NCBI RefSeq assembly: GCF_024609215.1
Contig: NZ_JANIPD030000002.1
Coordinates: 1-64,000, forward strand
DNA from: Curtanaerobium respiraculi
Lineage (GTDB): Bacteria > Actinomycetota > Coriobacteriia > Coriobacteriales > Eggerthellaceae
Direction of reading: 5' to 3'
DNA: 64,000 nt
Position numbers and translations under genes: made by a program. This document shows positions 1 to 64,000 of the stretch, in pieces (position 1 is the stretch's first letter; each line of letters opens with the position of its first letter). The notes beneath the pieces were generated by a model. The model was not told where the DNA came from. It searched no databases and saw only the letters and a list, made by a program, of their open reading frames with translations.

Positions 1-50
1 TTGCACCATGGTAACATGCAGTAACAGGCATAAACAGTCATGCTGATTTG

Positions 51-77
51 ACAAAAAAGAAGGCCCGTGCGGGGCCT
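51..77 (-). terminator. Rho-independent terminator of the flavoprotein operon
   Basis: Read on the minus strand, AGGCCC and GGGCCT pair as a six-base stem around a five-base loop and are followed by TC and six T. It lies about 120 bases past the stop codon of the AprA-like gene and would end that operon. Confidence 0.7.
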
Positions 78-196
78 GACCTGGGTGAAGCGAAATCGGG
101 GGAGTCTATCTAACTGCAAAACTCGGGCGCAAGCCAGCATCGCAGCTAAATGCAGCGGGGCAACCCGAAGGCGGCCCCGCTGTCGTGCCGTAAGCT

Positions 197-1873
197 CTAC
201 TTCCTACGTTTGCGCCATTCCAGCTTCACGCCATCTTCCGAAAGACGAATCGTCTGGAACATATTGTTTAGCAACGGGTTCGTATAAGCGTAATCGACCC
301 TACGATGCATGCCGCGCGATTCCTTGCGATTGCGTGACGTAATGGCAACAGCCTCTGCGAGATCAATCAAATCAAACAGCTCCATCGTACGCATGAGCTC
401 ATGAGCGTCTGCGCATCCAATATCGCTCCTTGCATACGAACGCAAATCATTCAGATACTTCATACCAGCGCGCATCATGTCGTCGGAGCGGACATGCAGG
501 CTAATATAGTCTTGCATAATCACCTGAAGCGTGGAGTTCGCTTCAAGCCAATTGGCTCCGTTTTCGCGATTCATGAGCTTGTTGTAGAAGTCTACGCGTT
601 GCTGGATCAAGGGGTGACTGCTTACGTCGCATTCGTCCACCGTCATCACGTATTGCGCTGCGGATTCGCCGGCAACATCGCCCCATACCGAGGCACTCGT
701 AATGTTTCCCCGCACATTGCCGCAGCAGATGCCGGCAGCATAGACGCCTGGTACGTTCGTTTCAGCACCCTGGCCGATATCGATTCCTCGCTGCGAGAGG
801 GAATAATCGTAGGTACCGAATTCCACCATGCTCTTATGCAGGTTAATCCCGCGCTGGTTCAAATAATCGGTAATCGAATCTATTCCCTCGCATTTGAACT
901 GCCTATGTTGATAGGCATGGTCTTCTTCCGAGTAACCGGTGCAGTTCATGTAGGTAGGGCCGGTACCATGCTCGAGCCGATCGCCGAAAATTCCAGGGTA
1001 TATGTCCATAAGGGCATCCCCGCGCTTACGATCGGGCTTATCAGTGAAAGGACCGATGGATTTGCCGTTGATGTCTGAAAGGACGCCGAACCATGTCGCT
1101 TTGCCGGACCGCGCGAAACCCTTAACGCCCGCATGCCTATACGGCACATCGATGTTCACCAACGCTGCACCCGCACGATACGCGATCGCCGCTCCACCAG
1201 CCGACGCAGGGCAGCTGTGCGTGTTGAAGATATAAGCGGGATTCACATTCGGATACATCCTCATCGCTTGAGCCGTCGCCACCAGCACGGCCTTGGCCTG
1301 GAACACGATGATTTCGGGCGTATCCTTCGCAAGGCTGAATCCTATGGCGCCTACCGCCTTACCCTCCTCGTTTGTCAGGATATCGTTGATAAACACCTTG
1401 TTTATGATACGCGCACCGTTCTTGCGTGCCTCGCGTGTAAGGCGTTTCTTCTGATTGCTGCCGTCGTACTTCAGATGGTAGCACTGGCGTCCCGGCATGG
1501 TATGCCCTTCGAAATGATATTCCCCGGTAGGACGCATGTTGATGCCATAGGATTCCCATCTATCGATGATGCTCTTGGTGCGAAGCATCATCTTGCGCAA
1601 CATCGCGGGATCCTGCCAGGGGCCGCCCTCCATGCCCTCGTTGATCTCGCTGATCACCTTTTCGAAATCATCACCGTGGCATTCGGGAATATAGCACATG
1701 AAATGGTCGTTGCCGCCGCAGCCAGAGCCCGATCGCAATGTGTTGGCTTTCTCCGCCACGAGCACATCCACGCCTTTTGCCGCCGCGGTGATCGCCGACT
1801 GCAGACCGGCGATGCCGCCTCCGACGATAAGGTACTCGGTCTTGACGATGTCTTTGCGAATTACTACATCCAT
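197..1873 (-). CDS. AprA-like FAD-dependent oxidoreductase (fumarate reductase/APS reductase superfamily)
   Basis: A 558-residue flavoprotein without a signal peptide, so probably cytoplasmic. The Rossmann motif VGGGIAG is at residues 17-23, followed by an acidic strand end (VAEKAN) and a Gly/Ser-rich stretch (SGSGCGGND, about 48-56) that should contact FAD. The overall pattern, including a C-terminal VPGVYAAGICCGN segment, resembles the alpha subunit of adenylylsulfate reductase more than fumarate reductase. The preceding gene is a dicluster ferredoxin similar to AprB, so the pair probably forms an AprAB-like electron-transfer complex. The neighbouring DASS transporter suggests an imported organic or inorganic anion as substrate (inference). 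No sulfate adenylyltransferase is nearby, so sulfate respiration is not supported. Start ATG follows AAGGACGGG. Confidence 0.8.
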   Translation of the reverse strand: MDVVIRKDIVKTEYLIVGGGIAGLQSAITAAAKGVDVLVAEKANTLRSGSGCGGNDHFMCYIPECHGDDFEKVISEINEGMEGGPWQDPAMLRKMMLRTKSIIDRWESYGINMRPTGEYHFEGHTMPGRQCYHLKYDGSNQKKRLTREARKNGARIINKVFINDILTNEEGKAVGAIGFSLAKDTPEIIVFQAKAVLVATAQAMRMYPNVNPAYIFNTHSCPASAGGAAIAYRAGAALVNIDVPYRHAGVKGFARSGKATWFGVLSDINGKSIGPFTDKPDRKRGDALMDIYPGIFGDRLEHGTGPTYMNCTGYSEEDHAYQHRQFKCEGIDSITDYLNQRGINLHKSMVEFGTYDYSLSQRGIDIGQGAETNVPGVYAAGICCGNVRGNITSASVWGDVAGESAAQYVMTVDECDVSSHPLIQQRVDFYNKLMNRENGANWLEANSTLQVIMQDYISLHVRSDDMMRAGMKYLNDLRSYARSDIGCADAHELMRTMELFDLIDLAEAVAITSRNRKESRGMHRRVDYAYTNPLLNNMFQTIRLSEDGVKLEWRKRRK

Positions 1874-1887
1874 GGTTCAACCCGTCC

Positions 1888-2133
1888 TTATTTCTCGGAA
1901 TCTTCCGGAACATCCATCGTGAACATCATGTGCGAAAGCGGATAACGAATACTAATGGCGCCCTGCGGACAGTCCTTCATACATGCACGGCAATGCCAAC
2001 ATTCGTAGGGATACTTCACGCAAGGATGCTTCTTTCCCCGCTCATCGACCGTATAGCGAAAAACATCAAGCGGGCATATCTCAACGCAGGTTCCGCATTC
2101 GGTACATTTGCTCTTCTCAATGATGGGCGGCAT
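1888..2133 (-). CDS. Dicluster 4Fe-4S ferredoxin, AprB-like
   Basis: An 81-residue protein with two cluster-binding motifs: CTECGTCVEICP near residues 10-21 and CWHCRACMKDCP near 45-56, both of the C-x2-C-x2-C-x3-C-P type. It is the likely electron donor or acceptor of the AprA-like flavoprotein 14 bases downstream, and the two are co-transcribed. It is much shorter than canonical AprB (about 150 residues), lacking the C-terminal tail that wraps around AprA. A plain bacterial ferredoxin is possible, but the gene order argues for a dedicated subunit. Confidence 0.85.
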   Translation of the reverse strand: MPPIIEKSKCTECGTCVEICPLDVFRYTVDERGKKHPCVKYPYECWHCRACMKDCPQGAISIRYPLSHMMFTMDVPEDSEK

Positions 2134-2188
2134 GACTGTGCTCCTTTCGACGGGCTGTTATGAACTTGCTAAAGCTACGACCAATCAG

Positions 2189-3645
2189 TTACAGCGCCTG
2201 ACTGCCGATTAGAAGGGCGATTACGGTAATCACAAGCCACGATCCCAAGATGAACAGCGGGGAAGTCTTCATGATGATCTTTGTGCTGCACCAGTCATTA
2301 CCATGAAGCAAGGCGGAGCTTGCACTCGCAGCAGGTGTGAAAAACGCCAGGTGAACGCACATCACGACGATGATTACAGCGAGTTGCGGATCAAGATTGG
2401 CGGCGGTGCAATAGGTGTACACAACGGGCATCAAAGCCACACCGAGAGCGCCGTTGTTCATGAAGTTAGTAATGACGGTAGCGATAAGGCCGATGACTAT
2501 CAAGAAGAAGATCGGGGATCCACTGTTGAAAATTGGGGTGAGCAGCGACATGAGCATCGGCGTAATGCCGCTATCAGCCGAAGTCATCAAGCCCGACAGA
2601 GGTTGGATGACGGCAAGCAGCAATATGATGCCCCATGCCACGCCTGTCGACCATTTTCTTGAACGGCAATAGGGCCTTTCCATCCACACGCAGCAGACAC
2701 ATGGCGCCTACCAGCAATACGCAGACGCCGGTGCTTCCTATTGCGCCCAGGAAAGCCTTGAGGCAAGAGCCCTCTGGGAGAAAACTCGGCAAAAGCAGCA
2801 AAACAACGAGGGCGATCAGAAAACCAAGCACGATTCGCTGCGTCTTGTTCAGCGCAAGATCTTGATTTCGTTTAAGCTGCTCCGTATCAAGCGACTGAAG
2901 CTTGCTCATATCGGGCTTGAATACGAGTTTGCCAACGAGTACGAAAACAAACGCGCAGGCGATGCAGCACAGAACGGCAATCAGCATATACGTTGCATAA
3001 TCGATAGCCATACCGGACATGTTCTCGAACGCTCCGATGACGGTAAGCGGCACCTGCTTGAACGGAATCATAGACATGCCGATCTGAGCGGCGAACGCCA
3101 CGCCGAACACCATCATCGTCGGATACGCTTCGCCCTTTTTATATCCGCACAGATCGCATACCGCATACAAAATGCTCCAGCCAATGAGCACGGCGGGCGA
3201 TGAGCTGGTAAGACCCCCCTAAGAGGAAGATGGAAAGAAGGAAGACGAAGGTAAACGCCCACGGCTTGCCAGAAACGGCCTTGATGGTGATACATCTAAG
3301 CGAAATGAACCGGGATAATCCGTAATAGCTGATAGTTGCGCAGAATATGAAGATAAAGAACATCATTACTACGATGGGATCGCCGAAGCTCGCATTGAAC
3401 AGCGCTTTCGGCCTCATGCCGCCTACCAGCATAAGCGCCATGAGGCCGAAGATGCTCGGCCATACGATTCCCACGGTGATCCAGCCGTATAACAAGCCGA
3501 AGAAGATTCCAAGCACGTTCATGCCGAGAGGCGTAAGAGGAGCGATTGCAGGCAATTGCCCGAATCCGAACATGATGGTGAGGCAGATTGCCGAATTCAC
3601 CCAATACGCAATCGATTTACTTGATCTCGCTTCTCCCGTCGCCAT
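2189..3645 (-). pseudogene. DASS-family anion:sodium symporter, two frameshifts
   Basis: Three consecutive reading frames together encode one polytopic membrane protein of about 480 residues resembling the divalent anion:sodium symporter family. The first piece runs 3645 to about 3215, the second about 3215-2650, the third about 2650-2189. The first break lies in a six-C run (3214-3219); with five C the frame continues as LGGLTSSSPAVLIGW. The second lies near 2648, between KKMVD and GVAWGII. The start ATG at 3645 has a strong GGGGAGG ribosome site. It heads the operon with the ferredoxin and flavoprotein and would import their substrate. Either it is a recent pseudogene or the homopolymer break is a sequencing error; the second break is not in a homopolymer. 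Confidence 0.75.
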
Positions 3646-4071
3646 TACAACCTCCCCTAAACAGACAACGATCCTTGCGATTCTCCGAGCATTTCGAAAA
3701 ACGGCGCTCAGAGTCGCGACTCCCCCTCAGAAACCGTAATATGCGGCCCCCAAACTCTTGCCTTGCGATTTGCATTTACGATTTCCGGGTTACTTATGGG
3801 TATAACAAACGAAGTGATGGAAGCCCATTACCAGCTATTTCGCTCTGTGGCCGAAATAGGCACGGACAAGAATGTGGGGTCGAAATCAACACGGTCAGAA
3901 ATGTGTCCGGATTCTGCGGGTGCGATCATTTTTCGTAACCGGCTGGACTGTGGTCCTAACGGTTGGTGCTTTTATCGACTTAGTAATTGAGAAAGGCTCT
4001 CTCTTTTCGACTCGCTGGGCCCCGCTCCCAGTTAACGGCACCCACATGCTGTCGATTCGCGCATACATGGC
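3646..4071. other. Gene-free stretch upstream of the DASS operon
   Basis: About 430 bases without a convincing gene; the short open frames lack recognisable motifs and ribosome sites. It should hold the promoter of the minus-strand transporter operon, but no clear -35/-10 pair stands out. Confidence 0.4.
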
Positions 4072-4103
4072 TTATCATTGTTAGATATAGCTAATAATGA
4101 TAA
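4072..4103. promoter_or_regulatory. 32-bp dyad, probable repressor operator
   Basis: TTATCATTGTTAG and CTAATAATGATAA form 13-base arms matching at 12 positions around a six-base centre. It is AT-rich in a GC-rich setting and lies just upstream of an AGGAGG ribosome site and a truncated methyltransferase frame. No T-run follows, so an operator is more likely than a terminator. Confidence 0.5.
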
Positions 4104-4131
4104 GACGTTCTTTTTTAGGAGGCGCAACAGC

Positions 4132-4254
4132 ATGAATAAGGTCCACATCGAAGAAGGCGGTGTCCAAGAAACCATGCTTGCCCCGCTCTATGGAAGGAAG
4201 CTGTGCGCAGAGCGCTATCCGACATTCTATCGGGACGAGTATGTCGAGATGTGA
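4132..4254 (+). pseudogene. N-terminal remnant of a leucine-carboxyl-methyltransferase-like (PPM1/TcmP) SAM methyltransferase
   Basis: A 40-codon frame begins with ATG nine bases after AGGAGGC and ends at TGA. It reads MNKVHIEEG, then VQETMLAPLYGRK and CAERYPTFYRDEY, which resembles the first 40 residues of PPM1-family O-methyltransferases (pattern VQETLLxPLYxRK...YPxFYRDE). The SAM-binding domain is missing, so this is a remnant. Operator and ribosome site upstream are intact, so a short peptide may still be made. Identification is from recalled family pattern only. Confidence 0.5.
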
Positions 4255-4308
4255 CATTGCGATGCGGGAATTGCATTATAATTGGCAATCAACCGTTGTC
4301 ATCTACCA

Positions 4309-4392
4309 TGCGCATTGACGGTATTTATATATAGAAAAACATTGCGTATTGACGGTATATTATAATAAACATACCTTGCGTATAGACGGTTT
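4309..4392 (+). repeat. Three 16-bp direct repeats at exact 34-bp spacing upstream of the ATPase gene
   Basis: Copies starting at 4309, 4343 and 4377 read TGCGCATTGACGGTAT, TGCGTATTGACGGTAT and TGCGTATAGACGGTTT. The spacers are AT-rich. The third copy ends 22 bases before the GTG start of the ATPase. A 34-bp period puts the copies about three helical turns apart on one face, which suits cooperative binding by a regulator. A −10-like TATAAT lies between copies two and three. Confidence 0.65.
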
Positions 4393-4414
4393 ACCGCAAT
4401 TGAGGAGCATGTGC

Positions 4415-5773
4415 GTGGAACTGAAGAGGGACATATACGGCAAGCTAATGGAGTGGAAGGTCCAGTCCAGGGGCAGCACCGCGCTTCTCATCGAGGGCGC
4501 ACGTCGCATCGGCAAGTCCACCATAGCCGAGAAGTTCGGACGTGAAAACTATCGCTCCCACATTCTGATCGACTTCGCAGTGGCGCCGCGAATCATCAAG
4601 GAAAATTTTAAGGATAATCTAAACGACCTCGATCGCTTTTTCCAAGTGCTGTCCCTGCAGTACGGGACGCGCCTCTACCCACGCGATTCACTCATCATAT
4701 TCGACGAGATACAGCGTTTCCCGCGTGCGCGCGAGGCGATCAAGTACCTTGTTGCCGACGGTCGCTACGACTTCCTCGAAACCGGTTCGCTCATCTCGAT
4801 TCGCGAAAGCGTGGAGGGCATCGTCGTGCCATCAGAAGAGCGCAAGCTCAAGATGTATCCGCTCACGTTCCCCGAATTCCTCATGGCGACAGACGAGGAG
4901 CCCCTGCTCGATTACATCCGTCAATGCTACGAAAAGCGCCAGCCGCTCCAAGATGCGTTCCACAAGCGCGCATCATACCTCATCAGGGAGTACATGCTCG
5001 TAGGCGGCATGCCGCAGAGCGTGGTCGCGTACTTGGAGGGCGGCAAGGATTTCGCTGCCGCCGACATTGCGAAGCGTCAGATTCTCGATCTGTATCGAGA
5101 CGATATCAAGAAAGCCTCTCGTCGCTACAAGTCGAAGGTGTCCTCGCTGTTCGAATACATACCGGGCTATCTCTCGACCCACGAGAAGAAGGTCGTGCTT
5201 GCACGCGTGAACGCGCATGGTGAGTTCGAAGACTACGACGATCCGCTCTTCTGGCTCGGGGATTCGATGATGTGCAACCTCTGCTACCGATGCGCCGACC
5301 CGCACATGGGGCTCGCACTCTCGCGCGACGACTCGGCGGTCAAGTGCTACTTGGGAGACACGGGCCTGCTGGTCAGCTTGTCGTTTTCGGAAAACGAGCT
5401 TTCGTCGATGGAACTGTACCGAAAGATCATGGCGGGCAGGCTGTCGCTCAATGAGGGCATGCTGCACGAAAACCTCATCGCCCAGACGCTTGCGGCCTCG
5501 GGACGCGCGCTGTACTTCTATACGCACTACTCCGAGGAGAAGCACAGAAGCGATATAGAGGTCGATTTCCTTCTGTCAAACGAGAGCAAGACGAACCCGC
5601 GCGTTGCCCCTGTGGAAGTCAAGTCCTCGAAGAATTACACCACCACCTCGTACGATGCCTTCAAGAAACGCTTCGGCAACCGCATCGGAGAATCGATGAT
5701 CGTGCATCCGAAGGCGCTTTCGTATGACGAACGAGGATTGCGCCTGCCGACATACATGTTCTTCTGCGTCTGA
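4415..5773 (+). CDS. AAA_14/DUF4143-type ATP-binding protein
   Basis: A 452-residue protein with Walker A GARRIGKST near residue 28 and Walker B LIIFDEIQR near 92, followed by a long DUF4143-like C-terminal half that ends with a PD-(D/E)xK-like stretch: DIEVDFLL and PVEVKSSKNY. This family of archaeal-type ATPases is common in gut anaerobes; its function is unknown, with nuclease-linked or defence roles proposed. GTG at 4415 is chosen because GAGGAG (4402-4407) lies seven bases before it; an in-frame ATG at 4409 is too close to that site and a TTG at 4349 lies inside the repeats. A truncated relative is at 62259-63095. Confidence 0.8.
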   Translation: MELKRDIYGKLMEWKVQSRGSTALLIEGARRIGKSTIAEKFGRENYRSHILIDFAVAPRIIKENFKDNLNDLDRFFQVLSLQYGTRLYPRDSLIIFDEIQRFPRAREAIKYLVADGRYDFLETGSLISIRESVEGIVVPSEERKLKMYPLTFPEFLMATDEEPLLDYIRQCYEKRQPLQDAFHKRASYLIREYMLVGGMPQSVVAYLEGGKDFAAADIAKRQILDLYRDDIKKASRRYKSKVSSLFEYIPGYLSTHEKKVVLARVNAHGEFEDYDDPLFWLGDSMMCNLCYRCADPHMGLALSRDDSAVKCYLGDTGLLVSLSFSENELSSMELYRKIMAGRLSLNEGMLHENLIAQTLAASGRALYFYTHYSEEKHRSDIEVDFLLSNESKTNPRVAPVEVKSSKNYTTTSYDAFKKRFGNRIGESMIVHPKALSYDERGLRLPTYMFFCV

Positions 5774-6084
5774 AGTTGGTCATAGCCGTCTTGGCCGATC
5801 CTTCGGGAATGTCGAGCACCGGGCATCCAGGCGGGTTGCCGATATGCCGGCTACGAAGCCAACGGCCGATGCGCCGAATGCAAGCGGCCCCTTGTCAGAA
5901 TGCCAACCTCTCTGCCAGGCGCATAGTAAGATGAACTCGCAGGAGTTCAGCCGGGCCTTTGGCAAGCGCCGGCACGAGAGGGGACCAGGAGATACGCTTC
6001 GGAGTTCCCATGCTATCTTCGAACGATGCCGTTTTTTTAATCGGTAGTGATCAAGTTGATTCGTGGTGCGCTGAAGCAGAGTAG
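5774..6084. other. Gene-free stretch between ATPase and MerR gene
   Basis: No recognisable gene. A seven-T run near 6031-6037 and several short weak dyads are present, but no convincing terminator stem precedes the run. It may hold degraded sequence. Confidence 0.35.
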
Positions 6085-6684
6085 TCAACCATTGCCCAGA
6101 TGCCATTCTGTTTGCTTGATTTTGGCGATGGTGAAACTGCAAGCGTGCGAAATCCGGGGCGAAATCGCCGGGCTGGTCTCTCCCTGCGGTCTGGGTGATT
6201 CTCGTAGCGTTTCGTTTCCTGTGTCTCTAGTACCGGTTGATGCGGCACCTCTTCTTGATGCGCGCGATCTTCGGCGGAAGGTCCTCCGGGGCATGTTCCT
6301 CGGCGTGTCGCAGGTGCCCGACTCGGCGGCCACGTCGTAGAACCAGCACTTGTAGTCGATGAAGTCGCGCGCGTTCTTCAGCTCCTTGACCTGCCCGTCG
6401 ATCTCGTTTCTGCGCTCGTGAACGATCTCGCGGTGCCGCTCGATGGTGGAGTCACCCGCGCGGTACAGGTTGATGTACTCCTTGATCTCGGCGATGGGCA
6501 TGCCGGACGCCTTCAGGCGCTCGATGAAGCGCGCCCACTCCAGGTCGTCCTCGGTGTACACGCGCATGCCGCCCCGGCTGCGCGCCACGTCGGGGAACAG
6601 GCCCCTCTTGTCATAGTAGCGCAGCGTGCTGGCGGGCATCCCGAGCTCTTCCGACGCCTCGCCGATGGTGTATATCTTCTCCAT
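6085..6684 (-). CDS. MerR-family regulator, C-terminus frameshifted
   Basis: MEKIYTIGEASEELGM begins a classic MerR winged helix, followed by STLRYYDKRGL and a coiled-coil dimerisation helix (about 75-110). The N-terminal 130 residues are well formed. After PRNMP (near 6291) the frame changes: the present frame runs on to 199 residues of Arg-rich sequence, whereas the other frame continues as EDLPPKIARIKKRCRINRY and stops at 6228, the usual end of this subfamily. The DNA-binding and dimer parts are unaffected, so the protein may still work. It is divergent from the flavin reductase operon and probably controls it through the 19-bp-spacer promoter at 6727. Confidence 0.8.
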   Translation of the reverse strand: MEKIYTIGEASEELGMPASTLRYYDKRGLFPDVARSRGGMRVYTEDDLEWARFIERLKASGMPIAEIKEYINLYRAGDSTIERHREIVHERRNEIDGQVKELKNARDFIDYKCWFYDVAAESGTCDTPRNMPRRTFRRRSRASRRGAASTGTRDTGNETLRESPRPQGETSPAISPRISHACSFTIAKIKQTEWHLGNG

Positions 6685-6726
6685 TCCCGCCCTTTCGAAA
6701 CCTGAAAACTTTTTCGAGAAACATTA

Positions 6727-6757
6727 TTGACTTGGACCATGGTCCAGGGTCAAGAAT
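6727..6757 (+). promoter_or_regulatory. MerR-type promoter with 19-bp spacer and operator dyad
   Basis: TTGACT (6727-6732), a 19-base spacer and AAGAAT (6752-6757). The spacer contains the perfect palindrome TGGACCATGGTCCA. An overlong spacer with a dyad between the hexamers is the hallmark of promoters activated by MerR proteins through DNA distortion. The divergent merR gene lies 42 bases away. Confidence 0.65.
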
Positions 6758-6826
6758 CTTTTACAGAGTTATCGATCGGTTGCGAAAGCCCGACGGCGAC
6801 GTCGAACCCCGAGAAGGAGACACACT

Positions 6827-7384
6827 GTGGGCAAGAAGAACATCGGAAGCAAGCTGGCGCTATATCCCTGCCCCGTCGCGGTGATCGGAGCCATGGCGGA
6901 AGACGGCAAGCCCACCTGGACGCTGGTCGCCCACATGGGCGTCATGGGGCACGACCACGTGATGGTGAGTCTGGCGCAGCCCCACTACATCAACTCCTTC
7001 ATCAAAGAGAACGGGGTTCTATCCATCAACGTCGTCGACGAAGGCTGGGTTGCTAAAGCCGACCTTTGCGGCATGGTGAGCGGCAACAAGCAGAGCAAGG
7101 CGGACTTCTTCTCCTGGACCGCGGGCATTGCGGGCGCGCCCGTCATCGACGACGCGAAGCTCGTCATGGAGTGCAGCGTTGAGGACGTCTACGGCACCAA
7201 GGGCTTCGACAACTTCATCTGCGCCATCGCCAACACGTACGCCGACGAGGCGATACTCAACGATAAGGGCAAGCCGGACTACGATGCGTTCAAACCGGTG
7301 CTCTTCGAGATGCCCAACTACAACTACATCAGATCGAACGGCGTTCTGGCCCCCTGTCTGAGCTACGCGAAAGGGGAGAGGTAG
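6827..7384 (+). CDS. Flavin reductase family protein (FMN-binding split barrel)
   Basis: A 185-residue protein of the DIM6/NTAB-type flavin reductase-like family, recognised from the N-terminal pattern YPCPVAVIGA, the central HINSF/ENGVLSINVV-type region and the CGMVSGNKQSK segment. It probably binds FMN and transfers electrons from NAD(P)H or a partner flavoprotein. Translation starts at GTG after GAGAAGGAGA. It is the first gene of a three-gene operon with a lipoprotein flavodoxin and an aldo/keto reductase, under the divergent MerR regulator, suggesting a stress or electrophile response (inference). Confidence 0.8.
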   Translation: MGKKNIGSKLALYPCPVAVIGAMAEDGKPTWTLVAHMGVMGHDHVMVSLAQPHYINSFIKENGVLSINVVDEGWVAKADLCGMVSGNKQSKADFFSWTAGIAGAPVIDDAKLVMECSVEDVYGTKGFDNFICAIANTYADEAILNDKGKPDYDAFKPVLFEMPNYNYIRSNGVLAPCLSYAKGER

Positions 7385-8056
7385 ATGATCTCGAGGAGGG
7401 CGTTCCTGATCGCTGCGGTCGTTGCGGGTGGTTCGGTCTTGTTGGGCGGATGCTCTACTGGCGCTGAGACTTCCTCCTCAGCCTCTGCGGCGGCAAGCTC
7501 AACCCCGCAGTCTAGCTCAATGGCGAGCAGCCATTCGCCGTCCGCAAGCTCCGCCCCGCCGAAGGGCAAGGTTTTGGTCATGTGCTTCTCCGGAACGGGC
7601 AACACGCGCGCCGTGGCGCAGGGGCTCGCCGGCGAGATCGGGGCGGACTGCCTGGAGATCGAGCCCGCCCGGCCCTACTCCACGCAGGACCTGGACTACA
7701 ACGACGAGACCACGCGCGCCACGGTCGAGCAGAACGAGGGCACGGCGCGGCCCGAGATCGCATCCGCCATGCCGGACTGGGGCAATTACGACACCATCCT
7801 GCTCGGACACCCCATCTGGTGGGGAAAGGCGCCGCGCATCATGTGCACGCTGCTCGAGCAGAACGCGGACTCGCTGACGGGCAAGCAAGTCGCCGATTTC
7901 TGCACGTCCGGCAGCAGCGGCATCGGCCAAGCGGCCGCGGAGCTCAAGGGCATCGCGCCAAACGCCGCATGGAGCGAAGGCCACCGCTTCGAGATAGGCA
8001 CCGGCGGCGTCGAGGCGGCGGCGTGGGCGCGCTCCCTCGGGTTCGGAATCGGATAG
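7385..8056 (+). CDS. Membrane-anchored flavodoxin (lipoprotein)
   Basis: A 223-residue protein starting with SRRAFLIAAVVAGG and a lipobox LLGGC ending at Cys 23, so it is exported and lipid-anchored; the twin Arg may allow Tat export. A Ser/Ala/Pro linker (about 25-60) precedes a flavodoxin domain with the FMN phosphate loop CFSGTGNTRAVA near 70 and the WWGKAPR segment of the flavodoxin_4-like group. The start ATG directly follows the stop codon of the flavin reductase. The extracytoplasmic location of a flavodoxin is typical of Gram-positive anaerobes. Confidence 0.85.
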   Translation: MISRRAFLIAAVVAGGSVLLGGCSTGAETSSSASAAASSTPQSSSMASSHSPSASSAPPKGKVLVMCFSGTGNTRAVAQGLAGEIGADCLEIEPARPYSTQDLDYNDETTRATVEQNEGTARPEIASAMPDWGNYDTILLGHPIWWGKAPRIMCTLLEQNADSLTGKQVADFCTSGSSGIGQAAAELKGIAPNAAWSEGHRFEIGTGGVEAAAWARSLGFGIG

Positions 8057-8074
8057 CCAACAGAGGCTCTTGGC

Positions 8075-9130
8075 ATGAAATACACGCAACTCGGCAACAG
8101 CGGCATCGAGGTATCGCGCATCTGCATGGGGTGCATGGGGTTCGGCGATCCCGCGACCGGCCAGCATAGCTGGACCGTGCGCGAGGACGCGACGCGCGAG
8201 ATAGTGAAACGCGGGCTCGACCTGGGGGTGAACTTCTTCGACCCCGCCATCGCCTACCAGGGCGGCACGAGCGAGGAGTATCTTGGGAGAGCATTGCGTG
8301 ATTACGCGAAGCGCGAAGATGTCGTGGTGGCCACGAAGTTCCTCCCGCGTACGCCCGATGAGATCGCGGAAGGAGTGAGCGGCGCCGAGCACGTTTCCCG
8401 CCAGCTCGACCTGAGTCTGCGACACCTGGGTATGGACTACATCGACCTGTACATCTACCACATGTGGGACTGGAATACCCCGATCGGGGAATACCTCGAG
8501 GGGCTCGACGCCGCTGTGAAGGCGGGCAAGGTACGCGCCGTCGGGATCTCCAACTGCTTCGCCTGACAGCTCGCGGAGGCGAACGCCATCGCCCGCGAGA
8601 TGGGCTGGCCGCAGTTCGTCTCCGTCCAGAGCCACTACAACCTGCTCTTCCGCGAGGAGGAGCGCGAGATGAAGATGTACTGCGACGAGCGCGGGATCGC
8701 GATGATGTCATACTCCGCGCTCGCCGCCGGCCGCCTGTCGCGCATGCCGGGCACGAGGACCAAGCGCCTTGACGAGGACGCATACGCGAGATTCAAGTAC
8801 GATTCAAGCGCCGAGCAGGATCGTGCCATCGTTGAGAGGGTTGCCGAGGTCGCCGCCAAGCACGGTGTCACAATGACTGAGGTTTTGCTCGCCTGGCTGC
8901 TCGGCAATGTGGCCGCCCCCGTCGTCGGCGCGACCAAGGTCTCGCATATCGAGGGCGCGGCTCGTGCGATCGACCTCGATCTTTCCAAGGACGAGGCCGC
9001 CTACCTTGAGGAACCCTACGTTCCGCACGCTCTCGCGGGGGTCATGGCGCAGAACACCCTTGCGGCGAGGAACATTGAGCACGTGTGGGTTAAGAACGGA
9101 AAGTATGCGGAAAGGGATGCAAGCAGGTAG
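8075..9130 (+). pseudogene. Aldo/keto reductase interrupted by an in-frame TGA
   Basis: The frame encodes a 351-codon aldo/keto reductase barrel: MKYTQLGNSGIEVSRIC, the catalytic region NFFDPAIAY, ATKF with the catalytic Lys and DLYIYHMWD with the His. At 8564-8566 a TGA follows ISNCFA and precedes QLAEAN. Aldo/keto reductases of this group normally have Trp there (SNCFAWQL), so a single G-to-A change of TGG explains it. The frame then runs open to 9130. It is the last gene of the MerR-controlled operon. Pseudogene, sequence error or readthrough cannot be separated from sequence alone. Confidence 0.85.
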
Positions 9131-9220
9131 CAGCCGGACCTTGGCTTGATCCGGACGGAAAGCGGCGTGCGAAACCGAAGGATCGACCCTTTCCAGGTAT
9201 AACGTCCCGATTATCGCCAG

Positions 9221-9242
9221 TGGCGGTATAATTTTGGCGGTA
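9221..9242 (+). promoter_or_regulatory. Direct repeats upstream of the Fic remnant
   Basis: TGGCGGTA occurs at 9221 and 9235, with a TATAAT-like hexamer between them and an inverted relative TATCGCCA just before. This looks like the promoter/operator of the truncated frame that follows. Confidence 0.4.
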
Positions 9243-9257
9243 ATGACAGGATGCCCC

Positions 9258-9332
9258 ATGTCATACGAACCGCCATTCGAGTGCAACGATGTGATCGACT
9301 CGCTCTGCATGGAAGCTGAAGGGGGCGCCTAG
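9258..9332 (+). pseudogene. N-terminal remnant of a Fic-family protein
   Basis: A 24-codon frame reading MSYEPPFEC then DVIDSL. The start MxYEPPF is typical of Fic/DOC-type adenylyltransferase-like proteins with an N-terminal helical domain. It stops at TAG and nothing of the HPFxxGNGR catalytic domain follows. Only a remnant with its promoter region is left. The match rests on a short motif. Confidence 0.4.
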
Positions 9333-9424
9333 ATGCCTATCTTTTGACGATCAACCGGATCGCGACGCGGATCGCCGGAACACCATGCGGCTATGCCGTT
9401 CGTCCCGGTTCTCGCCTGAGGTGC

Positions 9425-11286
9425 CTATCCCCGGTCCTGCTCGCGCAGCAGCAGCGCCGCGTTCACGATGACGAACACCGAGCCGAAATTGTGCCAGAGC
9501 GCTCCTGTCACGGGATCGAGAACGCCGAAGGCGGACAGCAGGATGGCGCTGAAGTTGATGACGAGCGATGCCCCGATGTTCTGCCGCACCTTGTGCATCG
9601 AGCGGCGGGCAACGTGCAGAAGGTACGGGACCCGCTCGATGTCGTCGCTCACGAGCACGGCGTCAGCCGACTCCACTGCGACGTCGCTCCCGATGCCGCC
9701 CATGGCAACGCCCGCATGGGCAGCGCGCAGGGCGAGCGCGTCGTTCACGCCGTCGCCCACCATGCACACCCTGCGACCGATCCCGCCCATCTCGCTGACG
9801 GCCTCGGCCTTGCCCTCGGGGGCCATGTCGGAGCATACCTCGCCTATGCCCACGGAGGCGGCGATGGTGCCGGCTGCCTGAGCGTTATCGCCGGTGAGGA
9901 GCACGGGTTCCACGCCCATCTCCTTCAGACGCGCCACGGCGCGCGGGGCCTCGCTGCGCACGGTGTCCGCCAAGGCGACAATGCCGCAGAGCTTGCCGTT
10001 GGCGACGACGCACACGACGGTCGCACCCTTTTCGAGGTAGTGCGCGGCGGAGGCGTCCACGGCTGCGCGGTCGACTCCCATGATGCCGAGCATGGCAGGC
10101 TTGCCCACCTCGACATCGCTTCCGCCCACCTCGGCGACGATACCCAAACCTGCGCGCACCTCCGCGGTCGCCGCGGGCTCGAAGGGAATGCCCCTCTCCT
10201 TGCACCAGGCGACGATGCCTTGCCCAGCGGATGCTCGGAGCGGCTCTCAGCAGACGCGGCGAGCGAGGCGAGCTGCTCCGTCGTGGCGTCGCCGGAAAGC
10301 GATTCCACACCAACCACGCGGGGCCTGCCATGCGTGAGTGTGCCGGTCTTGTCGAAGGCGACAGCATCGGCCTCGGCTAGCCGCTGCAGCGCGTTGCCCG
10401 TGCGCACGAGCACCCCATACTTCGTGAGGTTGCCGATGGCTGCAGCCACGGCGGTCGGGGTTGCCAGCACGAAGGCGCAAGGGCAGAACACCACGAGTAC
10501 GGTGACGCCGCGGATGAACTCGCCGGTCGCTGCCCACACCGCTATGGCACAGGCCAGAGCCACGCCGACGAGCCAGCCTGCCCACCTGTCTGCGAGCCTC
10601 ACCACGGGCGCCTTGTTTGCGTCGGCCGCCTCGGCGAGCGCGACCATGCGCTGCAGCGAACTGTCACCGGCGGGCTTGGTGGCGCGCATCTCGAAGGCGC
10701 CGGTCCGGCTCACCGTTCCGCTTACGAGCTCGTCGCCCTTGACCTTGTCCACCGACAGCGACTCGCCGGTCATGATCGACTGGTCCACGGTGGTGGACCC
10801 GAGCGTGAGCAGACCGTCCACGGGGATGGTTTCGCCAGCGTGCACGCGCAGGATGTCGCCCTCTACGATCTGCTCCACGGGCACGACGGACTCCTCCCCG
10901 TCGCGTACCACGCGGGCAGTCCTAGGCGTGAGCTCCACGAGCGACTCGATGCCCTTGCGCGCGCGATTCGCCGTATAGTCCTCCAGAAGCGAGCCGATCT
11001 ACATGATAAGAGCCACCTCGCCGGCGGCAAACCACTCTCCGGCGTAGACGGAGGCCACGAGCGCCATCGACACGAGCACGTCGGCGGTCACGTCATGATC
11101 GCGCATGAGCCCTACGACGGCGCCAACCAGGATCGGCGCGCCGCATAGCACGATCGCCGCCCATGCCACGTCTACCGGCCACGTTGCGCTCACCCCTGCG
11201 AGTGACAAGACGAGACATACCGCGGACGCCCCCGCGCATGCCCCCGTCACCTTGGGCTCGTTGTCCAACCAGTCCTCGATGGCCAT
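9425..11286 (-). pseudogene. Heavy-metal P1B-type ATPase, disrupted by TAG and a frameshift
   Basis: The minus strand carries a P1B ATPase without an N-terminal metal-binding domain. Landmarks are the transmembrane metal motif CPC (VFCPCAF), the phosphorylation site DKTGTLTHG and the hinge GDGVNDALAL. The first part (11286-11002) ends at TAG in the context ALIM*IGSLLEDYTANRAR, where Gln or Glu is usual. After the stop the same frame continues to about 10222, where a one-base loss in SEHPLGKA(I)VAWCKERG shifts the frame; the last part runs 10220-9425. Three intact pieces with two independent lesions point to real decay. The metal (Cu or Zn/Cd group) is not assignable. Start ATG 11286 follows a GGAGG-like site. 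Confidence 0.8.
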
Positions 11287-11343
11287 CTCCGCCTCCGCCC
11301 CCTTCCTTGACTGATCGCTCAGGAGGCCGTACATTTCATCTGA

Positions 11344-11364
11344 TATCGAACATATTGTTTCGTA
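11344..11364. promoter_or_regulatory. 21-bp imperfect palindrome, candidate TetR operator
   Basis: TATCGAACA and TGTTTCGTA flank a three-base centre and match at seven of nine positions. It lies in the 160-base region between the divergent P-type ATPase and TetR genes, where an autoregulatory operator would be expected. Confidence 0.4.
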
Positions 11365-11400
11365 ACGTCAGAAGCAGTTCAACAACCAGATGGCACCGGG

Positions 11401-11416
11401 AGTCCGCTAACGGACT
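11401..11416. promoter_or_regulatory. Short perfect dyad upstream of tetR
   Basis: AGTCCG and CGGACT are perfect six-base arms around CTAA, 18 bases before the tetR ribosome site GGAGGG. It could be a second operator or an mRNA hairpin. Confidence 0.35.
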
Positions 11417-11447
11417 TTTCGGGCGGATTGTTCGGAGGGAATGCGCA

Positions 11448-11993
11448 ATGGATAGGAGGCAGGCGAGGACCAGGAGGGCGATCCTGGGTGCGTATGAAAC
11501 GCTGCTGGCGACGAGGCGCCCCTCGGAAATCACCGTCGAGGAGATACTGCGCGAGGCCGACGTGGGCCGCTCCACCTTCTACGCCCACTTCGGTACGAAG
11601 GATGCCCTGCTCTCCGAAATGCTCGCCGATGTGTTCCACCACGTGACCGAGGTCGATGCTCCCGAGGAGGGCCACGACTTCGCCGGTGAGGAGGGCGTGG
11701 ACTCGCAGCTCACCCACGTGCTCCTCCACCTGCACGACCAACAGAAGCGTCTGGCGCCGCTGTTCGAGGGCACGAGCGCAGAACTGTTCTGGTCGGCCTT
11801 CCGCTCCCAGCTTCTGCCGCTGGTGGAGAGGAACCTCGCTCACTGGCGCAATGATCGCAACGCCCTGGTGCCCGGCGACTTACTCGCGGCGCATGTTGCC
11901 ACCACGTTCGTCGAGGTAGCGCGCTGGTGGTTCGCACGGGGACTCGTGCAATCGCCCGCCGAGGTGGATGCGCTGTTCGCAAGCCTCGTCTAG
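11448..11993 (+). CDS. TetR/AcrR-family transcriptional regulator
   Basis: A 181-residue protein. Residues 1-55 form the TetR helix-turn-helix: RRAILGAYETLL, ITVEEILREADVGRSTFYAHFGTKDALL. The C-terminal ligand domain resembles the TetR_C_33-like type with a LVERN...WRNDR stretch. The start ATG is eight bases after GGAGGG. It is divergent from the broken metal ATPase and probably repressed it. The regulator is intact while its presumed target is not. Confidence 0.85.
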   Translation: MDRRQARTRRAILGAYETLLATRRPSEITVEEILREADVGRSTFYAHFGTKDALLSEMLADVFHHVTEVDAPEEGHDFAGEEGVDSQLTHVLLHLHDQQKRLAPLFEGTSAELFWSAFRSQLLPLVERNLAHWRNDRNALVPGDLLAAHVATTFVEVARWWFARGLVQSPAEVDALFASLV

Positions 11994-12293
11994 CCTGGGG
12001 CGCCGTCGGATATCCCGATGCGGCCACTTTGTCGATGTGGAGGTGCGTGCATGCCGTCTTGCCGCTTGCCTATGCGGCGCCGTGCCGCCTTCCGAGGCGG
12101 TGCGGTCCACGAATCGCCCCAGGCGGCCTGTATGTACTTCCATCTGGGGGACCCCGTGCGTGTCGAAGTCGCGGAAGCGGAATTGCCTGCCGACGGTGCT
12201 TCGATGCGCGCCCGCCTTCCCGCATTTCGCGGCATCCTGTGAATGCAAAGTAGGGAAATCGTGAGCGTCGTTCGACTGCGTTACCCTAGGCGC
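11994..12293. other. Gene-free stretch
   Basis: Three hundred bases with no convincing gene. Several overlapping open frames exist on both strands, as expected at this GC content, but none has recognisable motifs. Confidence 0.35.
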
Positions 12294-12869
12294 ATGAAGA
12301 AATCGACGACATCCCTGAAGGCAATGTACCTCGACTGCCTGCGCGGCAATGTGCCCGTGCCCGAGGACAAGACGGGTTTCTTCTTGTTCCAGCTGCTCAT
12401 GGTGGGCGGCATGATCTCATTCATGGTCACGTTCAATGGCGTGCGCCACGACGGCATCGGCTTCTTGGAGTATTCCCACTGGTTCTACCCCGTCATGTTC
12501 TGCACGGCGTTCGCGCTGCGCCGCACGGTCGCGAACAAGATCATGGGCTTTCTGATCCCCCAGTTTATCGAGCCCCGCCTCTCCGGCGTGAAAGCCGCGT
12601 TCGCCAAGACGCTGGCGAACGTCATGGTCATGTGCCCCATGGTCAGCTTGGCCGTGAGCCTCATATTGGAGGGGCAGAACTTCCTCGGCTACTATGTGCA
12701 GTCGGTCGCCGTCTCACTTCCGGTCGCTCTCTGCGTCAACTATTTCGTGGTCGGGCCCATCGTGAAGACCATCTACGCCAAGCGCATCGGGAACCGCAAG
12801 GCCGACAGCGTGCTAGCCGAAGTGCAACGCGTCGCCCGCCCCCTGACCGCGCTGCTGGGCATCGATTAG
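12294..12869 (+). CDS. Small DUF2798-like membrane protein
   Basis: A 191-residue protein with about four membrane segments: near 28-48, 60-78, 100-125 and 132-155. The segments resemble the two-fold repeated DUF2798 domain (pattern ...N(Y/F)xVxPxVxxIVxK, seen here as NYFVVGPIVKTIYAKRI). The function is unknown. ATG 12294 is chosen because the MKKSTT start is a normal membrane-protein beginning; its ribosome site is weak. It is monocistronic. Confidence 0.6.
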   Translation: MKKSTTSLKAMYLDCLRGNVPVPEDKTGFFLFQLLMVGGMISFMVTFNGVRHDGIGFLEYSHWFYPVMFCTAFALRRTVANKIMGFLIPQFIEPRLSGVKAAFAKTLANVMVMCPMVSLAVSLILEGQNFLGYYVQSVAVSLPVALCVNYFVVGPIVKTIYAKRIGNRKADSVLAEVQRVARPLTALLGID

Positions 12870-13128
12870 AACGGGTGTCTCGTTCGGCTCGGCCATTGCG
12901 TTCGCGCCCGCCGGCCGTTTTTCGCATGCAGCCTCACTCGAAGGTTCCGGGCGCTTGATATCGGAGGCCTGCCGCACCCCATGGGATTGCCGAAGAAAGA
13001 GGATCGCCCAGGATGTCGGTGCGGGGGAGGGATCTCCCTTCCCGGTATGCGCGGGATGGTTCCGGCCCTGTTTGCCCTTATGCGGCACAGAGGGTTTTTG
13101 ACGGCGGCGTGATGATCCTTTGAATCGT

Positions 13129-13157
13129 TTGGCAAGCGTCTCAACTGGTGTTATAGC
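13129..13157 (+). promoter_or_regulatory. Sigma-70-type promoter
   Basis: TTGGCA (13129-13134), a 17-base spacer and TATAGC (13152-13157), about 60 bases before the start of the small membrane protein. Confidence 0.5.
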
Positions 13158-13218
13158 AATAAGCATGTTGCCATGCACGATGCCTGCCCCATCGCAGGCG
13201 CAGTCAGGAGATGTTCGG

Positions 13219-13638
13219 ATGCTCGCGCAGATACTCGAAGCCGCCATGCTTCTCTGCTTCGGCCTTTCATGGCCTCTCAACGCGTATAAAAGCTACAAGG
13301 CCGCCACGGCTGCCGGTTCTAGTTGGCAATTCATCGCGTTGATCACCGTGGGGTATTTCGCCGGAATCGGCGCCAAGTTCGCCTCCGGGGACGTGAGCTG
13401 GGTGCTCGCCGTGTACTTTATCAACCTGCTGTTCCTCTGCGCCAACTGGTGGGTGTATTTCAGGAACGTGAGGCTCGATCGCGCCGCCGACGATCTCTTC
13501 GAGATGGACGGGGAGCGACGGCCCGTCGCGCCAACATTGCGGAAGACGCATCTGCACGGGGCGGTCGCGCCAACTCCTTCCTCTCCGCCGGAAAAGGGCT
13601 CGCCGTTCAATGCCGCGCCTCCCGCGCGGGATATGTAG
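13219..13638 (+). CDS. Small PQ-loop-like membrane protein
   Basis: A 139-residue protein with three hydrophobic segments (about 3-20, 34-52 and 58-78) and a hydrophilic C-terminal tail. The pattern LSWPLNAYKSYKA followed by GSSWQF...GYFAGI is like single PQ-loop/SemiSWEET-type repeats. ATG 13219 is preferred because CAGGAG lies eight bases before it; the upstream in-frame ATG at 13120 has no such site. The substrate, if it transports anything, is unknown. Confidence 0.55.
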   Translation: MLAQILEAAMLLCFGLSWPLNAYKSYKAATAAGSSWQFIALITVGYFAGIGAKFASGDVSWVLAVYFINLLFLCANWWVYFRNVRLDRAADDLFEMDGERRPVAPTLRKTHLHGAVAPTPSSPPEKGSPFNAAPPARDM

Positions 13639-13732
13639 CTGTTTAAAGGTGACCTTGCCGAGAGGACCGCACTCCGCGGCGCCGTTGCGCTACCATAGGG
13701 CAACTTATCCGCACGAGAGGACGCGAAAAGAT

Positions 13733-15367
13733 ATGCCCATCACCGATTTCCTGCGTCGCAACGCCGTGAAGTACGGCGACGAAGTGGCGCTCATCGAACG
13801 CAATCCGGCGATTCAGGAGCCGTTGCGCATCACATGGCGCGACTACGACCTGATCCAATCCACGGAAACGCAGCCGTATCGCCGCGAGATCACATGGCGG
13901 GTGTTCGACGAGAAGGCGAATCGCTTCGCCAACCTCCTCATCTCCCGCGGGGTGGGATCGGGCGACAAGGTCGCCATCCTGCTCATGAACTGCCTGGAAT
14001 GGCTCCCCATCTACTTCGGCGTCCTGAAAAGCGGCGCCGTGGTCGTGCCCCTGAACTTCCGGTACACCTCCGACGAGATCGCCTACTGCATGGACAAGGC
14101 GGAGGTCGACGTGCTGGTATTCGGTCCCGAGTTCATCGGCCGCGTCGAGGACATCGTGCCCCAGCACGTGAAGGGGCGCCTGCTGTACTACGTGGGCGAC
14201 GATTGCCCGACCTTCGCGGAGGATTACGGGGTCCTGGCGAACAACTGCTCGAGCGCCGATCCCATGATCCCCCTGACGGAGGACGACAACGCGGCGATTT
14301 ACTTCAGCAGCGGCACCACGGGCTTTCCCAAGGCGATCCTCCATCCGCATCGTTCCCTCACCCAGGCCGCGGTCATGGAGCAAAACCATCACGGGCAGAC
14401 GCACGATGACAGGTTCCTGCTCATCCCGCCGCTCTACCACACGGGTGCGAAGATGCACTGGTTCGGCAGCCTGGTGTCGGGCAGCTCCGCCGTCATACTG
14501 CGCGGTGTGAAGCCCCGGGCGATCTTCGACGCGGTGAGCGAGGAGTGCTGCACCATCGTGTGGCTGCTCGTCCCCTGGGCGCAGGACATCCTCGTCGCGC
14601 TCGAGTCGGGCGAGCTGAATGCCGCCGACTACCATCTCGACCAGTGGCGCCTCATGCACATCGGAGCGCAGCCGGTTCCCAAAAGCCTCATCGACCGCTG
14701 GAGGAAGCGGTTCCCGCATCATGAGTACGACACCAATTACGGCCTTTCGGAGTCGACCGGGCCGGGCTGCGTGCATCTGGGCGTGGCGAACATCGACCAC
14801 GTGGGCGCCATCGGCGTGCCCGGATACGGCTGGGAGGCCCGCGTCGTCGACGAGGCGGGAGATGAGGTGGCCCAGGGAGAGGTCGGCGAGCTCGCCGTCA
14901 AAGGCCCCGGCGTCATGACGTGCTACTACGGCGACCCGGAGGAGACCGCCAAGACCATCCGCGACGGGTGGCTGTTCACCGGCGATATGGCACGTTGCGA
15001 CAGCGAGGGGTTCCTGTGGCTCGTCGACCGCAAGAAGGACGTCGTCATCAGCGGCGGGGAGAACATCTATCCCGTGCAGGTCGAGGATTACATCTCCACG
15101 CACCCGGCGGTGAAGGACGTGGCTGTCATCGGCCTTCCCGACGAGCGTCTCGGGGAGATCACCTGCGCCGTGGTCGAGCTGAAACCGGGCGCCCGCCTGA
15201 CCGAGGAGGAGTTCAACGACTTCTGCCTGAAGCTGCCCCGCTACAAGCGTCCTCGCCGGGTCATCTTCGCCCCGGTGCCCCGCAACCCCACCGGCAAGAT
15301 CGAGAAGCCGAAGCTTCGCCAGAAGTACGGGGTCGAGCATCTGGTGCTCGAGGAGAACCGGTCGTAG
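13733..15367 (+). CDS. Class I adenylate-forming acyl-CoA synthetase
   Basis: A 544-residue AMP-forming ligase that activates a carboxylic acid with ATP and transfers it to CoA. The P-loop SSGTTGFPKA is near residue 190, the adenine motif YGLSES near 340, the TGD and DRKKD hinge motifs near 420-430, and the catalytic Lys in PTGKIEKPKL near 525. It is closest in style to fatty-acid or carnitine/crotonobetaine-type ligases, but the acyl substrate cannot be told. It stands alone, convergent with the BTAD regulator gene. Confidence 0.85.
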   Translation: MPITDFLRRNAVKYGDEVALIERNPAIQEPLRITWRDYDLIQSTETQPYRREITWRVFDEKANRFANLLISRGVGSGDKVAILLMNCLEWLPIYFGVLKSGAVVVPLNFRYTSDEIAYCMDKAEVDVLVFGPEFIGRVEDIVPQHVKGRLLYYVGDDCPTFAEDYGVLANNCSSADPMIPLTEDDNAAIYFSSGTTGFPKAILHPHRSLTQAAVMEQNHHGQTHDDRFLLIPPLYHTGAKMHWFGSLVSGSSAVILRGVKPRAIFDAVSEECCTIVWLLVPWAQDILVALESGELNAADYHLDQWRLMHIGAQPVPKSLIDRWRKRFPHHEYDTNYGLSESTGPGCVHLGVANIDHVGAIGVPGYGWEARVVDEAGDEVAQGEVGELAVKGPGVMTCYYGDPEETAKTIRDGWLFTGDMARCDSEGFLWLVDRKKDVVISGGENIYPVQVEDYISTHPAVKDVAVIGLPDERLGEITCAVVELKPGARLTEEEFNDFCLKLPRYKRPRRVIFAPVPRNPTGKIEKPKLRQKYGVEHLVLEENRS

Positions 15368-15497
15368 CCCGCTGCGGCCGAGCGCGCGCCGCTGGGTTCT
15401 TCCGGCCGGAGCGCGCCCGGCTCCAGCATCACGGCTGCCGGCAGATCGCCGTCCGTCCCCTTCTCGGGGGCGCGGCCATCGCGGGGGCGCGATCCCG

Positions 15498-17987
15498 TCA
15501 ATCGTCGATGTCATCGCCTCCGATGATGCGCAGGTAGAGTCGATGGAGCCGCGCGGAGGGATCCATCCCCAAGCTGCGCATGCGCTCGACGTACCGGGTC
15601 CATGTTTCGATGGCTGCCGGGCGCTGCCCCGCCTGGCTCTGCAGCACCATGAGCTCCTGGTAGCAATCCTCGCGGTCCGGGCCCCATTCCAACGCCTGCC
15701 TGCCGAAGTCGAGCGCCGTGCGGACGTCGCCCTGCTCCCTCAGCCTTCCCGCTGCGCCCAGCACCGCATCGACGGCGGCGTCGCGGCATCTGATGCGCGC
15801 GTGCGTGATGGGAAGGTCGTCGGCTGATCCGGGAAGCAACTCGCCCACGTAGAGGCCGCGCAGCCGCTCGAGGATGCCGACCATGCCCTCGGGCGCGGAT
15901 CCTTTGCGGGAAAGCGTGCGGCACAGGTCGAACAGCTCGCCGACATCGGATTCGACCAAGCTTGTGTCGAGTCGGACGATGCCCTGCGCGCGCACGATGT
16001 ACGGGCAGTCCCCGTTGGGAAGCGCAAGCGCCCGCTTGAGCTTGCAGAGTATGTTCGAAAAATTATGGTTAGCCCGGTCGGGGGAGCTGTCGGGCCAGAG
16101 GGCGGCCGCCAGACGGGAGCATGCCACATCGCGCCCCCGCTCGATGATGAGCAGCGAGAGGAGCTGCCGGGTCTTCTGGCGGGAGAAGCGGCCCTCGTCG
16201 ATTGCCTCGGCGCCGCGTGTGACGCGGAAGCGGCCGAACAGCTGCACGTAGATCGGCGGGGCGGCAGCGGGAGGCTGCTGGTCGGGCAAGGGGAAGGGCG
16301 ACAGGGCGGAGGGGGCGGGCGGCGCTTCGGCTTGCCGGCGCCGCAGCGCCGCCCGCTGCTCGGCGAGATAGCATTCCGCAACCCCGCGCGCGGTCCGGTC
16401 GACATCGAGCACGATCCCCGCGGCCTCGGCCTGCTTCGCCAGGAGCGCATCGGACAAGGTGATGCGCGCGCCTACGTGGCTCCTGCCGAGAAAGGATTGG
16501 CATGCCGCCCGTGCACGGTCCATAACCGGCCCGTCGATAGCGCCCGACAGGCGCAGCGCGCATGCCAATGCGAGGGCGTCGTCGCGCTGCGGGGATGGCG
16601 GAAGCGCGTCGAGCACGCGGGGGAGCGCGTCGCCCGGGCATTCCCCGAGAGACCATGCGGCAAGCAGGGCGGGGGGTGCCTCGTCATGCTCGCGCACGTA
16701 CTCGACCTCCCCCGTTTCGCGGCGTTTGCCGATCTGGTCGAGGACCTTCGCCGCGTCATCGGCGAGCAGCAGCGCGAATGATGCGGCGATCAGACGATGC
16801 CGCCGCGCCGCGCCGGCTGATCGGGCGATGCGGGACAGGTCCTTGAGCGGGTTGCCCCCGCCGTTCAAAAGCGCGCGCCTGATCGCCGAGCCGAGTTTCA
16901 GCGCCGTATACATGCTCTCCCGTCTTCCCGCGAGGCTTGCGAACACGTCTTCCAAGGGGAGGATGCCGCCTTCCTCCATCAGGTCTTCTTGGACCGCCCC
17001 GAGCCATTGCGCCCGCTTTTCGGCGGGGCAGAGCCGGTTGACGATATGGGCGGCACGCTCGAATAGGCGTTTTGCGGCCAGCTCGTCCGCCAGTCGCAGG
17101 GCAAGCTGCGACCCGCTGGCGGCGGAGCAGGCGTGGGCGATGCAGCGCAGCCTCGGTTGGAATGCGCGCAGCACCGCATGCAGGGAGAACCCGCGCGCCG
17201 AGAATTCGCGGCAGTGGGTGTCGATCGCCAGATACGGAAACGCTCCTCCCGGACGGTCGGATCGGAGGGGTGTTTCCCCTCCTGCGAGCCTGGCGAGGTC
17301 GGCGAACGTCCCGTCTTGCAGCACCAGCATGAGGAAGAGCAGCGCATTCTGCCAATCCGTGCCGTCGGCGATCGCGCTGACGAGGAAGCGCTCCTGGTCC
17401 CGTTCGTCGGCGAAGACGAGTCCGGGTATCCGCCTGATGCCGTTCGAAGCGAGCTTCCCCGCATCCAAGGCGGGATCCGATTGCGCGATGAGGGCCAGCT
17501 CCTCATCGGTCAGAAGGAACGAACGCGGCTCGACGACCACGCACGAGGCCGCGTTGCGCCTCAAGGGGTTGGCGCCCGGGGTGGACGAGACGAGCACCTC
17601 CCGCCCGGATCTCACGAGCCGCGAGCAGCATTTCCACAGCGCCGCCGCGCGTCGCGGGTTCAGTGGGGGGACGTCGTCCAATACGATGAGGCCCCTCTCC
17701 GCAACCAGCTCCATGAGGCCCTCGGCGATGATCCCCGCATCCAGGTCGCGAAGAAAGCACGGGCTTTGCGCCGATATCCAGCTGGTGTCATGGAATTCGA
17801 AGTTCAGCTCGGCGTACGTGCACGCGAGCGCCGTCTTGCCGAAGCAAGTGGGCGCCAGCAGGTACCGCACGCGGGTGCGGTCGCTCATCAATTTCGTAAG
17901 CAGGGCGTTACGGGTGAAATAGGATTCGCCCGCCGCCGTTTTCGGACGCATGCCGTCGCAGATGCTCGCCGCAAGGAACGACTTCAC
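15498..17987 (-). CDS. Large BTAD-domain (AfsR/SARP-like) transcriptional regulator
   Basis: An 829-residue protein. The N-terminal third has a degenerate STAND/MalT-like NTPase with LLAPTCFGKTALA as Walker A near 45 and LIVLDDVPP as Walker B. A helical repeat-like middle follows. The last 230 residues hold a winged-helix DNA-binding domain (VQLFGRFRVTRG...SRQKTRQLLSLLI...AALWPD) and a bacterial transcriptional activator domain (ALEWGPDREDCYQELM). Having the DNA-binding domain near the C-terminus rather than at the N-terminus is unusual for SARPs but common in Coriobacteria. GTG 17987 is chosen because GAAGGAG precedes it by six bases. It is divergent from the NifU-like gene. Confidence 0.8.
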   Translation of the reverse strand: MKSFLAASICDGMRPKTAAGESYFTRNALLTKLMSDRTRVRYLLAPTCFGKTALACTYAELNFEFHDTSWISAQSPCFLRDLDAGIIAEGLMELVAERGLIVLDDVPPLNPRRAAALWKCCSRLVRSGREVLVSSTPGANPLRRNAASCVVVEPRSFLLTDEELALIAQSDPALDAGKLASNGIRRIPGLVFADERDQERFLVSAIADGTDWQNALLFLMLVLQDGTFADLARLAGGETPLRSDRPGGAFPYLAIDTHCREFSARGFSLHAVLRAFQPRLRCIAHACSAASGSQLALRLADELAAKRLFERAAHIVNRLCPAEKRAQWLGAVQEDLMEEGGILPLEDVFASLAGRRESMYTALKLGSAIRRALLNGGGNPLKDLSRIARSAGAARRHRLIAASFALLLADDAAKVLDQIGKRRETGEVEYVREHDEAPPALLAAWSLGECPGDALPRVLDALPPSPQRDDALALACALRLSGAIDGPVMDRARAACQSFLGRSHVGARITLSDALLAKQAEAAGIVLDVDRTARGVAECYLAEQRAALRRRQAEAPPAPSALSPFPLPDQQPPAAAPPIYVQLFGRFRVTRGAEAIDEGRFSRQKTRQLLSLLIIERGRDVACSRLAAALWPDSSPDRANHNFSNILCKLKRALALPNGDCPYIVRAQGIVRLDTSLVESDVGELFDLCRTLSRKGSAPEGMVGILERLRGLYVGELLPGSADDLPITHARIRCRDAAVDAVLGAAGRLREQGDVRTALDFGRQALEWGPDREDCYQELMVLQSQAGQRPAAIETWTRYVERMRSLGMDPSARLHRLYLRIIGGDDIDD

Positions 17988-18480
17988 AACGCACTCCTTC
18001 GCTCTCGACAAAGGAGATAGATCCAGGAGGGGCCATCGACTCTACCACGCCCTGCGGGGAAAGCAAGGACGCGGATACGTCCCAAAGCGGCGGGTTCTGC
18101 CCAGACGTCCTGCATCCGTCCACGTTATCCCCTGTTTCCGCGCGGTGCTTTCCGGAGCCGTTGCGATTCCCCGAACCGCGAGCGAGTCCAAATGCCCCGT
18201 CAGCGGCCATGCGGCACGGTGCCTTCTCCCGAGTCCCGCCTGCTGCGGAACGCCGCATCGGGACTCGGCGGGGGCTGCTCGCGATGCGCCGCGGGGTGGG
18301 CGGGCACCCCGTTCGATGCGGCTGCGGATGCCCGGCCGCGCACTGCGTCCCTCTGCCCCCGGCGCCGGGGGAGGGGGCTATTCCCGGGACTTCTCGGGAA
18401 TGAATTGTTCCCGTCTGGGAGGGCGCATTGCGTGGTATCTTGAATTCATTGGGGAAGACCGACAGACAGAAAGGGTTGGC
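17988..18480. promoter_or_regulatory. Divergent intergenic region with a CGGGAA/TTCCCG dyad
   Basis: About 490 bases between the BTAD regulator and the NifU-like gene without a convincing gene. At 18395-18413 CGGGAA and TTCCCG flank seven bases, with a further TTCCCGGGA just upstream. This sits some 70 bases before the NifU-like start and could be an operator. No clean -35/-10 pair was found. Confidence 0.35.
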
Positions 18481-19173
18481 ATGATCTATTCCGCGGAAGT
18501 TGAGAATATGTGCCCCATCGCAAAGGGCGCGTATCACGGACCCGCTCCCATTCCCGAAGAGGGTAAGTGGATTCAGGCGAAGGAGATTTCAGACATCTCC
18601 GGTTACACGCACGGCGTCGGATGGTGCGCGCCGCAGCAGGGCGCGTGCAAGCTGAGCTTGAACGTAAAGGACGGCATCATCGAGGAATGCCTGATCGAGA
18701 CGGTCGGATGCTCGGGCATGACGCACTCCGCCGCCATGGCGAGCGAGATCCTGCCCGGCAAGACGATTCTGGAGGCGCTGAACACGGACCTGGTCTGCGA
18801 CGCGATCAACGTGGCAATGCGCGAGCTGTTCCTGCAGATCGTGTACGGGCGCACCCAGACGGCCTTCAGCGAAGGCGGCCTGCCCGTCGGCACCGGCCTG
18901 GACGACCTGGGCAAGGGCTTGCGCTCCATGATCGGCACCACGTACGGGACCAAGGCGAAGGGTGCACGCTACCTGGAGCTCACCCAGGGCTACGTTACCC
19001 ATCTCGCCTTGAACGACAAGGACGAGATCATCGGGTTCGAGTACGTGAACATGGGCAAATTCATGGACGCGGTCAAGGAAGGCGTGGACGCCAACAAGGC
19101 GCTCGCCGATGCTTCCGGCAAATTCGGCCAGTGGGACAATCCCGCCAAGGTCATCGACCCGCGCAAAGAGTAG
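18481..19173 (+). CDS. NifU/IscU-like iron-sulfur cluster assembly scaffold protein
   Basis: A 230-residue protein with an IscU-like core: WCAPQQGACKL near 48-58 and ETVGCSGMTHSAAMASEIL near 74-92 supply the conserved cysteines, in the VGCS context seen in NifU-N domains. It belongs to the scaffold-like family that is always paired with a GGGtGRT protein, which is the next gene here after 18 bases. The role of the pair is not established; cluster assembly or insertion for a special target is inferred. ATG 18481 follows AAAGGG. Confidence 0.8.
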   Translation: MIYSAEVENMCPIAKGAYHGPAPIPEEGKWIQAKEISDISGYTHGVGWCAPQQGACKLSLNVKDGIIEECLIETVGCSGMTHSAAMASEILPGKTILEALNTDLVCDAINVAMRELFLQIVYGRTQTAFSEGGLPVGTGLDDLGKGLRSMIGTTYGTKAKGARYLELTQGYVTHLALNDKDEIIGFEYVNMGKFMDAVKEGVDANKALADASGKFGQWDNPAKVIDPRKE

Positions 19174-19191
19174 AGAGGGAGGTCTGAAGAC

Positions 19192-20193
19192 ATGGCTGTG
19201 ACATTCGAAGGCTACGAACGCCGCATCGACGGGATCAACAAGGCGCTCGAACAGTACGGAATCGCCTCGCTCGAAGATGCCGAGAAGATATGCACGGACC
19301 TGGGATTCAATCCGCGCGAGATCGTCATGGGCGTCCAGTCGATCGCATTCGAGAACGCCGCCTGGGCTTACACGCTCGGATGCGCCATCGCGGTGAAGAA
19401 GGGTGCCGAGACCGCTTCCGAAGCGGCGTCCGCCATCGGCGAGGGCCTGCAGGCGTTCTGCGTGCCGGGAAGCGTGGCCGACGATCGCAAGGTCGGCTTG
19501 GGCCACGGCAACCTGGGCGCCATGCTGCTGGGCGAGGACACCGAATGCTTCGCCTTCCTAGCGGGGCACGAGTCCTTCGCCGCGGCGGAGGGCGCCATCG
19601 GCATCGCCAACAACGCGAACAAGGCCCGCAAGACGCCGCTGCGCGTCATCCTCAACGGCTTGGGCAAGGACGCTGCGCAGATCATCGCGCGCATCAACGG
19701 CTTCACCTACGTGAAGACGAAGTTCGACTACTACTCGGGTGAGCTCGGGGTCGTGGATACCATCCCGTACTCCCAGGGCCCGCGCTCCAATGTCAACTGC
19801 TACGGCGCGGACGATGTGCGCGAGGGCGTCGCCATCATGTGGCGCGAGAACGTGGACATCTCCATCACGGGCAATTCCACCAACCCCACGCGCTTCCAGC
19901 ATCCGGTCGCGGGGACGTACAAGAAGGAGAGCCTGGAGGCGGGGAAGAAGTACTTCAGCGTTGCCAGCGGCGGCGGCACGGGCCGTACGCTGCATCCCGA
20001 CAACATGGGCGCCGGCCCCGCCAGCTACGGCATGACCGACACCATGGGCCGTATGCACTCCGACGCGCAATTCGCCGGCTCGAGCTCGGTCCCGGCCCAC
20101 GTGGACATGATGGGCCTCATCGGCATGGGCAACAACCCCATGGTCGGCGCCACCGTGGCGTGCGCCGTCGCCGTGAACGAGGCGCTCAAGTAG
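19192..20193 (+). CDS. GGGtGRT protein
   Basis: A 333-residue protein with the family-defining GGGTGRT motif near residue 262, followed by GAGPASYGMTDTMGRMHSD. It contains no strong membrane segments and no signal peptide. The family is widespread in anaerobes, is adjacent to a NifU-like scaffold gene and has no known biochemical function. Co-transcription with the upstream scaffold gene and the following strong terminator define a two-gene operon. Confidence 0.85.
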   Translation: MAVTFEGYERRIDGINKALEQYGIASLEDAEKICTDLGFNPREIVMGVQSIAFENAAWAYTLGCAIAVKKGAETASEAASAIGEGLQAFCVPGSVADDRKVGLGHGNLGAMLLGEDTECFAFLAGHESFAAAEGAIGIANNANKARKTPLRVILNGLGKDAAQIIARINGFTYVKTKFDYYSGELGVVDTIPYSQGPRSNVNCYGADDVREGVAIMWRENVDISITGNSTNPTRFQHPVAGTYKKESLEAGKKYFSVASGGGTGRTLHPDNMGAGPASYGMTDTMGRMHSDAQFAGSSSVPAHVDMMGLIGMGNNPMVGATVACAVAVNEALK

Positions 20194-20217
20194 CATCGCC
20201 TCCAAGCCGCCGCTATG

Positions 20218-20263
20218 CGCCCCGGACCCCGTTCGCCATGGTTGCGCGGGTCCGGGGCGTTTT
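20218..20263 (+). terminator. Rho-independent terminator after the GGGtGRT gene
   Basis: CGCCCCGGACCC and GGGTCCGGGGCG form a perfect 12-base stem with an 18-base loop, followed by TTTT. It lies 25 bases after the stop codon. Confidence 0.85.
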
Positions 20264-20347
20264 CGTCCAAGTGCCGGCTCCCAGTGCCCCAAGGGCGGGA
20301 TTATGCGATAATCGCCCCGTATGGAAAACCGACCGAAAGGGCTTCCC

Positions 20348-20665
20348 ATGTTTGTCTCAACCACCGACTACATCCCCGGCTACCAGTATCAGATCCTCGG
20401 CATGGTGCGCGGTAACATCGTGACATCGAAGAACATCGGCCGCGACATGATGGCGGGGTTCAAGTCCATGGCCGGCGGCGAGATCAAATCCTATACCGAC
20501 ATGACCAACGAGGCCCGGCAGATCGCGGAGGATCGCATGATCGCGGCAGCGGAGGCGCTCGGCGCCGACGGCGTGGTGGGGACGCGTTTCTCCGGCGACA
20601 GCGTTCTGGACGGCACCATCGAGATGCTGTGCTACGGCACCGCCGTCAAGTTGATCCAGGGGTAA
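20348..20665 (+). CDS. YbjQ/DUF74-family heavy-metal-binding-domain-like protein
   Basis: A 105-residue protein with the family pattern: GYQYQILGMVRGNIV, a central amphipathic region and AEALGADGVVGTRF near 70-85. DUF74/YbjQ proteins are small pentameric proteins of unknown function. ATG 20348 fits the AAAGGG site seven bases upstream better than the in-frame ATG at 20321. Confidence 0.85.
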   Translation: MFVSTTDYIPGYQYQILGMVRGNIVTSKNIGRDMMAGFKSMAGGEIKSYTDMTNEARQIAEDRMIAAAEALGADGVVGTRFSGDSVLDGTIEMLCYGTAVKLIQG

Positions 20666-20799
20666 CGGGACTCCGTGCAGCCATAAGATGGGGTACGGGC
20701 CGGAGCGGTTGTCGCCTTTGCATGCAATGCGCTTCCGCCGCTCGCGGAGATGCCATGGGCCTGTTGCGGATACAACGAAAGGGCGTCAAGCAATCGCAT

Positions 20800-21007
20800 C
20801 TCGGAGAAAATCCGATAAATCCTGAGCGCTTTTCGGACTTAGGAGCCGTCCATCCCCATGGATCGGCTCGGAACGGCGGGGTTGCATGCGTTGCTTCCGC
20901 ATTCCCCCAGGTCGGGGTTTCTCGGCCGGGTCTGGTTTGCCCGCATTTCCGAAAAGCATGGCTCCTAAGTCCGAAAAGCGCTCAGATAATCGCTGTTTTT
21001 CTCCGAG
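20800..21007. repeat. 208-bp MITE-like element with imperfect 48-base inverted ends
   Basis: The outer 11 bases CTCGGAGAAAA (20800-20810) return inverted at 20997-21007, and a perfect 25-base arm at 20823-20847 returns inverted at 20960-20984. The 112-base centre has no gene. This is the shape of a miniature inverted-repeat element. It ends 37 bases before the IS3-family element. Confidence 0.6.
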
Positions 21008-21054
21008 CCGACTGGAACATTTCCATCCGGGGCTCCGGGCGTTTTCCGGACAGT

Positions 21055-21240
21055 CTAAGCGGCTATCCCCTTGCTCCTGCGGTACTCGTTCGGGCTCATC
21101 CAGCCGAGAGGCTTCTTGATGCGCGTCTCATTACATGCCTCGATGTGCCCGTTCACGGCGGTGACGAACTCCTCGAAGGTCACGCCCTCCCAGTCGCGGT
21201 AGTAGAGCATCTCGTTCTTCAGCCGTCCGAAGAACCCCTC
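21055..21240 (-). pseudogene. IS3-family transposase, C-terminal fragment
   Basis: The minus strand reads GFFGRLKNEMLYYRDWEG then IEACNETRIKKPLGWMSPNEYR and ends at TAG (21055-21057). This is the C-terminal end of an IS150-type OrfB, including the catalytic Glu region. It joins in frame to the fragment at 24611-25799 if the RIT element is removed. Confidence 0.8.
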
Positions 21241-21289
21241 TCATGTGCCGGGCAACGTTATGTGCCGGTAGGAAGCTGGGCCGCAGGTC
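21236..21289 (+). repeat. Left terminal inverted repeat of the RIT element
   Basis: Fifty-four bases, beginning CCCTCTCATGTGCC and ending GGCCGCAGGTC, return as a perfect inverted copy at 24535-24588. The first five bases, CCCTC, also belong to the interrupted transposase gene. Confidence 0.85.
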
Positions 21290-21372
21290 GCCCCCGCCCG
21301 ATGAACGAGATTGGGCACATAACGAGGTAACGTCTCCCTATCGGGATTGGCATCCTACCGAGGGGAGACGCA

Positions 21373-22560
21373 ATGGAAAAGATACAGGAGCATCTCGGCT
21401 ATTTCCACGCCCACCTGCTGGAGAACGGCTACTCCGAATCGGCATCCAAGAACTACCGGTTCAGGGCCAGCACCTTCCTGAAGCAGAGGCCCGAGGCGCT
21501 CGATGCCGGCGAATCCGACGCTAGAGAGATCGTGGAAGACTACATCTCCGGCCTTCCTAGCAACACGGCTTCCACGATACCGGCTGCGGCGGTGAGGAGA
21601 TGGTGGGCGTTCCGGTTCGGCAAGCCGTACCGCGACCGCATCGTCCCGTCGAAGATCGAGGCGAGCGAATCAATCGCCGCGGAGCTCGCGGAATTCGAGC
21701 GCTACCTCGTGGCGCACGCCAACATCAAGCCGGTCACCATCCGCAACAGAGTTGCCGCCTTAAAGCTCTTCCTCTGCGCGACGTTCCCGGACGGCGACTT
21801 CGAGCGCAGGGCGATAACGCTGCAGGACGTCGTCGGCTACCACACCTCGACCGCGACCGGCGAGGGGCCCAGCATGCGCGCCCTGCAGGGAAGCGACCTT
21901 CGCTCCTACATACGGTTCCTGCGCTGGGAGGGCGTGGACGACATCCCGCTCGACGCGGTGTCCCTGAGCGGTCCCACGCGGCGCGACCACACGATCCCCG
22001 GACGGCTCGACGAGGGGGACTACGAGGCGCTGCTGGCGTCTTGCGACACCGGCACCGAGCGCGGCGCCCGCGACGTCGCCATGACCCTGTGCATGGGCAA
22101 CCTGGGGCTTCGCGCGTGCGACGTCGCAAGGCTCACCGTCGACGACATCGCATGGGCGGACGGCACCGTCACCGTGCACGACTCGAAGAGCAAGACCGCC
22201 AGGGTCCTGCCCCTCGACGAGCGCACGGGCTCGGCTATAGAGAGCTATGCCGTGATGCGCGGCAAGTCGGCATCCACGCGGGCGCTCTTCCTGAACACGG
22301 CGGGCTCGCCCATAGAGTCGTGCCAGGTGCAGACCGCGATGTCGCTCGCGGCGGGGCGCGCCGGGATAGAGGCGTACCACGGCACCCATGGGCTGCGCCG
22401 CATGGTCGCGACCAACATGGTGAACGCGGGCGTCGACGCCAAGACCATCGCCGACGTGCTCGGTCACGAGCGCATCGACACGACGATGGGGTACATGAAG
22501 GTGAGCCTGCCCAACTTGCGCAAGGCAGCTGCCCACTGGCCCCGGGAGGCAAGATCATGA
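21373..22560 (+). CDS. Tyrosine recombinase A of the RIT element
   Basis: A 395-residue phage-integrase-type recombinase, the largest of the trio. An N-terminal SAM-like domain (about 105-190) is followed by a catalytic domain with GLRACDVARL (Arg I), HGLRR (His-x-x-Arg) near 340, LGHERIDTTMGYM with the second His and the nucleophile Tyr near 375. An extra N-terminal 100 residues precede the core-binding domain. Its last four bases ATGA overlap the start of the second recombinase, suggesting coupled translation and fixed stoichiometry. Confidence 0.85.
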   Translation: MEKIQEHLGYFHAHLLENGYSESASKNYRFRASTFLKQRPEALDAGESDAREIVEDYISGLPSNTASTIPAAAVRRWWAFRFGKPYRDRIVPSKIEASESIAAELAEFERYLVAHANIKPVTIRNRVAALKLFLCATFPDGDFERRAITLQDVVGYHTSTATGEGPSMRALQGSDLRSYIRFLRWEGVDDIPLDAVSLSGPTRRDHTIPGRLDEGDYEALLASCDTGTERGARDVAMTLCMGNLGLRACDVARLTVDDIAWADGTVTVHDSKSKTARVLPLDERTGSAIESYAVMRGKSASTRALFLNTAGSPIESCQVQTAMSLAAGRAGIEAYHGTHGLRRMVATNMVNAGVDAKTIADVLGHERIDTTMGYMKVSLPNLRKAAAHWPREARS

Positions 22561-23489
22561 ACGGGATCGAGACGATGGTGAACGGGTTCATCGAGTACAA
22601 GCAGGCCCTGGGGTTCGACTTCGCGGGCGAGGCCCAACGGCTGCGTGCCTTCACCGCTTACCTCGGAGGGGATCCCGCGACCGAGGAGGCGGCTCTGTCC
22701 TGGGCATGCAGCGGACCGGGGCATCCCAGATCCTACCATGCCCAGAGATACGAGACCGTGAGGCGGTTCTCCGAGTTCGCGCATGCCCTCGACCCCGTCT
22801 TCCCGGCGATGCGTCCCGGCCTCCTCGGCAGCACGTCCGACCGGGTTGTGCCCTACATCTACTCCGAGGAAGACGCGGCCATCCTCATGCGGGCTGCCCT
22901 CACGCTGAAGTCCCCCGACGGGCTGCGCGGCATGGGGCTGTCATTCCTGATCGGCCTCATGTGGGCGTGCGGTCTGCGCGTGGGCGAGGCGCTGGGCCTC
23001 GCCGATTCCGACTTCGACGGCGCGGATGGCACGCTGGCGATCAGGGATTCCAAGTTCGGGGCATCGAGGCTGATCCCGGTGGCCGACGATGTCGCCGGAC
23101 ATATCGCCGCCTACATGGAATCGCGCGATGGCGCGGGACCCACCCACCATGCGCCCAGGATGATCGTCTCGACGGGTGGCAAGCCGCTGACGAGGGATTC
23201 GGCCGAGAACATGTTCTCCGAGATCAGGTGGTCGCTCCTGGGCAGGGGCGAGTACTTCGGCGGGCGCAAGCCGCGCCTGCACGACCTTCGCCACGCGTTC
23301 AGCGTGAGGGCCATATTGCGGTGGCATGCCGAAGGCGAGGATGTCAACGCCATGATGCCGTTCCTGTCGGCGTATCTCGGACACCGCAAGCTGTCCGACA
23401 CCTACTGGTACCTCACCGGCGTTCCGGATCTGATGTCGGTCGCCGCCGACTCGTTCCGCGCGATGGGGCTCGGGGGCGATGCGACATGA
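22557..23489 (+). CDS. Tyrosine recombinase B of the RIT element
   Basis: A 310-residue recombinase. Catalytic residues are seen in CGLRVGEALGL (Arg I), RLHDLRHAFSV (His-x-x-Arg) near 242 and YLGHRKLSDTYWYL with the second His and Tyr near 285. Start ATG overlaps the stop of recombinase A and its own end overlaps the start of recombinase C, both as ATGA. All active-site residues are present. Confidence 0.85.
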   Translation: MNGIETMVNGFIEYKQALGFDFAGEAQRLRAFTAYLGGDPATEEAALSWACSGPGHPRSYHAQRYETVRRFSEFAHALDPVFPAMRPGLLGSTSDRVVPYIYSEEDAAILMRAALTLKSPDGLRGMGLSFLIGLMWACGLRVGEALGLADSDFDGADGTLAIRDSKFGASRLIPVADDVAGHIAAYMESRDGAGPTHHAPRMIVSTGGKPLTRDSAENMFSEIRWSLLGRGEYFGGRKPRLHDLRHAFSVRAILRWHAEGEDVNAMMPFLSAYLGHRKLSDTYWYLTGVPDLMSVAADSFRAMGLGGDAT

Positions 23490-24493
23490 AGGACGAATTC
23501 CCGCAGCTGGTCGAGGGGTTCTTCCTCCAGTGGATGGGTGCGGGCAGGCGCCTGTCCGCCCAGACCATAGCGTCGTACCGCGACGCTTTCTCCCTGCTGC
23601 TGCGCTGGTTCCGCGACGAGCGCGGAATCCCGGCGTCCGATGTGGGCGTGGGCGACTTCACCGCCGAGAACATTGACGCCTTCCTCCTGTTCCTGGCCGA
23701 GAAGCGAGGCAACTCGGCGGCCACCGTGAACTGCAGGCTCGCCGCCCTGAAGGCGTTCTGCTCGTACGCCGCCTACCGGGCGCCCGAGCGCCTTGCGGAG
23801 TTGAAGCGCGTGTCTGATATACCGCGCCGGACGGAGAAGAGGCGAGAGGTGGACTACCTCACGCGGGAGGAGGTGGGCTGGCTCCTGGCCGCATGCGACC
23901 TCACGACCGGGCGGGGCCGGGAGGACCATCTCATGATATCGATGCTGTTCAGCATCGGCATGCGGATCAGCGAGCTCGTGTGCCTGCGCATGGCCGACTT
24001 CGAGCTTCGCGGCGGCAGGAACGTCGTGCACATCCTGGGCAAGGGTCGCAAGGAGCGCTCGCTACCCATGTGGCCCGAGGTAGCGCAGGAGCTGGCGGAC
24101 TTCGCGGACGATCGCCACCTGGAAGACGGAGACTCCGTCTTCGCCGGGCGCAACGTTAGACATCTGTCGCGCTCGGGGGCGAGGAGCAGGATAGACGCCA
24201 TCGTCGACCGCGCGGCCAGCTTCCACCCCCAACTTGCCGGCAAGCGCATCTCGGCGCACGTCTTCAGGCATTCATGCGCGATGGCGATGCTCGAGTCCGG
24301 GGTCGACCTCTCGACAATCGCCATCTGGCTTGGTCACGAGAACGTGCAGACAACGCATAAATATATGGTCGCGGACATGGCCCGCAAGGAAGCCGCGCTC
24401 CTGAAGGTCCATCCCGGAAGCAGCGGCAGCGGGGAACGGCCCAAACGTTATTCCCCGAAGGGCGATGTCCTGGACTTCCTGATGTCGCTGTAG
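23486..24493 (+). CDS. Tyrosine recombinase C of the RIT element
   Basis: A 335-residue XerC/D-like recombinase. The core-binding domain (1-110) is followed by SIGMRISELVCLR (Arg I) near 155, AHVFRHSCAMAML (His-x-x-Arg) near 255 and WLGHENVQTTHKYM with the second His and nucleophile Tyr near 290. It ends 41 bases before the right inverted repeat. In RIT elements all three enzymes are conserved in this fixed order; their division of labour is not known. Confidence 0.85.
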   Translation: MKDEFPQLVEGFFLQWMGAGRRLSAQTIASYRDAFSLLLRWFRDERGIPASDVGVGDFTAENIDAFLLFLAEKRGNSAATVNCRLAALKAFCSYAAYRAPERLAELKRVSDIPRRTEKRREVDYLTREEVGWLLAACDLTTGRGREDHLMISMLFSIGMRISELVCLRMADFELRGGRNVVHILGKGRKERSLPMWPEVAQELADFADDRHLEDGDSVFAGRNVRHLSRSGARSRIDAIVDRAASFHPQLAGKRISAHVFRHSCAMAMLESGVDLSTIAIWLGHENVQTTHKYMVADMARKEAALLKVHPGSSGSGERPKRYSPKGDVLDFLMSL

Positions 24494-24534
24494 AAGGCTT
24501 CTTATGTGCTGGGCTGCGGGAATTATAAACGTGT

Positions 24535-24588
24535 GACCTGCGGCCCAGCTTCCTACCGGCACATAACGTTGCCCGGCACATGAGAGGG
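24535..24588 (-). repeat. Right terminal inverted repeat of the RIT element
   Basis: Perfect inverted copy of 21236-21289. Outside it, at 24590-24609, a further perfect dyad TTATGTGC-TTAG-GCACATAA fills the space up to the transposase junction and has no counterpart on the left end. Confidence 0.85.
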
Positions 24589-24610
24589 CTTATGTGCTTA
24601 GGCACATAAT

Positions 24611-25799
24611 CCCTCGCACGCCGAGTTGTCCGGGGAGCAGCCCTTCTTCGGCATGGAGCGCTCCACCCCGTGTTCATCGCATGAGGATATCCACCCCGGC
24701 CAGCGGCAATGGCAGCTGTGGTTCGAGTGCCCGGCCGGGTGCTCGCCTTCCCCGAGCGTGCCGATGGCGTCCAGCAGCATCGAGTTCGCGGGTTCGGCGT
24801 TGGGCGACGTCGGCATCCTGTGCGCGACGACCTTGCCGTCGAAGCAATCGATGACCGGCGAGAGGTGGCATTTGAACGGCGGCAGGGCGAACTGCGTGAT
24901 GTCGGTAAGCCGCAGCACGTCGGGCGCGGCGGCGTGGAAGTCGCGGTTGACCTTGTCCCTCGGATGCTCGCTTACCCCGCCCTTGTGGGAGCTGTAAGCC
25001 CGCTTATGCTTGCTGTAGATCACGGCGAGCCCCTCCTCGCGCATGATGCGGCGCACGACCTTCTTCGAGACGATGACGGGCGCGCCCCGTCGTGCGGGCT
25101 CCTGAGCTCCGCCCATATGCGCTCGGAGCCCCACGCGGCGCCTTCGCGCCGGAATATCTCCGCGACGCGCACGCGCAGCCCGGCGTATTTGTCCGGGCGG
25201 TCCATCGCCTTGACCCGCTCGTAGTACGTGGAGCGCGCAAGCCCGAGCTCCCCGAGCAGCGCGCCCAGCCAGGATTTATCCCCCAGCGCCCTGGCTATCG
25301 TCGTCTTCTCCCTGTTGGTTAGGTTCGAGGTGTCGGCGCCTGGGTCTTTTTTTAGCACCTCGATCGTCTGCTCGAGGATGGTGTTCTTCAGCTCCAGCTC
25401 GCAGGCGCGGCTGCGCAGCTCGTCCTCGCCTTCGCCGTCCCCGCGACCGGGCCGCGGGTCGGCCGTGCCCTCGATGTCCCCCCTCGTTTATGAGCGACAG
25501 CTCTCCTTCCCCGAGGAGCCTCCTGCGCCAGTTGAAGATCGTGCGCTTCCGCACGCCCGACTCCTCGGCGAGCGCGGCGGCGTCCTCGCCGGCGGCGAGC
25601 CTGCCCGCGAGCATGCGCTTCTCCTCGTAGGGCAAGTATCGGGAGGTTTCTTCCCGAAGGGCCTTCCTTCGGCCGCCTGGTCCCTCCAGCTGGCAACCGA
25701 ACTCTTGGAGGAGCCGGTCACGCGGGCCGCTTCCGCGGCGTTGCCGCCGCACTCGCCGAGGACGTAGAGCGCCCATTCCCCGTCTGCTTCGCTGTACAC
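24611..25799 (-). pseudogene. IS3-family transposase OrfA and N-terminal part of OrfB, multiply frameshifted
   Basis: Read on the minus strand, OrfA starts at GTG 25799 with two helix-turn-helix stretches (AAEAARVTGSSKSSVASW and EESGVRKRTIFNWRRRLL), the second in a shifted frame after about 25650. Further shifts occur near 25490 and 25083; one of these may be the family's programmed OrfA/OrfB slippage. OrfB shows SKKVVRRIMREEGL, the first Asp in LRLTDITQFALP and RWPGWISSCDEHG. The expected HSDxG with the second catalytic Asp reads HSNHSCH, so the enzyme would be dead even without the insertion. Confidence 0.75.
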
Positions 25800-25849
25800 T
25801 CCAGCCTCCAATCTGGACACGTTGAAGTGTCCGGGTTTTTGTCCGGAGC

Positions 25850-26367
25850 CCATTCGCTCATAACAGCGAAGGTTTTGGCCCTTGCAAAAAGCTCATTGCA
25901 GGGGGTGTAATCAACAAATCGTCCTATGAAGTCCAAGGAGGCTGCGACGGCCTGGTTGATCTGGATGTGTCCGGCAACGCGCAGCTCTCCGGTCTTTCCT
26001 GTAACGACGACGTGAACATTGCCGGCCTTGAGTCCAGTCAGCTCGAGGAGCATTGGGTTCAGGCGTCCGTTCGCGGTGGCGTTGGCGATGGCACGCGGTT
26101 CAACTACAAGCTCGGTTGGAGCGACGACGGGCTGCTGACGAAGGCGACCAGCACGGTGGGAGGCAAAACCGCTAACGGCATCAGCTTCGTCTACGATTCC
26201 GACCGCAAGCTTCCCCAGAGGATACGGAAACAGGGCCCTTCGACATTCACCGATACGTGTGGCTACGATGGATCCGGCTTGCTCCAGCGCATGGGATGCA
26301 AGGGCGAATGCCAACGCGGGGCGAGCGAGACGGCTACCGACCTGGAGCACGATGGCCAAGGGCGCCC
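25850..26367 (+). pseudogene. Truncated leucine-rich-repeat-like surface protein fragment
   Basis: An open frame starts directly at the right end of the IS, without start codon, and reads GGCDGLVDLDVSGNAQL and SGLSC, the style of bacterial LRR surface proteins (LDVSGNxxLxxLxC). A segment with FVYDSDRKLPQRI and GYDGSGLLQRM follows. The N-terminal part is not on the other side of the IS. The frame stays open through the G-rich repeat to 26659, probably by chance. Identification is tentative. Confidence 0.4.
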
Positions 26368-26430
26368 CGAAGGGGGCGAAGGGGGCGAAGGGGGCGAAGG
26401 GGGCGAAGGGGGCGAAGGGGGCGAAGGGGG
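26368..26430 (+). repeat. Seven tandem copies of CGAAGGGGG
   Basis: A perfect 9-base unit occurs seven times (63 bases), giving seven runs of five G on the plus strand. Flanking sequences AAGGGCGCCCC (26358-26368) and GGGGGCGCCTTT (26426-26437) are mutually inverted, so the whole block can close into a stem. The region precedes the ribosomal-protein promoter by about 40 bases. Confidence 0.85.
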
Positions 26431-26466
26431 CGCCTTTCGAGGGTTTGTGGCTGTTTCATGGGCCGC

Positions 26467-26495
26467 TTGCCCGGATAACGCCCCGCCGCTAGAAT
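26467..26495 (+). promoter_or_regulatory. Sigma-70-type promoter of the rplB operon
   Basis: TTGCCC (26467-26472), a 17-base spacer and TAGAAT (26490-26495). It would give a leader of about 120 bases before rplB. The leader has no recognised ribosomal-protein binding structure. Confidence 0.5.
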
Positions 26496-26621
26496 ACATC
26501 TTTGCGTCGCGGAGTGGATGGACACACCCGGACGCGTGGTTAAACCGGAGTCGTGCAGCGCAGTTCCCCATTCTGCGTGTTGGCGGCAATCGGAGAACCA
26601 CGGAGATAGAAAGGAATACGA

Positions 26622-27452
<831 letters not shown>

Positions 27453-27470
27453 AGCTAGCTAGGAGATACT

Positions 27471-27731
27471 GTGAGCAGAAGTATGAAAAAAGGCCCCTTT
27501 GTGGAGCCGCGTCTCTTGAGCCGCATCGATGCGATGAACGCTGCAGGCACGAAGGACGTCATCAAGACATGGTCTCGTTCGAGCACCATCTTCCCGGAAA
27601 TGGTGGGCCACACCATCGCCGTGCACGATGGCCGCAAGCACGTGCCCGTATACGTAACCGAATCCATGGTCGGACACAAGCTGGGCGAGTTCGCGCCCAC
27701 GCGCACGTTCCGCGGCCATGCGGCCAAATAG
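27471..27731 (+). CDS. rpsS: 30S ribosomal protein S19
   Basis: Eighty-six residues, beginning [15 protein letters not shown] and containing the TITVWSR-type motif as [23 protein letters not shown]. It sits in the 30S head next to S13. GTG 27471 after TAGGAG is preferred over ATG 27483 because family members start with the SRS-KKGPF sequence. Confidence 0.97.
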
Positions 27732-27748
27732 GCAGGGGAAGGTAGAAC

Positions 27749-28090
27749 ATGGAAGCAAAAGCAATTGCTCGCTACGTGCGCGTCTCGCCCCGCAAGGCAC
27801 GCATCGTCGTAGACCAGATCCGCGGCAAGTCCGTCGTGCAAGCGCGCGAGATTCTCGCATTCACCAACCGTGCGATCGCGGAGACCGTCGAGAAGACGCT
27901 CAACTCCGCCGTTGCGAACGCCGAGAGCAAAGACGGTGCCAACGCGAACCAGCTGTTCGTGAAGGCCTGCTTCGTTGACGAGGGCCCCACGATGAAGCGC
28001 ATCCGTCCCCGCGCCAAAGGCTCGGCATCGCGCATCCGCAAGCGCATGAGCCACATCACCATCATCGTTTCCACCCGAGAGGAGGCATAG
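27749..28090 (+). CDS. rplV: 50S ribosomal protein L22
   Basis: A 113-residue protein with [16 protein letters not shown] at the start and the exit-tunnel hairpin region [16 protein letters not shown] at the end, the site of macrolide-resistance changes in other species. No insertions are visible in the loop. It follows rpsS by 17 bases. Confidence 0.97.
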
Positions 28091-28093
28091 AGC

Positions 28094-28816
28094 ATGGGTC
28101 AGAAAGTAAGCCCCACCGGCTTCCGCATCGGCGTGATCGAAGACTGGCGCAGCCGCTGGTATGCAGATAAGAACTACGCGGAATCGCTGGAGAACGACAT
28201 CGCGATCCGCAAGTTCCTGGACAAGCAGCTTGCCCGTGCGGCGGTTTCCAAGGTGGAAATCGAACGTGCCGGCGACAAGATCAAGATCATCATCACCACT
28301 GCCCGCCCCGGTGTCGTCATCGGCAAGAAGGGCGCCGAGATCGACGCCCTGCGCAAAAAGCTGGGCAAGGTCGCCAACGGCCCGGTCAACGTCGAGGTGG
28401 TCGAGGTCAAGCGCCCCGAGCTCGACGCTGTCCTGATCGCGCAGTCCGTCGCCGAGCAGCTGGAAGGCCGCGTCGCCTTCCGCCGCGCCATGCGCAAGGC
28501 GGTCCAGTCCGCCCGCAAGAGCGGTGCCAAGGGTATCCGCATCCAGTGCGCCGGCCGCCTGGGCGGCGCCGAGATGAGCCGTCGCGAATGGTACCGCGAG
28601 GGCCGCGTGCCCCTGCACACCCTGCGTGCCAAGATCGACTACGGTTTCTGCACCGCCCACACCCAGATGGGTTCCATCGGCGTGCAGGTATGGGTCTACC
28701 ACGGCGAGGTCATGCCGGGCCAGAAGGCCCCGCAGCCTGCTCTCGAGGGCACGAGCTCTCGTCCCGGCCGCCGTCGCGGCGACCGCAATGATCGCAACGA
28801 GAGGGGGAACCGTTAA
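28094..28816 (+). CDS. rpsC: 30S ribosomal protein S3
   Basis: A 240-residue protein. The KH domain carries [17 protein letters not shown] near 77-93 and the C-terminal half has [26 protein letters not shown] basic C-terminal tail rich in Arg and Asp ends the protein. The stop TAA shares one base with the rplP start. Confidence 0.97.
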
Positions 28817-29238
28817 TGCTGATACCCAAGCGTGTCAAGCACCGCAAGGTGCAGCGTGGTTCCATGAAGGGCAACGCCAAGGGCGGCACCCGTCTGAACC
28901 ACGGCGAGTACGGCATCCAGGCCCTTGAGCGCCATTGGATCACGAACCGTCAGATCGAGGCGGCCCGTGTCGCCATGACGCGTGAGATGAAGCGCGGCGG
29001 CCATGTCTGGATCACCATCTTCCCCGATAAGCCCATCTCCAAGAAGCCCGCTGAAACCCGCATGGGCAAGGGCAAGGGCGCCCCGGAGGAGTGGGTGGCC
29101 GTGGTCAAGCCCGGTCGGATCATGTTCGAAATCGGCGGAACCGACGAAGCGACCGCCAAGGAAGCTCTGCGTTTGGCCATCAACAAGCTTCCCATCAAGT
29201 GCAAGATCGTATCGCGCGAGACGGAGGGCCGGGAATAA
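28816..29238 (+). CDS. rplP: 50S ribosomal protein L16
   Basis: A 140-residue protein starting [11 protein letters not shown], containing the conserved RIFP-type stretch as [24 protein letters not shown], which contacts the A-site tRNA region. It overlaps the last base of rpsC and its stop overlaps the rpmC start, so translation is coupled. Confidence 0.97.
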
Positions 29239-29435
29239 TGAAGGCAGCAGAGATTCGTGAACTTTCGGCTGACGATTTGCAGTCGAAACTGAAGGAGGCG
29301 CGCGAAGAACTCTTCAATCTGCGCTTCCAGATGGCGACGAGCCAGCTTGACAACACGGCTCGCGTCAAACAGGTGAAGAAGGATATCGCCCGCATCTTGA
29401 CCGAGATGCGCGCCCGCGAGCTTTCCGCCTCATAG
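29238..29435 (+). CDS. rpmC: 50S ribosomal protein L29
   Basis: Sixty-five residues: [14 protein letters not shown] followed by a helix with [13 protein letters not shown], the family signature. It sits near the tunnel exit. Its ATG overlaps the rplP stop by one base. Confidence 0.97.
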
Positions 29436-29464
29436 GTAAAGCGAACTGAAAGGAATCGGAGAGA

Positions 29465-29725
29465 ATGACTGAAGAGCGTAACTCTCGCAAGGTTCGCCAG
29501 GGCACCGTGGTAAGCACCGCTGGCGACAAGAGCATCGTGGTCGAGATCACCGACCGCAAGCCGCATCCCGTATACGGGAAGATGATGACCACGACGAAGA
29601 AGCTCCATGCGCATGACGAGAACAACGAGTGCGGCAGGGGCGATATCGTCCGCGTCATGGAAACCCGTCCGCTGTCCAAGACCAAGCGCTGGCGCTTGAT
29701 CGAAATCGTCGAGAAGGCCAAGTAG
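29465..29725 (+). CDS. rpsQ: 30S ribosomal protein S17
   Basis: Eighty-six residues of the OB-fold S17 family, with [16 protein letters not shown] at the start and [21 protein letters not shown] near the end. It binds 16S rRNA early in assembly. Confidence 0.97.
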
Positions 29726-29767
29726 AGCGCGCACGCGCCCTACTCAATCACGAAAGGTTGGTTTGAA

Positions 29768-30136
29768 ATGATTCAGATGCAAACCATGCTCGCGGTGGCC
29801 GACAACTCCGGCGCTCGCAAGGTGCAGTGCATCAAGGTCCTGGGAGGCAGCAAGCGCCGCTATGCCGGCGTCGGCGACGTGATCATCTGCGCCGTCAAGG
29901 AAGCCCTGCCCAACGGCCAGGTCAAGAAGGGCGAAGTCGTGCGCTGCGTCATCGTCCGCCAGAAGAAGGAAATGCGCCGCTCCGACGGCAGCTACATCAA
30001 ATTCGACCAGAACGCCTGCGTTCTCATCGATGCTTCCGGCGCCCCCCGCGGCACGCGCATCTTCGGGCCCGTCGCCCGCGAGCTACGCGATAAGAAGTAC
30101 ATGAAGATCGTGTCCCTGGCACCCGAGACGCTGTAG
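29768..30136 (+). CDS. rplN: 50S ribosomal protein L14
   Basis: A 122-residue protein with [17 protein letters not shown] at the start and [13 protein letters not shown] near the end. The family length is 122. It lies at the subunit interface and binds RsfS. It follows rpsQ by 42 bases. Confidence 0.98.
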
Positions 30137-30148
30137 GGGAGGGATAGC

Positions 30149-30457
30149 ATGAAGATCAAGAAGAACGACAAGGTGCAGGTTCTCGCCGGCAAGGACAAGG
30201 GGGCCCAGGGCACCGTCATCCGCTCGTTGCCGCGCAAGGAACGCGTCGTCGTGGAGAAGGTGAACATGATCACCAAGGCCCAGCGCCCCACGCAGGCGAA
30301 CCCGCAGGGCGGCCTCACCCACAAGGAGGCCCCCATCCACGTGAGCAACGTCGCGCTGGTTTGCCCCAAATGCGGCCAGCCCACGCGCGTCGCGATCAAA
30401 CGCGTAGATGGTAAGAAGATTCGCGTTTGCAAGAAATGCGGCGCCGATATCGATTAA
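30149..30457 (+). CDS. rplX: 50S ribosomal protein L24
   Basis: A 102-residue protein with a KOW motif ([19 protein letters not shown]) at residues 5-23 and the C-terminal zinc-ribbon-like CPKCGQ...CKKCGA pair that many Gram-positive L24 proteins have. It initiates 50S assembly. A terminator-like structure follows it. Confidence 0.97.
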
Positions 30458-30475
30458 ATTGATACGGTTTGCGAG

Positions 30476-30525
30476 ACCTGCCCGCCTGGGCAGGTTTTTG
30501 CCATGACCCTGGCAAAATGCCAGGG
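30476..30525 (+). terminator. Terminator hairpin and two alternative hairpins between rplX and rplE
   Basis: ACCTGCCC (30476-30483) pairs with GGGCAGGT (30488-30495) and is followed by a T-run to 30499, a good intrinsic terminator. TTTTGCCA (30496-30503) can pair with TGGCAAAA (30510-30517), and CCCTGGCA (30507-30514) can pair with TGCCAGGG (30518-30525). The last two share bases and exclude each other, and the middle one uses the terminator's T-run. It may act as an attenuator. Confidence 0.6.
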
Positions 30526-30574
30526 ACGCAGGGTCGGTAATCCTGTGTTCAAATCATCGGAAAGGGTACAGACA

Positions 30575-31117
30575 ATGGCTCCTCGTTTGAAGGAAAAGTA
30601 CATCAGCGAGATTGCTCCGCAACTCGAGAAGGATCTGGGCATCACCAACGTGAACCAGATCCCCAAGATCGAGAAGATCGTCGTGAACATGGGCGTCGGC
30701 GAGGCCGCCGGCGACTCCAAGCTCATCGAGGGCGCTATCGCCGACATGCGCACCATCACCGGCCAGCAGCCCAAGATCTGCCGCGCGCGCAAGTCCATCG
30801 CCAACTTCCACCTGCGCGAAGGCCAGGCGATCGGCTGCAAGGTGACGCTGCGCGGCGATCGCATGTGGGAGTTCATGGACCGCCTGCTCGCCACCGCTCT
30901 TCCCCGTGTCCGCGACTTCCGCGGCATCTCCCCGAAGAGCTTCGACGGCCGCGGCAACTACACGCTGGGCGTCACCGAGCAGCTGATCTTCCCCGAGATC
31001 GAGTACGACAAGATCGACCGTACCCGTGGTATGGATATCACCTTCGTCACCACCGCTGAAGATGACGCGACCTCGAAGGCGCTTCTGGACGCCCTCGGGT
31101 TCCCGTTCAAGGATTAA
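30575..31117 (+). CDS. rplE: 50S ribosomal protein L5
   Basis: A 180-residue protein beginning APRLKEKY, with [13 protein letters not shown], the P-site loop region and [11 protein letters not shown]-type segment ([16 protein letters not shown]). It binds 5S rRNA. ATG 30575 is preceded by GGAAAGGG. The gene is separated from rplX by 117 bases, unusually wide for this operon. Confidence 0.97.
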
Positions 31118-31159
31118 GCAACTGCACTCAATCGAGTGAAGCAAAGAAAGAAGGAATTA

Positions 31160-31345
31160 ATGGCTAAGAAATCGATGATCGCCAAAGCGAAGCGCGAGCC
31201 GAAATTCTCGACTCGTCAGCACAATCGCTGCAGCCGTTGCGGGCGTCCTCGCGCGTACTACCGCAAGTTCGGCCTGTGCCGCGTGTGCCTGCGCGAGCTC
31301 GCTAACAAGGGCGAACTTCCCGGCGTAACGAAATCTTCCTGGTAA
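31160..31345 (+). CDS. rpsN: 30S ribosomal protein S14, zinc-binding type Z
   Basis: A 61-residue protein with two Cys pairs, CSRCG and CRVC, making it the zinc-dependent (C+) form. It starts [11 protein letters not shown] after AAGGAA. The ATG at 31160 is chosen over 31136 to match family length. Confidence 0.97.
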
Positions 31346-31446
31346 GACAAGATTCATCACGCAGGGTGTGCCGAGGATAGCAGGCGTGCGGGCTACGGGT
31401 TCGCACGAACCGGATCTCCGGCTCATCACGGACCAAAGGAGTAACA

Positions 31447-31845
31447 ATGAGCATGAACGACCCCATCGCGGATATGCTTACGCGTGTGCGTAACGCCAAT
31501 TCCGCGGGCCACGATACGGTGTCGATGCCCTCCAGCAAGAAACTGGTGGAAATCGCGCGCATCATGCAGGAAGAGGGCTACATCGCCGGCTACGAGATCG
31601 AGCCGAGCAACCCCCGCGACACGCTTGAGATCACGCTGAAGTACGGCGTCAAGAAGGCCCGCACCATCCGCGGCATCAAGCGCATCAGCAAGCCCGGCCT
31701 GCGCATCTACGCCGGCAAAGACGAGCTGCCCCGCGTCTTGGGCGGCCTGGGCACGGCCATCATCTCGACGAGCCAAGGCGTCATGGCCGACCGCGATGCC
31801 CGCAAGAAGGGCATCGGCGGCGAAGTCATCGCGTACGTGTGGTAG
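31447..31845 (+). CDS. rpsH: 30S ribosomal protein S8
   Basis: A 132-residue protein with [15 protein letters not shown] at the start and [22 protein letters not shown] at the end. It binds the central domain of 16S rRNA and in many species represses the spc operon. A second ATG six bases in is also possible. Confidence 0.97.
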
Positions 31846-31863
31846 AAGGGAGATAGGATAGAT

Positions 31864-32406
31864 ATGTCTCGTATCGGTAAACAACCTGTCGCCATTCCCG
31901 CGGACGTCGAAGTCAAGATCGACGGTCATACCGTCACCGTGAAGGGCAAGCAGGGCGAGCTCACCCGTGCCTTCAACCCCATGATGTCCATCAAGCAGGA
32001 CGGCGACGCCATCGTCGTCGAGCGCCCCGATGACAGCCGCGAGGCAAAGAGCCTCCACGGCCTCACCCGCACGCTCGTCCACAACATGATGGTCGGCGTG
32101 TCCGAGGGATTCTCCAAGAAGCTCCAGCTGGTGGGCGTCGGCTACCGTGCTGCGCTCAAGGGCAAGGACCTCGAGCTGCAGCTCGGCTATTCCCACCCCG
32201 TGATCATCGCACCCCCCGCCGGCATCACCTTCGAGGTGCCCACCGCGACCGAGATCGTCGTCAAGGGCCCCAGCAAGGAGGAAGTCGGGCAGGTTGCAGC
32301 CAACGTCCGCGCATGGCGCAAGCCCGAGCCCTACAAGGGCAAGGGCATTCGCTACGACGGCGAATACGTGCGCCGCAAGCTCGGCAAAGCCGCCAAGTCC
32401 GAGTAG
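31864..32406 (+). CDS. rplF: 50S ribosomal protein L6
   Basis: A 180-residue protein: [12 protein letters not shown] at the start, [22 protein letters not shown] in the middle and [22 protein letters not shown] at the end. Two-domain L6 of normal length. Confidence 0.98.
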
Positions 32407-32429
32407 TGAAGGCGAAGGGATTTTACGTT

Positions 32430-32798
32430 ATGAACAAGCTTCAGAAAAAGCAAGCAGGCCTGGCTCGTCGCCATCGTCGCGTTCGCGGCAAGGTCAGCGG
32501 CACGTCCGAGCGTCCGCGTCTGTGCGTGACGCGCAGCAATTCCAACATGTATGCTCAGGTTATCGACGATGTCGCGGGCAAGACCCTGTGCGGCGTCTCC
32601 ACCCTCGGTCCCGACTTCAAGGCAACCGGCAAGAGCGGTGCGACCGTCGAGGGCGCTTCCGCGCTTGGCGAGATCATCGGCAAGAAGGCCTTGGAAGCCG
32701 GCATCACCGCCGTCGTGTTCGACCGCGGCGGAAATCTGTACCACGGGCGCATCAAGGCTGTTGCCGAAAGTGCGCGCGAAGCTGGCCTGAAATTCTAA
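32430..32798 (+). CDS. rplR: 50S ribosomal protein L18
   Basis: A 122-residue protein with a basic N-terminus ([12 protein letters not shown]) and [20 protein letters not shown], binding 5S rRNA. The ending AREAGLKF is typical. ATG 32430 is chosen from the family N-terminus; the ribosome site GAAGGGA lies 8-14 bases upstream. Confidence 0.97.
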
Positions 32799-32810
32799 GG
32801 GAGGGTTTGA

Positions 32811-33338
32811 ATGCCTCGTAAGCAAGAACATCAGTCCGACGTGCCCGAGCTTCAGGAACGCGTCGTCTACATCAACCGCGTGTCGAAGGTCGTCAAAGGC
32901 GGCCGTCGTTTCGGCCTCACCGCCTTGGTGGTCGTCGGCGATGGCAACGGCAAGGTCGGCGTGGGCATGGGCAAGTCCCAGGAAGTGCCCATCGCCATCA
33001 AGAAGGGCGTGGAGGACGCGAAGAAGAACATGTTCACCGTTCCTCTGACCCCGGAGGGAACGCTCCCCCATGAGATCGAAGGCGTCTACGGCGCCGGTCG
33101 CGTGCTCATCAAGCCGGCTAGCCCCGGCACCGGCGTTATCGCCGGCGGCGCAGCACGTGCCGTCATGGAGCTGGCGGGGGTCAAGGACGTGTTCGCCAAG
33201 TCCCTGGGCACCGACAACGTCATGAACGTCGTCAAGGCGACGGCTGCCGGCCTGCAGGAGATGCAGAGCCCCGAAGCCGTATCAGAGCGCCGCGGCCTTT
33301 CCGTCGCGAAGATCTACGGCTGGAAGGAACGTGATTAA
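32811..33338 (+). CDS. rpsE: 30S ribosomal protein S5
   Basis: A 175-residue protein with [21 protein letters not shown] and [18 protein letters not shown], the S5 double-stranded RNA-binding fold. It contributes to the mRNA entry site and decoding fidelity. Its TAA shares a base with the rpmD start. Confidence 0.98.
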
Positions 33339-33529
33339 TGATGGCAGAAGCTAAGACCCTGCACGTGAAGCAGGTCCGCAGCGCCAACGGAACGCCGGAA
33401 ACCCAGCGCCGCACGCTGCGCGCGCTCGGCCTGGGGCGCATCGGCAAGGAGCGCGACCTCGTGGACAACGAGAGCGTCCGCGGCCAGATCTTCAAAGTGA
33501 AGCACCTGGTCGAGGTCACCGAGAGGTAA
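33338..33529 (+). CDS. rpmD: 50S ribosomal protein L30
   Basis: Sixty-three residues, LHVKQVRSANG...TLRALGLGRIGKERDLVDN, the single-domain L30. It may start at either of two adjacent ATG codons (33338 or 33341). Confidence 0.96.
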   Translation: MMAEAKTLHVKQVRSANGTPETQRRTLRALGLGRIGKERDLVDNESVRGQIFKVKHLVEVTER

Positions 33530-33533
33530 TTTT

Positions 33534-33568
33534 GATGGCGGAGCGCGCGAGCGCTTCGCCATCGTTTT
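33534..33568 (+). terminator. Terminator-like hairpin between rpmD and rplO
   Basis: GATGGCG and CGCCATC close a long stem, extended inward by AGCGC and GCGCT, followed by GTTTT. It lies four bases after the rpmD stop in a 111-base gap. A partial internal terminator or an mRNA-stability element is likely. Confidence 0.5.
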
Positions 33569-33640
33569 GGAAGTTGGCCGGCGGCGAGCTGCCGGCAGCG
33601 GGAAGGAATTTCCCGCAAGCGAAAACAAAGGAGAACCACC

Positions 33641-34090
33641 ATGGAACTCAAGGACTTGAAGCCCGCCGAGGGCTCCCGTCAGAATCGGAAGCGCAAGGGC
33701 CGCGGCCCCGCATCCGGCAACGGCAAAACCGCCGGCCGCGGCATGAACGGCCAGCTGTCCCGCGCGGGCGGCGGCAAGCGCGCCGGCTTCGAGGGCGGCC
33801 AGACCCCGCTGGCGCGCCGTCTTCCGAAGCTTCCCGGCTTCACCAACATCAACCGTGTGGAGTACCTCCCGGTCAACGTGTCCCGCCTCGAGGAGAAGTT
33901 CGAGTCCGGCGAGGTCGTCGACGGTGCGAGCCTGAAGGCCAAGGGCATCATCAAGCATGATGACGCCCTGGTGAAGGTCCTGGGCGACGGCGAGCTGACC
34001 AAGGCGCTGACCGTCAAGGTCGACAAGGTTTCCGCCACTGCGGCCCAGAAGATCGAGGCCGCCGGAGGAAAGGTAGAACTGCCTTGCTAA
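33641..34090 (+). CDS. rplO: 50S ribosomal protein L15
   Basis: A 149-residue protein with the Gly/Arg-rich N-terminal extension ([19 protein letters not shown]) and [19 protein letters not shown]. Its last seven bases overlap the secY start. Confidence 0.97.
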
Positions 34091-35367
34091 GATCCATCGT
34101 CGAAGCTTTCAAGGTCAAGGAGCTGCGGAACAAGATCCTGTTCACGCTGGCCATCCTCGCCCTGTATCGCTTGGGATCTTTCATTCCAGTGCCCGGCATC
34201 CCGTTCAAGGCGTTCGCTGACGCCTATTCGGAAGCCGGCGGCGCTGCGATGACGATGATCGATGTCTTCAGCGGCGGCGCGCTCTCGAATTTCAGCGTCT
34301 TCGCCCTGGGCATCATGCCCTATATCACCGCATCGATCATCATGCAGCTGATGCAGAGCGTCATCCCCGCCGTGGGCCGCTGGGCGCGCGAGGGCGAAAC
34401 CGGCCGCAAGAAGATAACGCAGACCACGCGTTGGCTGACGCTGGGCCTCGGCCTGATCAACGCCGTCGGCTACCTGCTGCTGTTCCAGTCCGACCGCTAC
34501 GGGCTCACGTTCACCACCGAGATGCCCTATTGGCTGACGAGCGTCCTCGTCGTGTTCACGCTGGTTGCGGGCACCGCCTTCATCATGTGGATGGGCGAGC
34601 TCATCACCCAGCGCGGCGTCGGCAACGGCATGTCGCTGATCATCTTCACCAGCATCATCTCGCGGGTGCCCTCCGCGATTTTCTCGAGCGGCACCAGCAC
34701 CGATGATGCGGGCATGAACATCGCGGTCACCCTGCTCATCCTCGCGGTCATTGTGGCATGCATCCCGGCGATCATCTTCATGGAACGCGCGCAGCGGCGC
34801 ATCCCCGTCAGCTACGCCAAGCGCGTGCAGGGGCGCAAGATGATGGGTGGCCAGTCCACCTACATCCCCCTGAAGGTGAATGCCGCGGGCGTCATCCCCA
34901 TCATCTTCGCAAGCTGTCTGATCTACTTCCCGGCGCAGATCGCCGCCCTGTTCAACGTGGGCTGGCTCGACGCGTTCGCAAACGCGATCAGCTCCGGCTG
35001 GCTGAACTGGATCCTGACGTTCGGCTTGATCATCTTCTTCGCGTATTTCTACACGTCGATGGTGTTCAATCCCCAGGAGCTTTCCGACAACCTGCAGAAG
35101 CAGGGCGGGTTCGTGCCCGGGATCCGTCCCGGCACGGCGACGGTCAACTACATCAAGAACGTGATCAACCATGTGACGCTGCCGGGTGCGATGTACATCG
35201 GCGCGGTGGCGGTGGTGCCGTCGATCCTGTTCGCCTTCACGAACAACTACCTGATCCAGGCGTTCGGGGGCACGTCCATCCTCATCATGATCGGCGTTGC
35301 GCTCGATACCATGAGCAAGGTGGAAAGCCAGCTGAAGATGTACAACTACGACGGCTTCTTCAAGTAG
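34084..35367 (+). CDS. secY: Preprotein translocase subunit SecY
   Basis: A 427-residue membrane protein with ten predicted segments forming the protein-conducting channel. Conserved parts include [41 protein letters not shown] (plug and TM2) and the cytosolic loop [14 protein letters not shown]. The TTG start overlaps the rplO end; GGAGG precedes it. adk, which normally follows secY, is absent; map is found two genes on. Confidence 0.97.
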
Positions 35368-35410
35368 GCGCAGTCGCAAGGCGGCATGCGGATTCCCAAA
35401 CGTACGCATG

Positions 35411-35442
35411 AAAGGGGGCAGCGGAAAATCCGCCGCCCCCTT
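35411..35442 (+). terminator. Terminator of the ribosomal operon
   Basis: AAGGGGGC-GCGGA pairs with TCCGC-GCCCCCTT around AAA with one unpaired base on each side. Being A-rich on one side and T on the other, it could work in both directions. It lies 44 bases after secY and just past the 3' end of the convergent tRNA. Confidence 0.8.
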
Positions 35443-35452
35443 CGACGTTCCG

Positions 35453-35526
35453 TGGCTGGGCCAGCAGGATTCGAACCTACATAGCTGGTACCAAAAACCA
35501 GAGTCCTGCCGTTGGACGATGGCCCA
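35453..35526 (-). tRNA. tRNA-Gln (anticodon TTG)
   Basis: Seventy-four bases on the minus strand. The acceptor arms are TGGGCCA and TGGCCCA followed by G and an encoded CCA. The anticodon stem CTGGT/ACCAG encloses the loop TTTTGGT, giving anticodon TTG. The T-arm contains GGTTCGAATCC. It lies between the ribosomal terminator and ybaK, transcribed against both. Confidence 0.95.
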
Positions 35527-35585
35527 GTGCGTTGCACGAGTCTATCGTGGTGGGCGGGATCCGTCAATTGGGCTAAACTGGTTCC

Positions 35586-36068
35586 ATGGCTAAGATTCAC
35601 AAGACAAATGCGATGCGAGAACTGGAATCCGCAGACGTTCCGTACCGCAGCGCAGCCTACGAGGTGGACGAGCGCGACCTTTCGGGGATGCATGTGGCGC
35701 TGCAGCTCGGGCAAGACCCCAACATGCTTTTCAAGACGTTGGTGCTCAGCGGCGAGCGCACCGGTTACCTGGTTTGCTGCATACCTACGAACGCCGACCT
35801 CGACTTGAAGAAGGCCGCACGCGCCGCTGGCGACAAGAAAGTCGAGATGCTCCCCCTGAGGAAGCTGACCGCCGTAACCGGGTACGTGCGTGGCGGTTGC
35901 AGCCCCCTCGCGATGAAGAAGCGGTTCCCCACGTTCATCGATGAGACCGCTATCCTCTATGACGAGATATACGTGAGCGCGGGCGAACGTGGCGAGCAGA
36001 TCATCGTGAACGGCGAGGCGCTTGCCGAGCTCATCGGCGCGCAGCTCGTCGATTTGATCGCCGAGTGA
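35586..36068 (+). CDS. ybaK: YbaK/EbsC-family Cys-tRNA(Pro) deacylase
   Basis: A 160-residue single-domain trans-editing enzyme. The conserved KTLVL strand, the LPLRKLTAVTGYVRGGCSPLAMKK segment with the catalytic-loop Lys and the C-terminal GxRGxQI-type motif (GERGEQIIVN) are all present. It would hydrolyse Cys mischarged onto tRNA-Pro. It precedes map by seven bases and is probably co-transcribed with it. Confidence 0.9.
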   Translation: MAKIHKTNAMRELESADVPYRSAAYEVDERDLSGMHVALQLGQDPNMLFKTLVLSGERTGYLVCCIPTNADLDLKKAARAAGDKKVEMLPLRKLTAVTGYVRGGCSPLAMKKRFPTFIDETAILYDEIYVSAGERGEQIIVNGEALAELIGAQLVDLIAE

Positions 36069-36075
36069 GGTTTCC

Positions 36076-36861
36076 ATGATCGCATTGAAGACGCGGGCGG
36101 AGGTTGCCCAGATGAAGGAGGCAGGATGGCTGTCCGCCGCCGTGCTGCGCGAGGTGGGCATGCGCGTCGAGCCGGGCATCACCACGCTCGAACTCGACCG
36201 ATTCGCGGAGAGGTTCATACGGGGCAACGGCGGCGTGCCCACCTTCAAAGGGTACGGGGGATTTCCCGGCAGCATCTGCGCTTCCGTGAACGAGCAGATC
36301 GTCCATGGGATCCCCAGTTCCCAGACCGTGCTCAAGGAGGGGGATATCGTCTCCATCGACGTGGGAGCCTCCGTCGGTTCATGGGCGGGGGATAATGCCT
36401 GGACGTTCCCCGTGGGGGAGGTGTCCCCGGAGGTGCAGCGGCTGCTCGATGTGACGGAGCAGAGCATGTGGGCCGCGATCGCGGCCGCCCGGGAGGGGCG
36501 CTGCATCGGGGATATCGGGCATGCCTGCCAGAGGGTCGCCGAAAGCGCGGGGTTTGGAGTTATCAGGGAATACACCGGGCACGGCATCGGCCACGACATG
36601 CACGAGAGCCCCCCGGTGCCGAATTTCGGGCACCGGCATTGGGGGAAGAAGCTGAAGGCCGGCATGGTGTTGGCGATCGAGCCGATGGTCGCGATGGGGA
36701 CATGCTCGACCGTGCAAGGCGCCGACGGCTGGCTGGTCTGCACCGCCGACGGCAAACCCGCCGCGCATTTCGAGAAGACGGTCGCCATCACGCCCGACGG
36801 CCCCGAATTGATCAGCGTCGAACCGGGCTACAAGCGCCCGGTCACCGAGCCGAACGGGTAA
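36076..36861 (+). CDS. map: Type I methionine aminopeptidase
   Basis: A 261-residue metalloprotease removing N-terminal Met from nascent proteins. Metal ligands are seen in order: Asp in SIDVGAS and in GDNAWTF, His in TGHGIGHDMHE, Glu in AIEPM and Glu in HFEKTVA. The map gene commonly follows secY-adk in the spc operon; here adk is missing and ybaK plus a tRNA lie between. Confidence 0.95.
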   Translation: MIALKTRAEVAQMKEAGWLSAAVLREVGMRVEPGITTLELDRFAERFIRGNGGVPTFKGYGGFPGSICASVNEQIVHGIPSSQTVLKEGDIVSIDVGASVGSWAGDNAWTFPVGEVSPEVQRLLDVTEQSMWAAIAAAREGRCIGDIGHACQRVAESAGFGVIREYTGHGIGHDMHESPPVPNFGHRHWGKKLKAGMVLAIEPMVAMGTCSTVQGADGWLVCTADGKPAAHFEKTVAITPDGPELISVEPGYKRPVTEPNG

Positions 36862-36990
36862 GACGGACCGCCGGGCTGCCTTCGGATGAAATCCTAAATG
36901 CGATGGCGTTCAGAGTGAAAAGGCGGAGGCGCCGTCTTTGGAATGCGATGAAATCGGAATGCGGCGGGCCTCCGGGGCCACGTACGCTGT

Positions 36991-38619
36991 TTAGCGGCGG
37001 CGCAGGCGGGAGGCTATGCGGGCGAGGGTGGCGAATTCCCCGACATTGAACACCTTCGTCAAGCCGAAGGCGATGCCCAGCCCGACGATGCCGCAGATCG
37101 CGATCTCCACGACGGCGACGCCGATATGGCCGATTGCCGCTCCGATGGTCGCGGAGAGCAGGGGGTCGCCGGCGAGCAGGGCGATATCCGCCACGACGGC
37201 GACGGCGGTGGCCGCTACCGTGAGGAAGGCGGTGCGCCAGACGGCGTTGGCGCCGCCCTTGCCCACATAGTGCCGCAAGAGCACGATGCTGGCAGCGCAT
37301 CGCAGCGTGTAGTAGATCATGTCGGACACCGGCACGCCGTAGAGCCCCAGCACGCCGGGCTGGCATAGCACCGCGTACAGGATGAGCTGGAGGACCACGA
37401 TGGCGCAGTTGACGACCGCAAACGTCATGAGCTTGCGTAGGCTGGCGAATGCTTTGTACATGTACATGCCCACGGAGTAGATGGGCAGGCTCAGGACCCA
37501 TACGCGCAGAAGGTTGGATACTTGCGTCACGTCTGAGCCGCCGAACGCGCCCGCGTGGAACAGCTGGAAAAGCGGCTCGGACAGGGCGAACAGCATGCCG
37601 GTGAGCGGGATGATGAGGAAGAGCGTGCCGGCGAGCCCGCGGTGCACGTGGTTGCGGAAGGATGCGATGTCGCCGCGGGCCACATCGTCGCTCATCTCGG
37701 TGAACATGGTGCTCGACAGCGAGACCGCGACGATGCCGTACGGCAGCTGATACCACATCCAGGCATATGCGAGGGCCGAGGGCCCGTTATCCGCCGCGGA
37801 GAGGCTGAAGGCGTTGCGGAACGTGTATGCGACCAGGTTCGCGACGATGTATATGAGGGAGGGGAGGGCGATCTTGATGGTCTCGATGATCGCCGGATCC
37901 TTCAGCTTCAGATACGGTTCCCATCGGTACCCGGTCTTGATCAAGGCAGGGATCTGGATGAGGAACTGCACGGCGACGCCCGCCGTGGTGCCGATGGCGA
38001 GCACGACGATGCCCAGCTCCTGGTCGGGGATGAGGGCGAAGGCGATGAACGCTGCGATGACGACGAAATTGTTGAGCGCCGGCGCGATGGAGGTGAGGAA
38101 GAACGAGCGCTCCGCGTTGAGCACGCCCGTGATCACGCCGCCTAGGCCGTAGAATACGATTTGGAACGCGAAAACCTGGAAGAACTGCACGGTGCGCCGA
38201 TGGACTTCGGCGCCTTCGCCCACGGTGAACGTCTGCGTGGTGACCACCGCATCGGCGAATACGCACGAGAGGATCGAGAGCGCTCCCAGCAGTATGAGCG
38301 TGATGTTGAGGATATTCGACGTGTAGCGGTTGGCGCCGCGCTTGCCGTACCTCTCCTTCTCCAGTAGCAGCACGGGGAGGAACGCCGTCGCCAAAAAGCC
38401 ACCGGCGACCAGGTCGTACAGCACGTTGGGGAGGTTGTTGGCGACCTGGTAGGCGCTGGTGAGCAGCGTGTTCCCTAGCGCGAAGGCCATCGCCCAGGTG
38501 CGCGCCAGGCCCGTGATGCGCGAGAGCAACGTGCCCACGGTCATCAGACCGGTGTTCTTCACCACGCTCGCATCTGTCGGGTGGGATGGATGTTGTTCCT
38601 CTTCAGGCATAAGGTGCAT
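36991..38619 (-). CDS. murJ: MurJ-family lipid II flippase
   Basis: A 542-residue polytopic protein with about 14 segments. The MurJ signature is seen as GTLLSRITGLARTWAMAFALG near 24-44 and the YQVANNLPNVLYDLVAGG stretch. It moves lipid II across the membrane for peptidoglycan synthesis. ATG 38619 or 38610 may be the start; neither has a strong ribosome site. The open frame runs much further upstream through the antisense of nadK, but that part has no MurJ character. It is divergent from nadK. Confidence 0.9.
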   Translation of the reverse strand: MHLMPEEEQHPSHPTDASVVKNTGLMTVGTLLSRITGLARTWAMAFALGNTLLTSAYQVANNLPNVLYDLVAGGFLATAFLPVLLLEKERYGKRGANRYTSNILNITLILLGALSILSCVFADAVVTTQTFTVGEGAEVHRRTVQFFQVFAFQIVFYGLGGVITGVLNAERSFFLTSIAPALNNFVVIAAFIAFALIPDQELGIVVLAIGTTAGVAVQFLIQIPALIKTGYRWEPYLKLKDPAIIETIKIALPSLIYIVANLVAYTFRNAFSLSAADNGPSALAYAWMWYQLPYGIVAVSLSSTMFTEMSDDVARGDIASFRNHVHRGLAGTLFLIIPLTGMLFALSEPLFQLFHAGAFGGSDVTQVSNLLRVWVLSLPIYSVGMYMYKAFASLRKLMTFAVVNCAIVVLQLILYAVLCQPGVLGLYGVPVSDMIYYTLRCAASIVLLRHYVGKGGANAVWRTAFLTVAATAVAVVADIALLAGDPLLSATIGAAIGHIGVAVVEIAICGIVGLGIAFGLTKVFNVGEFATLARIASRLRRR

Positions 38620-38680
38620 GGTAGCAGCGCGCGCCGCCCGGCACGGGCTGCTTTCGCGATGCCCCCACAATTTCCAATGC

Positions 38681-38689
38681 TGGTATACT
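38681..38689 (+). promoter_or_regulatory. Extended -10 promoter of nadK
   Basis: TGGTATACT matches an extended -10 (TG-n-TATACT) 36 bases before the nadK start, with no clear -35. Confidence 0.4.
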
Positions 38690-38724
38690 TCTCGGATTGG
38701 ACGGGGCCGAGGGAAGGGGCCGGT

Positions 38725-39582
38725 ATGCGCATCGTGGTGGTCTATAACGCGTCGAACGCGATGGCGGTCGATTCCTCGATGCTGGTCTCCGCCTACTGCG
38801 CGTCGCAGGGGTTCGATTGCGTGCTCGTGTCCAGCCTGCAAGGCGGCCGCGAGCCGGTGCGCGGGTGCGATCTGGTGGTCGCCCTGGGCGGCGACGGTAC
38901 CATGCTGCGCGCGGCGCATCTGGCGAGCGCCGAAGGCACCCCGATCCTGGGCATCAACTACGGTCATCTGGGCTTTCTGGCCAATCGCGTGGAGCAGGGC
39001 GTCATCGCGGCGATCGCGTCGGCGCTGTCGGGCGACATCGCCCGCGATGAGCGCGCGAACCTGCGGATCGACGTGCTCTGCGAAGGCGACGACGAGGATG
39101 CTTTCGAGGGCGCCGGGGCGGCGGGAGCGTGGCATCGTTCGTACTTCGCCCTGAACGAGGTCGCCATCGCGCGTGGGCCCGCAGGGCGCATCGTCCATTT
39201 CGAGATGTTTTTCAACGGATTCGAGATGGGACGGGTGAGGGGAGACGGGGTCGTCGTCTCCAGCGCAACGGGGTCGACCGCCTATGCCCTGTCGGCGGGT
39301 GGGCCGCTGGTTGCGCCGGGCTATAAGGGCCTCATCGTCGTGCCCATCGCGCCGCACTCGTTGATGTCGCGGGCGATTCTCACCGACCCCAACGACGTCG
39401 TCGAAGTCGCCATGGGCGATGATGACGGAGATAGGGAGGCGGTGCTGTTCGTGGACGGTCTTCTCGAGGATTTGGAGAACCCGGCCAAGCGCGTCCGGGT
39501 CGTCCGCGGCTCCGTTCCCACCACGCTGCTCCGATACAGCTCCGATGGCTTCTACGCTCATGCGGCGAGCGTGTTCTTCTAA
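38725..39582 (+). CDS. nadK: NAD kinase
   Basis: A 285-residue NAD(+)/NADH kinase making NADP. GGDGTML near 55-61 is the catalytic motif, followed by INYGHLGFLA and the C-terminal GDGVVVSSATGSTAYALSAGGP. ATG follows GGGAAGGGG. Confidence 0.95.
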   Translation: MRIVVVYNASNAMAVDSSMLVSAYCASQGFDCVLVSSLQGGREPVRGCDLVVALGGDGTMLRAAHLASAEGTPILGINYGHLGFLANRVEQGVIAAIASALSGDIARDERANLRIDVLCEGDDEDAFEGAGAAGAWHRSYFALNEVAIARGPAGRIVHFEMFFNGFEMGRVRGDGVVVSSATGSTAYALSAGGPLVAPGYKGLIVVPIAPHSLMSRAILTDPNDVVEVAMGDDDGDREAVLFVDGLLEDLENPAKRVRVVRGSVPTTLLRYSSDGFYAHAASVFF

Positions 39583-39845
39583 AGGTTCGCCGCATTCCCC
39601 GACCCGAATATTGTGGAGAGGGTATGGGGTGGGTATGCACTGCACCTGGAATCACCCTGCTTGCGAGCCACGGTATGGTGAAAATCGATGAATGACGCCG
39701 CATGGGGCGCCGAATCCCTCTATACTTCATACGTTTGCGGTTTGGGATTCCCCACATGCGCGTCTTGGCGTTCCCGTGGAAGGAATGACCGCGGACACGC
39801 TCGGCGGCACGGCCGCCGGCGCTTCGGTCCGGCAAAGGAGGCAAT

Positions 39846-41156
39846 GTGATAGACCTCATGTTCGCGCAGGTGTCGTTCGTCGACGTCTTCAACTTCTGCG
39901 TGTTCATCGTTTTCACGTGCTGCTACGCATATCAGCTGTTCTACGTGTTCGTCACGTTGACGCGCCGTCCGCCGAAGCACATCTCCCAAGTCGATCATAA
40001 GTTTGCGGTCCTCATCTCCGCGCGTAACGAAAGCGCCGTCATCGGGGACCTCATCCACAGCATCCGCGTGCAGAATTACCCGAGCGACAAGATCGACGTA
40101 TTCGTCATCGCGGACAACTGCACGGACAACACCGCGGAGGTCGCGCGTTTGGCGGGGGCGAACGTGTTCGAGCGCGAGAACCTTCAGCAGAAGGGCAAGG
40201 GATACGCGCTCGATTACGGTTATAAGCGTATCCAGCAATATTACGGCGATGAAGGCTACGAGGCGTACTTCGTGTTCGATGCCGACAACGTGCTCGACGT
40301 CAACTATTTCCGCGAGATGAACAACACGTTCGATTCCGGTGCCATAGCAAGCACCAGCTACCGCAATTCGAAGAACTTCGCCAGCAACTGGATTTCCGCG
40401 GGCTACGGCGTGTGGTTCCTGCGCGAGGGGAAGTACATCAACCAGAGCCGCTTGACACTGCAGACCAGCTGCGCGGTGTCCGGGACGGGCTTCTTCATCC
40501 GCGCCGACGTGCTCGAGCGCGCAGGCGGTTGGAAATGGCATCTGCTGACGGAGGATATCGAGTTCTCCACGAGCACCATCTGCGACGGCGGGCGCATCGC
40601 CTATTGTCCCACGGCCGTGCTCTACGATGAGCAACCCACGACGTTCCGCGATTCGTGGAACCAGCGCGAACGTTGGGCGAAGGGTTTCTACCAGGTGTTC
40701 GGCAACTACGGTGCCGGGTTGGTGCGCGGCATCTTCAGGAACGGCAAGGGCCGCCGATTCGCCTGCTACGACATGCTGATGACCATCGCCCCCGGCATGC
40801 TGCTCACCATCGTCATGATCATCTTCAACGCAATCATCATCGCGCTGTCGTTCATGGGGCTCATGTCCACCGGCCAGATGATCGCATCCAGCCTGTCGTC
40901 GATTGTCTTCTGCTTGGCAAGCTACATGCTGTTCATGTTCCTGAACGGCGTCCTCACCATATTCACTGAATGGGACAACATCCACACCAGCACGGCCAAG
41001 AAGGTGCGCTATCTGTTCACCTTCCCGTTCTTCATGATCACCTACATCCCCATTGCGATCGCAGCGCTGTTCATGAAGCCCGAATGGAAGCCCATCAAGC
41101 ACAGCGTCTCCGTGAACGTGAACGAGTTTTCGACCGCGCAGCTCCAGCAGCGCTAG
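39846..41156 (+). CDS. Membrane glycosyltransferase, family 2 (processive type)
   Basis: A 436-residue protein with one N-terminal membrane segment (about 10-32), a GT-A domain with VLISARNESAVIGD, the DADN metal-binding motif near 140, TEDIEF near 235 and QRERWAKG, the QxxRW motif of processive enzymes, near 265. Three C-terminal membrane segments follow (about 305-335, 345-375, 395-415). It probably makes a cell-surface polysaccharide from nucleotide sugars; the sugar is unknown. GTG 39846 follows AAAGGAGG closely. Confidence 0.85.
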   Translation: MIDLMFAQVSFVDVFNFCVFIVFTCCYAYQLFYVFVTLTRRPPKHISQVDHKFAVLISARNESAVIGDLIHSIRVQNYPSDKIDVFVIADNCTDNTAEVARLAGANVFERENLQQKGKGYALDYGYKRIQQYYGDEGYEAYFVFDADNVLDVNYFREMNNTFDSGAIASTSYRNSKNFASNWISAGYGVWFLREGKYINQSRLTLQTSCAVSGTGFFIRADVLERAGGWKWHLLTEDIEFSTSTICDGGRIAYCPTAVLYDEQPTTFRDSWNQRERWAKGFYQVFGNYGAGLVRGIFRNGKGRRFACYDMLMTIAPGMLLTIVMIIFNAIIIALSFMGLMSTGQMIASSLSSIVFCLASYMLFMFLNGVLTIFTEWDNIHTSTAKKVRYLFTFPFFMITYIPIAIAALFMKPEWKPIKHSVSVNVNEFSTAQLQQR

Positions 41157-41240
41157 CGCAGCGCTGGCGGATCCCGCTTCCATCGAACCGCCTCTGCCCC
41201 TTCATCTCGAGAGGCTTTTATCGCTGCATGCGCAGATTGG

Positions 41241-41267
41241 GTGACAGGCAACCGTATTGTTTGTCAC
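41241..41267 (+). repeat. 27-bp repeat, solitary copy
   Basis: Starts GTGACAGGCAACC and ends TTTGTCAC. An identical copy occurs at 41350 and an inverted copy at 41387. The unit itself begins and ends with GTGACA/TGTCAC inverted ends. Confidence 0.8.
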
Positions 41268-41332
41268 ATTTTGATGTGGACTCCGAAGAGCGGACATTCG
41301 ACCCCCGCTGAATGACAGCGAGCTTCTCCCGG

Positions 41333-41413
41333 GTGACAGGCAACCGCGGGTGACAGGCAACCGTATTGTTTGTCACGCGATTCCGTGTGACAAACAATAC
41401 GGTTGCCTGTCAC
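41333..41413 (+). repeat. Partial copy plus perfect 27-bp inverted pair
   Basis: A 15-base partial copy (41333-41347) precedes a full copy at 41350-41376, which is followed after a 10-base loop by its perfect inverted copy at 41387-41413. The RNA would fold into an uninterrupted 27-pair hairpin. It has no T-run and lies in a 413-base gene-free gap between the glycosyltransferase and comF, so it looks like a dispersed repeat family rather than a terminator. Confidence 0.8.
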
Positions 41414-41569
41414 CTGTCGCCTGTCCTTTTGTCGCAGAGTGCAGGATGCGGTCGGGGCGGGGATGTTCCGGTGATGCGGACGGGATCGGCGCGGGGTGCT
41501 TGCGCCCGGGGGCGGAGGCTTCTGGGGTGACGCCGCGGCGGTATCCTGTCTACAGGCGAAAGGGGGAGC

Positions 41570-42361
41570 TTGGATCAGGGGGATAGATTCAAGAGGGATG
41601 CAGGTTCCCCCGCCCTTTCGCCACTGCGGGACGAGGGAGCCGTCGCGTATGCGAAGGCGATGGCCCTCAGTTTTGCCGAGGTGCTCTGGCCGACGAGATG
41701 CGCGATATGCGACGCCCCGGGCGAAGTGCTCTGCGAACGGTGCAAAGGAGAGCTCGCTTTCGTGGACTACTGGAAATCCTGCCCGCGGTGCGGCGCTCCA
41801 TGGGGGATGTACCAATGCACGGAATGCAACGCCCTGGTCCTGCAAGAGGCAGGCTACGTCCGCGTTCCCTACCGGGGATTGGCATGCGCGGTCCATTTCG
41901 ACGACCGCAGCGCACAGGTGGTTCGCGTCTACAAGGATGCGGGGGAGCGGCGGCTTGCCGCGGATATCGCCTACTTCATCGCGAGTGCGATACCCCCGGG
42001 TTGGCTGGAGGGGGCCGCCATCACCTTCGTGCCTGCAACCCGCAAAGCGCACCGCAGACGCGGGTTCGACCATGCGGAGGAGATCGCCCGCCATACGGCC
42101 GGTTTGCTCAAGGCGCCCCTTGTTCAATTGCTCCTTCCCCCGGATGCCCATGACCAGCGCGCCCTTTCCCGCAAGGAGCGGTTCGCCAACCTGGGCGCGG
42201 CGGTCCGGGCACGGCGCGCCGTCCATCTAGCTCCGCCGCAGCGGGTCATCGTGGTGGACGATGTGGTCACGACGGGCGCGACGATATCGGCGGCCTCTCG
42301 GGCCCTGCTGGATGCGGGGGTCGGCTGCGTGTACGGAGCGGCCTTCGCACGCGTCTGCTAG
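41570..42361 (+). CDS. comF: ComF-family phosphoribosyltransferase-like protein
   Basis: A 263-residue protein. The N-terminal double zinc ribbon has CAICD/CERC and CPRCG/CTEC pairs; the C-terminal domain carries VIVVDDVVTTGAT, the PRPP-binding loop, near 225. ComFC-like proteins take part in DNA uptake in competent species. TTG 41570 is close to AAGGGGGAG; a later ATG at 41660 is also possible. No other competence genes lie nearby. Confidence 0.85.
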   Translation: MDQGDRFKRDAGSPALSPLRDEGAVAYAKAMALSFAEVLWPTRCAICDAPGEVLCERCKGELAFVDYWKSCPRCGAPWGMYQCTECNALVLQEAGYVRVPYRGLACAVHFDDRSAQVVRVYKDAGERRLAADIAYFIASAIPPGWLEGAAITFVPATRKAHRRRGFDHAEEIARHTAGLLKAPLVQLLLPPDAHDQRALSRKERFANLGAAVRARRAVHLAPPQRVIVVDDVVTTGATISAASRALLDAGVGCVYGAAFARVC

Positions 42362-42388
42362 CTTTTCCGCCGCCTTCCACCCCTTACT

Positions 42389-42413
42389 CTTCCACCGCTC
42401 ACGCGGGTGGAAG
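42389..42413 (+). terminator. Terminator-like hairpin after comF
   Basis: CTTCCACC and GGTGGAAG form a perfect eight-base stem around nine bases, followed by GATTTAT. The T-run is weak. Confidence 0.45.
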
Positions 42414-42450
42414 GATTTATACGGCAATTCGGCAACGGTGCAGTTCCTTC

Positions 42451-42459
42451 TGATACAAT
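42451..42459 (+). promoter_or_regulatory. Extended -10 promoter of the structured leader RNA
   Basis: TGATACAAT is an extended -10 element (TG-n-TACAAT). Transcription would start near 42466. Confidence 0.45.
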
Positions 42460-42465
42460 CTCAAG

Positions 42466-42712
42466 AGTTTTTCGCGGGCTGTAGTTGCGAGATGCGCTCG
42501 TCGCATCTCAATTCCATGGCAGATGCGGCCGAAAGGATCCACGTAAGCGGGCAACCGTGAGCATGGCGCATTCTAGAGGTAAGTCGCACCGCCCGTTTAC
42601 ATCATGCGGCACGGTGCCGCGCGGGCGAGAGGGTGATGGTGCAAGCTCAGCCCCGGTGCGCGAGTGTGGGGGCAAAGACTAGGTCAGCCGCGAAACTACG
42701 ACGGTGAGGGTC
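42466..42712 (+). ncRNA. Structured non-coding RNA, candidate raiA RNA
   Basis: About 250 bases without a convincing gene, between comF and a lipoprotein gene, fold into several stems: GAGATGCG/CGCATCTC (42489-42509), a long-range GTAAGCGGGC (42543-42552) with GCCCGTTTAC (42591-42600), and GCGGCAC/GTGCCGC (42606-42620). The following GAGAGGGTGATGGTGCAAGC is single-strand-like. raiA RNAs, known from Firmicutes and Actinobacteria, are typically found next to comFC or raiA, which is the main reason for the proposal. The covariance model could not be tested. A cis-regulatory leader of the transporter gene is the alternative. Confidence 0.4.
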
Positions 42713-42728
42713 AAGGAGGATCTTGCTT

Positions 42729-43604
42729 ATGAAGCGCCGGTTAATGGCAATTGCCGCTGCTGCGGCCATGTGCGTGATAGCGTTCGGCTTATGCGGCTGC
42801 CAGGTGCTGGCAAGCTCGTCTGCCTATTCGCCCGAAAAGAAGCAGGCGACGGTGTCATCTCCCGCTTTGGGCAAGGATGGCGTGCTCCGCGTCGGAGTCA
42901 ACTCATCGAACGCGCCATTCTCCACCCAGGTTTCCGGCAGGCTCGTGGGAATCGACGTCGACATCGCCGCGGCGCTTGCGACCGAGATGGGGCTCGATCT
43001 CGAGCTGGTGGACGTGGGGAGTGATTCTCGAGGCGCCCTCACCGACGGAACGGTGGACGTGGTCATGAACATGAGCCAGTCCGACACCTCGGCCACCGCG
43101 TGGCTTTCCGATACGTACATCCCCACGGCCGTGGTCCTGTTCGCCCAGTCCGCGGACGCCGGCATGCCCATCTCCGATTCGAAGACCACCATCGAGGCCC
43201 AGGCCACGTCGTTGAGCTCCTGGGAGGCGACGAACCAGTTCACGGCTGCGACGGTGCAAAGCGTGTCCGATTTGAAGACGGCCTTCTCCGACCTCGAGTC
43301 CGGAAAGGTGAAGTACGTCGCCTCGGATGCCGTCATCGGCTCGTACGTCGCCCACACCTCGGGCTCGTCGGCGGTCATCGTCGGCTCCCTTCAGAAGGTC
43401 GGCGGCTACAGCATCGGCCTGTCCACTTCGAACGACCAGCTGAAGACGGCCGTTTCCAATGCTCTCGATACGATTTCGTCCAACGGCGTGATCGGCGTGA
43501 TCGAAACCAAGTGGCTGGGCAAGGAGATTGACCTGTCCAACGTCGCCTTGTCGGTCGCGGCCCAGAAGGCCTCCGATTCCAAGACGACCGCCGCAGGCGC
43601 GTAA
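42729..43604 (+). CDS. Amino-acid ABC transporter substrate-binding lipoprotein
   Basis: A 291-residue protein with a lipoprotein signal ending GLCGC near residue 24. The rest is a type 3 solute-binding domain: LRVGVNSSNAPFS, LVGIDVDIAAALATEMGLDLEL and a C-terminal GVIGVIETKWLG helix, as in polar-amino-acid binders. No permease or ATPase gene is adjacent. ATG 42729 is eight bases after AAGGAGGA. Confidence 0.85.
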   Translation: MKRRLMAIAAAAAMCVIAFGLCGCQVLASSSAYSPEKKQATVSSPALGKDGVLRVGVNSSNAPFSTQVSGRLVGIDVDIAAALATEMGLDLELVDVGSDSRGALTDGTVDVVMNMSQSDTSATAWLSDTYIPTAVVLFAQSADAGMPISDSKTTIEAQATSLSSWEATNQFTAATVQSVSDLKTAFSDLESGKVKYVASDAVIGSYVAHTSGSSAVIVGSLQKVGGYSIGLSTSNDQLKTAVSNALDTISSNGVIGVIETKWLGKEIDLSNVALSVAAQKASDSKTTAAGA

Positions 43605-43622
43605 GCACGGGAGAGAGAGGAC

Positions 43623-43638
43623 ACGCCCATTCGGGCGT
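43623..43638 (+). terminator. Weak hairpin after the binding-protein gene
   Basis: ACGCCC and GGGCGT form a six-base stem around ATTC, with no T-run. It could end the transcript before the heme operon. Confidence 0.35.
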
Positions 43639-43796
43639 CTACCATCGGTGGGTTATCCCTTCTGCGCTGCTACCCCCCGTGGAGTATCGTAGTCTGTGCA
43701 TCATTCGAAGCCCCTCCGGCAGGCGCGGGCGGACGGACGGCATACTCTACGCTCATGTTGCTTTTTGCAGCGCAGGAGGAAGAGCGGAGGAGCGCC

Positions 43797-44474
43797 ATGC
43801 AAAGCAAGCGAGGGGAAGGCTCCCGCACGGGTGCGGGATATCCGATTTTTGTCGATTTGAACCAGCGCCGGGTCGTCGTCATAGGCGGCGGATCGGTCGC
43901 CGAACGCAAAATAGCCACGTTGCTCGAGTTCGGGGCGGACGTGCGCGTGGTGTCCCCCGAGGTCACCGATCCCATTGCCCGGCTCGCTGCGGAAGGCGGG
44001 ATCGAGCTGCGAAAACGCGTGTACGAGCCCGGCGATCTGGAGGGCGCTTTCCTGGCCATATGCACGTGCGGCAAGCCCGAGGAGGATGCCCGCGTCCACG
44101 ACGAGGCCCGTCGGCGGAATTGCCTGCTCAACGTTGCCGATGTTCCATCGGAGTGCGATTTCATCCTCCCGTCGTTCATGAGCCGCGGCAGGTTGCAGAT
44201 CGCGGTGTCCACCAACGGGTCGGCTTGCACGGAGGCGAAGAACATCCGGCGCCACCTCGAGGAGGAGTACGATGAGAGCTGGGAGGCGTACCTCGACCTG
44301 CTCTATGAGATGCGCCAATTGGTGAAGCAGCGCATCGAAGGCCAAGAGGAGCATCGGAAGCCCATCTTCGAAGCCGCGACCCGCGTCGGATTCCGGCAGC
44401 GGTTGGCCGCAGGCGAGGATATCACGGCCGAAGACGCCTATGCTGAAGCGGTCCGCGCAGCTCGGGAGGATTAG
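43797..44474 (+). CDS. Precorrin-2 dehydrogenase / sirohydrochlorin ferrochelatase
   Basis: A 225-residue protein like the N-terminal half of CysG or Met8. IFVDLNQRRVVVIGGGSVAERKI is the NAD-binding start; VADVPSECDFILPSFMSRGRLQIAVSTNG is the conserved central segment carrying the active-site Asp region. It makes sirohydrochlorin from precorrin-2 and probably inserts iron to give siroheme, the branch precursor for the Ahb heme pathway. ATG 43797 follows GGAGGAG. It is the first gene of the heme operon and ends one base before the hemA start. Confidence 0.9.
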   Translation: MQSKRGEGSRTGAGYPIFVDLNQRRVVVIGGGSVAERKIATLLEFGADVRVVSPEVTDPIARLAAEGGIELRKRVYEPGDLEGAFLAICTCGKPEEDARVHDEARRRNCLLNVADVPSECDFILPSFMSRGRLQIAVSTNGSACTEAKNIRRHLEEEYDESWEAYLDLLYEMRQLVKQRIEGQEEHRKPIFEAATRVGFRQRLAAGEDITAEDAYAEAVRAARED

Positions 44475-44475
44475 C

Positions 44476-46002
44476 ATGCAAGTGTATATGGTCGGCCTAT
44501 CCCATAAGACCGCCGAAGTGGACGTGCGCGAGGCCGTGTCCATCACGCATGTGAGGTGCGAGAGCGCCGACCGCGTGCTCGCCCAGCAGCCCGCGATCCG
44601 CGGCGCCGTCATCCTGTCCACATGCAACCGGACTGAAATCTACGTCGATACCGACGATTCCCGTGCCGCCCACGAGCAGATCTGCGATTTCATCGCATCG
44701 TTCAACTCCATCGACCGCAGCGTGTTCGAAGGCCATCTGTACAAGCGCAACGGGTTCGAGGCGGTGCACCATCTGTTCAGCGTGGTATCCTCGCTGGAAT
44801 CCATGGTGCTAGGCGAGCAGCAGATCACCGGGCAGGTGCGCGAGGCCTTCAAGAAGAGCATGCAGGCCGGTACCTGCACCATGGTCCTCGCGCGGCTGTT
44901 CCGCCAAGCGCTGTCCTGCGGCAAGCGCGTCCGAAACGAAACTGCGATCAGCGAGAACCACATCTCCCTGTCGACGGTCGCGATCGATGTCGCGCGCGAT
45001 GAATTCGACATCTTCGACGATAAGACCGTCTTGGTCGTCGGATCGGGGGAGATGAGCGAGCTTGCGGCGCGTTACCTGCGCGAACTGGGCGTGCGATCCT
45101 TCATCGTCAGCAGCCGCACGTTCGCCCACGCCTGCACCCTCGCCCAGGAACTGGGCGGCGATGCGCAGCCGTACGAGAATCTTCCCGAGTTGCTGAGCCA
45201 TGCGGATATCGTCATCTCGTCCACGGCGGCGCCCCGCACGATCATCGAACCCGCCATGCTGCAACGATGCAAGGAACATCTGCTCATCCTGGACATCGCG
45301 CTGCCCCGCGATGTCGATCCCGCCTGCGCCGGCGTTCCGGGCGTGACATTGTACGACCTCGACAACCTGGGTCGCATCATCAGCGAAAACCAGCGGAAGC
45401 GCCGCAAAGCCGCCGATGCCGCCCGCGCTATCGTCGAGAACGAGACCCGGAACTTCCTTTTGTGGGTCGCCGAGCATGCGGTGACGCCGACCATCAAACG
45501 GATGCGCGCGGATGCGGAAACCATGCGCGTGTCCGAGGTGGACCATCTGGTGCGCAAGCTCACGGTGGACCTGAGCGACGACGATCGCGCCTCCCTTGAT
45601 GCGGCAACGCGCGCCATCGTGAAGAAGATGCTGCACGAGCCGACGGTGCGCATGAAGCAGAGCGCCGCGCACAATCGCGATTTCGAATGCGTCGAGGCGG
45701 TGCGCTACCTGTATGGCTATTCGAATCCTGGCGAGATGGTGGAGCATGCCGCTTCCATCTCGGATGACATGGCCGCGATCGGCGGCCCCCGCTCGCCGAA
45801 GGGCGGTATGCCGCCCCATCCGATTCCCCGCAATACCCATATCGCGGGACTGAACGGGAGCTTGAGCCGCAAGGACATGATCGCCATGTGCCGCCATATA
45901 TTGGATTCGCTTGACGCCGAGGGCGGCATGCCGACCGACCGGATTCCCCTGGCGCGCGTGCAGGCGTACGCGCAGCAGGTTGCGAAGGCGAAGGAGGAAT
46001 AG
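44476..46002 (+). CDS. hemA: Glutamyl-tRNA reductase
   Basis: A 508-residue enzyme reducing glutamyl-tRNA(Glu) to glutamate-1-semialdehyde with NADPH. The catalytic Cys is in STCNRTE near residue 50, LSHKTA is near 9-14 and the NADPH loop is VVGSGEMSELAARYL near 190. It is about 80 residues longer than usual; the extra C-terminal part contains GGPRSPKGGMPPHPIPRN and a final helical piece. Such tails may bind a regulator or HemL (inference). Confidence 0.95.
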   Translation: MQVYMVGLSHKTAEVDVREAVSITHVRCESADRVLAQQPAIRGAVILSTCNRTEIYVDTDDSRAAHEQICDFIASFNSIDRSVFEGHLYKRNGFEAVHHLFSVVSSLESMVLGEQQITGQVREAFKKSMQAGTCTMVLARLFRQALSCGKRVRNETAISENHISLSTVAIDVARDEFDIFDDKTVLVVGSGEMSELAARYLRELGVRSFIVSSRTFAHACTLAQELGGDAQPYENLPELLSHADIVISSTAAPRTIIEPAMLQRCKEHLLILDIALPRDVDPACAGVPGVTLYDLDNLGRIISENQRKRRKAADAARAIVENETRNFLLWVAEHAVTPTIKRMRADAETMRVSEVDHLVRKLTVDLSDDDRASLDAATRAIVKKMLHEPTVRMKQSAAHNRDFECVEAVRYLYGYSNPGEMVEHAASISDDMAAIGGPRSPKGGMPPHPIPRNTHIAGLNGSLSRKDMIAMCRHILDSLDAEGGMPTDRIPLARVQAYAQQVAKAKEE

Positions 46003-46003
46003 G

Positions 46004-46939
46004 TTGACGAAGAGGAAGATCGTCCTGGGGAGCCGCGGCAGCAAGCTGGCGCTCTGGCAGGCGAGCCACGTGCGCGACCTGCTTGCGGAGCGAGCGCCCG
46101 AGTATGAGTATGACATCCGCGTCATCCATACCAAGGGCGACAAAATCCTGGATGTCGCCCTGTCGAAGATAGGGGACAAGGGACTGTTCACCAAGGAGCT
46201 CGAACGCGAGCTCATGCGCGGCGGCGTCGATCTGTGCGTGCATTCGATGAAGGACATGCCCACGCAGCTGCCCGACGGCCTGGCGATCCTCGGCGTGCCG
46301 GAGCGCGCCGTCCCCTTCGATGCCCTGGTGGGACCTGCGGGCATCGCGCTTGAGGGCCTGCCAGCCGGAGCGCGCGTGGCGACGGGGTCGCTGCGCCGCA
46401 TCGCCCAGCTGAAGCGCCTGCGCCCCGATATCCAAACGTGCGAGATGCGCGGCAACATCGACACGCGCATCGGCCGCGTGATGGCGGGCGAGTTCGACGC
46501 GGCCATCCTCGCCGCCGCCGGCCTGCACCGTTTGGGGCTGCATGAGAACATCGCGCAGGTCCTGCCCGCTGCCACCATGATTCCCGCCGTTGGCCAGGGG
46601 GCCATCGCCGTCGAGGCCCGCGAGGGCGACGACGAGGTTCGTCGGCTATGCGCGGCGATCACGAATGATTCCACCCTGCGATGCGTGTCCGCGGAGCGCT
46701 ACGTCCTGCGCGAGCTGGAGGGCGGATGCCAGGTTCCCATGGGTGCCCATGCGGGCATCGCGGGCGAAGGGGACCGTGCCGTCTTCGCCATGACCGCGTT
46801 CGTGAGCTCGCTCGACGGATCGCGCTTCCTGCAAGCCGCGGGCCAGGGGGCGTGCGACGGCTGGCTGGATGTCGCGAGTCGCATCACGGACGATTTGGTC
46901 GCGCAAGGCGCCGAGGAGATTCTGGAGGAACTGCGATGA
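46004..46939 (+). CDS. hemC: Hydroxymethylbilane synthase
   Basis: A 311-residue enzyme condensing four porphobilinogens. GSRGSKLALWQ, VHSMKDMPT, GSLRR, RGNIDTR and the cofactor Cys in GGCQVPMGAH are all present. The TTG start is six bases after AAGGAGGA. Its stop overlaps the cobA-hemD start (ATGA). Confidence 0.96.
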   Translation: MTKRKIVLGSRGSKLALWQASHVRDLLAERAPEYEYDIRVIHTKGDKILDVALSKIGDKGLFTKELERELMRGGVDLCVHSMKDMPTQLPDGLAILGVPERAVPFDALVGPAGIALEGLPAGARVATGSLRRIAQLKRLRPDIQTCEMRGNIDTRIGRVMAGEFDAAILAAAGLHRLGLHENIAQVLPAATMIPAVGQGAIAVEAREGDDEVRRLCAAITNDSTLRCVSAERYVLRELEGGCQVPMGAHAGIAGEGDRAVFAMTAFVSSLDGSRFLQAAGQGACDGWLDVASRITDDLVAQGAEEILEELR

Positions 46940-48504
46940 GCGATACGTGCGTGTACCTTGTCGGAGCCGGACCGGGCGACCCGGGCCTGCTGACCCTTCG
47001 CGCGAAGGAGCTGCTGCAGCGGGCGGACGCGATCGTCTACGATTACCTGGCAAGCGATGCCGTCATCAGGTTCGCGTCGCCCGCCGCGGAACGGCATTTC
47101 GTGGGGAAAAAGGGCTTCTCCCGGCATGTGACCCAACCGGAGATCAACGATCTTCTGGTCGAGCTCGCGCGGATGGAAAAGGGCTCCATCGTCCGGCTGA
47201 AGGGCGGAGATCCCTTCGTGTTCGGACGCGGTGGGGAAGAGGCGCTCGCCCTGCGCGCGGAGGGCATCCCCTTCGAGGTCGTCCCGGGTGTGACCGCGGG
47301 CGTTGCCGCGCCGGCGTATGCGGGCATCCCCGTAACCCATCGTCATGTGGCGAGCAGCGTCGCGCTGATCACGGGGCACGAGACGCCCGAGAAGAACGAA
47401 TCCGCCATCGATTGGGAGAGCCTCGCCAAAGGCGCGGATACCCTGTGTTTCTACATGGGCATCCGGGACCTCCCCCTCATCGTGCGCCGCCTGACCGAGG
47501 CGGGACGGGCGGGAAGCACGCCGGTCGCCCTGGTCCGCTGGGGCACCACGGTGCGGCAGGAGACGCTGGTCGCCACGCTGGACTCCGTGGTGGAATCGGC
47601 GGAGCGCGCCCGATTCAAGGCGCCGGCAATCATCGTGGTGGGCGAAGTCGTCGCGCTGCGCGACCGGCTGAACTGGTTCGAGAAGAAGCCGCTGTTCGGC
47701 AAAACTGTCGTGGTCACCCGCTCGCGCGAGCAGGCGAGCGCGCTGTCCGCCCGCCTGCGGGACGCGGGTGCCGAGGTGGTTGAGTTCCCCACGATCGAGA
47801 TTGCGCCGCGGCCTCTCGATGCGCGGGCCAGGGAGGCCATCGCCCGCCTTGCAAGCGATGCCGCAGCGGTTCGGGAGGCCTACGATTGGGTGGTGTTCAC
47901 CAGCGTCAACGGCGTGTCGTGCTTCTTCGACATGCTGAAGGAGGCAGAAAGCGACGCCCGCGTGTTCGGCGGCGTGAAAGTTGCCGCCATCGGTCCCGCC
48001 ACGGCGGCGGCGCTCGCATCGCATGGCATCGCCGCCGACCTCGTCCCACCTCGTTTCGTTGCGGAAAGCGTCGTCGAGGCGCTTCGCGCGAGCGGTGTGG
48101 GCGGGGGGGCCAGCGTGCTCATTCCCCACGCGGCAGCCGCCCGCGACGCCCTGCCCCGGCTGTTGGAGGGGGCGCGCGTCCGGGTGGACGTGCTGCCCGT
48201 ATACGACACGGTCATGCCCGCCGAGTCCGATCAGGCCTCCGATTTGGTTGATCGCCTGCGTGCCGGATCGGTCGATGCCGTCACGTTCACGAGTTCCTCG
48301 ACCGCGCGCAATTTCGCCGCGCTGCTCGACCGGGCGGCGCCGGGCGAGCGTGCGAACCTCGTCGAGGGAGTCGTGGGCGCGAGCATCGGCCCCGTCACGA
48401 GTGAGACGATGCGCAGCCTCGGCCTGCCTGTTTCGGCAGAGGCGCCCGAATACACCATCCCCGCCCTCGCGCGAACCGTCGAAGAGGCGCTCGCCGACGA
48501 ATAG
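46936..48504 (+). CDS. Uroporphyrinogen-III C-methyltransferase / uroporphyrinogen-III synthase fusion
   Basis: A 522-residue fusion. Residues 1-245 are a SUMT domain: YLVGAGPGDPGLLTLRA, KGGDPFVFGRGGEE and the SAM-binding GVTAGVAAPAYAGIPVTHR. Residues about 255-520 are a HemD domain: GKTVVVTRSREQASALSARL, TSVNGVSCFF and TFTSSSTARNF. It closes hydroxymethylbilane to uroporphyrinogen III and methylates it to precorrin-2. The fusion is common in Gram-positive anaerobes and commits the flux toward siroheme. Confidence 0.95.
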   Translation: MSDTCVYLVGAGPGDPGLLTLRAKELLQRADAIVYDYLASDAVIRFASPAAERHFVGKKGFSRHVTQPEINDLLVELARMEKGSIVRLKGGDPFVFGRGGEEALALRAEGIPFEVVPGVTAGVAAPAYAGIPVTHRHVASSVALITGHETPEKNESAIDWESLAKGADTLCFYMGIRDLPLIVRRLTEAGRAGSTPVALVRWGTTVRQETLVATLDSVVESAERARFKAPAIIVVGEVVALRDRLNWFEKKPLFGKTVVVTRSREQASALSARLRDAGAEVVEFPTIEIAPRPLDARAREAIARLASDAAAVREAYDWVVFTSVNGVSCFFDMLKEAESDARVFGGVKVAAIGPATAAALASHGIAADLVPPRFVAESVVEALRASGVGGGASVLIPHAAAARDALPRLLEGARVRVDVLPVYDTVMPAESDQASDLVDRLRAGSVDAVTFTSSSTARNFAALLDRAAPGERANLVEGVVGASIGPVTSETMRSLGLPVSAEAPEYTIPALARTVEEALADE

Positions 48505-48574
48505 ATTGCGCATCGGGCGGATTCGCATCCGAGGGGTCTGCCCGCGTGCCCGATGACCGAGAAGGAGAAGCAAG

Positions 48575-49819
48575 TTGATCGGTATTTCCAAACTCTATTG
48601 CGGTGCCGTGGAGCCGGCGGACGTGCTGCGCTACCGCCGCATGTCCAAGGAGCTGCCCAGCGGCCTGCTGCAGTTCAGCAAGGACAAGAAGCCCGTGGTG
48701 GTGTGGAACTGCACGCGCACCTGCAATCTGAAGTGCGAGCATTGCTACGCGCAATCCGATGCGCAGGCCTACGACCAGCTCTCGACCGACGAGGCGAAGG
48801 CGATGATCGATGACTTGGCAGCATTCGGCGCCCCTGTGCTGCTGTTCAGCGGCGGTGAGCCCACCGTGTGTCCCGACCTGCTCGAGCTCATGCATCATGC
48901 GAAGAAGCAGGGGATGCGCGTGGTGATCTCCACCAATGGCACGCTCATCAGCAAGGACATGGCCGAGAAGTTCGCCGAGGTGGGTCTTTCGTACGTGGGG
49001 GTCTCCTTCGACGGCGATCCGGCCACGCACGATAGGTTCCGCGGCGTCGACGGCGCCTTCGACATGGCGCTGCGCGGGCTGAAGAACAGCCAGGAAGCCG
49101 GCATCAAGGTGGGGCTGCGCTTCACCATCAACAAGCACAACTGGCGCGAGATCAACGACATCTTCGACCTGATGCAGCGCGAGAACATCAACCGCGCCTG
49201 CTTCTACCATCTGGTGTATTCCGGTCGAGGCACCGAGATGATGGACGAGGATCTGGACCACGGGGAGACGCGCCAGGCGGTCCGCCTGATCATGGACCGC
49301 ACGAAGCAGTGGTTCGACGCCGGCGGGACGCCCGAGATCCTGACGGTGGACAACCACGCCGACGCCCCGTTCGTGTACATGGAGCTTCTGAAGGAGGATC
49401 CCGAGCGTGCGGCCAAGGTCATGCAGTTGCTGCAATGGAACCAGGGGAACAGCAGCGGCAACGGAATCGGGTGCGTCAGCTGGGACGGCGAGGTGTATGC
49501 CGACCAGTTTTGGCGGCATTTCAGCTTCGGCAACGTGAAGGAGCGCCCCTTCAGCGAGATTTGGAGCGACGTGAGCCGTGCCACCGAGGGAAGCGAGTTG
49601 ATGTTCCGCCTGAAGGACAAGCGCCCCTGGGTGAAAGGCCGCTGCGCCGGGTGCCGCTGGCTCGACATCTGCGGCGGCAATTTCCGCGTGCGGGCGGAGG
49701 CGGCCACGGGCGATCTGTGGGCTCCCGATCCCGCATGCTACCTGACCGATGAGGAGATCGCGAAGCACGCCGACGACCCCGAGAAGCGCGTCGTCGAGGC
49801 GCCCGCATACGAAAACTAG
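48575..49819 (+). CDS. ahbC: Radical SAM 12,18-didecarboxysiroheme deacetylase (AhbC)
   Basis: A 414-residue radical SAM protein. CTRTCNLKCEHCY near 48-60 contains the CxxxCxxC cluster motif, and FSGGEPT the GGE motif. A C-terminal SPASM-like cluster region has CAGCRWLDICGGNFRVR and a later Cys. It would remove acetate groups from didecarboxysiroheme to give Fe-coproporphyrin III. It is assigned AhbC/NirJ-like rather than AhbD because it has no N-terminal extension and matches the shorter C-terminal pattern. The TTG start follows GAAGGAGA. Confidence 0.85.
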   Translation: MIGISKLYCGAVEPADVLRYRRMSKELPSGLLQFSKDKKPVVVWNCTRTCNLKCEHCYAQSDAQAYDQLSTDEAKAMIDDLAAFGAPVLLFSGGEPTVCPDLLELMHHAKKQGMRVVISTNGTLISKDMAEKFAEVGLSYVGVSFDGDPATHDRFRGVDGAFDMALRGLKNSQEAGIKVGLRFTINKHNWREINDIFDLMQRENINRACFYHLVYSGRGTEMMDEDLDHGETRQAVRLIMDRTKQWFDAGGTPEILTVDNHADAPFVYMELLKEDPERAAKVMQLLQWNQGNSSGNGIGCVSWDGEVYADQFWRHFSFGNVKERPFSEIWSDVSRATEGSELMFRLKDKRPWVKGRCAGCRWLDICGGNFRVRAEAATGDLWAPDPACYLTDEEIAKHADDPEKRVVEAPAYEN

Positions 49820-49867
49820 GTTCGTCCGCGCCGGCGGCTGGACTGCCGGCGCGTTGTTGGAAGGAAG

Positions 49868-50863
49868 ATGGGTTCGATGGAGTACGGCAAATTCCCCGCC
49901 TACCGCCCGCGCCGCATGCGCGATGGCGAGCTGGCGCGAAACATGATCCGCGAGACGGTGCTTTCGGCGGATGATTTCATCTATCCGCTGTTCGTGAAGC
50001 CGGGCGAGGGCAGGCGCGACGAGATCGCCTCCATGCCGGGCGTGTTCCAGGTGTCGTTGGACATGCTGATGGATGAGATCCGCGAGCTGCTCGAGCTGGG
50101 CATCCATTACGTGCTGCTCTTCGGGATCCCGGCGAGCAAGGACGAGCTCGGGTCATCGGCGTGGGACGAGCACGGCATCGTGCAGGAGGCGTGCCGCATC
50201 ATCCGCGCTGAGGCTCCCGAGATGTACATCATCTGCGACGTGTGCATGTGCGAATACACGAGCCACGGCCATTGCGGCAAGCTCGACGCAGACGGCTACG
50301 TGAACAACGACGACACGCTTCAGCTGCTGGCCAACGAGGCCGTGAGCATGGCGAAAGCAGGGACGCACATGGTGGCCCCGAGCGACATGATGGACGGTCG
50401 CATCGGCTTTATGCGGCGGGCCCTCGACGAAGCCGGATTCGAGCGCGTGCCCATCATGAGCTACTCGACCAAATACGCCAGCGGATTCTACGGGCCGTTC
50501 CGCGACGCCGCCGACAGCACGCCGTCGTTCGGCGACCGGCGCGCCTACCAGATGGACCCCGCGAACTCCCAGGAAGGCGTGCGCGAGGCGCTCTACGACA
50601 TCGCCGAGGGCGCCGATATGGTGATGGTGAAGCCCGCGCTGCCATACCTGGACGTGCTCCAGCGCGTGAAGGCGGAAACCGGCTTCCCCACGGCTGCCTA
50701 CAATGTGAGCGGCGAATACTCGATGGTCAAGGCGGCCGCGCGTAACGGATGGATCGACGAGAGGCGCGTGGTGCTCGAGTTGCTCTGCGGCATCAAGCGG
50801 GCAGGTGCCGACATGATCATCACCTACCATGCCAAAGATGCCGCCCGCTGGCTGGCCGAATAA
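49868..50863 (+). CDS. hemB: Porphobilinogen synthase
   Basis: A 331-residue enzyme condensing two 5-aminolevulinates. The zinc-ligand cluster is CDVCMCEYTSHGHCG near 118-132; the Schiff-base Lys residues are in SYSTKYAS and MVMVKPALPYLD. It is therefore the zinc-dependent class. ATG 49868 or 49877 may be used. Confidence 0.96.
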   Translation: MGSMEYGKFPAYRPRRMRDGELARNMIRETVLSADDFIYPLFVKPGEGRRDEIASMPGVFQVSLDMLMDEIRELLELGIHYVLLFGIPASKDELGSSAWDEHGIVQEACRIIRAEAPEMYIICDVCMCEYTSHGHCGKLDADGYVNNDDTLQLLANEAVSMAKAGTHMVAPSDMMDGRIGFMRRALDEAGFERVPIMSYSTKYASGFYGPFRDAADSTPSFGDRRAYQMDPANSQEGVREALYDIAEGADMVMVKPALPYLDVLQRVKAETGFPTAAYNVSGEYSMVKAAARNGWIDERRVVLELLCGIKRAGADMIITYHAKDAARWLAE

Positions 50864-50875
50864 GAGGAGCCGTCG

Positions 50876-52222
50876 GTGAGTGGGGAACGCAACATGCGCC
50901 TTGGGCAGATGATGCTCGATGCCAAGGATGCCGCGCAGGCCGCGGGGAAGATCGACGACGGGTCCCGGCCGCACGGCGGGCACCCCTCGTGGGTTCCCAA
51001 ATCGGGAAAGCGGCCGGAATGGACGAAGGGAAGGGGTGGCGAACGCAGGGCGTCCGACGCTGCGCCGCCGCGTGGGCATCCCGGCAGCCATGCTGGCGCC
51101 CGCCCCGGGGGCGGTGCGGCGGCGCTGGCGTATCAGGAGCGCACGGGCATCAAGGCCCCCCGCATCGTCGCGTGGGAGATCACGCGCAGCTGCAACCTGT
51201 CCTGCGCGCATTGCCGCGCGGCGGCGGAATTCGGGGCGTATCCGGGCGAGCTCTCGCTCGATGAGTGCAAAGCGCTCATCGACGATATCGCCAGCATCAC
51301 CAACCCCATCCTCATCCTCACCGGCGGCGAGCCGTTCATGCGGCCCGATATCTGGCAGATAATCGACTACGCACGGGATCGCAGCTGCATGCCCGTCATC
51401 GGCACGAACGCCACCACCATCACCGAAGATATCGCGCGGAACATGCAGGAGCATGGGATCACCCGTATGAGCGTGTCGCTGGACTTCCCCGACGCCGAGC
51501 GCCATGATGCGTTCCGTGGCCAGAAAAGCGCCTACGACGACGCCGTGCGGGGGATCAAGCTGGCGCAGCAGCACGGCGTGGGGGTGCAGATCAACACGAC
51601 CGTCACCAAGCAGAACGCCAAGGTGCTCGACGAGATGCACGGCCTCGCCAAGGATTTGGGGGCGGTTGCGTTCCATCCGTTCCTTTTGGTGCCCACGGGA
51701 CGCGGTGAGAACCTGCGCGATATCGAGCTGACGCCCGAGGAATACGAAGAGGTGCTCACCTGGGCATACTACAAATCGAAGACGAGCCCGCTGCATTTCA
51801 AGCCCACGGACGCCCCCCAGTATTACCGCATCGCGCATCAGAAGGCGCGCGAGGAGGGCAGCCGAGTTACCGCCGAGGAATACGGCACCGAGGCCATGAC
51901 GCGCGGCTGCCTCGGCGGGATCACGTTCGTGTTCATCAGCCATACCGGCGATGTGCAGCCCTGCGGGTACTTCGATATGCAGCTGGGAAACGTGAAGGAG
52001 ACGCCCTTCAGCGAGATCTGGACGAACTCGCCGGTGTTCAACGACCTGCGCGACTTCGGCAAGCTGAAGGGGAAGTGCGGCGCCTGCGAGTACAAGGCCG
52101 TCTGCGGCGGGTGCCGTGCGCGCGCCCTTTCCGCTACCGGCGACTACATGGAAGAGGAGCCGTACTGCGCCTACGTGCCGCGCTCGATGAGGGCGCGCGG
52201 GGAAGCGGATGGAGCCGTCTAG
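50876..52222 (+). CDS. ahbD: Radical SAM heme b synthase (AhbD), with N-terminal extension
   Basis: A 448-residue radical SAM enzyme turning Fe-coproporphyrin III into heme by oxidative decarboxylation of two propionates. TRSCNLSCAHCR near 103-114 holds the cluster motif, LTGGEPFMRPD the GGE motif and CGACEYKAVCGGCRARA with a following YC the auxiliary-cluster ligands. About 75 N-terminal residues are Gly/Pro/Arg-rich, low-complexity and not part of the usual enzyme. GTG 50876 follows AGAGGAG. Confidence 0.85.
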   Translation: MSGERNMRLGQMMLDAKDAAQAAGKIDDGSRPHGGHPSWVPKSGKRPEWTKGRGGERRASDAAPPRGHPGSHAGARPGGGAAALAYQERTGIKAPRIVAWEITRSCNLSCAHCRAAAEFGAYPGELSLDECKALIDDIASITNPILILTGGEPFMRPDIWQIIDYARDRSCMPVIGTNATTITEDIARNMQEHGITRMSVSLDFPDAERHDAFRGQKSAYDDAVRGIKLAQQHGVGVQINTTVTKQNAKVLDEMHGLAKDLGAVAFHPFLLVPTGRGENLRDIELTPEEYEEVLTWAYYKSKTSPLHFKPTDAPQYYRIAHQKAREEGSRVTAEEYGTEAMTRGCLGGITFVFISHTGDVQPCGYFDMQLGNVKETPFSEIWTNSPVFNDLRDFGKLKGKCGACEYKAVCGGCRARALSATGDYMEEEPYCAYVPRSMRARGEADGAV

Positions 52223-52314
52223 AAGCTTTTCTCCACGGGCGACGCCCCGATCAAGGAATATCAAAAGCCCATGGAACCGCATGGGGCCTGCACCTTTCGT
52301 CCTAAGGAGCGAGA

Positions 52315-53397
52315 ATGGTCGTCGATGATGCCAAACAGGAAGTGCTCGATGCCATCCAATCCCGATTCCCCCTGGTCCACGATCCATACGGCCAGCTCGC
52401 CGCAGAACTCGGGCTCGACCGCGACGAGGTGAAGCGGGCGGTCGTCGATCTGTATGCCGATGCGAGCATACGGAGGACCGGGGGCTCGTTCGATTCCCGG
52501 CGGCTGGGCTATACGAGCACGCTGTGCGCGCTCGCGGTTCCCGGCGGCCCCGAACGCGTGCAGGCGGCCGCCGACGTGTGCAACCGGTACACGGGCATCA
52601 CGCACAACTACGGGCGCGAGAACCGCTACAACCTGTGGTTCACGCTGATCACGCCAAGCCCGGAGGTCCGTGCGCGGATACTTGCGGAGATCAAGCGGGA
52701 TTCGGGGTGCGAGGATCTGCTCGACATGCCGGCTCTGCGGATCTTCAAGATCAACGGGGACTTCGGTAGGCAGCAGCGCGCGCTATCCGGGAAGGCGGAT
52801 TCGATCGATTCGACACTGCGGCGCGAGGACAAGGAGGTCGAAGCGGTTCCGTTCGACTCCGGCAATCCCTTCGACGTCGCCTTGGTGCGGTGGGCGCAGG
52901 ACGATATGGCGCGTTCGAGCGAGGGGGAGGTGCTCGATTTCCCCTTCGAGCGGGGAGCCCGCCAGATATCCGCGGAAACGCGCGAGGATGCGACCGAGGA
53001 GCAGGTGCTGCTGCGGCTGCGGCAGCTGCGCGCCGCCCGCGCCCTCCGCAGGTTCGGCGCCATGGTCCGTCACCAGGTTATCGGATTCGGATTCAACTGC
53101 ATGACCGCTTGGGACATCCCCGACGAGCACGTCGAGCGTGCCGGCATGCTGCTCAAGGAGAAGGTATTCGTGAGCCATTGCTATGCCCGCCCGCGCCAGG
53201 GATTGTGGAGCGCGAACATCTATGCCATGATTCATGCGAAGACCGTCGAGCAGGAATCGCGGCAAATCGCCGAGCTTGAGGAGGCCCTGAACGAAGCGGG
53301 CGTGCCCTTCAACGAGCGGTTCGTGCTCAACACGACGCACGAGTACAAGAAGTGTTCCATGAGATATTTCGTAGGGGAGCGTACCTATGGCAACTAG
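52315..53397 (+). CDS. Siroheme decarboxylase, fused AhbA-AhbB
   Basis: A 360-residue protein containing two Lrp/AsnC-like halves. The first (about 1-150) has the winged helix and THNYGRENRYNLWFT, the heme-binding HNYxRE motif of AhbA. The second (about 195-355) has LRQLRAARALRRFGAMVRHQ and SHCYARPRQGLWSANIYAMIH, the AhbB counterpart, with a degenerate first helix-turn-helix. In sulfate reducers AhbA and AhbB are separate and form a heterodimer; here they are one chain. It removes the C12 and C18 acetate carboxyls of siroheme. Its end overlaps the hemL start by 11 bases. Confidence 0.85.
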   Translation: MVVDDAKQEVLDAIQSRFPLVHDPYGQLAAELGLDRDEVKRAVVDLYADASIRRTGGSFDSRRLGYTSTLCALAVPGGPERVQAAADVCNRYTGITHNYGRENRYNLWFTLITPSPEVRARILAEIKRDSGCEDLLDMPALRIFKINGDFGRQQRALSGKADSIDSTLRREDKEVEAVPFDSGNPFDVALVRWAQDDMARSSEGEVLDFPFERGARQISAETREDATEEQVLLRLRQLRAARALRRFGAMVRHQVIGFGFNCMTAWDIPDEHVERAGMLLKEKVFVSHCYARPRQGLWSANIYAMIHAKTVEQESRQIAELEEALNEAGVPFNERFVLNTTHEYKKCSMRYFVGERTYGN

Positions 53398-54670
53398 CAG
53401 GTCGGAAGCTGATTTCGAAGCGGCGAAGCAGGTGATTCCCGGCGGGGTCAACAGCCCCGTGCGGGCGTTCGCGAACGTGGGACGGACGCCGGTGTTCTAC
53501 GACCGCGCGCAGGGGAGCCGCGTGTGGGATGTCGATGGCAACGAGTACGTCGATTTCATCTGCAGCTGGGGACCGATGATCCTGGGGCATCGGCCCCGGG
53601 CGGTGATCGATGCGGTCGAGGCGCAGCTGGCGCGCGGGATGAGCTTCGGTGCCCCGTGCGAGGCGGAAATCGCGCTTGCGGAGGAGATCGTGAAGCTCGT
53701 GCCCGCCGCCGAGAAGGTGCGCATGACCTCCAGCGGGACCGAGGCGACCATGAGCGCCATCCGCTTGGCGCGCGGATACACGCACCGCGACAAGTTCATC
53801 AAGTTCGAGGGGAACTACCACGGCCATTCCGATGCGCTGCTGGTGTCGGCGGGCAGCGGGGTCGCCACGTTCTCGATTCCCGGAACGCCGGGCGTCACGG
53901 CGGGCGCCGCCGCGGACACGCTGGTCGCGCGCTACAACGACCTCGCGTCGGCGCGGGCGGCGCTCGAGGCGAATCCCCGGGATATCGCTTGCATCATCGT
54001 CGAGCCCATCGCAGGGAACATGGGCGTCGTGCCGCCTGCGGAGGGGTTCCTGCAGGGCTTGCGCGACCTGTGCGACGAATTCGGCGCGCTGCTCATATTC
54101 GATGAGGTGATCAGCGGGTTCCGCGCTTCCCTGGGCGGGGCGCAGCAGCTGTACGGCGTAATGCCGGATCTATGCACGTTCGGCAAGATCATCGGCGGGG
54201 GGTTCCCGGTGGGATGCTTCGCGGGCCGTGCCGACATCATGGATGAGCTTGCCCCGACGGGGCCTGTGTACCAGGCGGGAACGCTTTCCGGAAACCCGGT
54301 AGCGATGGAGGCGGGCCTGGCCCAGCTTCGCGCGCTGGAGGAGCCGGGCGTGTACGACCGGCTCGAGATGCTGGGCGCGCGTTTGGAAGCGGGCTTGGTT
54401 GCGGCGATCGAGCAGTCCGGCGCGTCCGCTACCGTCAACCGTGCAGGCAGCGTGGCGACGCTGTTCTTCACCGACCGCACCGTGCGCAATTGGGACGATG
54501 CGGCAACATGCGATACTGACGCGTTCTCCCGCTACTTCGCGGGCATGCTCGAACGTGGGCTCCTCATCGCGCCCAGCCAGTTCGAAGCGCTGTTCGTAAG
54601 CGCCGCACACACGGAAGACGAGATCGACTCTTTCTGCGCTGCGGCGACAGAAAGCCTTTCGTCCTTGTAG
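53387..54670 (+). CDS. hemL: Glutamate-1-semialdehyde 2,1-aminomutase
   Basis: A 427-residue PLP enzyme making 5-aminolevulinate. VIPGGVNSPVRAF opens the protein, IFDEVISGFR and TFGKIIGGGFPVG (PLP Lys near 260) form the cofactor site. It is the last gene of the heme operon. The ATG follows GGGGAG inside the end of the preceding gene. Confidence 0.96.
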   Translation: MATSRSEADFEAAKQVIPGGVNSPVRAFANVGRTPVFYDRAQGSRVWDVDGNEYVDFICSWGPMILGHRPRAVIDAVEAQLARGMSFGAPCEAEIALAEEIVKLVPAAEKVRMTSSGTEATMSAIRLARGYTHRDKFIKFEGNYHGHSDALLVSAGSGVATFSIPGTPGVTAGAAADTLVARYNDLASARAALEANPRDIACIIVEPIAGNMGVVPPAEGFLQGLRDLCDEFGALLIFDEVISGFRASLGGAQQLYGVMPDLCTFGKIIGGGFPVGCFAGRADIMDELAPTGPVYQAGTLSGNPVAMEAGLAQLRALEEPGVYDRLEMLGARLEAGLVAAIEQSGASATVNRAGSVATLFFTDRTVRNWDDAATCDTDAFSRYFAGMLERGLLIAPSQFEALFVSAAHTEDEIDSFCAAATESLSSL

Positions 54671-54972
54671 CGAGGAGGGCTCAGGTTGCCAGGACGCTTG
54701 AATGCGGCATATCCTGGATGGATGCTACAGGATGCATGCTCGCAAGCCGGCAGGAGCGATCGAGCGGGAATAGCCTGAGCTAGGCTTTTGGGTACAACAA
54801 CCCACGCCGTCCAAGTGGTCGTGCATACGAGTAAAGGATACCCCGGCGGCGAGGACATCGCTGCCGGCGTTGCTCATTAGGCCTCAGTAAGGTGCAGTAA
54901 GCGCAACGGACGTCGAGAAGACGGCGTCCTCTCGGAATATGGCCCCAACTCGCTCTCTCAAGCTCTCGCGTG
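54671..54972. other. Gene-free stretch after the heme operon
   Basis: About 300 bases without a recognisable gene or clear terminator. The only supported element is the marR promoter at its right end. Confidence 0.4.
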
Positions 54973-55001
54973 TTGACGAGATTCCCGATTCGGGCTATAA
55001 A
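54973..55001 (+). promoter_or_regulatory. Sigma-70 promoter of the marR-uvrA-like operon
   Basis: TTGACG (54973-54978), a 17-base spacer and TATAAA (54996-55001), close to consensus. Confidence 0.7.
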
Positions 55002-55020
55002 GTATCCGAAAACGGACACT
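55001..55020. promoter_or_regulatory. MarR operator dyad at the transcription start
   Basis: AGTATCCG and CGGACACT flank AAAA and match at seven of eight positions. It begins at the last base of the -10 and covers the expected start of transcription, 20 bases before marR, as expected for autorepression. Confidence 0.6.
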
Positions 55021-55039
55021 TACTGAGGGAGGGCCGCAG

Positions 55040-55492
55040 ATGGAAAGGCAGGAGAGCCGGCTTCTCAGCGAGATCGGGGCGACGGAGAAGCAGTTCGACG
55101 CCCTGTATCGCAGGGCCTCGCGCAATCTCCACCTCTCGGATTGCTCGATGTGGGTCCTCTATTATCTCCACCTCTCGGACGAGCCCCTCACGCAGCAAGA
55201 GCTCATAGAGATGATGGCGTTTCCCAAACAGACCATCAACTCCGCGGTTTCAAGCCTCTCCAAAAGCGGAACGGTCGAGCTCGAGATGATCCCCGGCACG
55301 AGGAACAAGAAGGTCATCGCGCTCACGGACGCCGGAATGGAGCTTGTCTCATCTACCGTCGCGCGCATGCGCTCCGCAGAGGAGCGAGCCGTAGCGTCGA
55401 TGGGAGCGGAAAAGTTGAGGCAGCTCTCACGGCTCTACGGCGAGTTCCACAAGGCCTTGGAGAAGAGCTTCGAGGAGGAGGGCATCGTATGA
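55040..55492 (+). CDS. MarR-family transcriptional regulator
   Basis: A 150-residue winged-helix regulator: LHLSDCSMWVLYYLHLS, LTQQELIEMMAFPKQTINSAV (recognition helix), GTRNKKVIALTDAG (wing). It probably represses its own operon through the dyad at 55001. The stop codon TGA overlaps the start of the UvrA-like gene. Confidence 0.9.
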   Translation: MERQESRLLSEIGATEKQFDALYRRASRNLHLSDCSMWVLYYLHLSDEPLTQQELIEMMAFPKQTINSAVSSLSKSGTVELEMIPGTRNKKVIALTDAGMELVSSTVARMRSAEERAVASMGAEKLRQLSRLYGEFHKALEKSFEEEGIV

Positions 55493-57780
55493 GGGAAGCA
55501 GGGGAAAGCCGCGCGATCGAAGTGCGCGGCGCATGCGAGAACAACCTCAGGCACGTCGACGTGGACATCCCGAAGGACAAGCTCGTGGTACTCGCCGGGG
55601 TGTCCGGCTCGGGCAAGAGCTCGCTGGCCTTCGATACCATCGCAACTGAAAGCGAGCGGCAATGGCAGCAGGGCTACCCCTTGTTCGTCCGCAACAAGAT
55701 GCCCCACTACGAGCGCCCCAAGGTGGAGTCCATAGGGCATCTCACGCCCGTCGTGGTGGTGGACCAGCGCGCGTACGGGGCGAACGCGCGTTCCACGGTG
55801 GGGACCGCCATCGATGCGGCGCCGCTCCTACGCCTGCTGTTCAGCCGTGTGGGCGAACCCTCTGCCGGCGGCTCGATGGCCTACTCCTTCAACCACCCGC
55901 ACGGCATGTGCCCCGACTGCACCGGCCTGGGAAAGCGCCTCACGCTCGTGGAGGACCGTCTCTTCAACCTTGGCGGCACGCTGCGCGACGGGGGCCTCAC
56001 GTTCAGCCAGTTCGCCGCCGGCTGGCAGAGCGTGCTCTACACCCAGAACCCCTACCTCGATCCCGACAAGCGCCTGCGCGACTTCACGGACTCCGAGTGG
56101 GAGCTGCTGAGGTACGGCGCAGACGAACCCGTGAACATCGTGATGCACGGTAACGGCGCGGGCATGACGTGGAACAACGACTACGAGGGCGTCGTCCCGC
56201 GCTTCCTGCGGCTGTACGTCAACCGCGACATCTCCAAGCTCAAGAAGGGGCTCCGCGACGAGATCGCCACCTACGTGGAGGACGCGCCCTGCCCCACCTG
56301 CGGAGGCACGGGGCTCAATCCCGCCGCCCTCGCATCGAAGATCAACGGGCGCAACATCGCCGACGTCCAGAACATGCAGATAGACGAGCTGCTCGCCTGG
56401 CTTCGCGGCATCGAAAGCCCCGTGGGGGCCTCCATTGCCGGCCAGATCGCCGTGACGCTGGAGAACATGGTGCGTGTGGGAGTCGGCTATCTCACGCTGG
56501 GCCGGCGGACCGATACGCTCTCCGGCGGCGAGGTGCAGCGCCTGAAGATCGTGCGCCATCTGGGCAGTAGCCTCTCCGACGTCACCTATGTCTTCGACGA
56601 ACCCACGGCGGGCCTTCACCCCGCCGACGCCGAGCGCATCTCGCGCCTGCTCGTGGACCTGCGTGACAAGGGCAACACCGTTCTCGTGGTGGAGCACAGC
56701 CGCGACATCGTCGGGCTGGCAGACGAGGTCATCGAGCTGGGGCCGCTTGCGGGCGAGAGGGGCGGCGAGGTGGTCTTCCAGGGCAGCGTGCGGGACCTCA
56801 TGCGGGCGGACACGTTCACGGCGGAGGCGCTGGTCCGGAAGGCGAGGCTCAACGAGCGTCCGAGATCCTGGTCCGAGGCATTCGACATCGAGCACGCCTG
56901 CATTCACAATCTCAAGGACGTGAGCATCCGCATCCCCAAGGGCGTGCTCACCGCCGTCTGCGGCGTCGCGGGCAGCGGCAAGAGCAGCCTCGTCCGCCAC
57001 GAGTTCGCGCGGCGCTATCCCGACGTCGTCGTCATCGACCAGAAGCCCATCGGGACATCGAGCCGCTCCACGCCGGCGACCTTCACCGGAGCGATGGACC
57101 TGATCCGCAGGCTCTTCGCTGAGGCGAATGGCGTCGAAGCATCGTGGTTCTCCAACGACTCCAAGGGAGCCTGCGACGTGTGCGGCGGCCGCGGCTCCGT
57201 CAAGCCCGAGATTGCCTTCGCCGACCCCGTGGAGATCCGCTGCGAGGAGTGCGGGGGCAGCGGCTTCAATCCCGAGGCGCTCTCGTACCGCTACCGGGGC
57301 GAGACCATCGAGGACGTGATGGAGCTTACCGTCGACGAGGCGCTCGGGTTCTTCGCCGGTCAGGGGAAGGTCGTCGGCAAGCTCCGCCAGCTCCGCGACG
57401 TGGGGCTCGGCTACCTGCGCCTGGGGCAGCAGACCTCGAGCATGTCCGGAGGCGAGAACCAGCGCCTCAAGCTCGCCCGCGAGCTTGGCAGGAAGGCGGG
57501 CGTCTACGTGCTCGACGAGCCCTCGACTGGCCTGCACTATCGCGACATCCAGGGCCTTATCGCGCTCTTCGGAAACATGGTCGAGCGCGGCAGCACGGTC
57601 ATCATGATAGAGCACCGCATGGAGATGATCGCTGCTTCCGACTGGATCATAGAGATGGGCCCCGAGGGCGGAAGCGCGGGCGGCCGCGTGCTTTACGAGG
57701 GCGCTCCTACCGGAATGCTCGACTGCGCGAATTCGGTTACCGCCCCGTATCTTCGCAGGGCGTGCGGGGTGGGTGCATAG
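55489..57780 (+). CDS. Short UvrA-like ABC ATPase (UvrA2/DrrC-like)
   Basis: A 763-residue protein, clearly shorter than housekeeping UvrA (about 940). Two ABC halves are visible: GVSGSGKSS near 37, CPDC, LSGGEVQRL and YVFDEPTAGLHP; then GVAGSGKSS, CDVCGGRG...CEECGGSG, MSGGENQRL and VLDEPSTGLHY. The UvrB-binding region is reduced. Paralogs of this kind are linked to tolerance of DNA-intercalating antibiotics. Translational coupling to a MarR regulator supports an inducible resistance role (inference). Confidence 0.85.
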   Translation: MREAGESRAIEVRGACENNLRHVDVDIPKDKLVVLAGVSGSGKSSLAFDTIATESERQWQQGYPLFVRNKMPHYERPKVESIGHLTPVVVVDQRAYGANARSTVGTAIDAAPLLRLLFSRVGEPSAGGSMAYSFNHPHGMCPDCTGLGKRLTLVEDRLFNLGGTLRDGGLTFSQFAAGWQSVLYTQNPYLDPDKRLRDFTDSEWELLRYGADEPVNIVMHGNGAGMTWNNDYEGVVPRFLRLYVNRDISKLKKGLRDEIATYVEDAPCPTCGGTGLNPAALASKINGRNIADVQNMQIDELLAWLRGIESPVGASIAGQIAVTLENMVRVGVGYLTLGRRTDTLSGGEVQRLKIVRHLGSSLSDVTYVFDEPTAGLHPADAERISRLLVDLRDKGNTVLVVEHSRDIVGLADEVIELGPLAGERGGEVVFQGSVRDLMRADTFTAEALVRKARLNERPRSWSEAFDIEHACIHNLKDVSIRIPKGVLTAVCGVAGSGKSSLVRHEFARRYPDVVVIDQKPIGTSSRSTPATFTGAMDLIRRLFAEANGVEASWFSNDSKGACDVCGGRGSVKPEIAFADPVEIRCEECGGSGFNPEALSYRYRGETIEDVMELTVDEALGFFAGQGKVVGKLRQLRDVGLGYLRLGQQTSSMSGGENQRLKLARELGRKAGVYVLDEPSTGLHYRDIQGLIALFGNMVERGSTVIMIEHRMEMIAASDWIIEMGPEGGSAGGRVLYEGAPTGMLDCANSVTAPYLRRACGVGA

Positions 57781-57843
57781 ACCCTGTCCGATGTGCGCTG
57801 GCTATGCCGGACTTTGATTCGGAGGAAGATGCTCCAAATAAAG

Positions 57844-58041
57844 CCACCGACAGTCACTCCCGCTGGGAAAACGGGGAATGCCCCGCCGAAGCTGACGGCG
57901 GTTGGCGAGATTTGGCGCCATCTGGAAATCATTCTCCGCCCTTTTGAATCACGGGATGATTTGGGATTGGTTCGGACAAGACGGCGCCATATGGACGATA
58001 TAGAACCACATGGATTCAGGTGGAAGCACACAGGCAGGGCG
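57844..58041 (+). repeat. 198-bp direct repeat, left copy
   Basis: Begins CCACCGACAGTCAC and ends CAGGCAGGGCG. The second copy at 60975-61172 differs at three positions. Together they flank 2.9 kb with the AbiE system and broken genes. The repeat has no clear coding signal on either strand. Confidence 0.9.
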
Positions 58042-58395
58042 GGTCACTGATTGGGAGTAGCTTGGGGAAATAACCCCCCGGACCCACTCTCGACGGGCAG
58101 CTTTCCAAACCCTTCGATTGATTGCACCCTACCCCCGAGGACATGCAGGCGTTCTCGGGAATTGCGTTTCGGGTGTCCATAGGGCCCTCCAAGTTTATGC
58201 TTGGCTTCCAACTCGCTCATAGTAGAGGTGAAGAGAGCGTATTTGCTCAAGACGACGTATCCCAGGTTCCCTAGGGGGTCTGCATCTCGGGAATTATTCA
58301 GCGCCTCAACAGCCGGGTTCAGACTAATTTATCGCCCGTTTATCACCCATGTTTATCACCCGCCTGTGATAACCTCATGGCTGATAAGCATCGGC
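58042..58395. other. Gene-free stretch inside the island
   Basis: About 350 bases with short open frames but no recognisable gene, lower in GC than the neighbouring core genes. Confidence 0.35.
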
Positions 58396-58892
58396 ATGGC
58401 GGAAGACGGAACTATGCTGGACATCGGAGGCTTCGTCAGCGACCTGAGGGCATACGGCTCCGAACGAGAGTGGTTCGAGTTCAAAGAGAGCTCCATCGTT
58501 GTCGCGATCCCGTTCAACTGGCTAAATGCAGTGAGTGATAAACCGGGCGATAATACGGGCGGCAAAGCAGGTTTGGACGCCCGCCTCGACGGGTTCTCGA
58601 GAACGCAGGTACGCGTGCTCGCCGAGATTCGCGACGACCCCAACGCCACGAAGCCCGTCATCGCGAACAGGGTCTCGGCGTCGGTAAGACAACCGTCGAC
58701 AACGCGATTGCCGCGTTGAAGAAGCACGGCCTGATAGAGCGAATCGGGTCGAACAAGACCGGCTACTGGCAAGTCATCGAGAGGAGGCAACAGGATGCCC
58801 GATCGAATCAAGGAAAGCGATTGGAAGCTGCTCAACAAGAATCTTCCCGGCTGGCAGGAAGCGCATATGGAGAAGCTCCTGAAAGGCTATAA
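58396..58892 (+). pseudogene. AlbA_2 (Schlafen-like) DNA-binding/ATP-binding protein, internally deleted and frameshifted
   Basis: The frame opens MAEDGTMLDIGGF and reaches REWFEFKES, the AlbA_2 start motif, then jumps directly to VVAIPFNW, a piece normally several hundred residues downstream. A C-terminal winged helix follows (RTQVRVLAEIRDDPNATK). Near 58672 the frame shifts: the correct continuation GVGKTTVDNAIAALKKHGL and GYWQVIE is in another frame, ending by 58892 inside the next gene. It is a relic. Confidence 0.6.
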
Positions 58893-59127
58893 GGAACTTC
58901 TCTGCATGGACGAAGGAGCAGCGGAACGCTTTTGGGAGCTTGACGATCGCATGAAAAGGAATAAGAGAAGTGCAGGCGTCATAGTGCGCGGTCTGAGCCG
59001 CTCGAACGCTCTGGCTAACATCATTAGCCTCCTCGGAGATGAGGTCATCGCTGTCGAGGACCTTTACGGGTTCAGCGGCGAAGTGCTGGAGGCTGCCGAG
59101 CCCTACATCGAACGGCAAGATTCGTGA
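58795..59127 (+). CDS. Hypothetical protein of a type common in Coriobacteria
   Basis: A 110-residue soluble protein: RIKESDWKLLNKNLPGWQE at the start, then LLKGYKELL and RSNALANIISLLGDEVIAVEDL. Mostly helical, no signal or membrane segment. Its function is unknown; similar proteins occur as single genes in gut actinobacteria (recalled, not searched). The ribosome site GAGGAGG precedes the ATG. Confidence 0.7.
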   Translation: MPDRIKESDWKLLNKNLPGWQEAHMEKLLKGYKELLCMDEGAAERFWELDDRMKRNKRSAGVIVRGLSRSNALANIISLLGDEVIAVEDLYGFSGEVLEAAEPYIERQDS

Positions 59128-59357
59128 AGGTAATGCGAAAGCGGGAGATGCGGTTTCCTGACGGTGCGGTGCGTTACTGGGTGAGTGCCGAAAGGCAAAC
59201 CGGCGACAGTTGGCTCGTCTTCCTCCCGGGGCTCACCGCCGACCACAGGCTGTTCGGCGCGCAAATCGCCCCGAGCGCCCGGGTTGTCGGCACGCACGTG
59301 GAGATGACTACCAGTTGGGTGCAGGTTCCGGCACAGGTTTTGAGACTCCGTAAATAG
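59124..59357 (+). pseudogene. Truncated alpha/beta hydrolase
   Basis: After the start the frame reads RYWVSAE and WLVFLPGLTADHRLF, the first strand and oxyanion-loop region of alpha/beta hydrolases, then leaves the family near residue 50 and stops. No catalytic triad remains. It begins at a GTG overlapping the previous stop codon, so the two genes were probably an operon. Confidence 0.55.
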
Positions 59358-59433
59358 AAAACCCGCTGTTCAGCGCGTTGTCGATCGGAAAAAAGCTGCA
59401 TTAACAATAGTGGGAATGAGATTTTTAAACGCT

Positions 59434-59464
59434 CTGCGGCGCATGGCGTTTCAATGCGTCGCAG
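59434..59464. promoter_or_regulatory. Inverted repeat upstream of abiE
   Basis: CTGCGGCGCAT and ATGCGTCGCAG form 11-base arms with one mismatch around nine bases. AbiEi antitoxins are known to bind two inverted repeats in their promoter; this may be the distal one. Confidence 0.4.
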
Positions 59465-59510
59465 CGGCGTGATCTGGTAATGCGCCGGCTTGGCCGAGAT
59501 TCGAATTACA

Positions 59511-59548
59511 ATGGCAGAACAATACCGTTTATGGTATTGTTCTGCCAT
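59511..59548. promoter_or_regulatory. Perfect 16-bp inverted repeat covering the abiEi start codon
   Basis: ATGGCAGAACAATACC and GGTATTGTTCTGCCAT are perfect arms around GTTTAT. The right arm ends with the AT of the abiEi ATG (59547-59549). It can be an operator for AbiEi and, in RNA, would hide the start codon. Confidence 0.65.
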
Positions 59549-60086
59549 GACGTATTACGACGACATATACGAATATGCGGTGGACAACCACTATCTCGTC
59601 AGCACCGCCGACGTGCGCGATCTGGGGATTCCCGCGGTCGAGCTCGCCAAGCTCGCCAAACGTGGCAAGCTCGAGAACATCGGGCGCGGCCTCTACCGGC
59701 TCTCCCGCTACGTCCCAAGCGAAAGCGACCCTTACGCCATCTCGGTTGCACTCGTGGGCGAGCACGCGTACCTTTACGGGGAATCCGTCATCGCGATGCT
59801 GGGGCTGGCGCCCACCAACCCAAACCGCATCTGGGTCGCGTCCCCCAGGCGGGTGCGCCTGGCTCACCCGCCCGAAGGGCTGACGATAGTCACCTCAGAC
59901 GAGGGCTATGCCCCAACAACATACAACGGCGTGAGAAGCCAGAAGGCACGCGACGCAATCGAGGCGTGCAAGGGGAAGATGATGCCGGAGCGGCTGGCGC
60001 AAGCCGCGAAGGCCGCCCTCGAACAGGGATACGTGACCCCGCGGGAATACGGTGGGATAGCGAATGCGGAAGGCGGCATGAAGTGA
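59547..60086 (+). CDS. abiEi: Type IV toxin-antitoxin system antitoxin AbiEi
   Basis: A 179-residue protein with an N-terminal winged helix (YLVSTADVRDLGIPAVELAKLAKRGKLENIGRGLYRL, about 15-50) and a C-terminal antitoxin domain. AbiEi represses the operon and blocks AbiEii. ATG 59547 is chosen as it gives the family N-terminus; upstream in-frame codons read through the inverted repeat. Its end overlaps the toxin GTG. Confidence 0.85.
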   Translation: MTYYDDIYEYAVDNHYLVSTADVRDLGIPAVELAKLAKRGKLENIGRGLYRLSRYVPSESDPYAISVALVGEHAYLYGESVIAMLGLAPTNPNRIWVASPRRVRLAHPPEGLTIVTSDEGYAPTTYNGVRSQKARDAIEACKGKMMPERLAQAAKAALEQGYVTPREYGGIANAEGGMK

Positions 60087-60901
60087 AGACCCCGAACAGC
60101 AGGAGGAACCTCGACCGGGCGATAATCCGTCTGGCCGGCTCCCAGGACGGCTTCGTTCGCACGAGGACCGCCATCGCCAACGGCCTCGTCGGGCAAATGC
60201 TGCCGAACGGCGCGGTGAAGGGCGGCTCCTCGCTGAAGATAAGGTTCGGGGACGCGGTCACCCGCGCGACCACCGATCTGGATGCCGCGAGGGCGACGGG
60301 CCTCGACGCGTTCATCGCCGACATGGCGGATTCGCTCGCGCGCGGCTGGAACGGGTTCTCTGGTCGTATGGTCCCCCAAAGCCCCGCGGCTCCGCGCGAC
60401 GTTTCCCCGTCCTACGCGATGCGGCCGTTCGACATCAAGCTCGAGTACCTCGGCCAGCCCTGGTGCACGGTGCGGTTCGAGCTCGGCCACGACGAGATTG
60501 GCGACGCAGACAACCCGGAGTTCCGCATTCCCGAGGAGGCGAACCGGATCCTCGCCCAGCTCGGTTTCCCCGGCCTCGGCCCCGTCCCCCCCCTCATGCC
60601 GCTCCACCACCAGATTGCGCAGAAGCTACACGGCGCGAGCGAGCCGGGCAGCAGAAGGGCGCACGACCTTATAGACCTCCAGGTGATAATGGCGAACGCA
60701 GAAGTCGACCCGCCCCTCGTGCGCAGAACGTGCGAGAGGCTGTTCGCATACAGAAAGATGCAGGCATGGCCCCCGAAGATAGAGAATGTCCCGGGCTGGG
60801 ACGAACTCTACGCCGCCCAAGCGCTTTCCTCCGTGGCGCCCACCGTCGGCGAGGCGATCGAGTGGGCGAACGGGCTCATAGCCGCGATCTGCTCCGCATA
60901 A
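60083..60901 (+). CDS. abiEii: Type IV toxin AbiEii, nucleotidyltransferase
   Basis: A 272-residue protein of the DUF1814/AbiEii family. The nucleotidyltransferase core is KGGSSLKIRFGD...RATTDLDAA with the GGS and DxD residues; a later KLHG and RAHDLIDL carry the conserved Lys and Asp. Such toxins add nucleotides to RNA or bind GTP and stop growth, giving phage defence. GTG overlaps the antitoxin stop by four bases. No truncation is visible. Confidence 0.85.
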   Translation: MKTPNSRRNLDRAIIRLAGSQDGFVRTRTAIANGLVGQMLPNGAVKGGSSLKIRFGDAVTRATTDLDAARATGLDAFIADMADSLARGWNGFSGRMVPQSPAAPRDVSPSYAMRPFDIKLEYLGQPWCTVRFELGHDEIGDADNPEFRIPEEANRILAQLGFPGLGPVPPLMPLHHQIAQKLHGASEPGSRRAHDLIDLQVIMANAEVDPPLVRRTCERLFAYRKMQAWPPKIENVPGWDELYAAQALSSVAPTVGEAIEWANGLIAAICSA

Positions 60902-60974
60902 CCCGTTCAAGCCCGCGACTGCCTCAGATTGGTTCTCCCTGGAATTGATTCGAGAAAAATCGGCCCATATTAAA

Positions 60975-61172
60975 CCACCGACAGTCACTCCCGCTGGGAA
61001 AACGGGGAATGCCCCGCCGAAGCTGACGGCGGTTGGCGAGATTTGGCGCCATCTGGAAATCATTCTCCGTCCTTTTGAGTCACGGGATGATTTGGGATTG
61101 GTTCGGACAAGACGGCGCCATATGGATGATATAGAACCACATGGATTCAGGTGGAAGCACACAGGCAGGGCG
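60975..61172 (+). repeat. 198-bp direct repeat, right copy
   Basis: Three mismatches against 57844-58041. The sequence next to each copy differs, so only this block is shared. Confidence 0.9.
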
Positions 61173-61356
61173 CGCCATCGAGCGGGAGCAAATCAGGGAT
61201 GCGACGGCATAAGACGCCATAAGACGATGTGTAGCGTTTGCGCAGGCAGATTGCGCGTTTCGCACAACCGCAAGCTACACCGCGCAACCCTATAAACCGA
61301 CCGAACCGGATCCTTTGATGAGCTATTGACGACGCGAGGCGGTTCCGTAGCTGCGT

Positions 61357-61764
61357 CTAGACGAGTCGGATGCAGTCTTCCTTGTAGTTGGGCAACATCG
61401 AATCGTGCGTGACGAAGGCCATTCCCTCCGATTTCGCCTGAGCGATGAGCATCCGGTCGAAGGGGTCCTTGTGCGCTGGGGCATCTTTATCACGGCTGAG
61501 GGAATCGAGGGGTTCCGAGTGCTCCGCACGCATGGGGAGCTCGAGGTATCCGGCATCGAGGCACATCCTGATGAATTCGCCGGGAGATTGCGTGACGCTG
61601 TTGGGACGCAAGGCGTGCTTGATGGCAAGCTCCCAAATCGACACCGCACTGAAGTAAATCCGGTTCTCTTCATCGAGAAGAATCTCTTTGGCAGCATCGG
61701 GCAGGCGGCTGTCGTCCATAAGCGTCTAAATAATGATGTGAGAGTCGATGAGAACGTCCATCAT
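61357..61764 (-). pseudogene. PIN-domain toxin with an in-frame TAG
   Basis: The minus-strand frame from ATG 61764 reads MMDVLIDSHIII, then TAG (61728-61726), then TLMDDSRLPDAAKEILL and on to a normal end with DPFDRMLIAQAKSEGMAFVTHD. PIN proteins have Trp at the stop position (DSHIxIWxL), so TGG changed to TAG. The acidic residues of the nuclease site (Asp in LIDSH, Glu in WELAIK, Asp in DPFDRML and THD) are otherwise intact. The start overlaps the antitoxin stop. An internal ATG at 61719 would lose the first catalytic Asp. Confidence 0.8.
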
Positions 61765-61976
61765 GCGATGCCAAACAGCTCGGCTATCTCGTCGTTGCAC
61801 TCGTCGAGATCATCGGGGGCGGGAAAAACGCCTTCGGCAATACCAATCCTCTTGGAAACATCCGCCCTCTCTGCGGGCTTCTGCTTCTCACTTAAAAATG
61901 TGACGAACTTGACAACGGTCTCGTAGTCCTCCTTGTCGAGGCCGTCTATGAGCTTTTCCAGCTCCGCTGTAGGCAT
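61761..61976 (-). CDS. Antitoxin of the PIN toxin (DUF2281-like)
   Basis: A 71-residue acidic protein: MPTAELEKLIDGLDKEDYETVVKFV then a linker and a C-terminal DECNDEIAELFGIA that could bind the toxin. ATG 61976 follows GGAGGTGA. Overlap with the toxin start (ATGA-type) is typical of toxin-antitoxin pairs. Confidence 0.65.
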   Translation of the reverse strand: MPTAELEKLIDGLDKEDYETVVKFVTFLSEKQKPAERADVSKRIGIAEGVFPAPDDLDECNDEIAELFGIA

Positions 61977-62258
61977 GGCAGTCACCTCCGGACATTCTCG
62001 CAGCGACATGCAATCCAGCGCGTACGCATCGGACATAGCTTTGTGCGGTTTCATGATATCACGCTGGTGGCGTTTGCCGCGGCGTCATCAGGGGTGAGAG
62101 GCGCTATTGCGCAATCGCAATTTAGGAACCCAGCTTCATGGAAAATCGGCCGTCTCGTCTCCCGCCGCCCCCTCTGCGACCTGGCCTGTCAGCCGCAAAT
62201 AATCATGCTACTTGCCACCCATGAAATGGATTTTCCAGTCTTTGGCCAAAGGCGTGCT
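61977..62258. other. Gene-free stretch
   Basis: No gene recognised. It should hold the promoter of the antitoxin-toxin pair on the minus strand. Confidence 0.35.
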
Positions 62259-63095
62259 TGACTTGGATATCTCGACCGCCGGACTATTCGGCGTGTTCGT
62301 TTCCTTCCTGAAGCTGTTGCTAAAGGGCTGCTCTCACTCTTTCATCAGTACCTGGTCGTGGGCGGCATGCCCGCCGTGGTCGCGGGGTTCGCCGAAACTC
62401 AGAACTACACCTTGGCGAAGCGTGAGCAGGACGACATCCTCGCATTCTACAAGATGGACATCGCCAAGTACGTCAAGGGCGACACTCTCTGGATAAAGGA
62501 GATATTCGACCAGATCCCCTCGCAGCTCGACACGCAGTCGAAGCGATTCTCGTTCGCCAGCATGAAGAAGGGCGCCACATACGACGACTACATGCGCGAT
62601 TTCCTATGGCTTTCGAACGCGGGCATTGCGCTGCCCACGAGGATCGTGACCGAGCCCCGCCATCCGCTGAGGCTCGCTGAGAATCGCGGGTACTTCAAGC
62701 TTTTCATGAACGACGTCGGACTGCTCGCCGCGTCATGCGGGCTCAAGGTGGCGAAGAGCGTCGTGAGCGACCAGCTGGGCGTGAACTGCGGTTCGATATA
62801 CGAGAACGCCATCGCTCAGGAGCTCAAGTGCCACGGCTTCTCCCTCTACTACTATCGCAGCAAGGGGATTGGGGAGCTCGACTTCGTGATCGAGCAGAAC
62901 GACGGCACCGTCTTGCCTATAGAGGTGAAGTCCGGTAAGAGCTACAAGCGCCACGCGGCACTCGACAATGTCCTTTCCTCGCCGAACTACAGGATCGATC
63001 GTGCTCTCGTGCTTTGCGAGGACAATGTCCGCATGGAGGGCAGGGTGATCTACTGCCCTGCCTACTGCGTCGGCCTCCTCTCCGCTGCCGTATGA
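62259..63095 (+). pseudogene. AAA_14/DUF4143-type ATPase, N-terminally truncated
   Basis: The frame opens directly after a TGA and reads FLPEAVAKGLLSLFHQYLVVGGMPAVV, the middle of the family, then FYKMDIAKYV, FLWLSNAGIALP and the DUF4143 end GELDFVIE and LPIEVKSGKSYKRH, a PD-(D/E)xK-like site. The Walker A and B half is missing. It is a different subfamily from the intact ATPase at 4415. Confidence 0.7.
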
Positions 63096-63553
63096 CCTTC
63101 AGGGGAGAGACTTCCCCGAAGGAGCGCATCCTGCTTTTAGGCATCTTTATGGAAACCCATTGCGCCATGGCATATGCTCGCTGTGGAGGAAGGTGCCCGT
63201 AAGCACCTGAAGCAAAATCCCCGAGAGCACTTAGCACATCTCGGAGACGGTACCTGTTGCCATGGAAACTCGCAAGCCGCAATCAGCAAGTATCCTATAA
63301 GCATATATCAGAATGTTTTGCGTGGCTTGCCGACCGGCGAGGGATGGATCGGGGAGACCGTCTCCCGTCCTGCCGTTCCAGCTCACAAAACGATGTCGAC
63401 ATTACGGTCACGCTTCAAAACCAGGCTGCGGACAACCTGCTTGGACGAGAAATCGCGAACGCGCTGTAACATTTTGCGCATCGGATTCGTTATATGAGGT
63501 GGAACGTTCCTTCTTGCATCTGCAAACCGATTGAAACGACGAAAGGATGTAAG
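63096..63553. other. Gene-free stretch before the sigma-factor gene
   Basis: About 460 bases without a recognisable gene. It probably contains the promoter of the sigma factor, not identified. Confidence 0.35.
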
Positions 63554-64000
63554 GTGGTTTTGAAGCCCCGCAAAAGAAAGGAGCAGCTCGAGAGCCTTTT
63601 CGAGTTGCATGAGCAGGGCATGTACCGGATCGCGTACGCAATCCTGCACGATGAGGGCCAAGCGGAGGACGCGGTCATGTCGGCGTTCGAGCGTATCGTG
63701 CGCTGCGAGGGCCTGCCGAGGCGGGCGGACTCCGATGACGCCCGACGGTTGTGCGGCTCCATCGTCAAGTCCTGTGCGATAGACATTTACCGAAAGAATG
63801 CCCGCACCTGGGAGCGCGAGATGCTGACTGGCGACGCAACCATGCAGGGAACGACGATGGAGCCGCTGAAAGAAGACGCTCCGGGTTTCGACGAAATGGT
63901 CGAAACATTGCCAGTTCGCTATCGCGAGGTTGTCGTCGAGCGATTCGGCAATGGCCTTTCCATAAAAGAAACCGCCGATAAACTCGGCATTTCGGAAGGA
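63554..64000 (+). CDS. Sigma-70-family (ECF-like) RNA polymerase sigma factor, partial at window end
   Basis: GTG 63554 follows AAAGGATG; 149 codons are visible and the frame is open at the end. Region 2 reads LFELHEQGMYRIAYAILHDEGQAEDAVMSAFERI, and region 4 begins LPVRYREVVVERFGNGLSIKETADKLGIS, giving an ECF-like two-domain arrangement. The linker is longer than usual. The remaining recognition helix lies beyond the window. Confidence 0.85.
   Translation, partial: MVLKPRKRKEQLESLFELHEQGMYRIAYAILHDEGQAEDAVMSAFERIVRCEGLPRRADSDDARRLCGSIVKSCAIDIYRKNARTWEREMLTGDATMQGTTMEPLKEDAPGFDEMVETLPVRYREVVVERFGNGLSIKETADKLGISEG

Follow-up and report, generated by a model that had tools for sequence, protein, structure and literature searches.

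In RITs, as described for Cupriavidus metallidurans CH34 and other genomes, three tyrosine recombinase genes stand side by side and overlap by 4-8 bp, for instance as ATGA; the accessible parts of two accounts give a length of about 3.5 kb and, at the ends, an inverted repeat together with an 'overlapping palindromic sequence' (PMC2864759, PMC3414803). A CH34 copy inactivates the tnpA gene of IS66, and further copies occupy radC or a Tn6049-like transposase gene; the same partial texts report some end sequence variation, without convincing recombinase sites or experimental data on mobility (PMC2864759, PMC3414803). In the available excerpts of two further papers, archetype RIT recombinases are 315-410 aa long (PMC10214605), with two core-binding domains in RitA and an extra C-terminal helix in RitC (PMC8138268). 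In the accessible sections RITs are also tabulated with 34-bp terminal repeats, and their target specificity, empty site and movement are entered as not tested (PMC10214605). That source further treats SEs, which are strand-biased circularizing integrative elements with the core genes IntA, Tfp, IntB and Srap, and in its available part mentions that an SE has inserted into the E. coli IS3 gene insJ (PMC10214605). Going by these partial sources, RITs, their ATGA overlaps and their insertion into IS66 are already published, while the ends, movement and target choice of RITs are left open in what is available of PMC3414803 and PMC10214605.

The window, by which we mean the whole stretch of 64,000 nucleotides that was analysed, contains an intact RIT of 3375 bp (21241-24615; Table 1), confirmed by its three intact genes and by an inverted repeat that matches at 54/54 positions, and lying inside an IS3-family transposase gene, as the first-pass annotation had proposed. 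The three complete ORFs, neighbours joined by ATGA overlaps, had been called tyrosine recombinases, and Phage_integrase (tyrosine recombinase) models among the NCBIfam and Pfam profiles match all three products; we take the residues listed in Table 1 to be the catalytic ones. Because no RIT-specific model was among the NCBIfam and Pfam matches, the class names RitA, RitB and RitC rest on gene order, and the best alignment of each protein is to its counterpart in relatives, in gene order. Three adjacent overlapping recombinase genes (395, 310 and 335 aa), inverted repeats at the termini and a palindrome close to one of them are what is expected of a RIT; the four core genes of an SE, including Tfp and Srap, are not there, the space between the arms being filled by the three recombinase genes. 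In the same genome we found this one full RIT copy and one ritC fragment.

Table 1. Features of the RIT and of the interrupted IS3-family gene, in window positions
Feature	Position	Strand	Remarks
IS3-family orfB C-terminal part (FFGRLKNEMLYYRDWEG...GIAA*), far flank	21055-21234	-	rve_2 E 8.9e-9 on joined reading
T_far CCCCTC	21235-21240	+	gene strand: GAG GGG, Glu codon of EGFFG motif plus Gly
IRL, left inverted-repeat arm	21241-21289	+	holds two direct ATGTGCCGG motifs
ritA	21373-22560	+	395 aa tyrosine recombinase; R247 K272 H339 R342 H365 Y374 present
ritB	22557-23489	+	310 aa tyrosine recombinase; R141 K166 H242 R245 H276 Y285 present
ritC	23486-24493	+	335 aa tyrosine recombinase; R160 K186 H258 R261 H284 Y293 present
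IRR, right inverted-repeat arm	24535-24583	-	perfect complement of IRL
T' GAGGGC	24584-24589	-	inverted third coupling 6-mer; other strand reads GCCCTC
Core near-palindrome TTATGTG-CTTAGG-CACATAA, 20 bp	24590-24609		inverted pair of recombinase-type half sites with 6 bp between them
T_near TCCCTC	24610-24615	+	right end of the element
IS3-family N-terminal part (orfA and most of orfB), near flank	24616-25776	-	outer limit approximate

The inverted repeat is perfect over 54 of 54 bases (21236-21289 and 24535-24588), as first annotated, with the correction that five of these bases belong to the CCCTC region and that the element's own arm measures 49 bp (21241-21289); a second repeat computation at the element ends gave 57 nt at 98%. 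Beyond IRR and T', the right junction holds 26 bp more, made up of the core and T_near. The element end as originally placed took in these 26 bp and left the core and T_near within them undescribed. The motif TTATGTGC occurs six times in the 64-kb window, each time between the outer ends of the element and its genes, with 0.77 occurrences expected per window and none of 100 shuffles reaching at least six.

The insertion point is the codon for the catalytic glutamate of the IS3 family. When the flanks are joined with one copy of the 6-mer, SACEGFFGRLKNE... is readable through to the IS stop codon; the transposase frame earlier said to be restored on removal is restored only locally, orfB having a second frameshift at about 25.02-25.13 kb. 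Because of that separate frameshift, the IS copy is defective apart from the RIT insertion. Among the 40 of 77 first-look candidates scored in this genome, we found the interrupted IS copy and no second or empty one. A search of related genomes for an empty IS, as the first-pass annotation had suggested, yielded no near-identical empty copy among 395 genomes of the order (two candidates scored per genome). Matches at 65-82% identity are present in 97 of these 395 genomes, G000 included, and many span the insertion site (e.g., G284, 22-552 of 552). Such homologues show, as far as alignment goes, that the site is normally uninterrupted, without giving the exact pre-insertion sequence. Two relatives, L005 (DNAVA^ESFFGTLKNE) and L006, are inserted at the same codon as the window element, with the core on the identical side; in L006, T' is unlike T_near.

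To place these ends in a wider set, 67 loci were scored, of which 34 passed and 33 failed; seven of the passing loci were dropped by hand, leaving 27 complete elements (the window element and 26 relatives, from four phyla and one viral contig) in which T'-core-T and both arms are present. The other 40 of the 67 comprise short contigs, decayed ends, other arm motifs and other recombinase trios. The Aromatoleum copies L159 and L161 have a different arm motif and were read by hand, and a search of viral contigs with RitC gave one distant locus, L045. Across the 27 elements, which are not fully independent in that L063/L064 and L114/L115 each come from the same genome or strain, T' is identical to T_near at 5.07 of 6 bases (2.39 when shuffled) and to T_far at 5.26 of 6 (2.52), and neither value was reached in 10000 shuffles. 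The same holds when the 13 IS66 insertions and the 14 others are shuffled apart, again with none of 10000 shuffles reaching either value. All three 6-mers are identical in 10 of the 27 elements, and T_far differs from T_near in 15.

Identical RIT copies at different sites occur among the relatives. Two copies in Sphingobium herbicidovorans MH (L114 and L115), identical over 3459 bp and located in different IS66 genes, have the same T' and T_near and differ in T_far. For L115, an empty homologue of the target matches the flanks and T_far at 46 of 46 positions; this clean case shows, at the level of aligned sequence, that the far 6-mer belonged to the target and the near one was brought in by the element. 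For L114, the empty homologue, at 93% identity, has the T_near version of the 6-mer and not the T_far version; given this ambiguous case, the far/near rule may not be strict. On a Robbsia plasmid, a RIT identical over 3429 bp sits in two different target genes, and T' and T_near of the copy in IS66 equal the 6-mer at the site of the other copy. The junction 6-mers of L152/L155 and L161 are consistent with a target 6-mer on one side and a donor 6-mer on the other. In genome G671, all four IS66 matches are interrupted halves, and an empty 87% homologue from another genome of that genus (L131) has the same 6-mer, AAGAAA, and does not discriminate.

Together these junctions suggest carry-over rather than target duplication. 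In the window, the two outer 6-mers differ at their first base (TCCCTC near, CCCCTC far), and the identical repeat at both ends that marks a true target-site duplication is not present; of the '5-base duplication or crossover' first annotated, the crossover is supported and the duplication is not, the 46 of 46 match of L115 also speaking against it. As we found no second full copy of the RIT and none of the IS in this genome, and among the 395 genomes of the order no empty IS that is near-identical, we extend the far/near rule to the window copy by analogy with its relatives, from which we infer that T_far is the 6-mer of the target and T_near an element-borne one from an earlier target. Element copies with different ends, named beforehand as evidence against the annotation, do occur, trivially so, as the outermost bases are target-derived and vary.

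Elements differ in whether the core lies on the side of ritA or of ritC; relative to the IS66 target it is fixed. At the GR^KN site of IS66 the core lies C-terminally in all 13 complete and all 3 partial elements (16/16, with L011, which has a core on both sides, set aside), and the gene trio of these 16 points either way, 9:7. G671 has a pair of oppositely oriented RIT bodies, identical over 3397 bp, whose two IS66 hosts are distinguished by 4-6 differences in about 1860 bp; the core side is the same in both. L159 has no core and the same half-target on both sides. Comparison with relatives shows that the element is bounded by IRL at one end and by IRR-T'-core-T_near at the opposite end, that moved copies take T', core and T_near with them, and that the core keeps one target side with the orientation of the trio free.

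We propose that RitA, RitB and RitC form a circle from the element, by excision or by copying, with the predicted junction IRR-T'-core-T-IRL. This junction would be almost perfectly palindromic and would hold CACATAA-[6 bp]-TTATGTG twice, as mirror-image attachment sites in each of which the 6-mer forms the crossover region. Integration through either site would place the body in either orientation with the core always on the same target side; the donor 6-mer would be carried along, as in SEs and Tn554, and the attachment site left unused would persist within the element as T', recording an earlier target. The targets would be conserved DNA encoding active-site motifs, mostly of mobile-element proteins, and such motifs are often what RIT targets encode, as with the IS3 glutamate codon here. 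Judged from sequence comparison, then, the 3375-bp RIT probably entered the IS3 glutamate codon without a true duplication, by way of a palindromic two-site circle carrying T, with active-site DNA as the usual target of RITs.

A fixed core side could also follow from a single attachment site and one insertion orientation, with the body flipping later between T and T' or between IRL and IRR. With T and T' inverted around the body, no new rule is needed and the products equal those observed; L011 and L159 correspond to the two kinds of product that recombination between inverted copies should give. The G671 pair bears on this. Had a composite been duplicated before a flip, 7-11 differences between the bodies would be expected (P(0) about 7e-4 to 2e-5, assuming no gene conversion), and there are 0 in 3397 against 4-6 in the IS66 copies. 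These mismatch counts make composite duplication followed by a flip unlikely and leave room for a flip after separate insertion; flipping in general we consider rather unlikely. The palindromic junction might instead act as a folded single strand, like integron attC, with one strand exchanged and replication completing the insertion. As reconstructed, the junction folds as a single hairpin (-88.2 kcal/mol, z -22.6, 0 of 200 shuffles), and there is an apparent strand bias in the far/near rule, as in SEs, but any palindrome folds, there is no sign of single-stranded DNA here, and SE circles are mainly nicked double-stranded in the accessible text of PMC10214605, which makes this decidedly unlikely in our judgement.

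A conventional insertion that duplicated 5 bp of the target, with the core as simply a part of the element's right end, would explain the direct repeat of CCCTC at the window junctions and the 10 elements with three identical 6-mers. It is nevertheless highly improbable, with T_far and T_near unlike in 15 elements, T_near travelling with identical copies, and all three Rit proteins being tyrosine recombinases. A fixed right end also disallows a core on the ritA or the ritC side that is yet fixed to the IS66 target, and a fixed right-end palindrome was ruled out because the core side tracks the target and not the genes.

If integration of a two-site circle is indeed the route, the recombinase trio would read the palindrome from either side, leaving body orientation free and core polarity fixed. 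The relatives suggest how RITs attach, transport and leave behind short stretches of DNA where they insert, and the comparison locates the RIT ends exactly and supplies a crossover region and rules for polarity and target choice, all testable. More tentatively, double palindromic sites might keep a history, with T_far marking the present target, T_near an earlier one and T' an older or alternative one, and RITs as a group might parasitise other mobile elements through recognition of the DNA that codes for their active sites.

Among known systems, Tn916-type elements have coupling sequences, donor-flank bases that travel in the circle as the crossover region; they use Int plus Xis, have low target specificity and are not known to have a T' copy. 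The Tn554 family has the genes TnpA and TnpB plus TnpC, and we know of no palindromic double site in it. The window RIT lies in an IS3-family gene of a genome that its relatives mark as Coriobacteriia-type, whereas the CH34 RITs lie in IS66 tnpA, radC and a Tn6049-like gene, and the T'-core-T end, the fixed core side and the carried 6-mer are absent from the available text of the published accounts of CH34-type RITs. For RITs we did not find a carried 6-mer, T' copy or fixed polarity in the open literature; they might be described in Ricker 2013, Van Houdt 2009 or Nielsen 2017. SEs differ in their four core genes, and the accessible part of PMC10214605 describes no inverted third 6-mer or core palindrome for them. 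Like RITs, they have tyrosine recombinases and a 6-bp spacer; the SE circle carries 6 bp of the donor to one side of the new insertion, with 6 bp of the target on the other, and the Tn554 family, also with several recombinase genes, moves a 6-bp footprint from donor to new site, according to the same partial source (PMC10214605). The comparison would tie RITs to this SE and Tn554 mode of movement, in which six donor bases mark the next site.

The window element is a recombinase-in-trio (RIT) element by every tested feature other than mobility. Its three genes are linked through ATGA overlaps, and their products have R247, K272, H339, R342, H365 and Y374 (RitA), R141, K166, H242, R245, H276 and Y285 (RitB), and R160, K186, H258, R261, H284 and Y293 (RitC), which we take to be the catalytic residues of tyrosine recombinases; H242 of RitB is replaced by Y or M in several RitB relatives. 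Elsewhere in the same genome, a fragment (L002, G000:C19:12999-13120) that shares 80% identity with the 3' portion of ritC, and 67% at the amino acid level over 52 residues, is probably the relic of a second RIT.

Features of the RIT element in the window
Feature	Position	Strand	Description
RIT element	21241-24615		three tyrosine recombinase genes, single direction
ritA	21373-22560	+	Phage_integrase match, E 1.2e-32
ritB	22557-23489	+	Phage_integrase match, E 7.3e-13
ritC	23486-24493	+	Phage_integrase match, E 8.3e-29
Terminal inverted repeats	21236-21289 and 24535-24588		54/54 matching

The gene split by this element lies on the minus strand and matches NCBIfam transpos_IS3, its fragments scoring below the curated cut-off. 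When the flanks are joined, the frame reads SACEGFFGRLKNE through to the stop, the C-terminal part matches rve_2, and the E at the insertion codon is the last acidic residue of the DDE triad. The gene is also frameshifted elsewhere, near 25.02-25.13 kb. Adjoining the IS end is a MITE-like 208-bp block, a 48-nt inverted repeat (83%; 20800-20847 and 20960-21007) with 112-nt spacing. A perfect 9-bp tandem repeat (26368-26432, 7.2 copies) has a low-complexity GGE-type reading, and genes resembling rplB, rpsS and rplV by eye occupy 26622-28090. The genome's sole L23 match (rplW, PF00276) is on another contig (G000:C4:165959-166213), and the S10 ribosomal operon looks split right upstream of rplB, close to the IS/RIT region and the tandem repeat, by either rearrangement or misassembly.

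In register, the left junction reads GAAGAA-CCCCTC-TCATGTGCC..., and the right junction reads ...GGCACATGA-GAGGGC-TTATGTGCTTAGGCACATAA-TCCCTC-GCACGCC. Here TTATGTGCTTAGGCACATAA is the core, CCCCTC is the 6-mer beside the arm without core (T_far), TCCCTC is the 6-mer outside the core (T_near), and GAGGGC is an inverted third 6-mer (T'). The core consists of inverted half sites, TTATGTG and CACATAA, 6 bp apart, a motif also found in the arms. All six occurrences of TTATGTGC in the 64-kb window fall in the end regions of this RIT, against 0.77 expected (at least six in 0 of 100 shuffles).

To place these ends among relatives, 67 loci with RIT-like trios, the window among them, were scored; they came from genomes of Coriobacteriia, other actinobacteria, Clostridia-type bacteria and spirochaetes, from plasmids (proteobacterial and other), from a single viral contig and from a single record labelled as phage. 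Scoring relied on the core palindrome, on how closely it resembles the arm and on the far arm, with the 6-mers left out. Thirty-four loci passed, and seven were removed by hand: L006 (contig cutting the far end, register shifted), L011 (core at either end), L037 (truncated contig similar to L042), and L039, L081, L082 and L125 (best row without an ATG...CAT core). In the remaining 27, from four phyla and viral contig L045, T' matches T_near exactly in 12 elements and T_far exactly in 16, T_far equals T_near in 12, and all three 6-mers are equal in 10. The mean identity of T' is 5.07/6 to T_near and 5.26/6 to T_far, against 2.39 and 2.52 with 6-mers shuffled among elements; the observed values were reached in 0 of 10000 shuffles, and this also held when the 13 insertions in IS66 and the other 14 were analysed separately. 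L128 (MT836168.1), a human faecal record that carries a bacteriophage label, matches part of an Agrobacterium pTi plasmid (L121) at 99.99% identity over 7367 bp, and the match begins at T' of a RIT end.

The commonest target (13/27) is the GR^KN motif of the IS66 transposase. Pfam confirms IS66 in all six joined readings submitted as such, at GR^KN in L010, L063, L078, L112 and L114 and at another site, CLAHLRRNF, in L070; the remaining GR^KN assignments rest on the motif. The IS3 catalytic-E codon is targeted in the window and L005, and an E in an IS30-like gene in L026 and L042 (IS30 being our own reading, with no Pfam match in L026). By eye, L040 targets an IstB-like GK[T/D] motif, and a spirochaete RIT (L012, near 4761 and 8108, flanks unjoined) a YGG-type motif in an AbiEii-like nucleotidyltransferase gene. 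Outside the 27, also by eye, the targets are a tyrosine recombinase HxxRH (L159, L161), an FFTP-type methylase motif (L155) and ArdC-like genes (L083-L085). In this tally, made without L045, L067-L069, L071, L120 and L123, many targets, not all, are active-site codons of mobile-element proteins. One RIT in an IS66 tnpA and two in radC have already been published (PMC2864759), as have RITs that interrupt a Tn6049-like transposase gene (PMC3414803).

At the IS66 GR^KN site, the core lies toward the transposase C-terminal half in 13/13 complete elements and on the same side in the partial elements L008, L110 and L122 (targets by eye; far ends not found), and it is on the ritC side in nine GR^KN elements and on the ritA side in seven. 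The window element, L005 and L006, all at the IS3 site, have codon and core side in common; translated separately, the L005 flanks read ...SCHDNAVA and ESFFGTLKNE..., and the L006 flank ...GCGPDNARC ahead of the junction. The core side is therefore set with the target, and the body, the gene trio between the arms, can point either way.

In another genome (G671), two bodies identical over 3397 bp lie in opposite orientations within two IS66 copies, with the core at the same target side; the IS66 copies have six differences in ~1860 aligned positions, two at the alignment edge. A composite duplication is unlikely here, as it would predict 7-11 body differences and 0 were observed. In S. herbicidovorans, L114 and L115, which occupy distinct IS66 genes on two separate plasmids, match over 3459 bp with no mismatch; both have T' CCGAAA and T_near CCGTAA, and T_far is CCGAAA in L114 and GCGGAA in L115. 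An empty homologue of the target in L115 agrees with the flanks plus T_far at 46/46 positions. For L114, the nearest empty homologue found (93% over the query) has CCGTAA, the T_near of L114, which either argues against a strict far/near rule or is a wobble difference. The pair fits a common donor or circle retaining T_near. On Robbsia p3, L152 and L155 are identical over 3429 bp; L155, in a gene reading TGQF-FT-PYHV, has CGTGAA in all three 6-mer places, and L152, in IS66, has it as T' and T_near, with CAGGAA as T_far. In Aromatoleum, L161 differs from L159 by one mismatch in 3435 bp, and its T' (TCGCCA) is the 6-mer at the L159 site. In L011 a core lies at each end, bordered externally by the same IS66 half, and L159 lacks a core and is bordered at each end by the same half-target. 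Recombination between two inverted RIT copies would be expected to yield these two product types; L011 may instead be a misassembly. At the level of sequence, these comparisons document the RIT ends, their 6-mers, the polarity and the identical moved copies.

The short sites at which tyrosine recombinases cut and join DNA contain a spacer of 6-8 bp. If T is that spacer, recombination between the left and right junctions would yield the empty target together with a circle, IRR-T'-core-T-IRL (IRL and IRR being the left and right inverted-repeat arms), whose junction would be a palindrome with two mirror sites. Folding predicts a single hairpin for the joined window ends (-88.2 kcal/mol, z -22.6). 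Choice between the mirror sites would flip the body and leave the core side unchanged. The circle, the two attachment sites and the order of strand exchange are inferred.

In the open papers searched, a set that did not cover Ricker 2013, Van Houdt 2009 and Nielsen 2017, the T' end structure of RITs, the polarity rule and the 6-mer carry-over are undescribed, and relative to those papers they are new. For strand-biased circularizing integrative elements, PMC10214605 describes the donor 6 bp entering the circle and then one side of the new site, with the target 6 bp on the other side; among the RITs, L115 fits this 6-bp rule, and L152/L155 are consistent with it.
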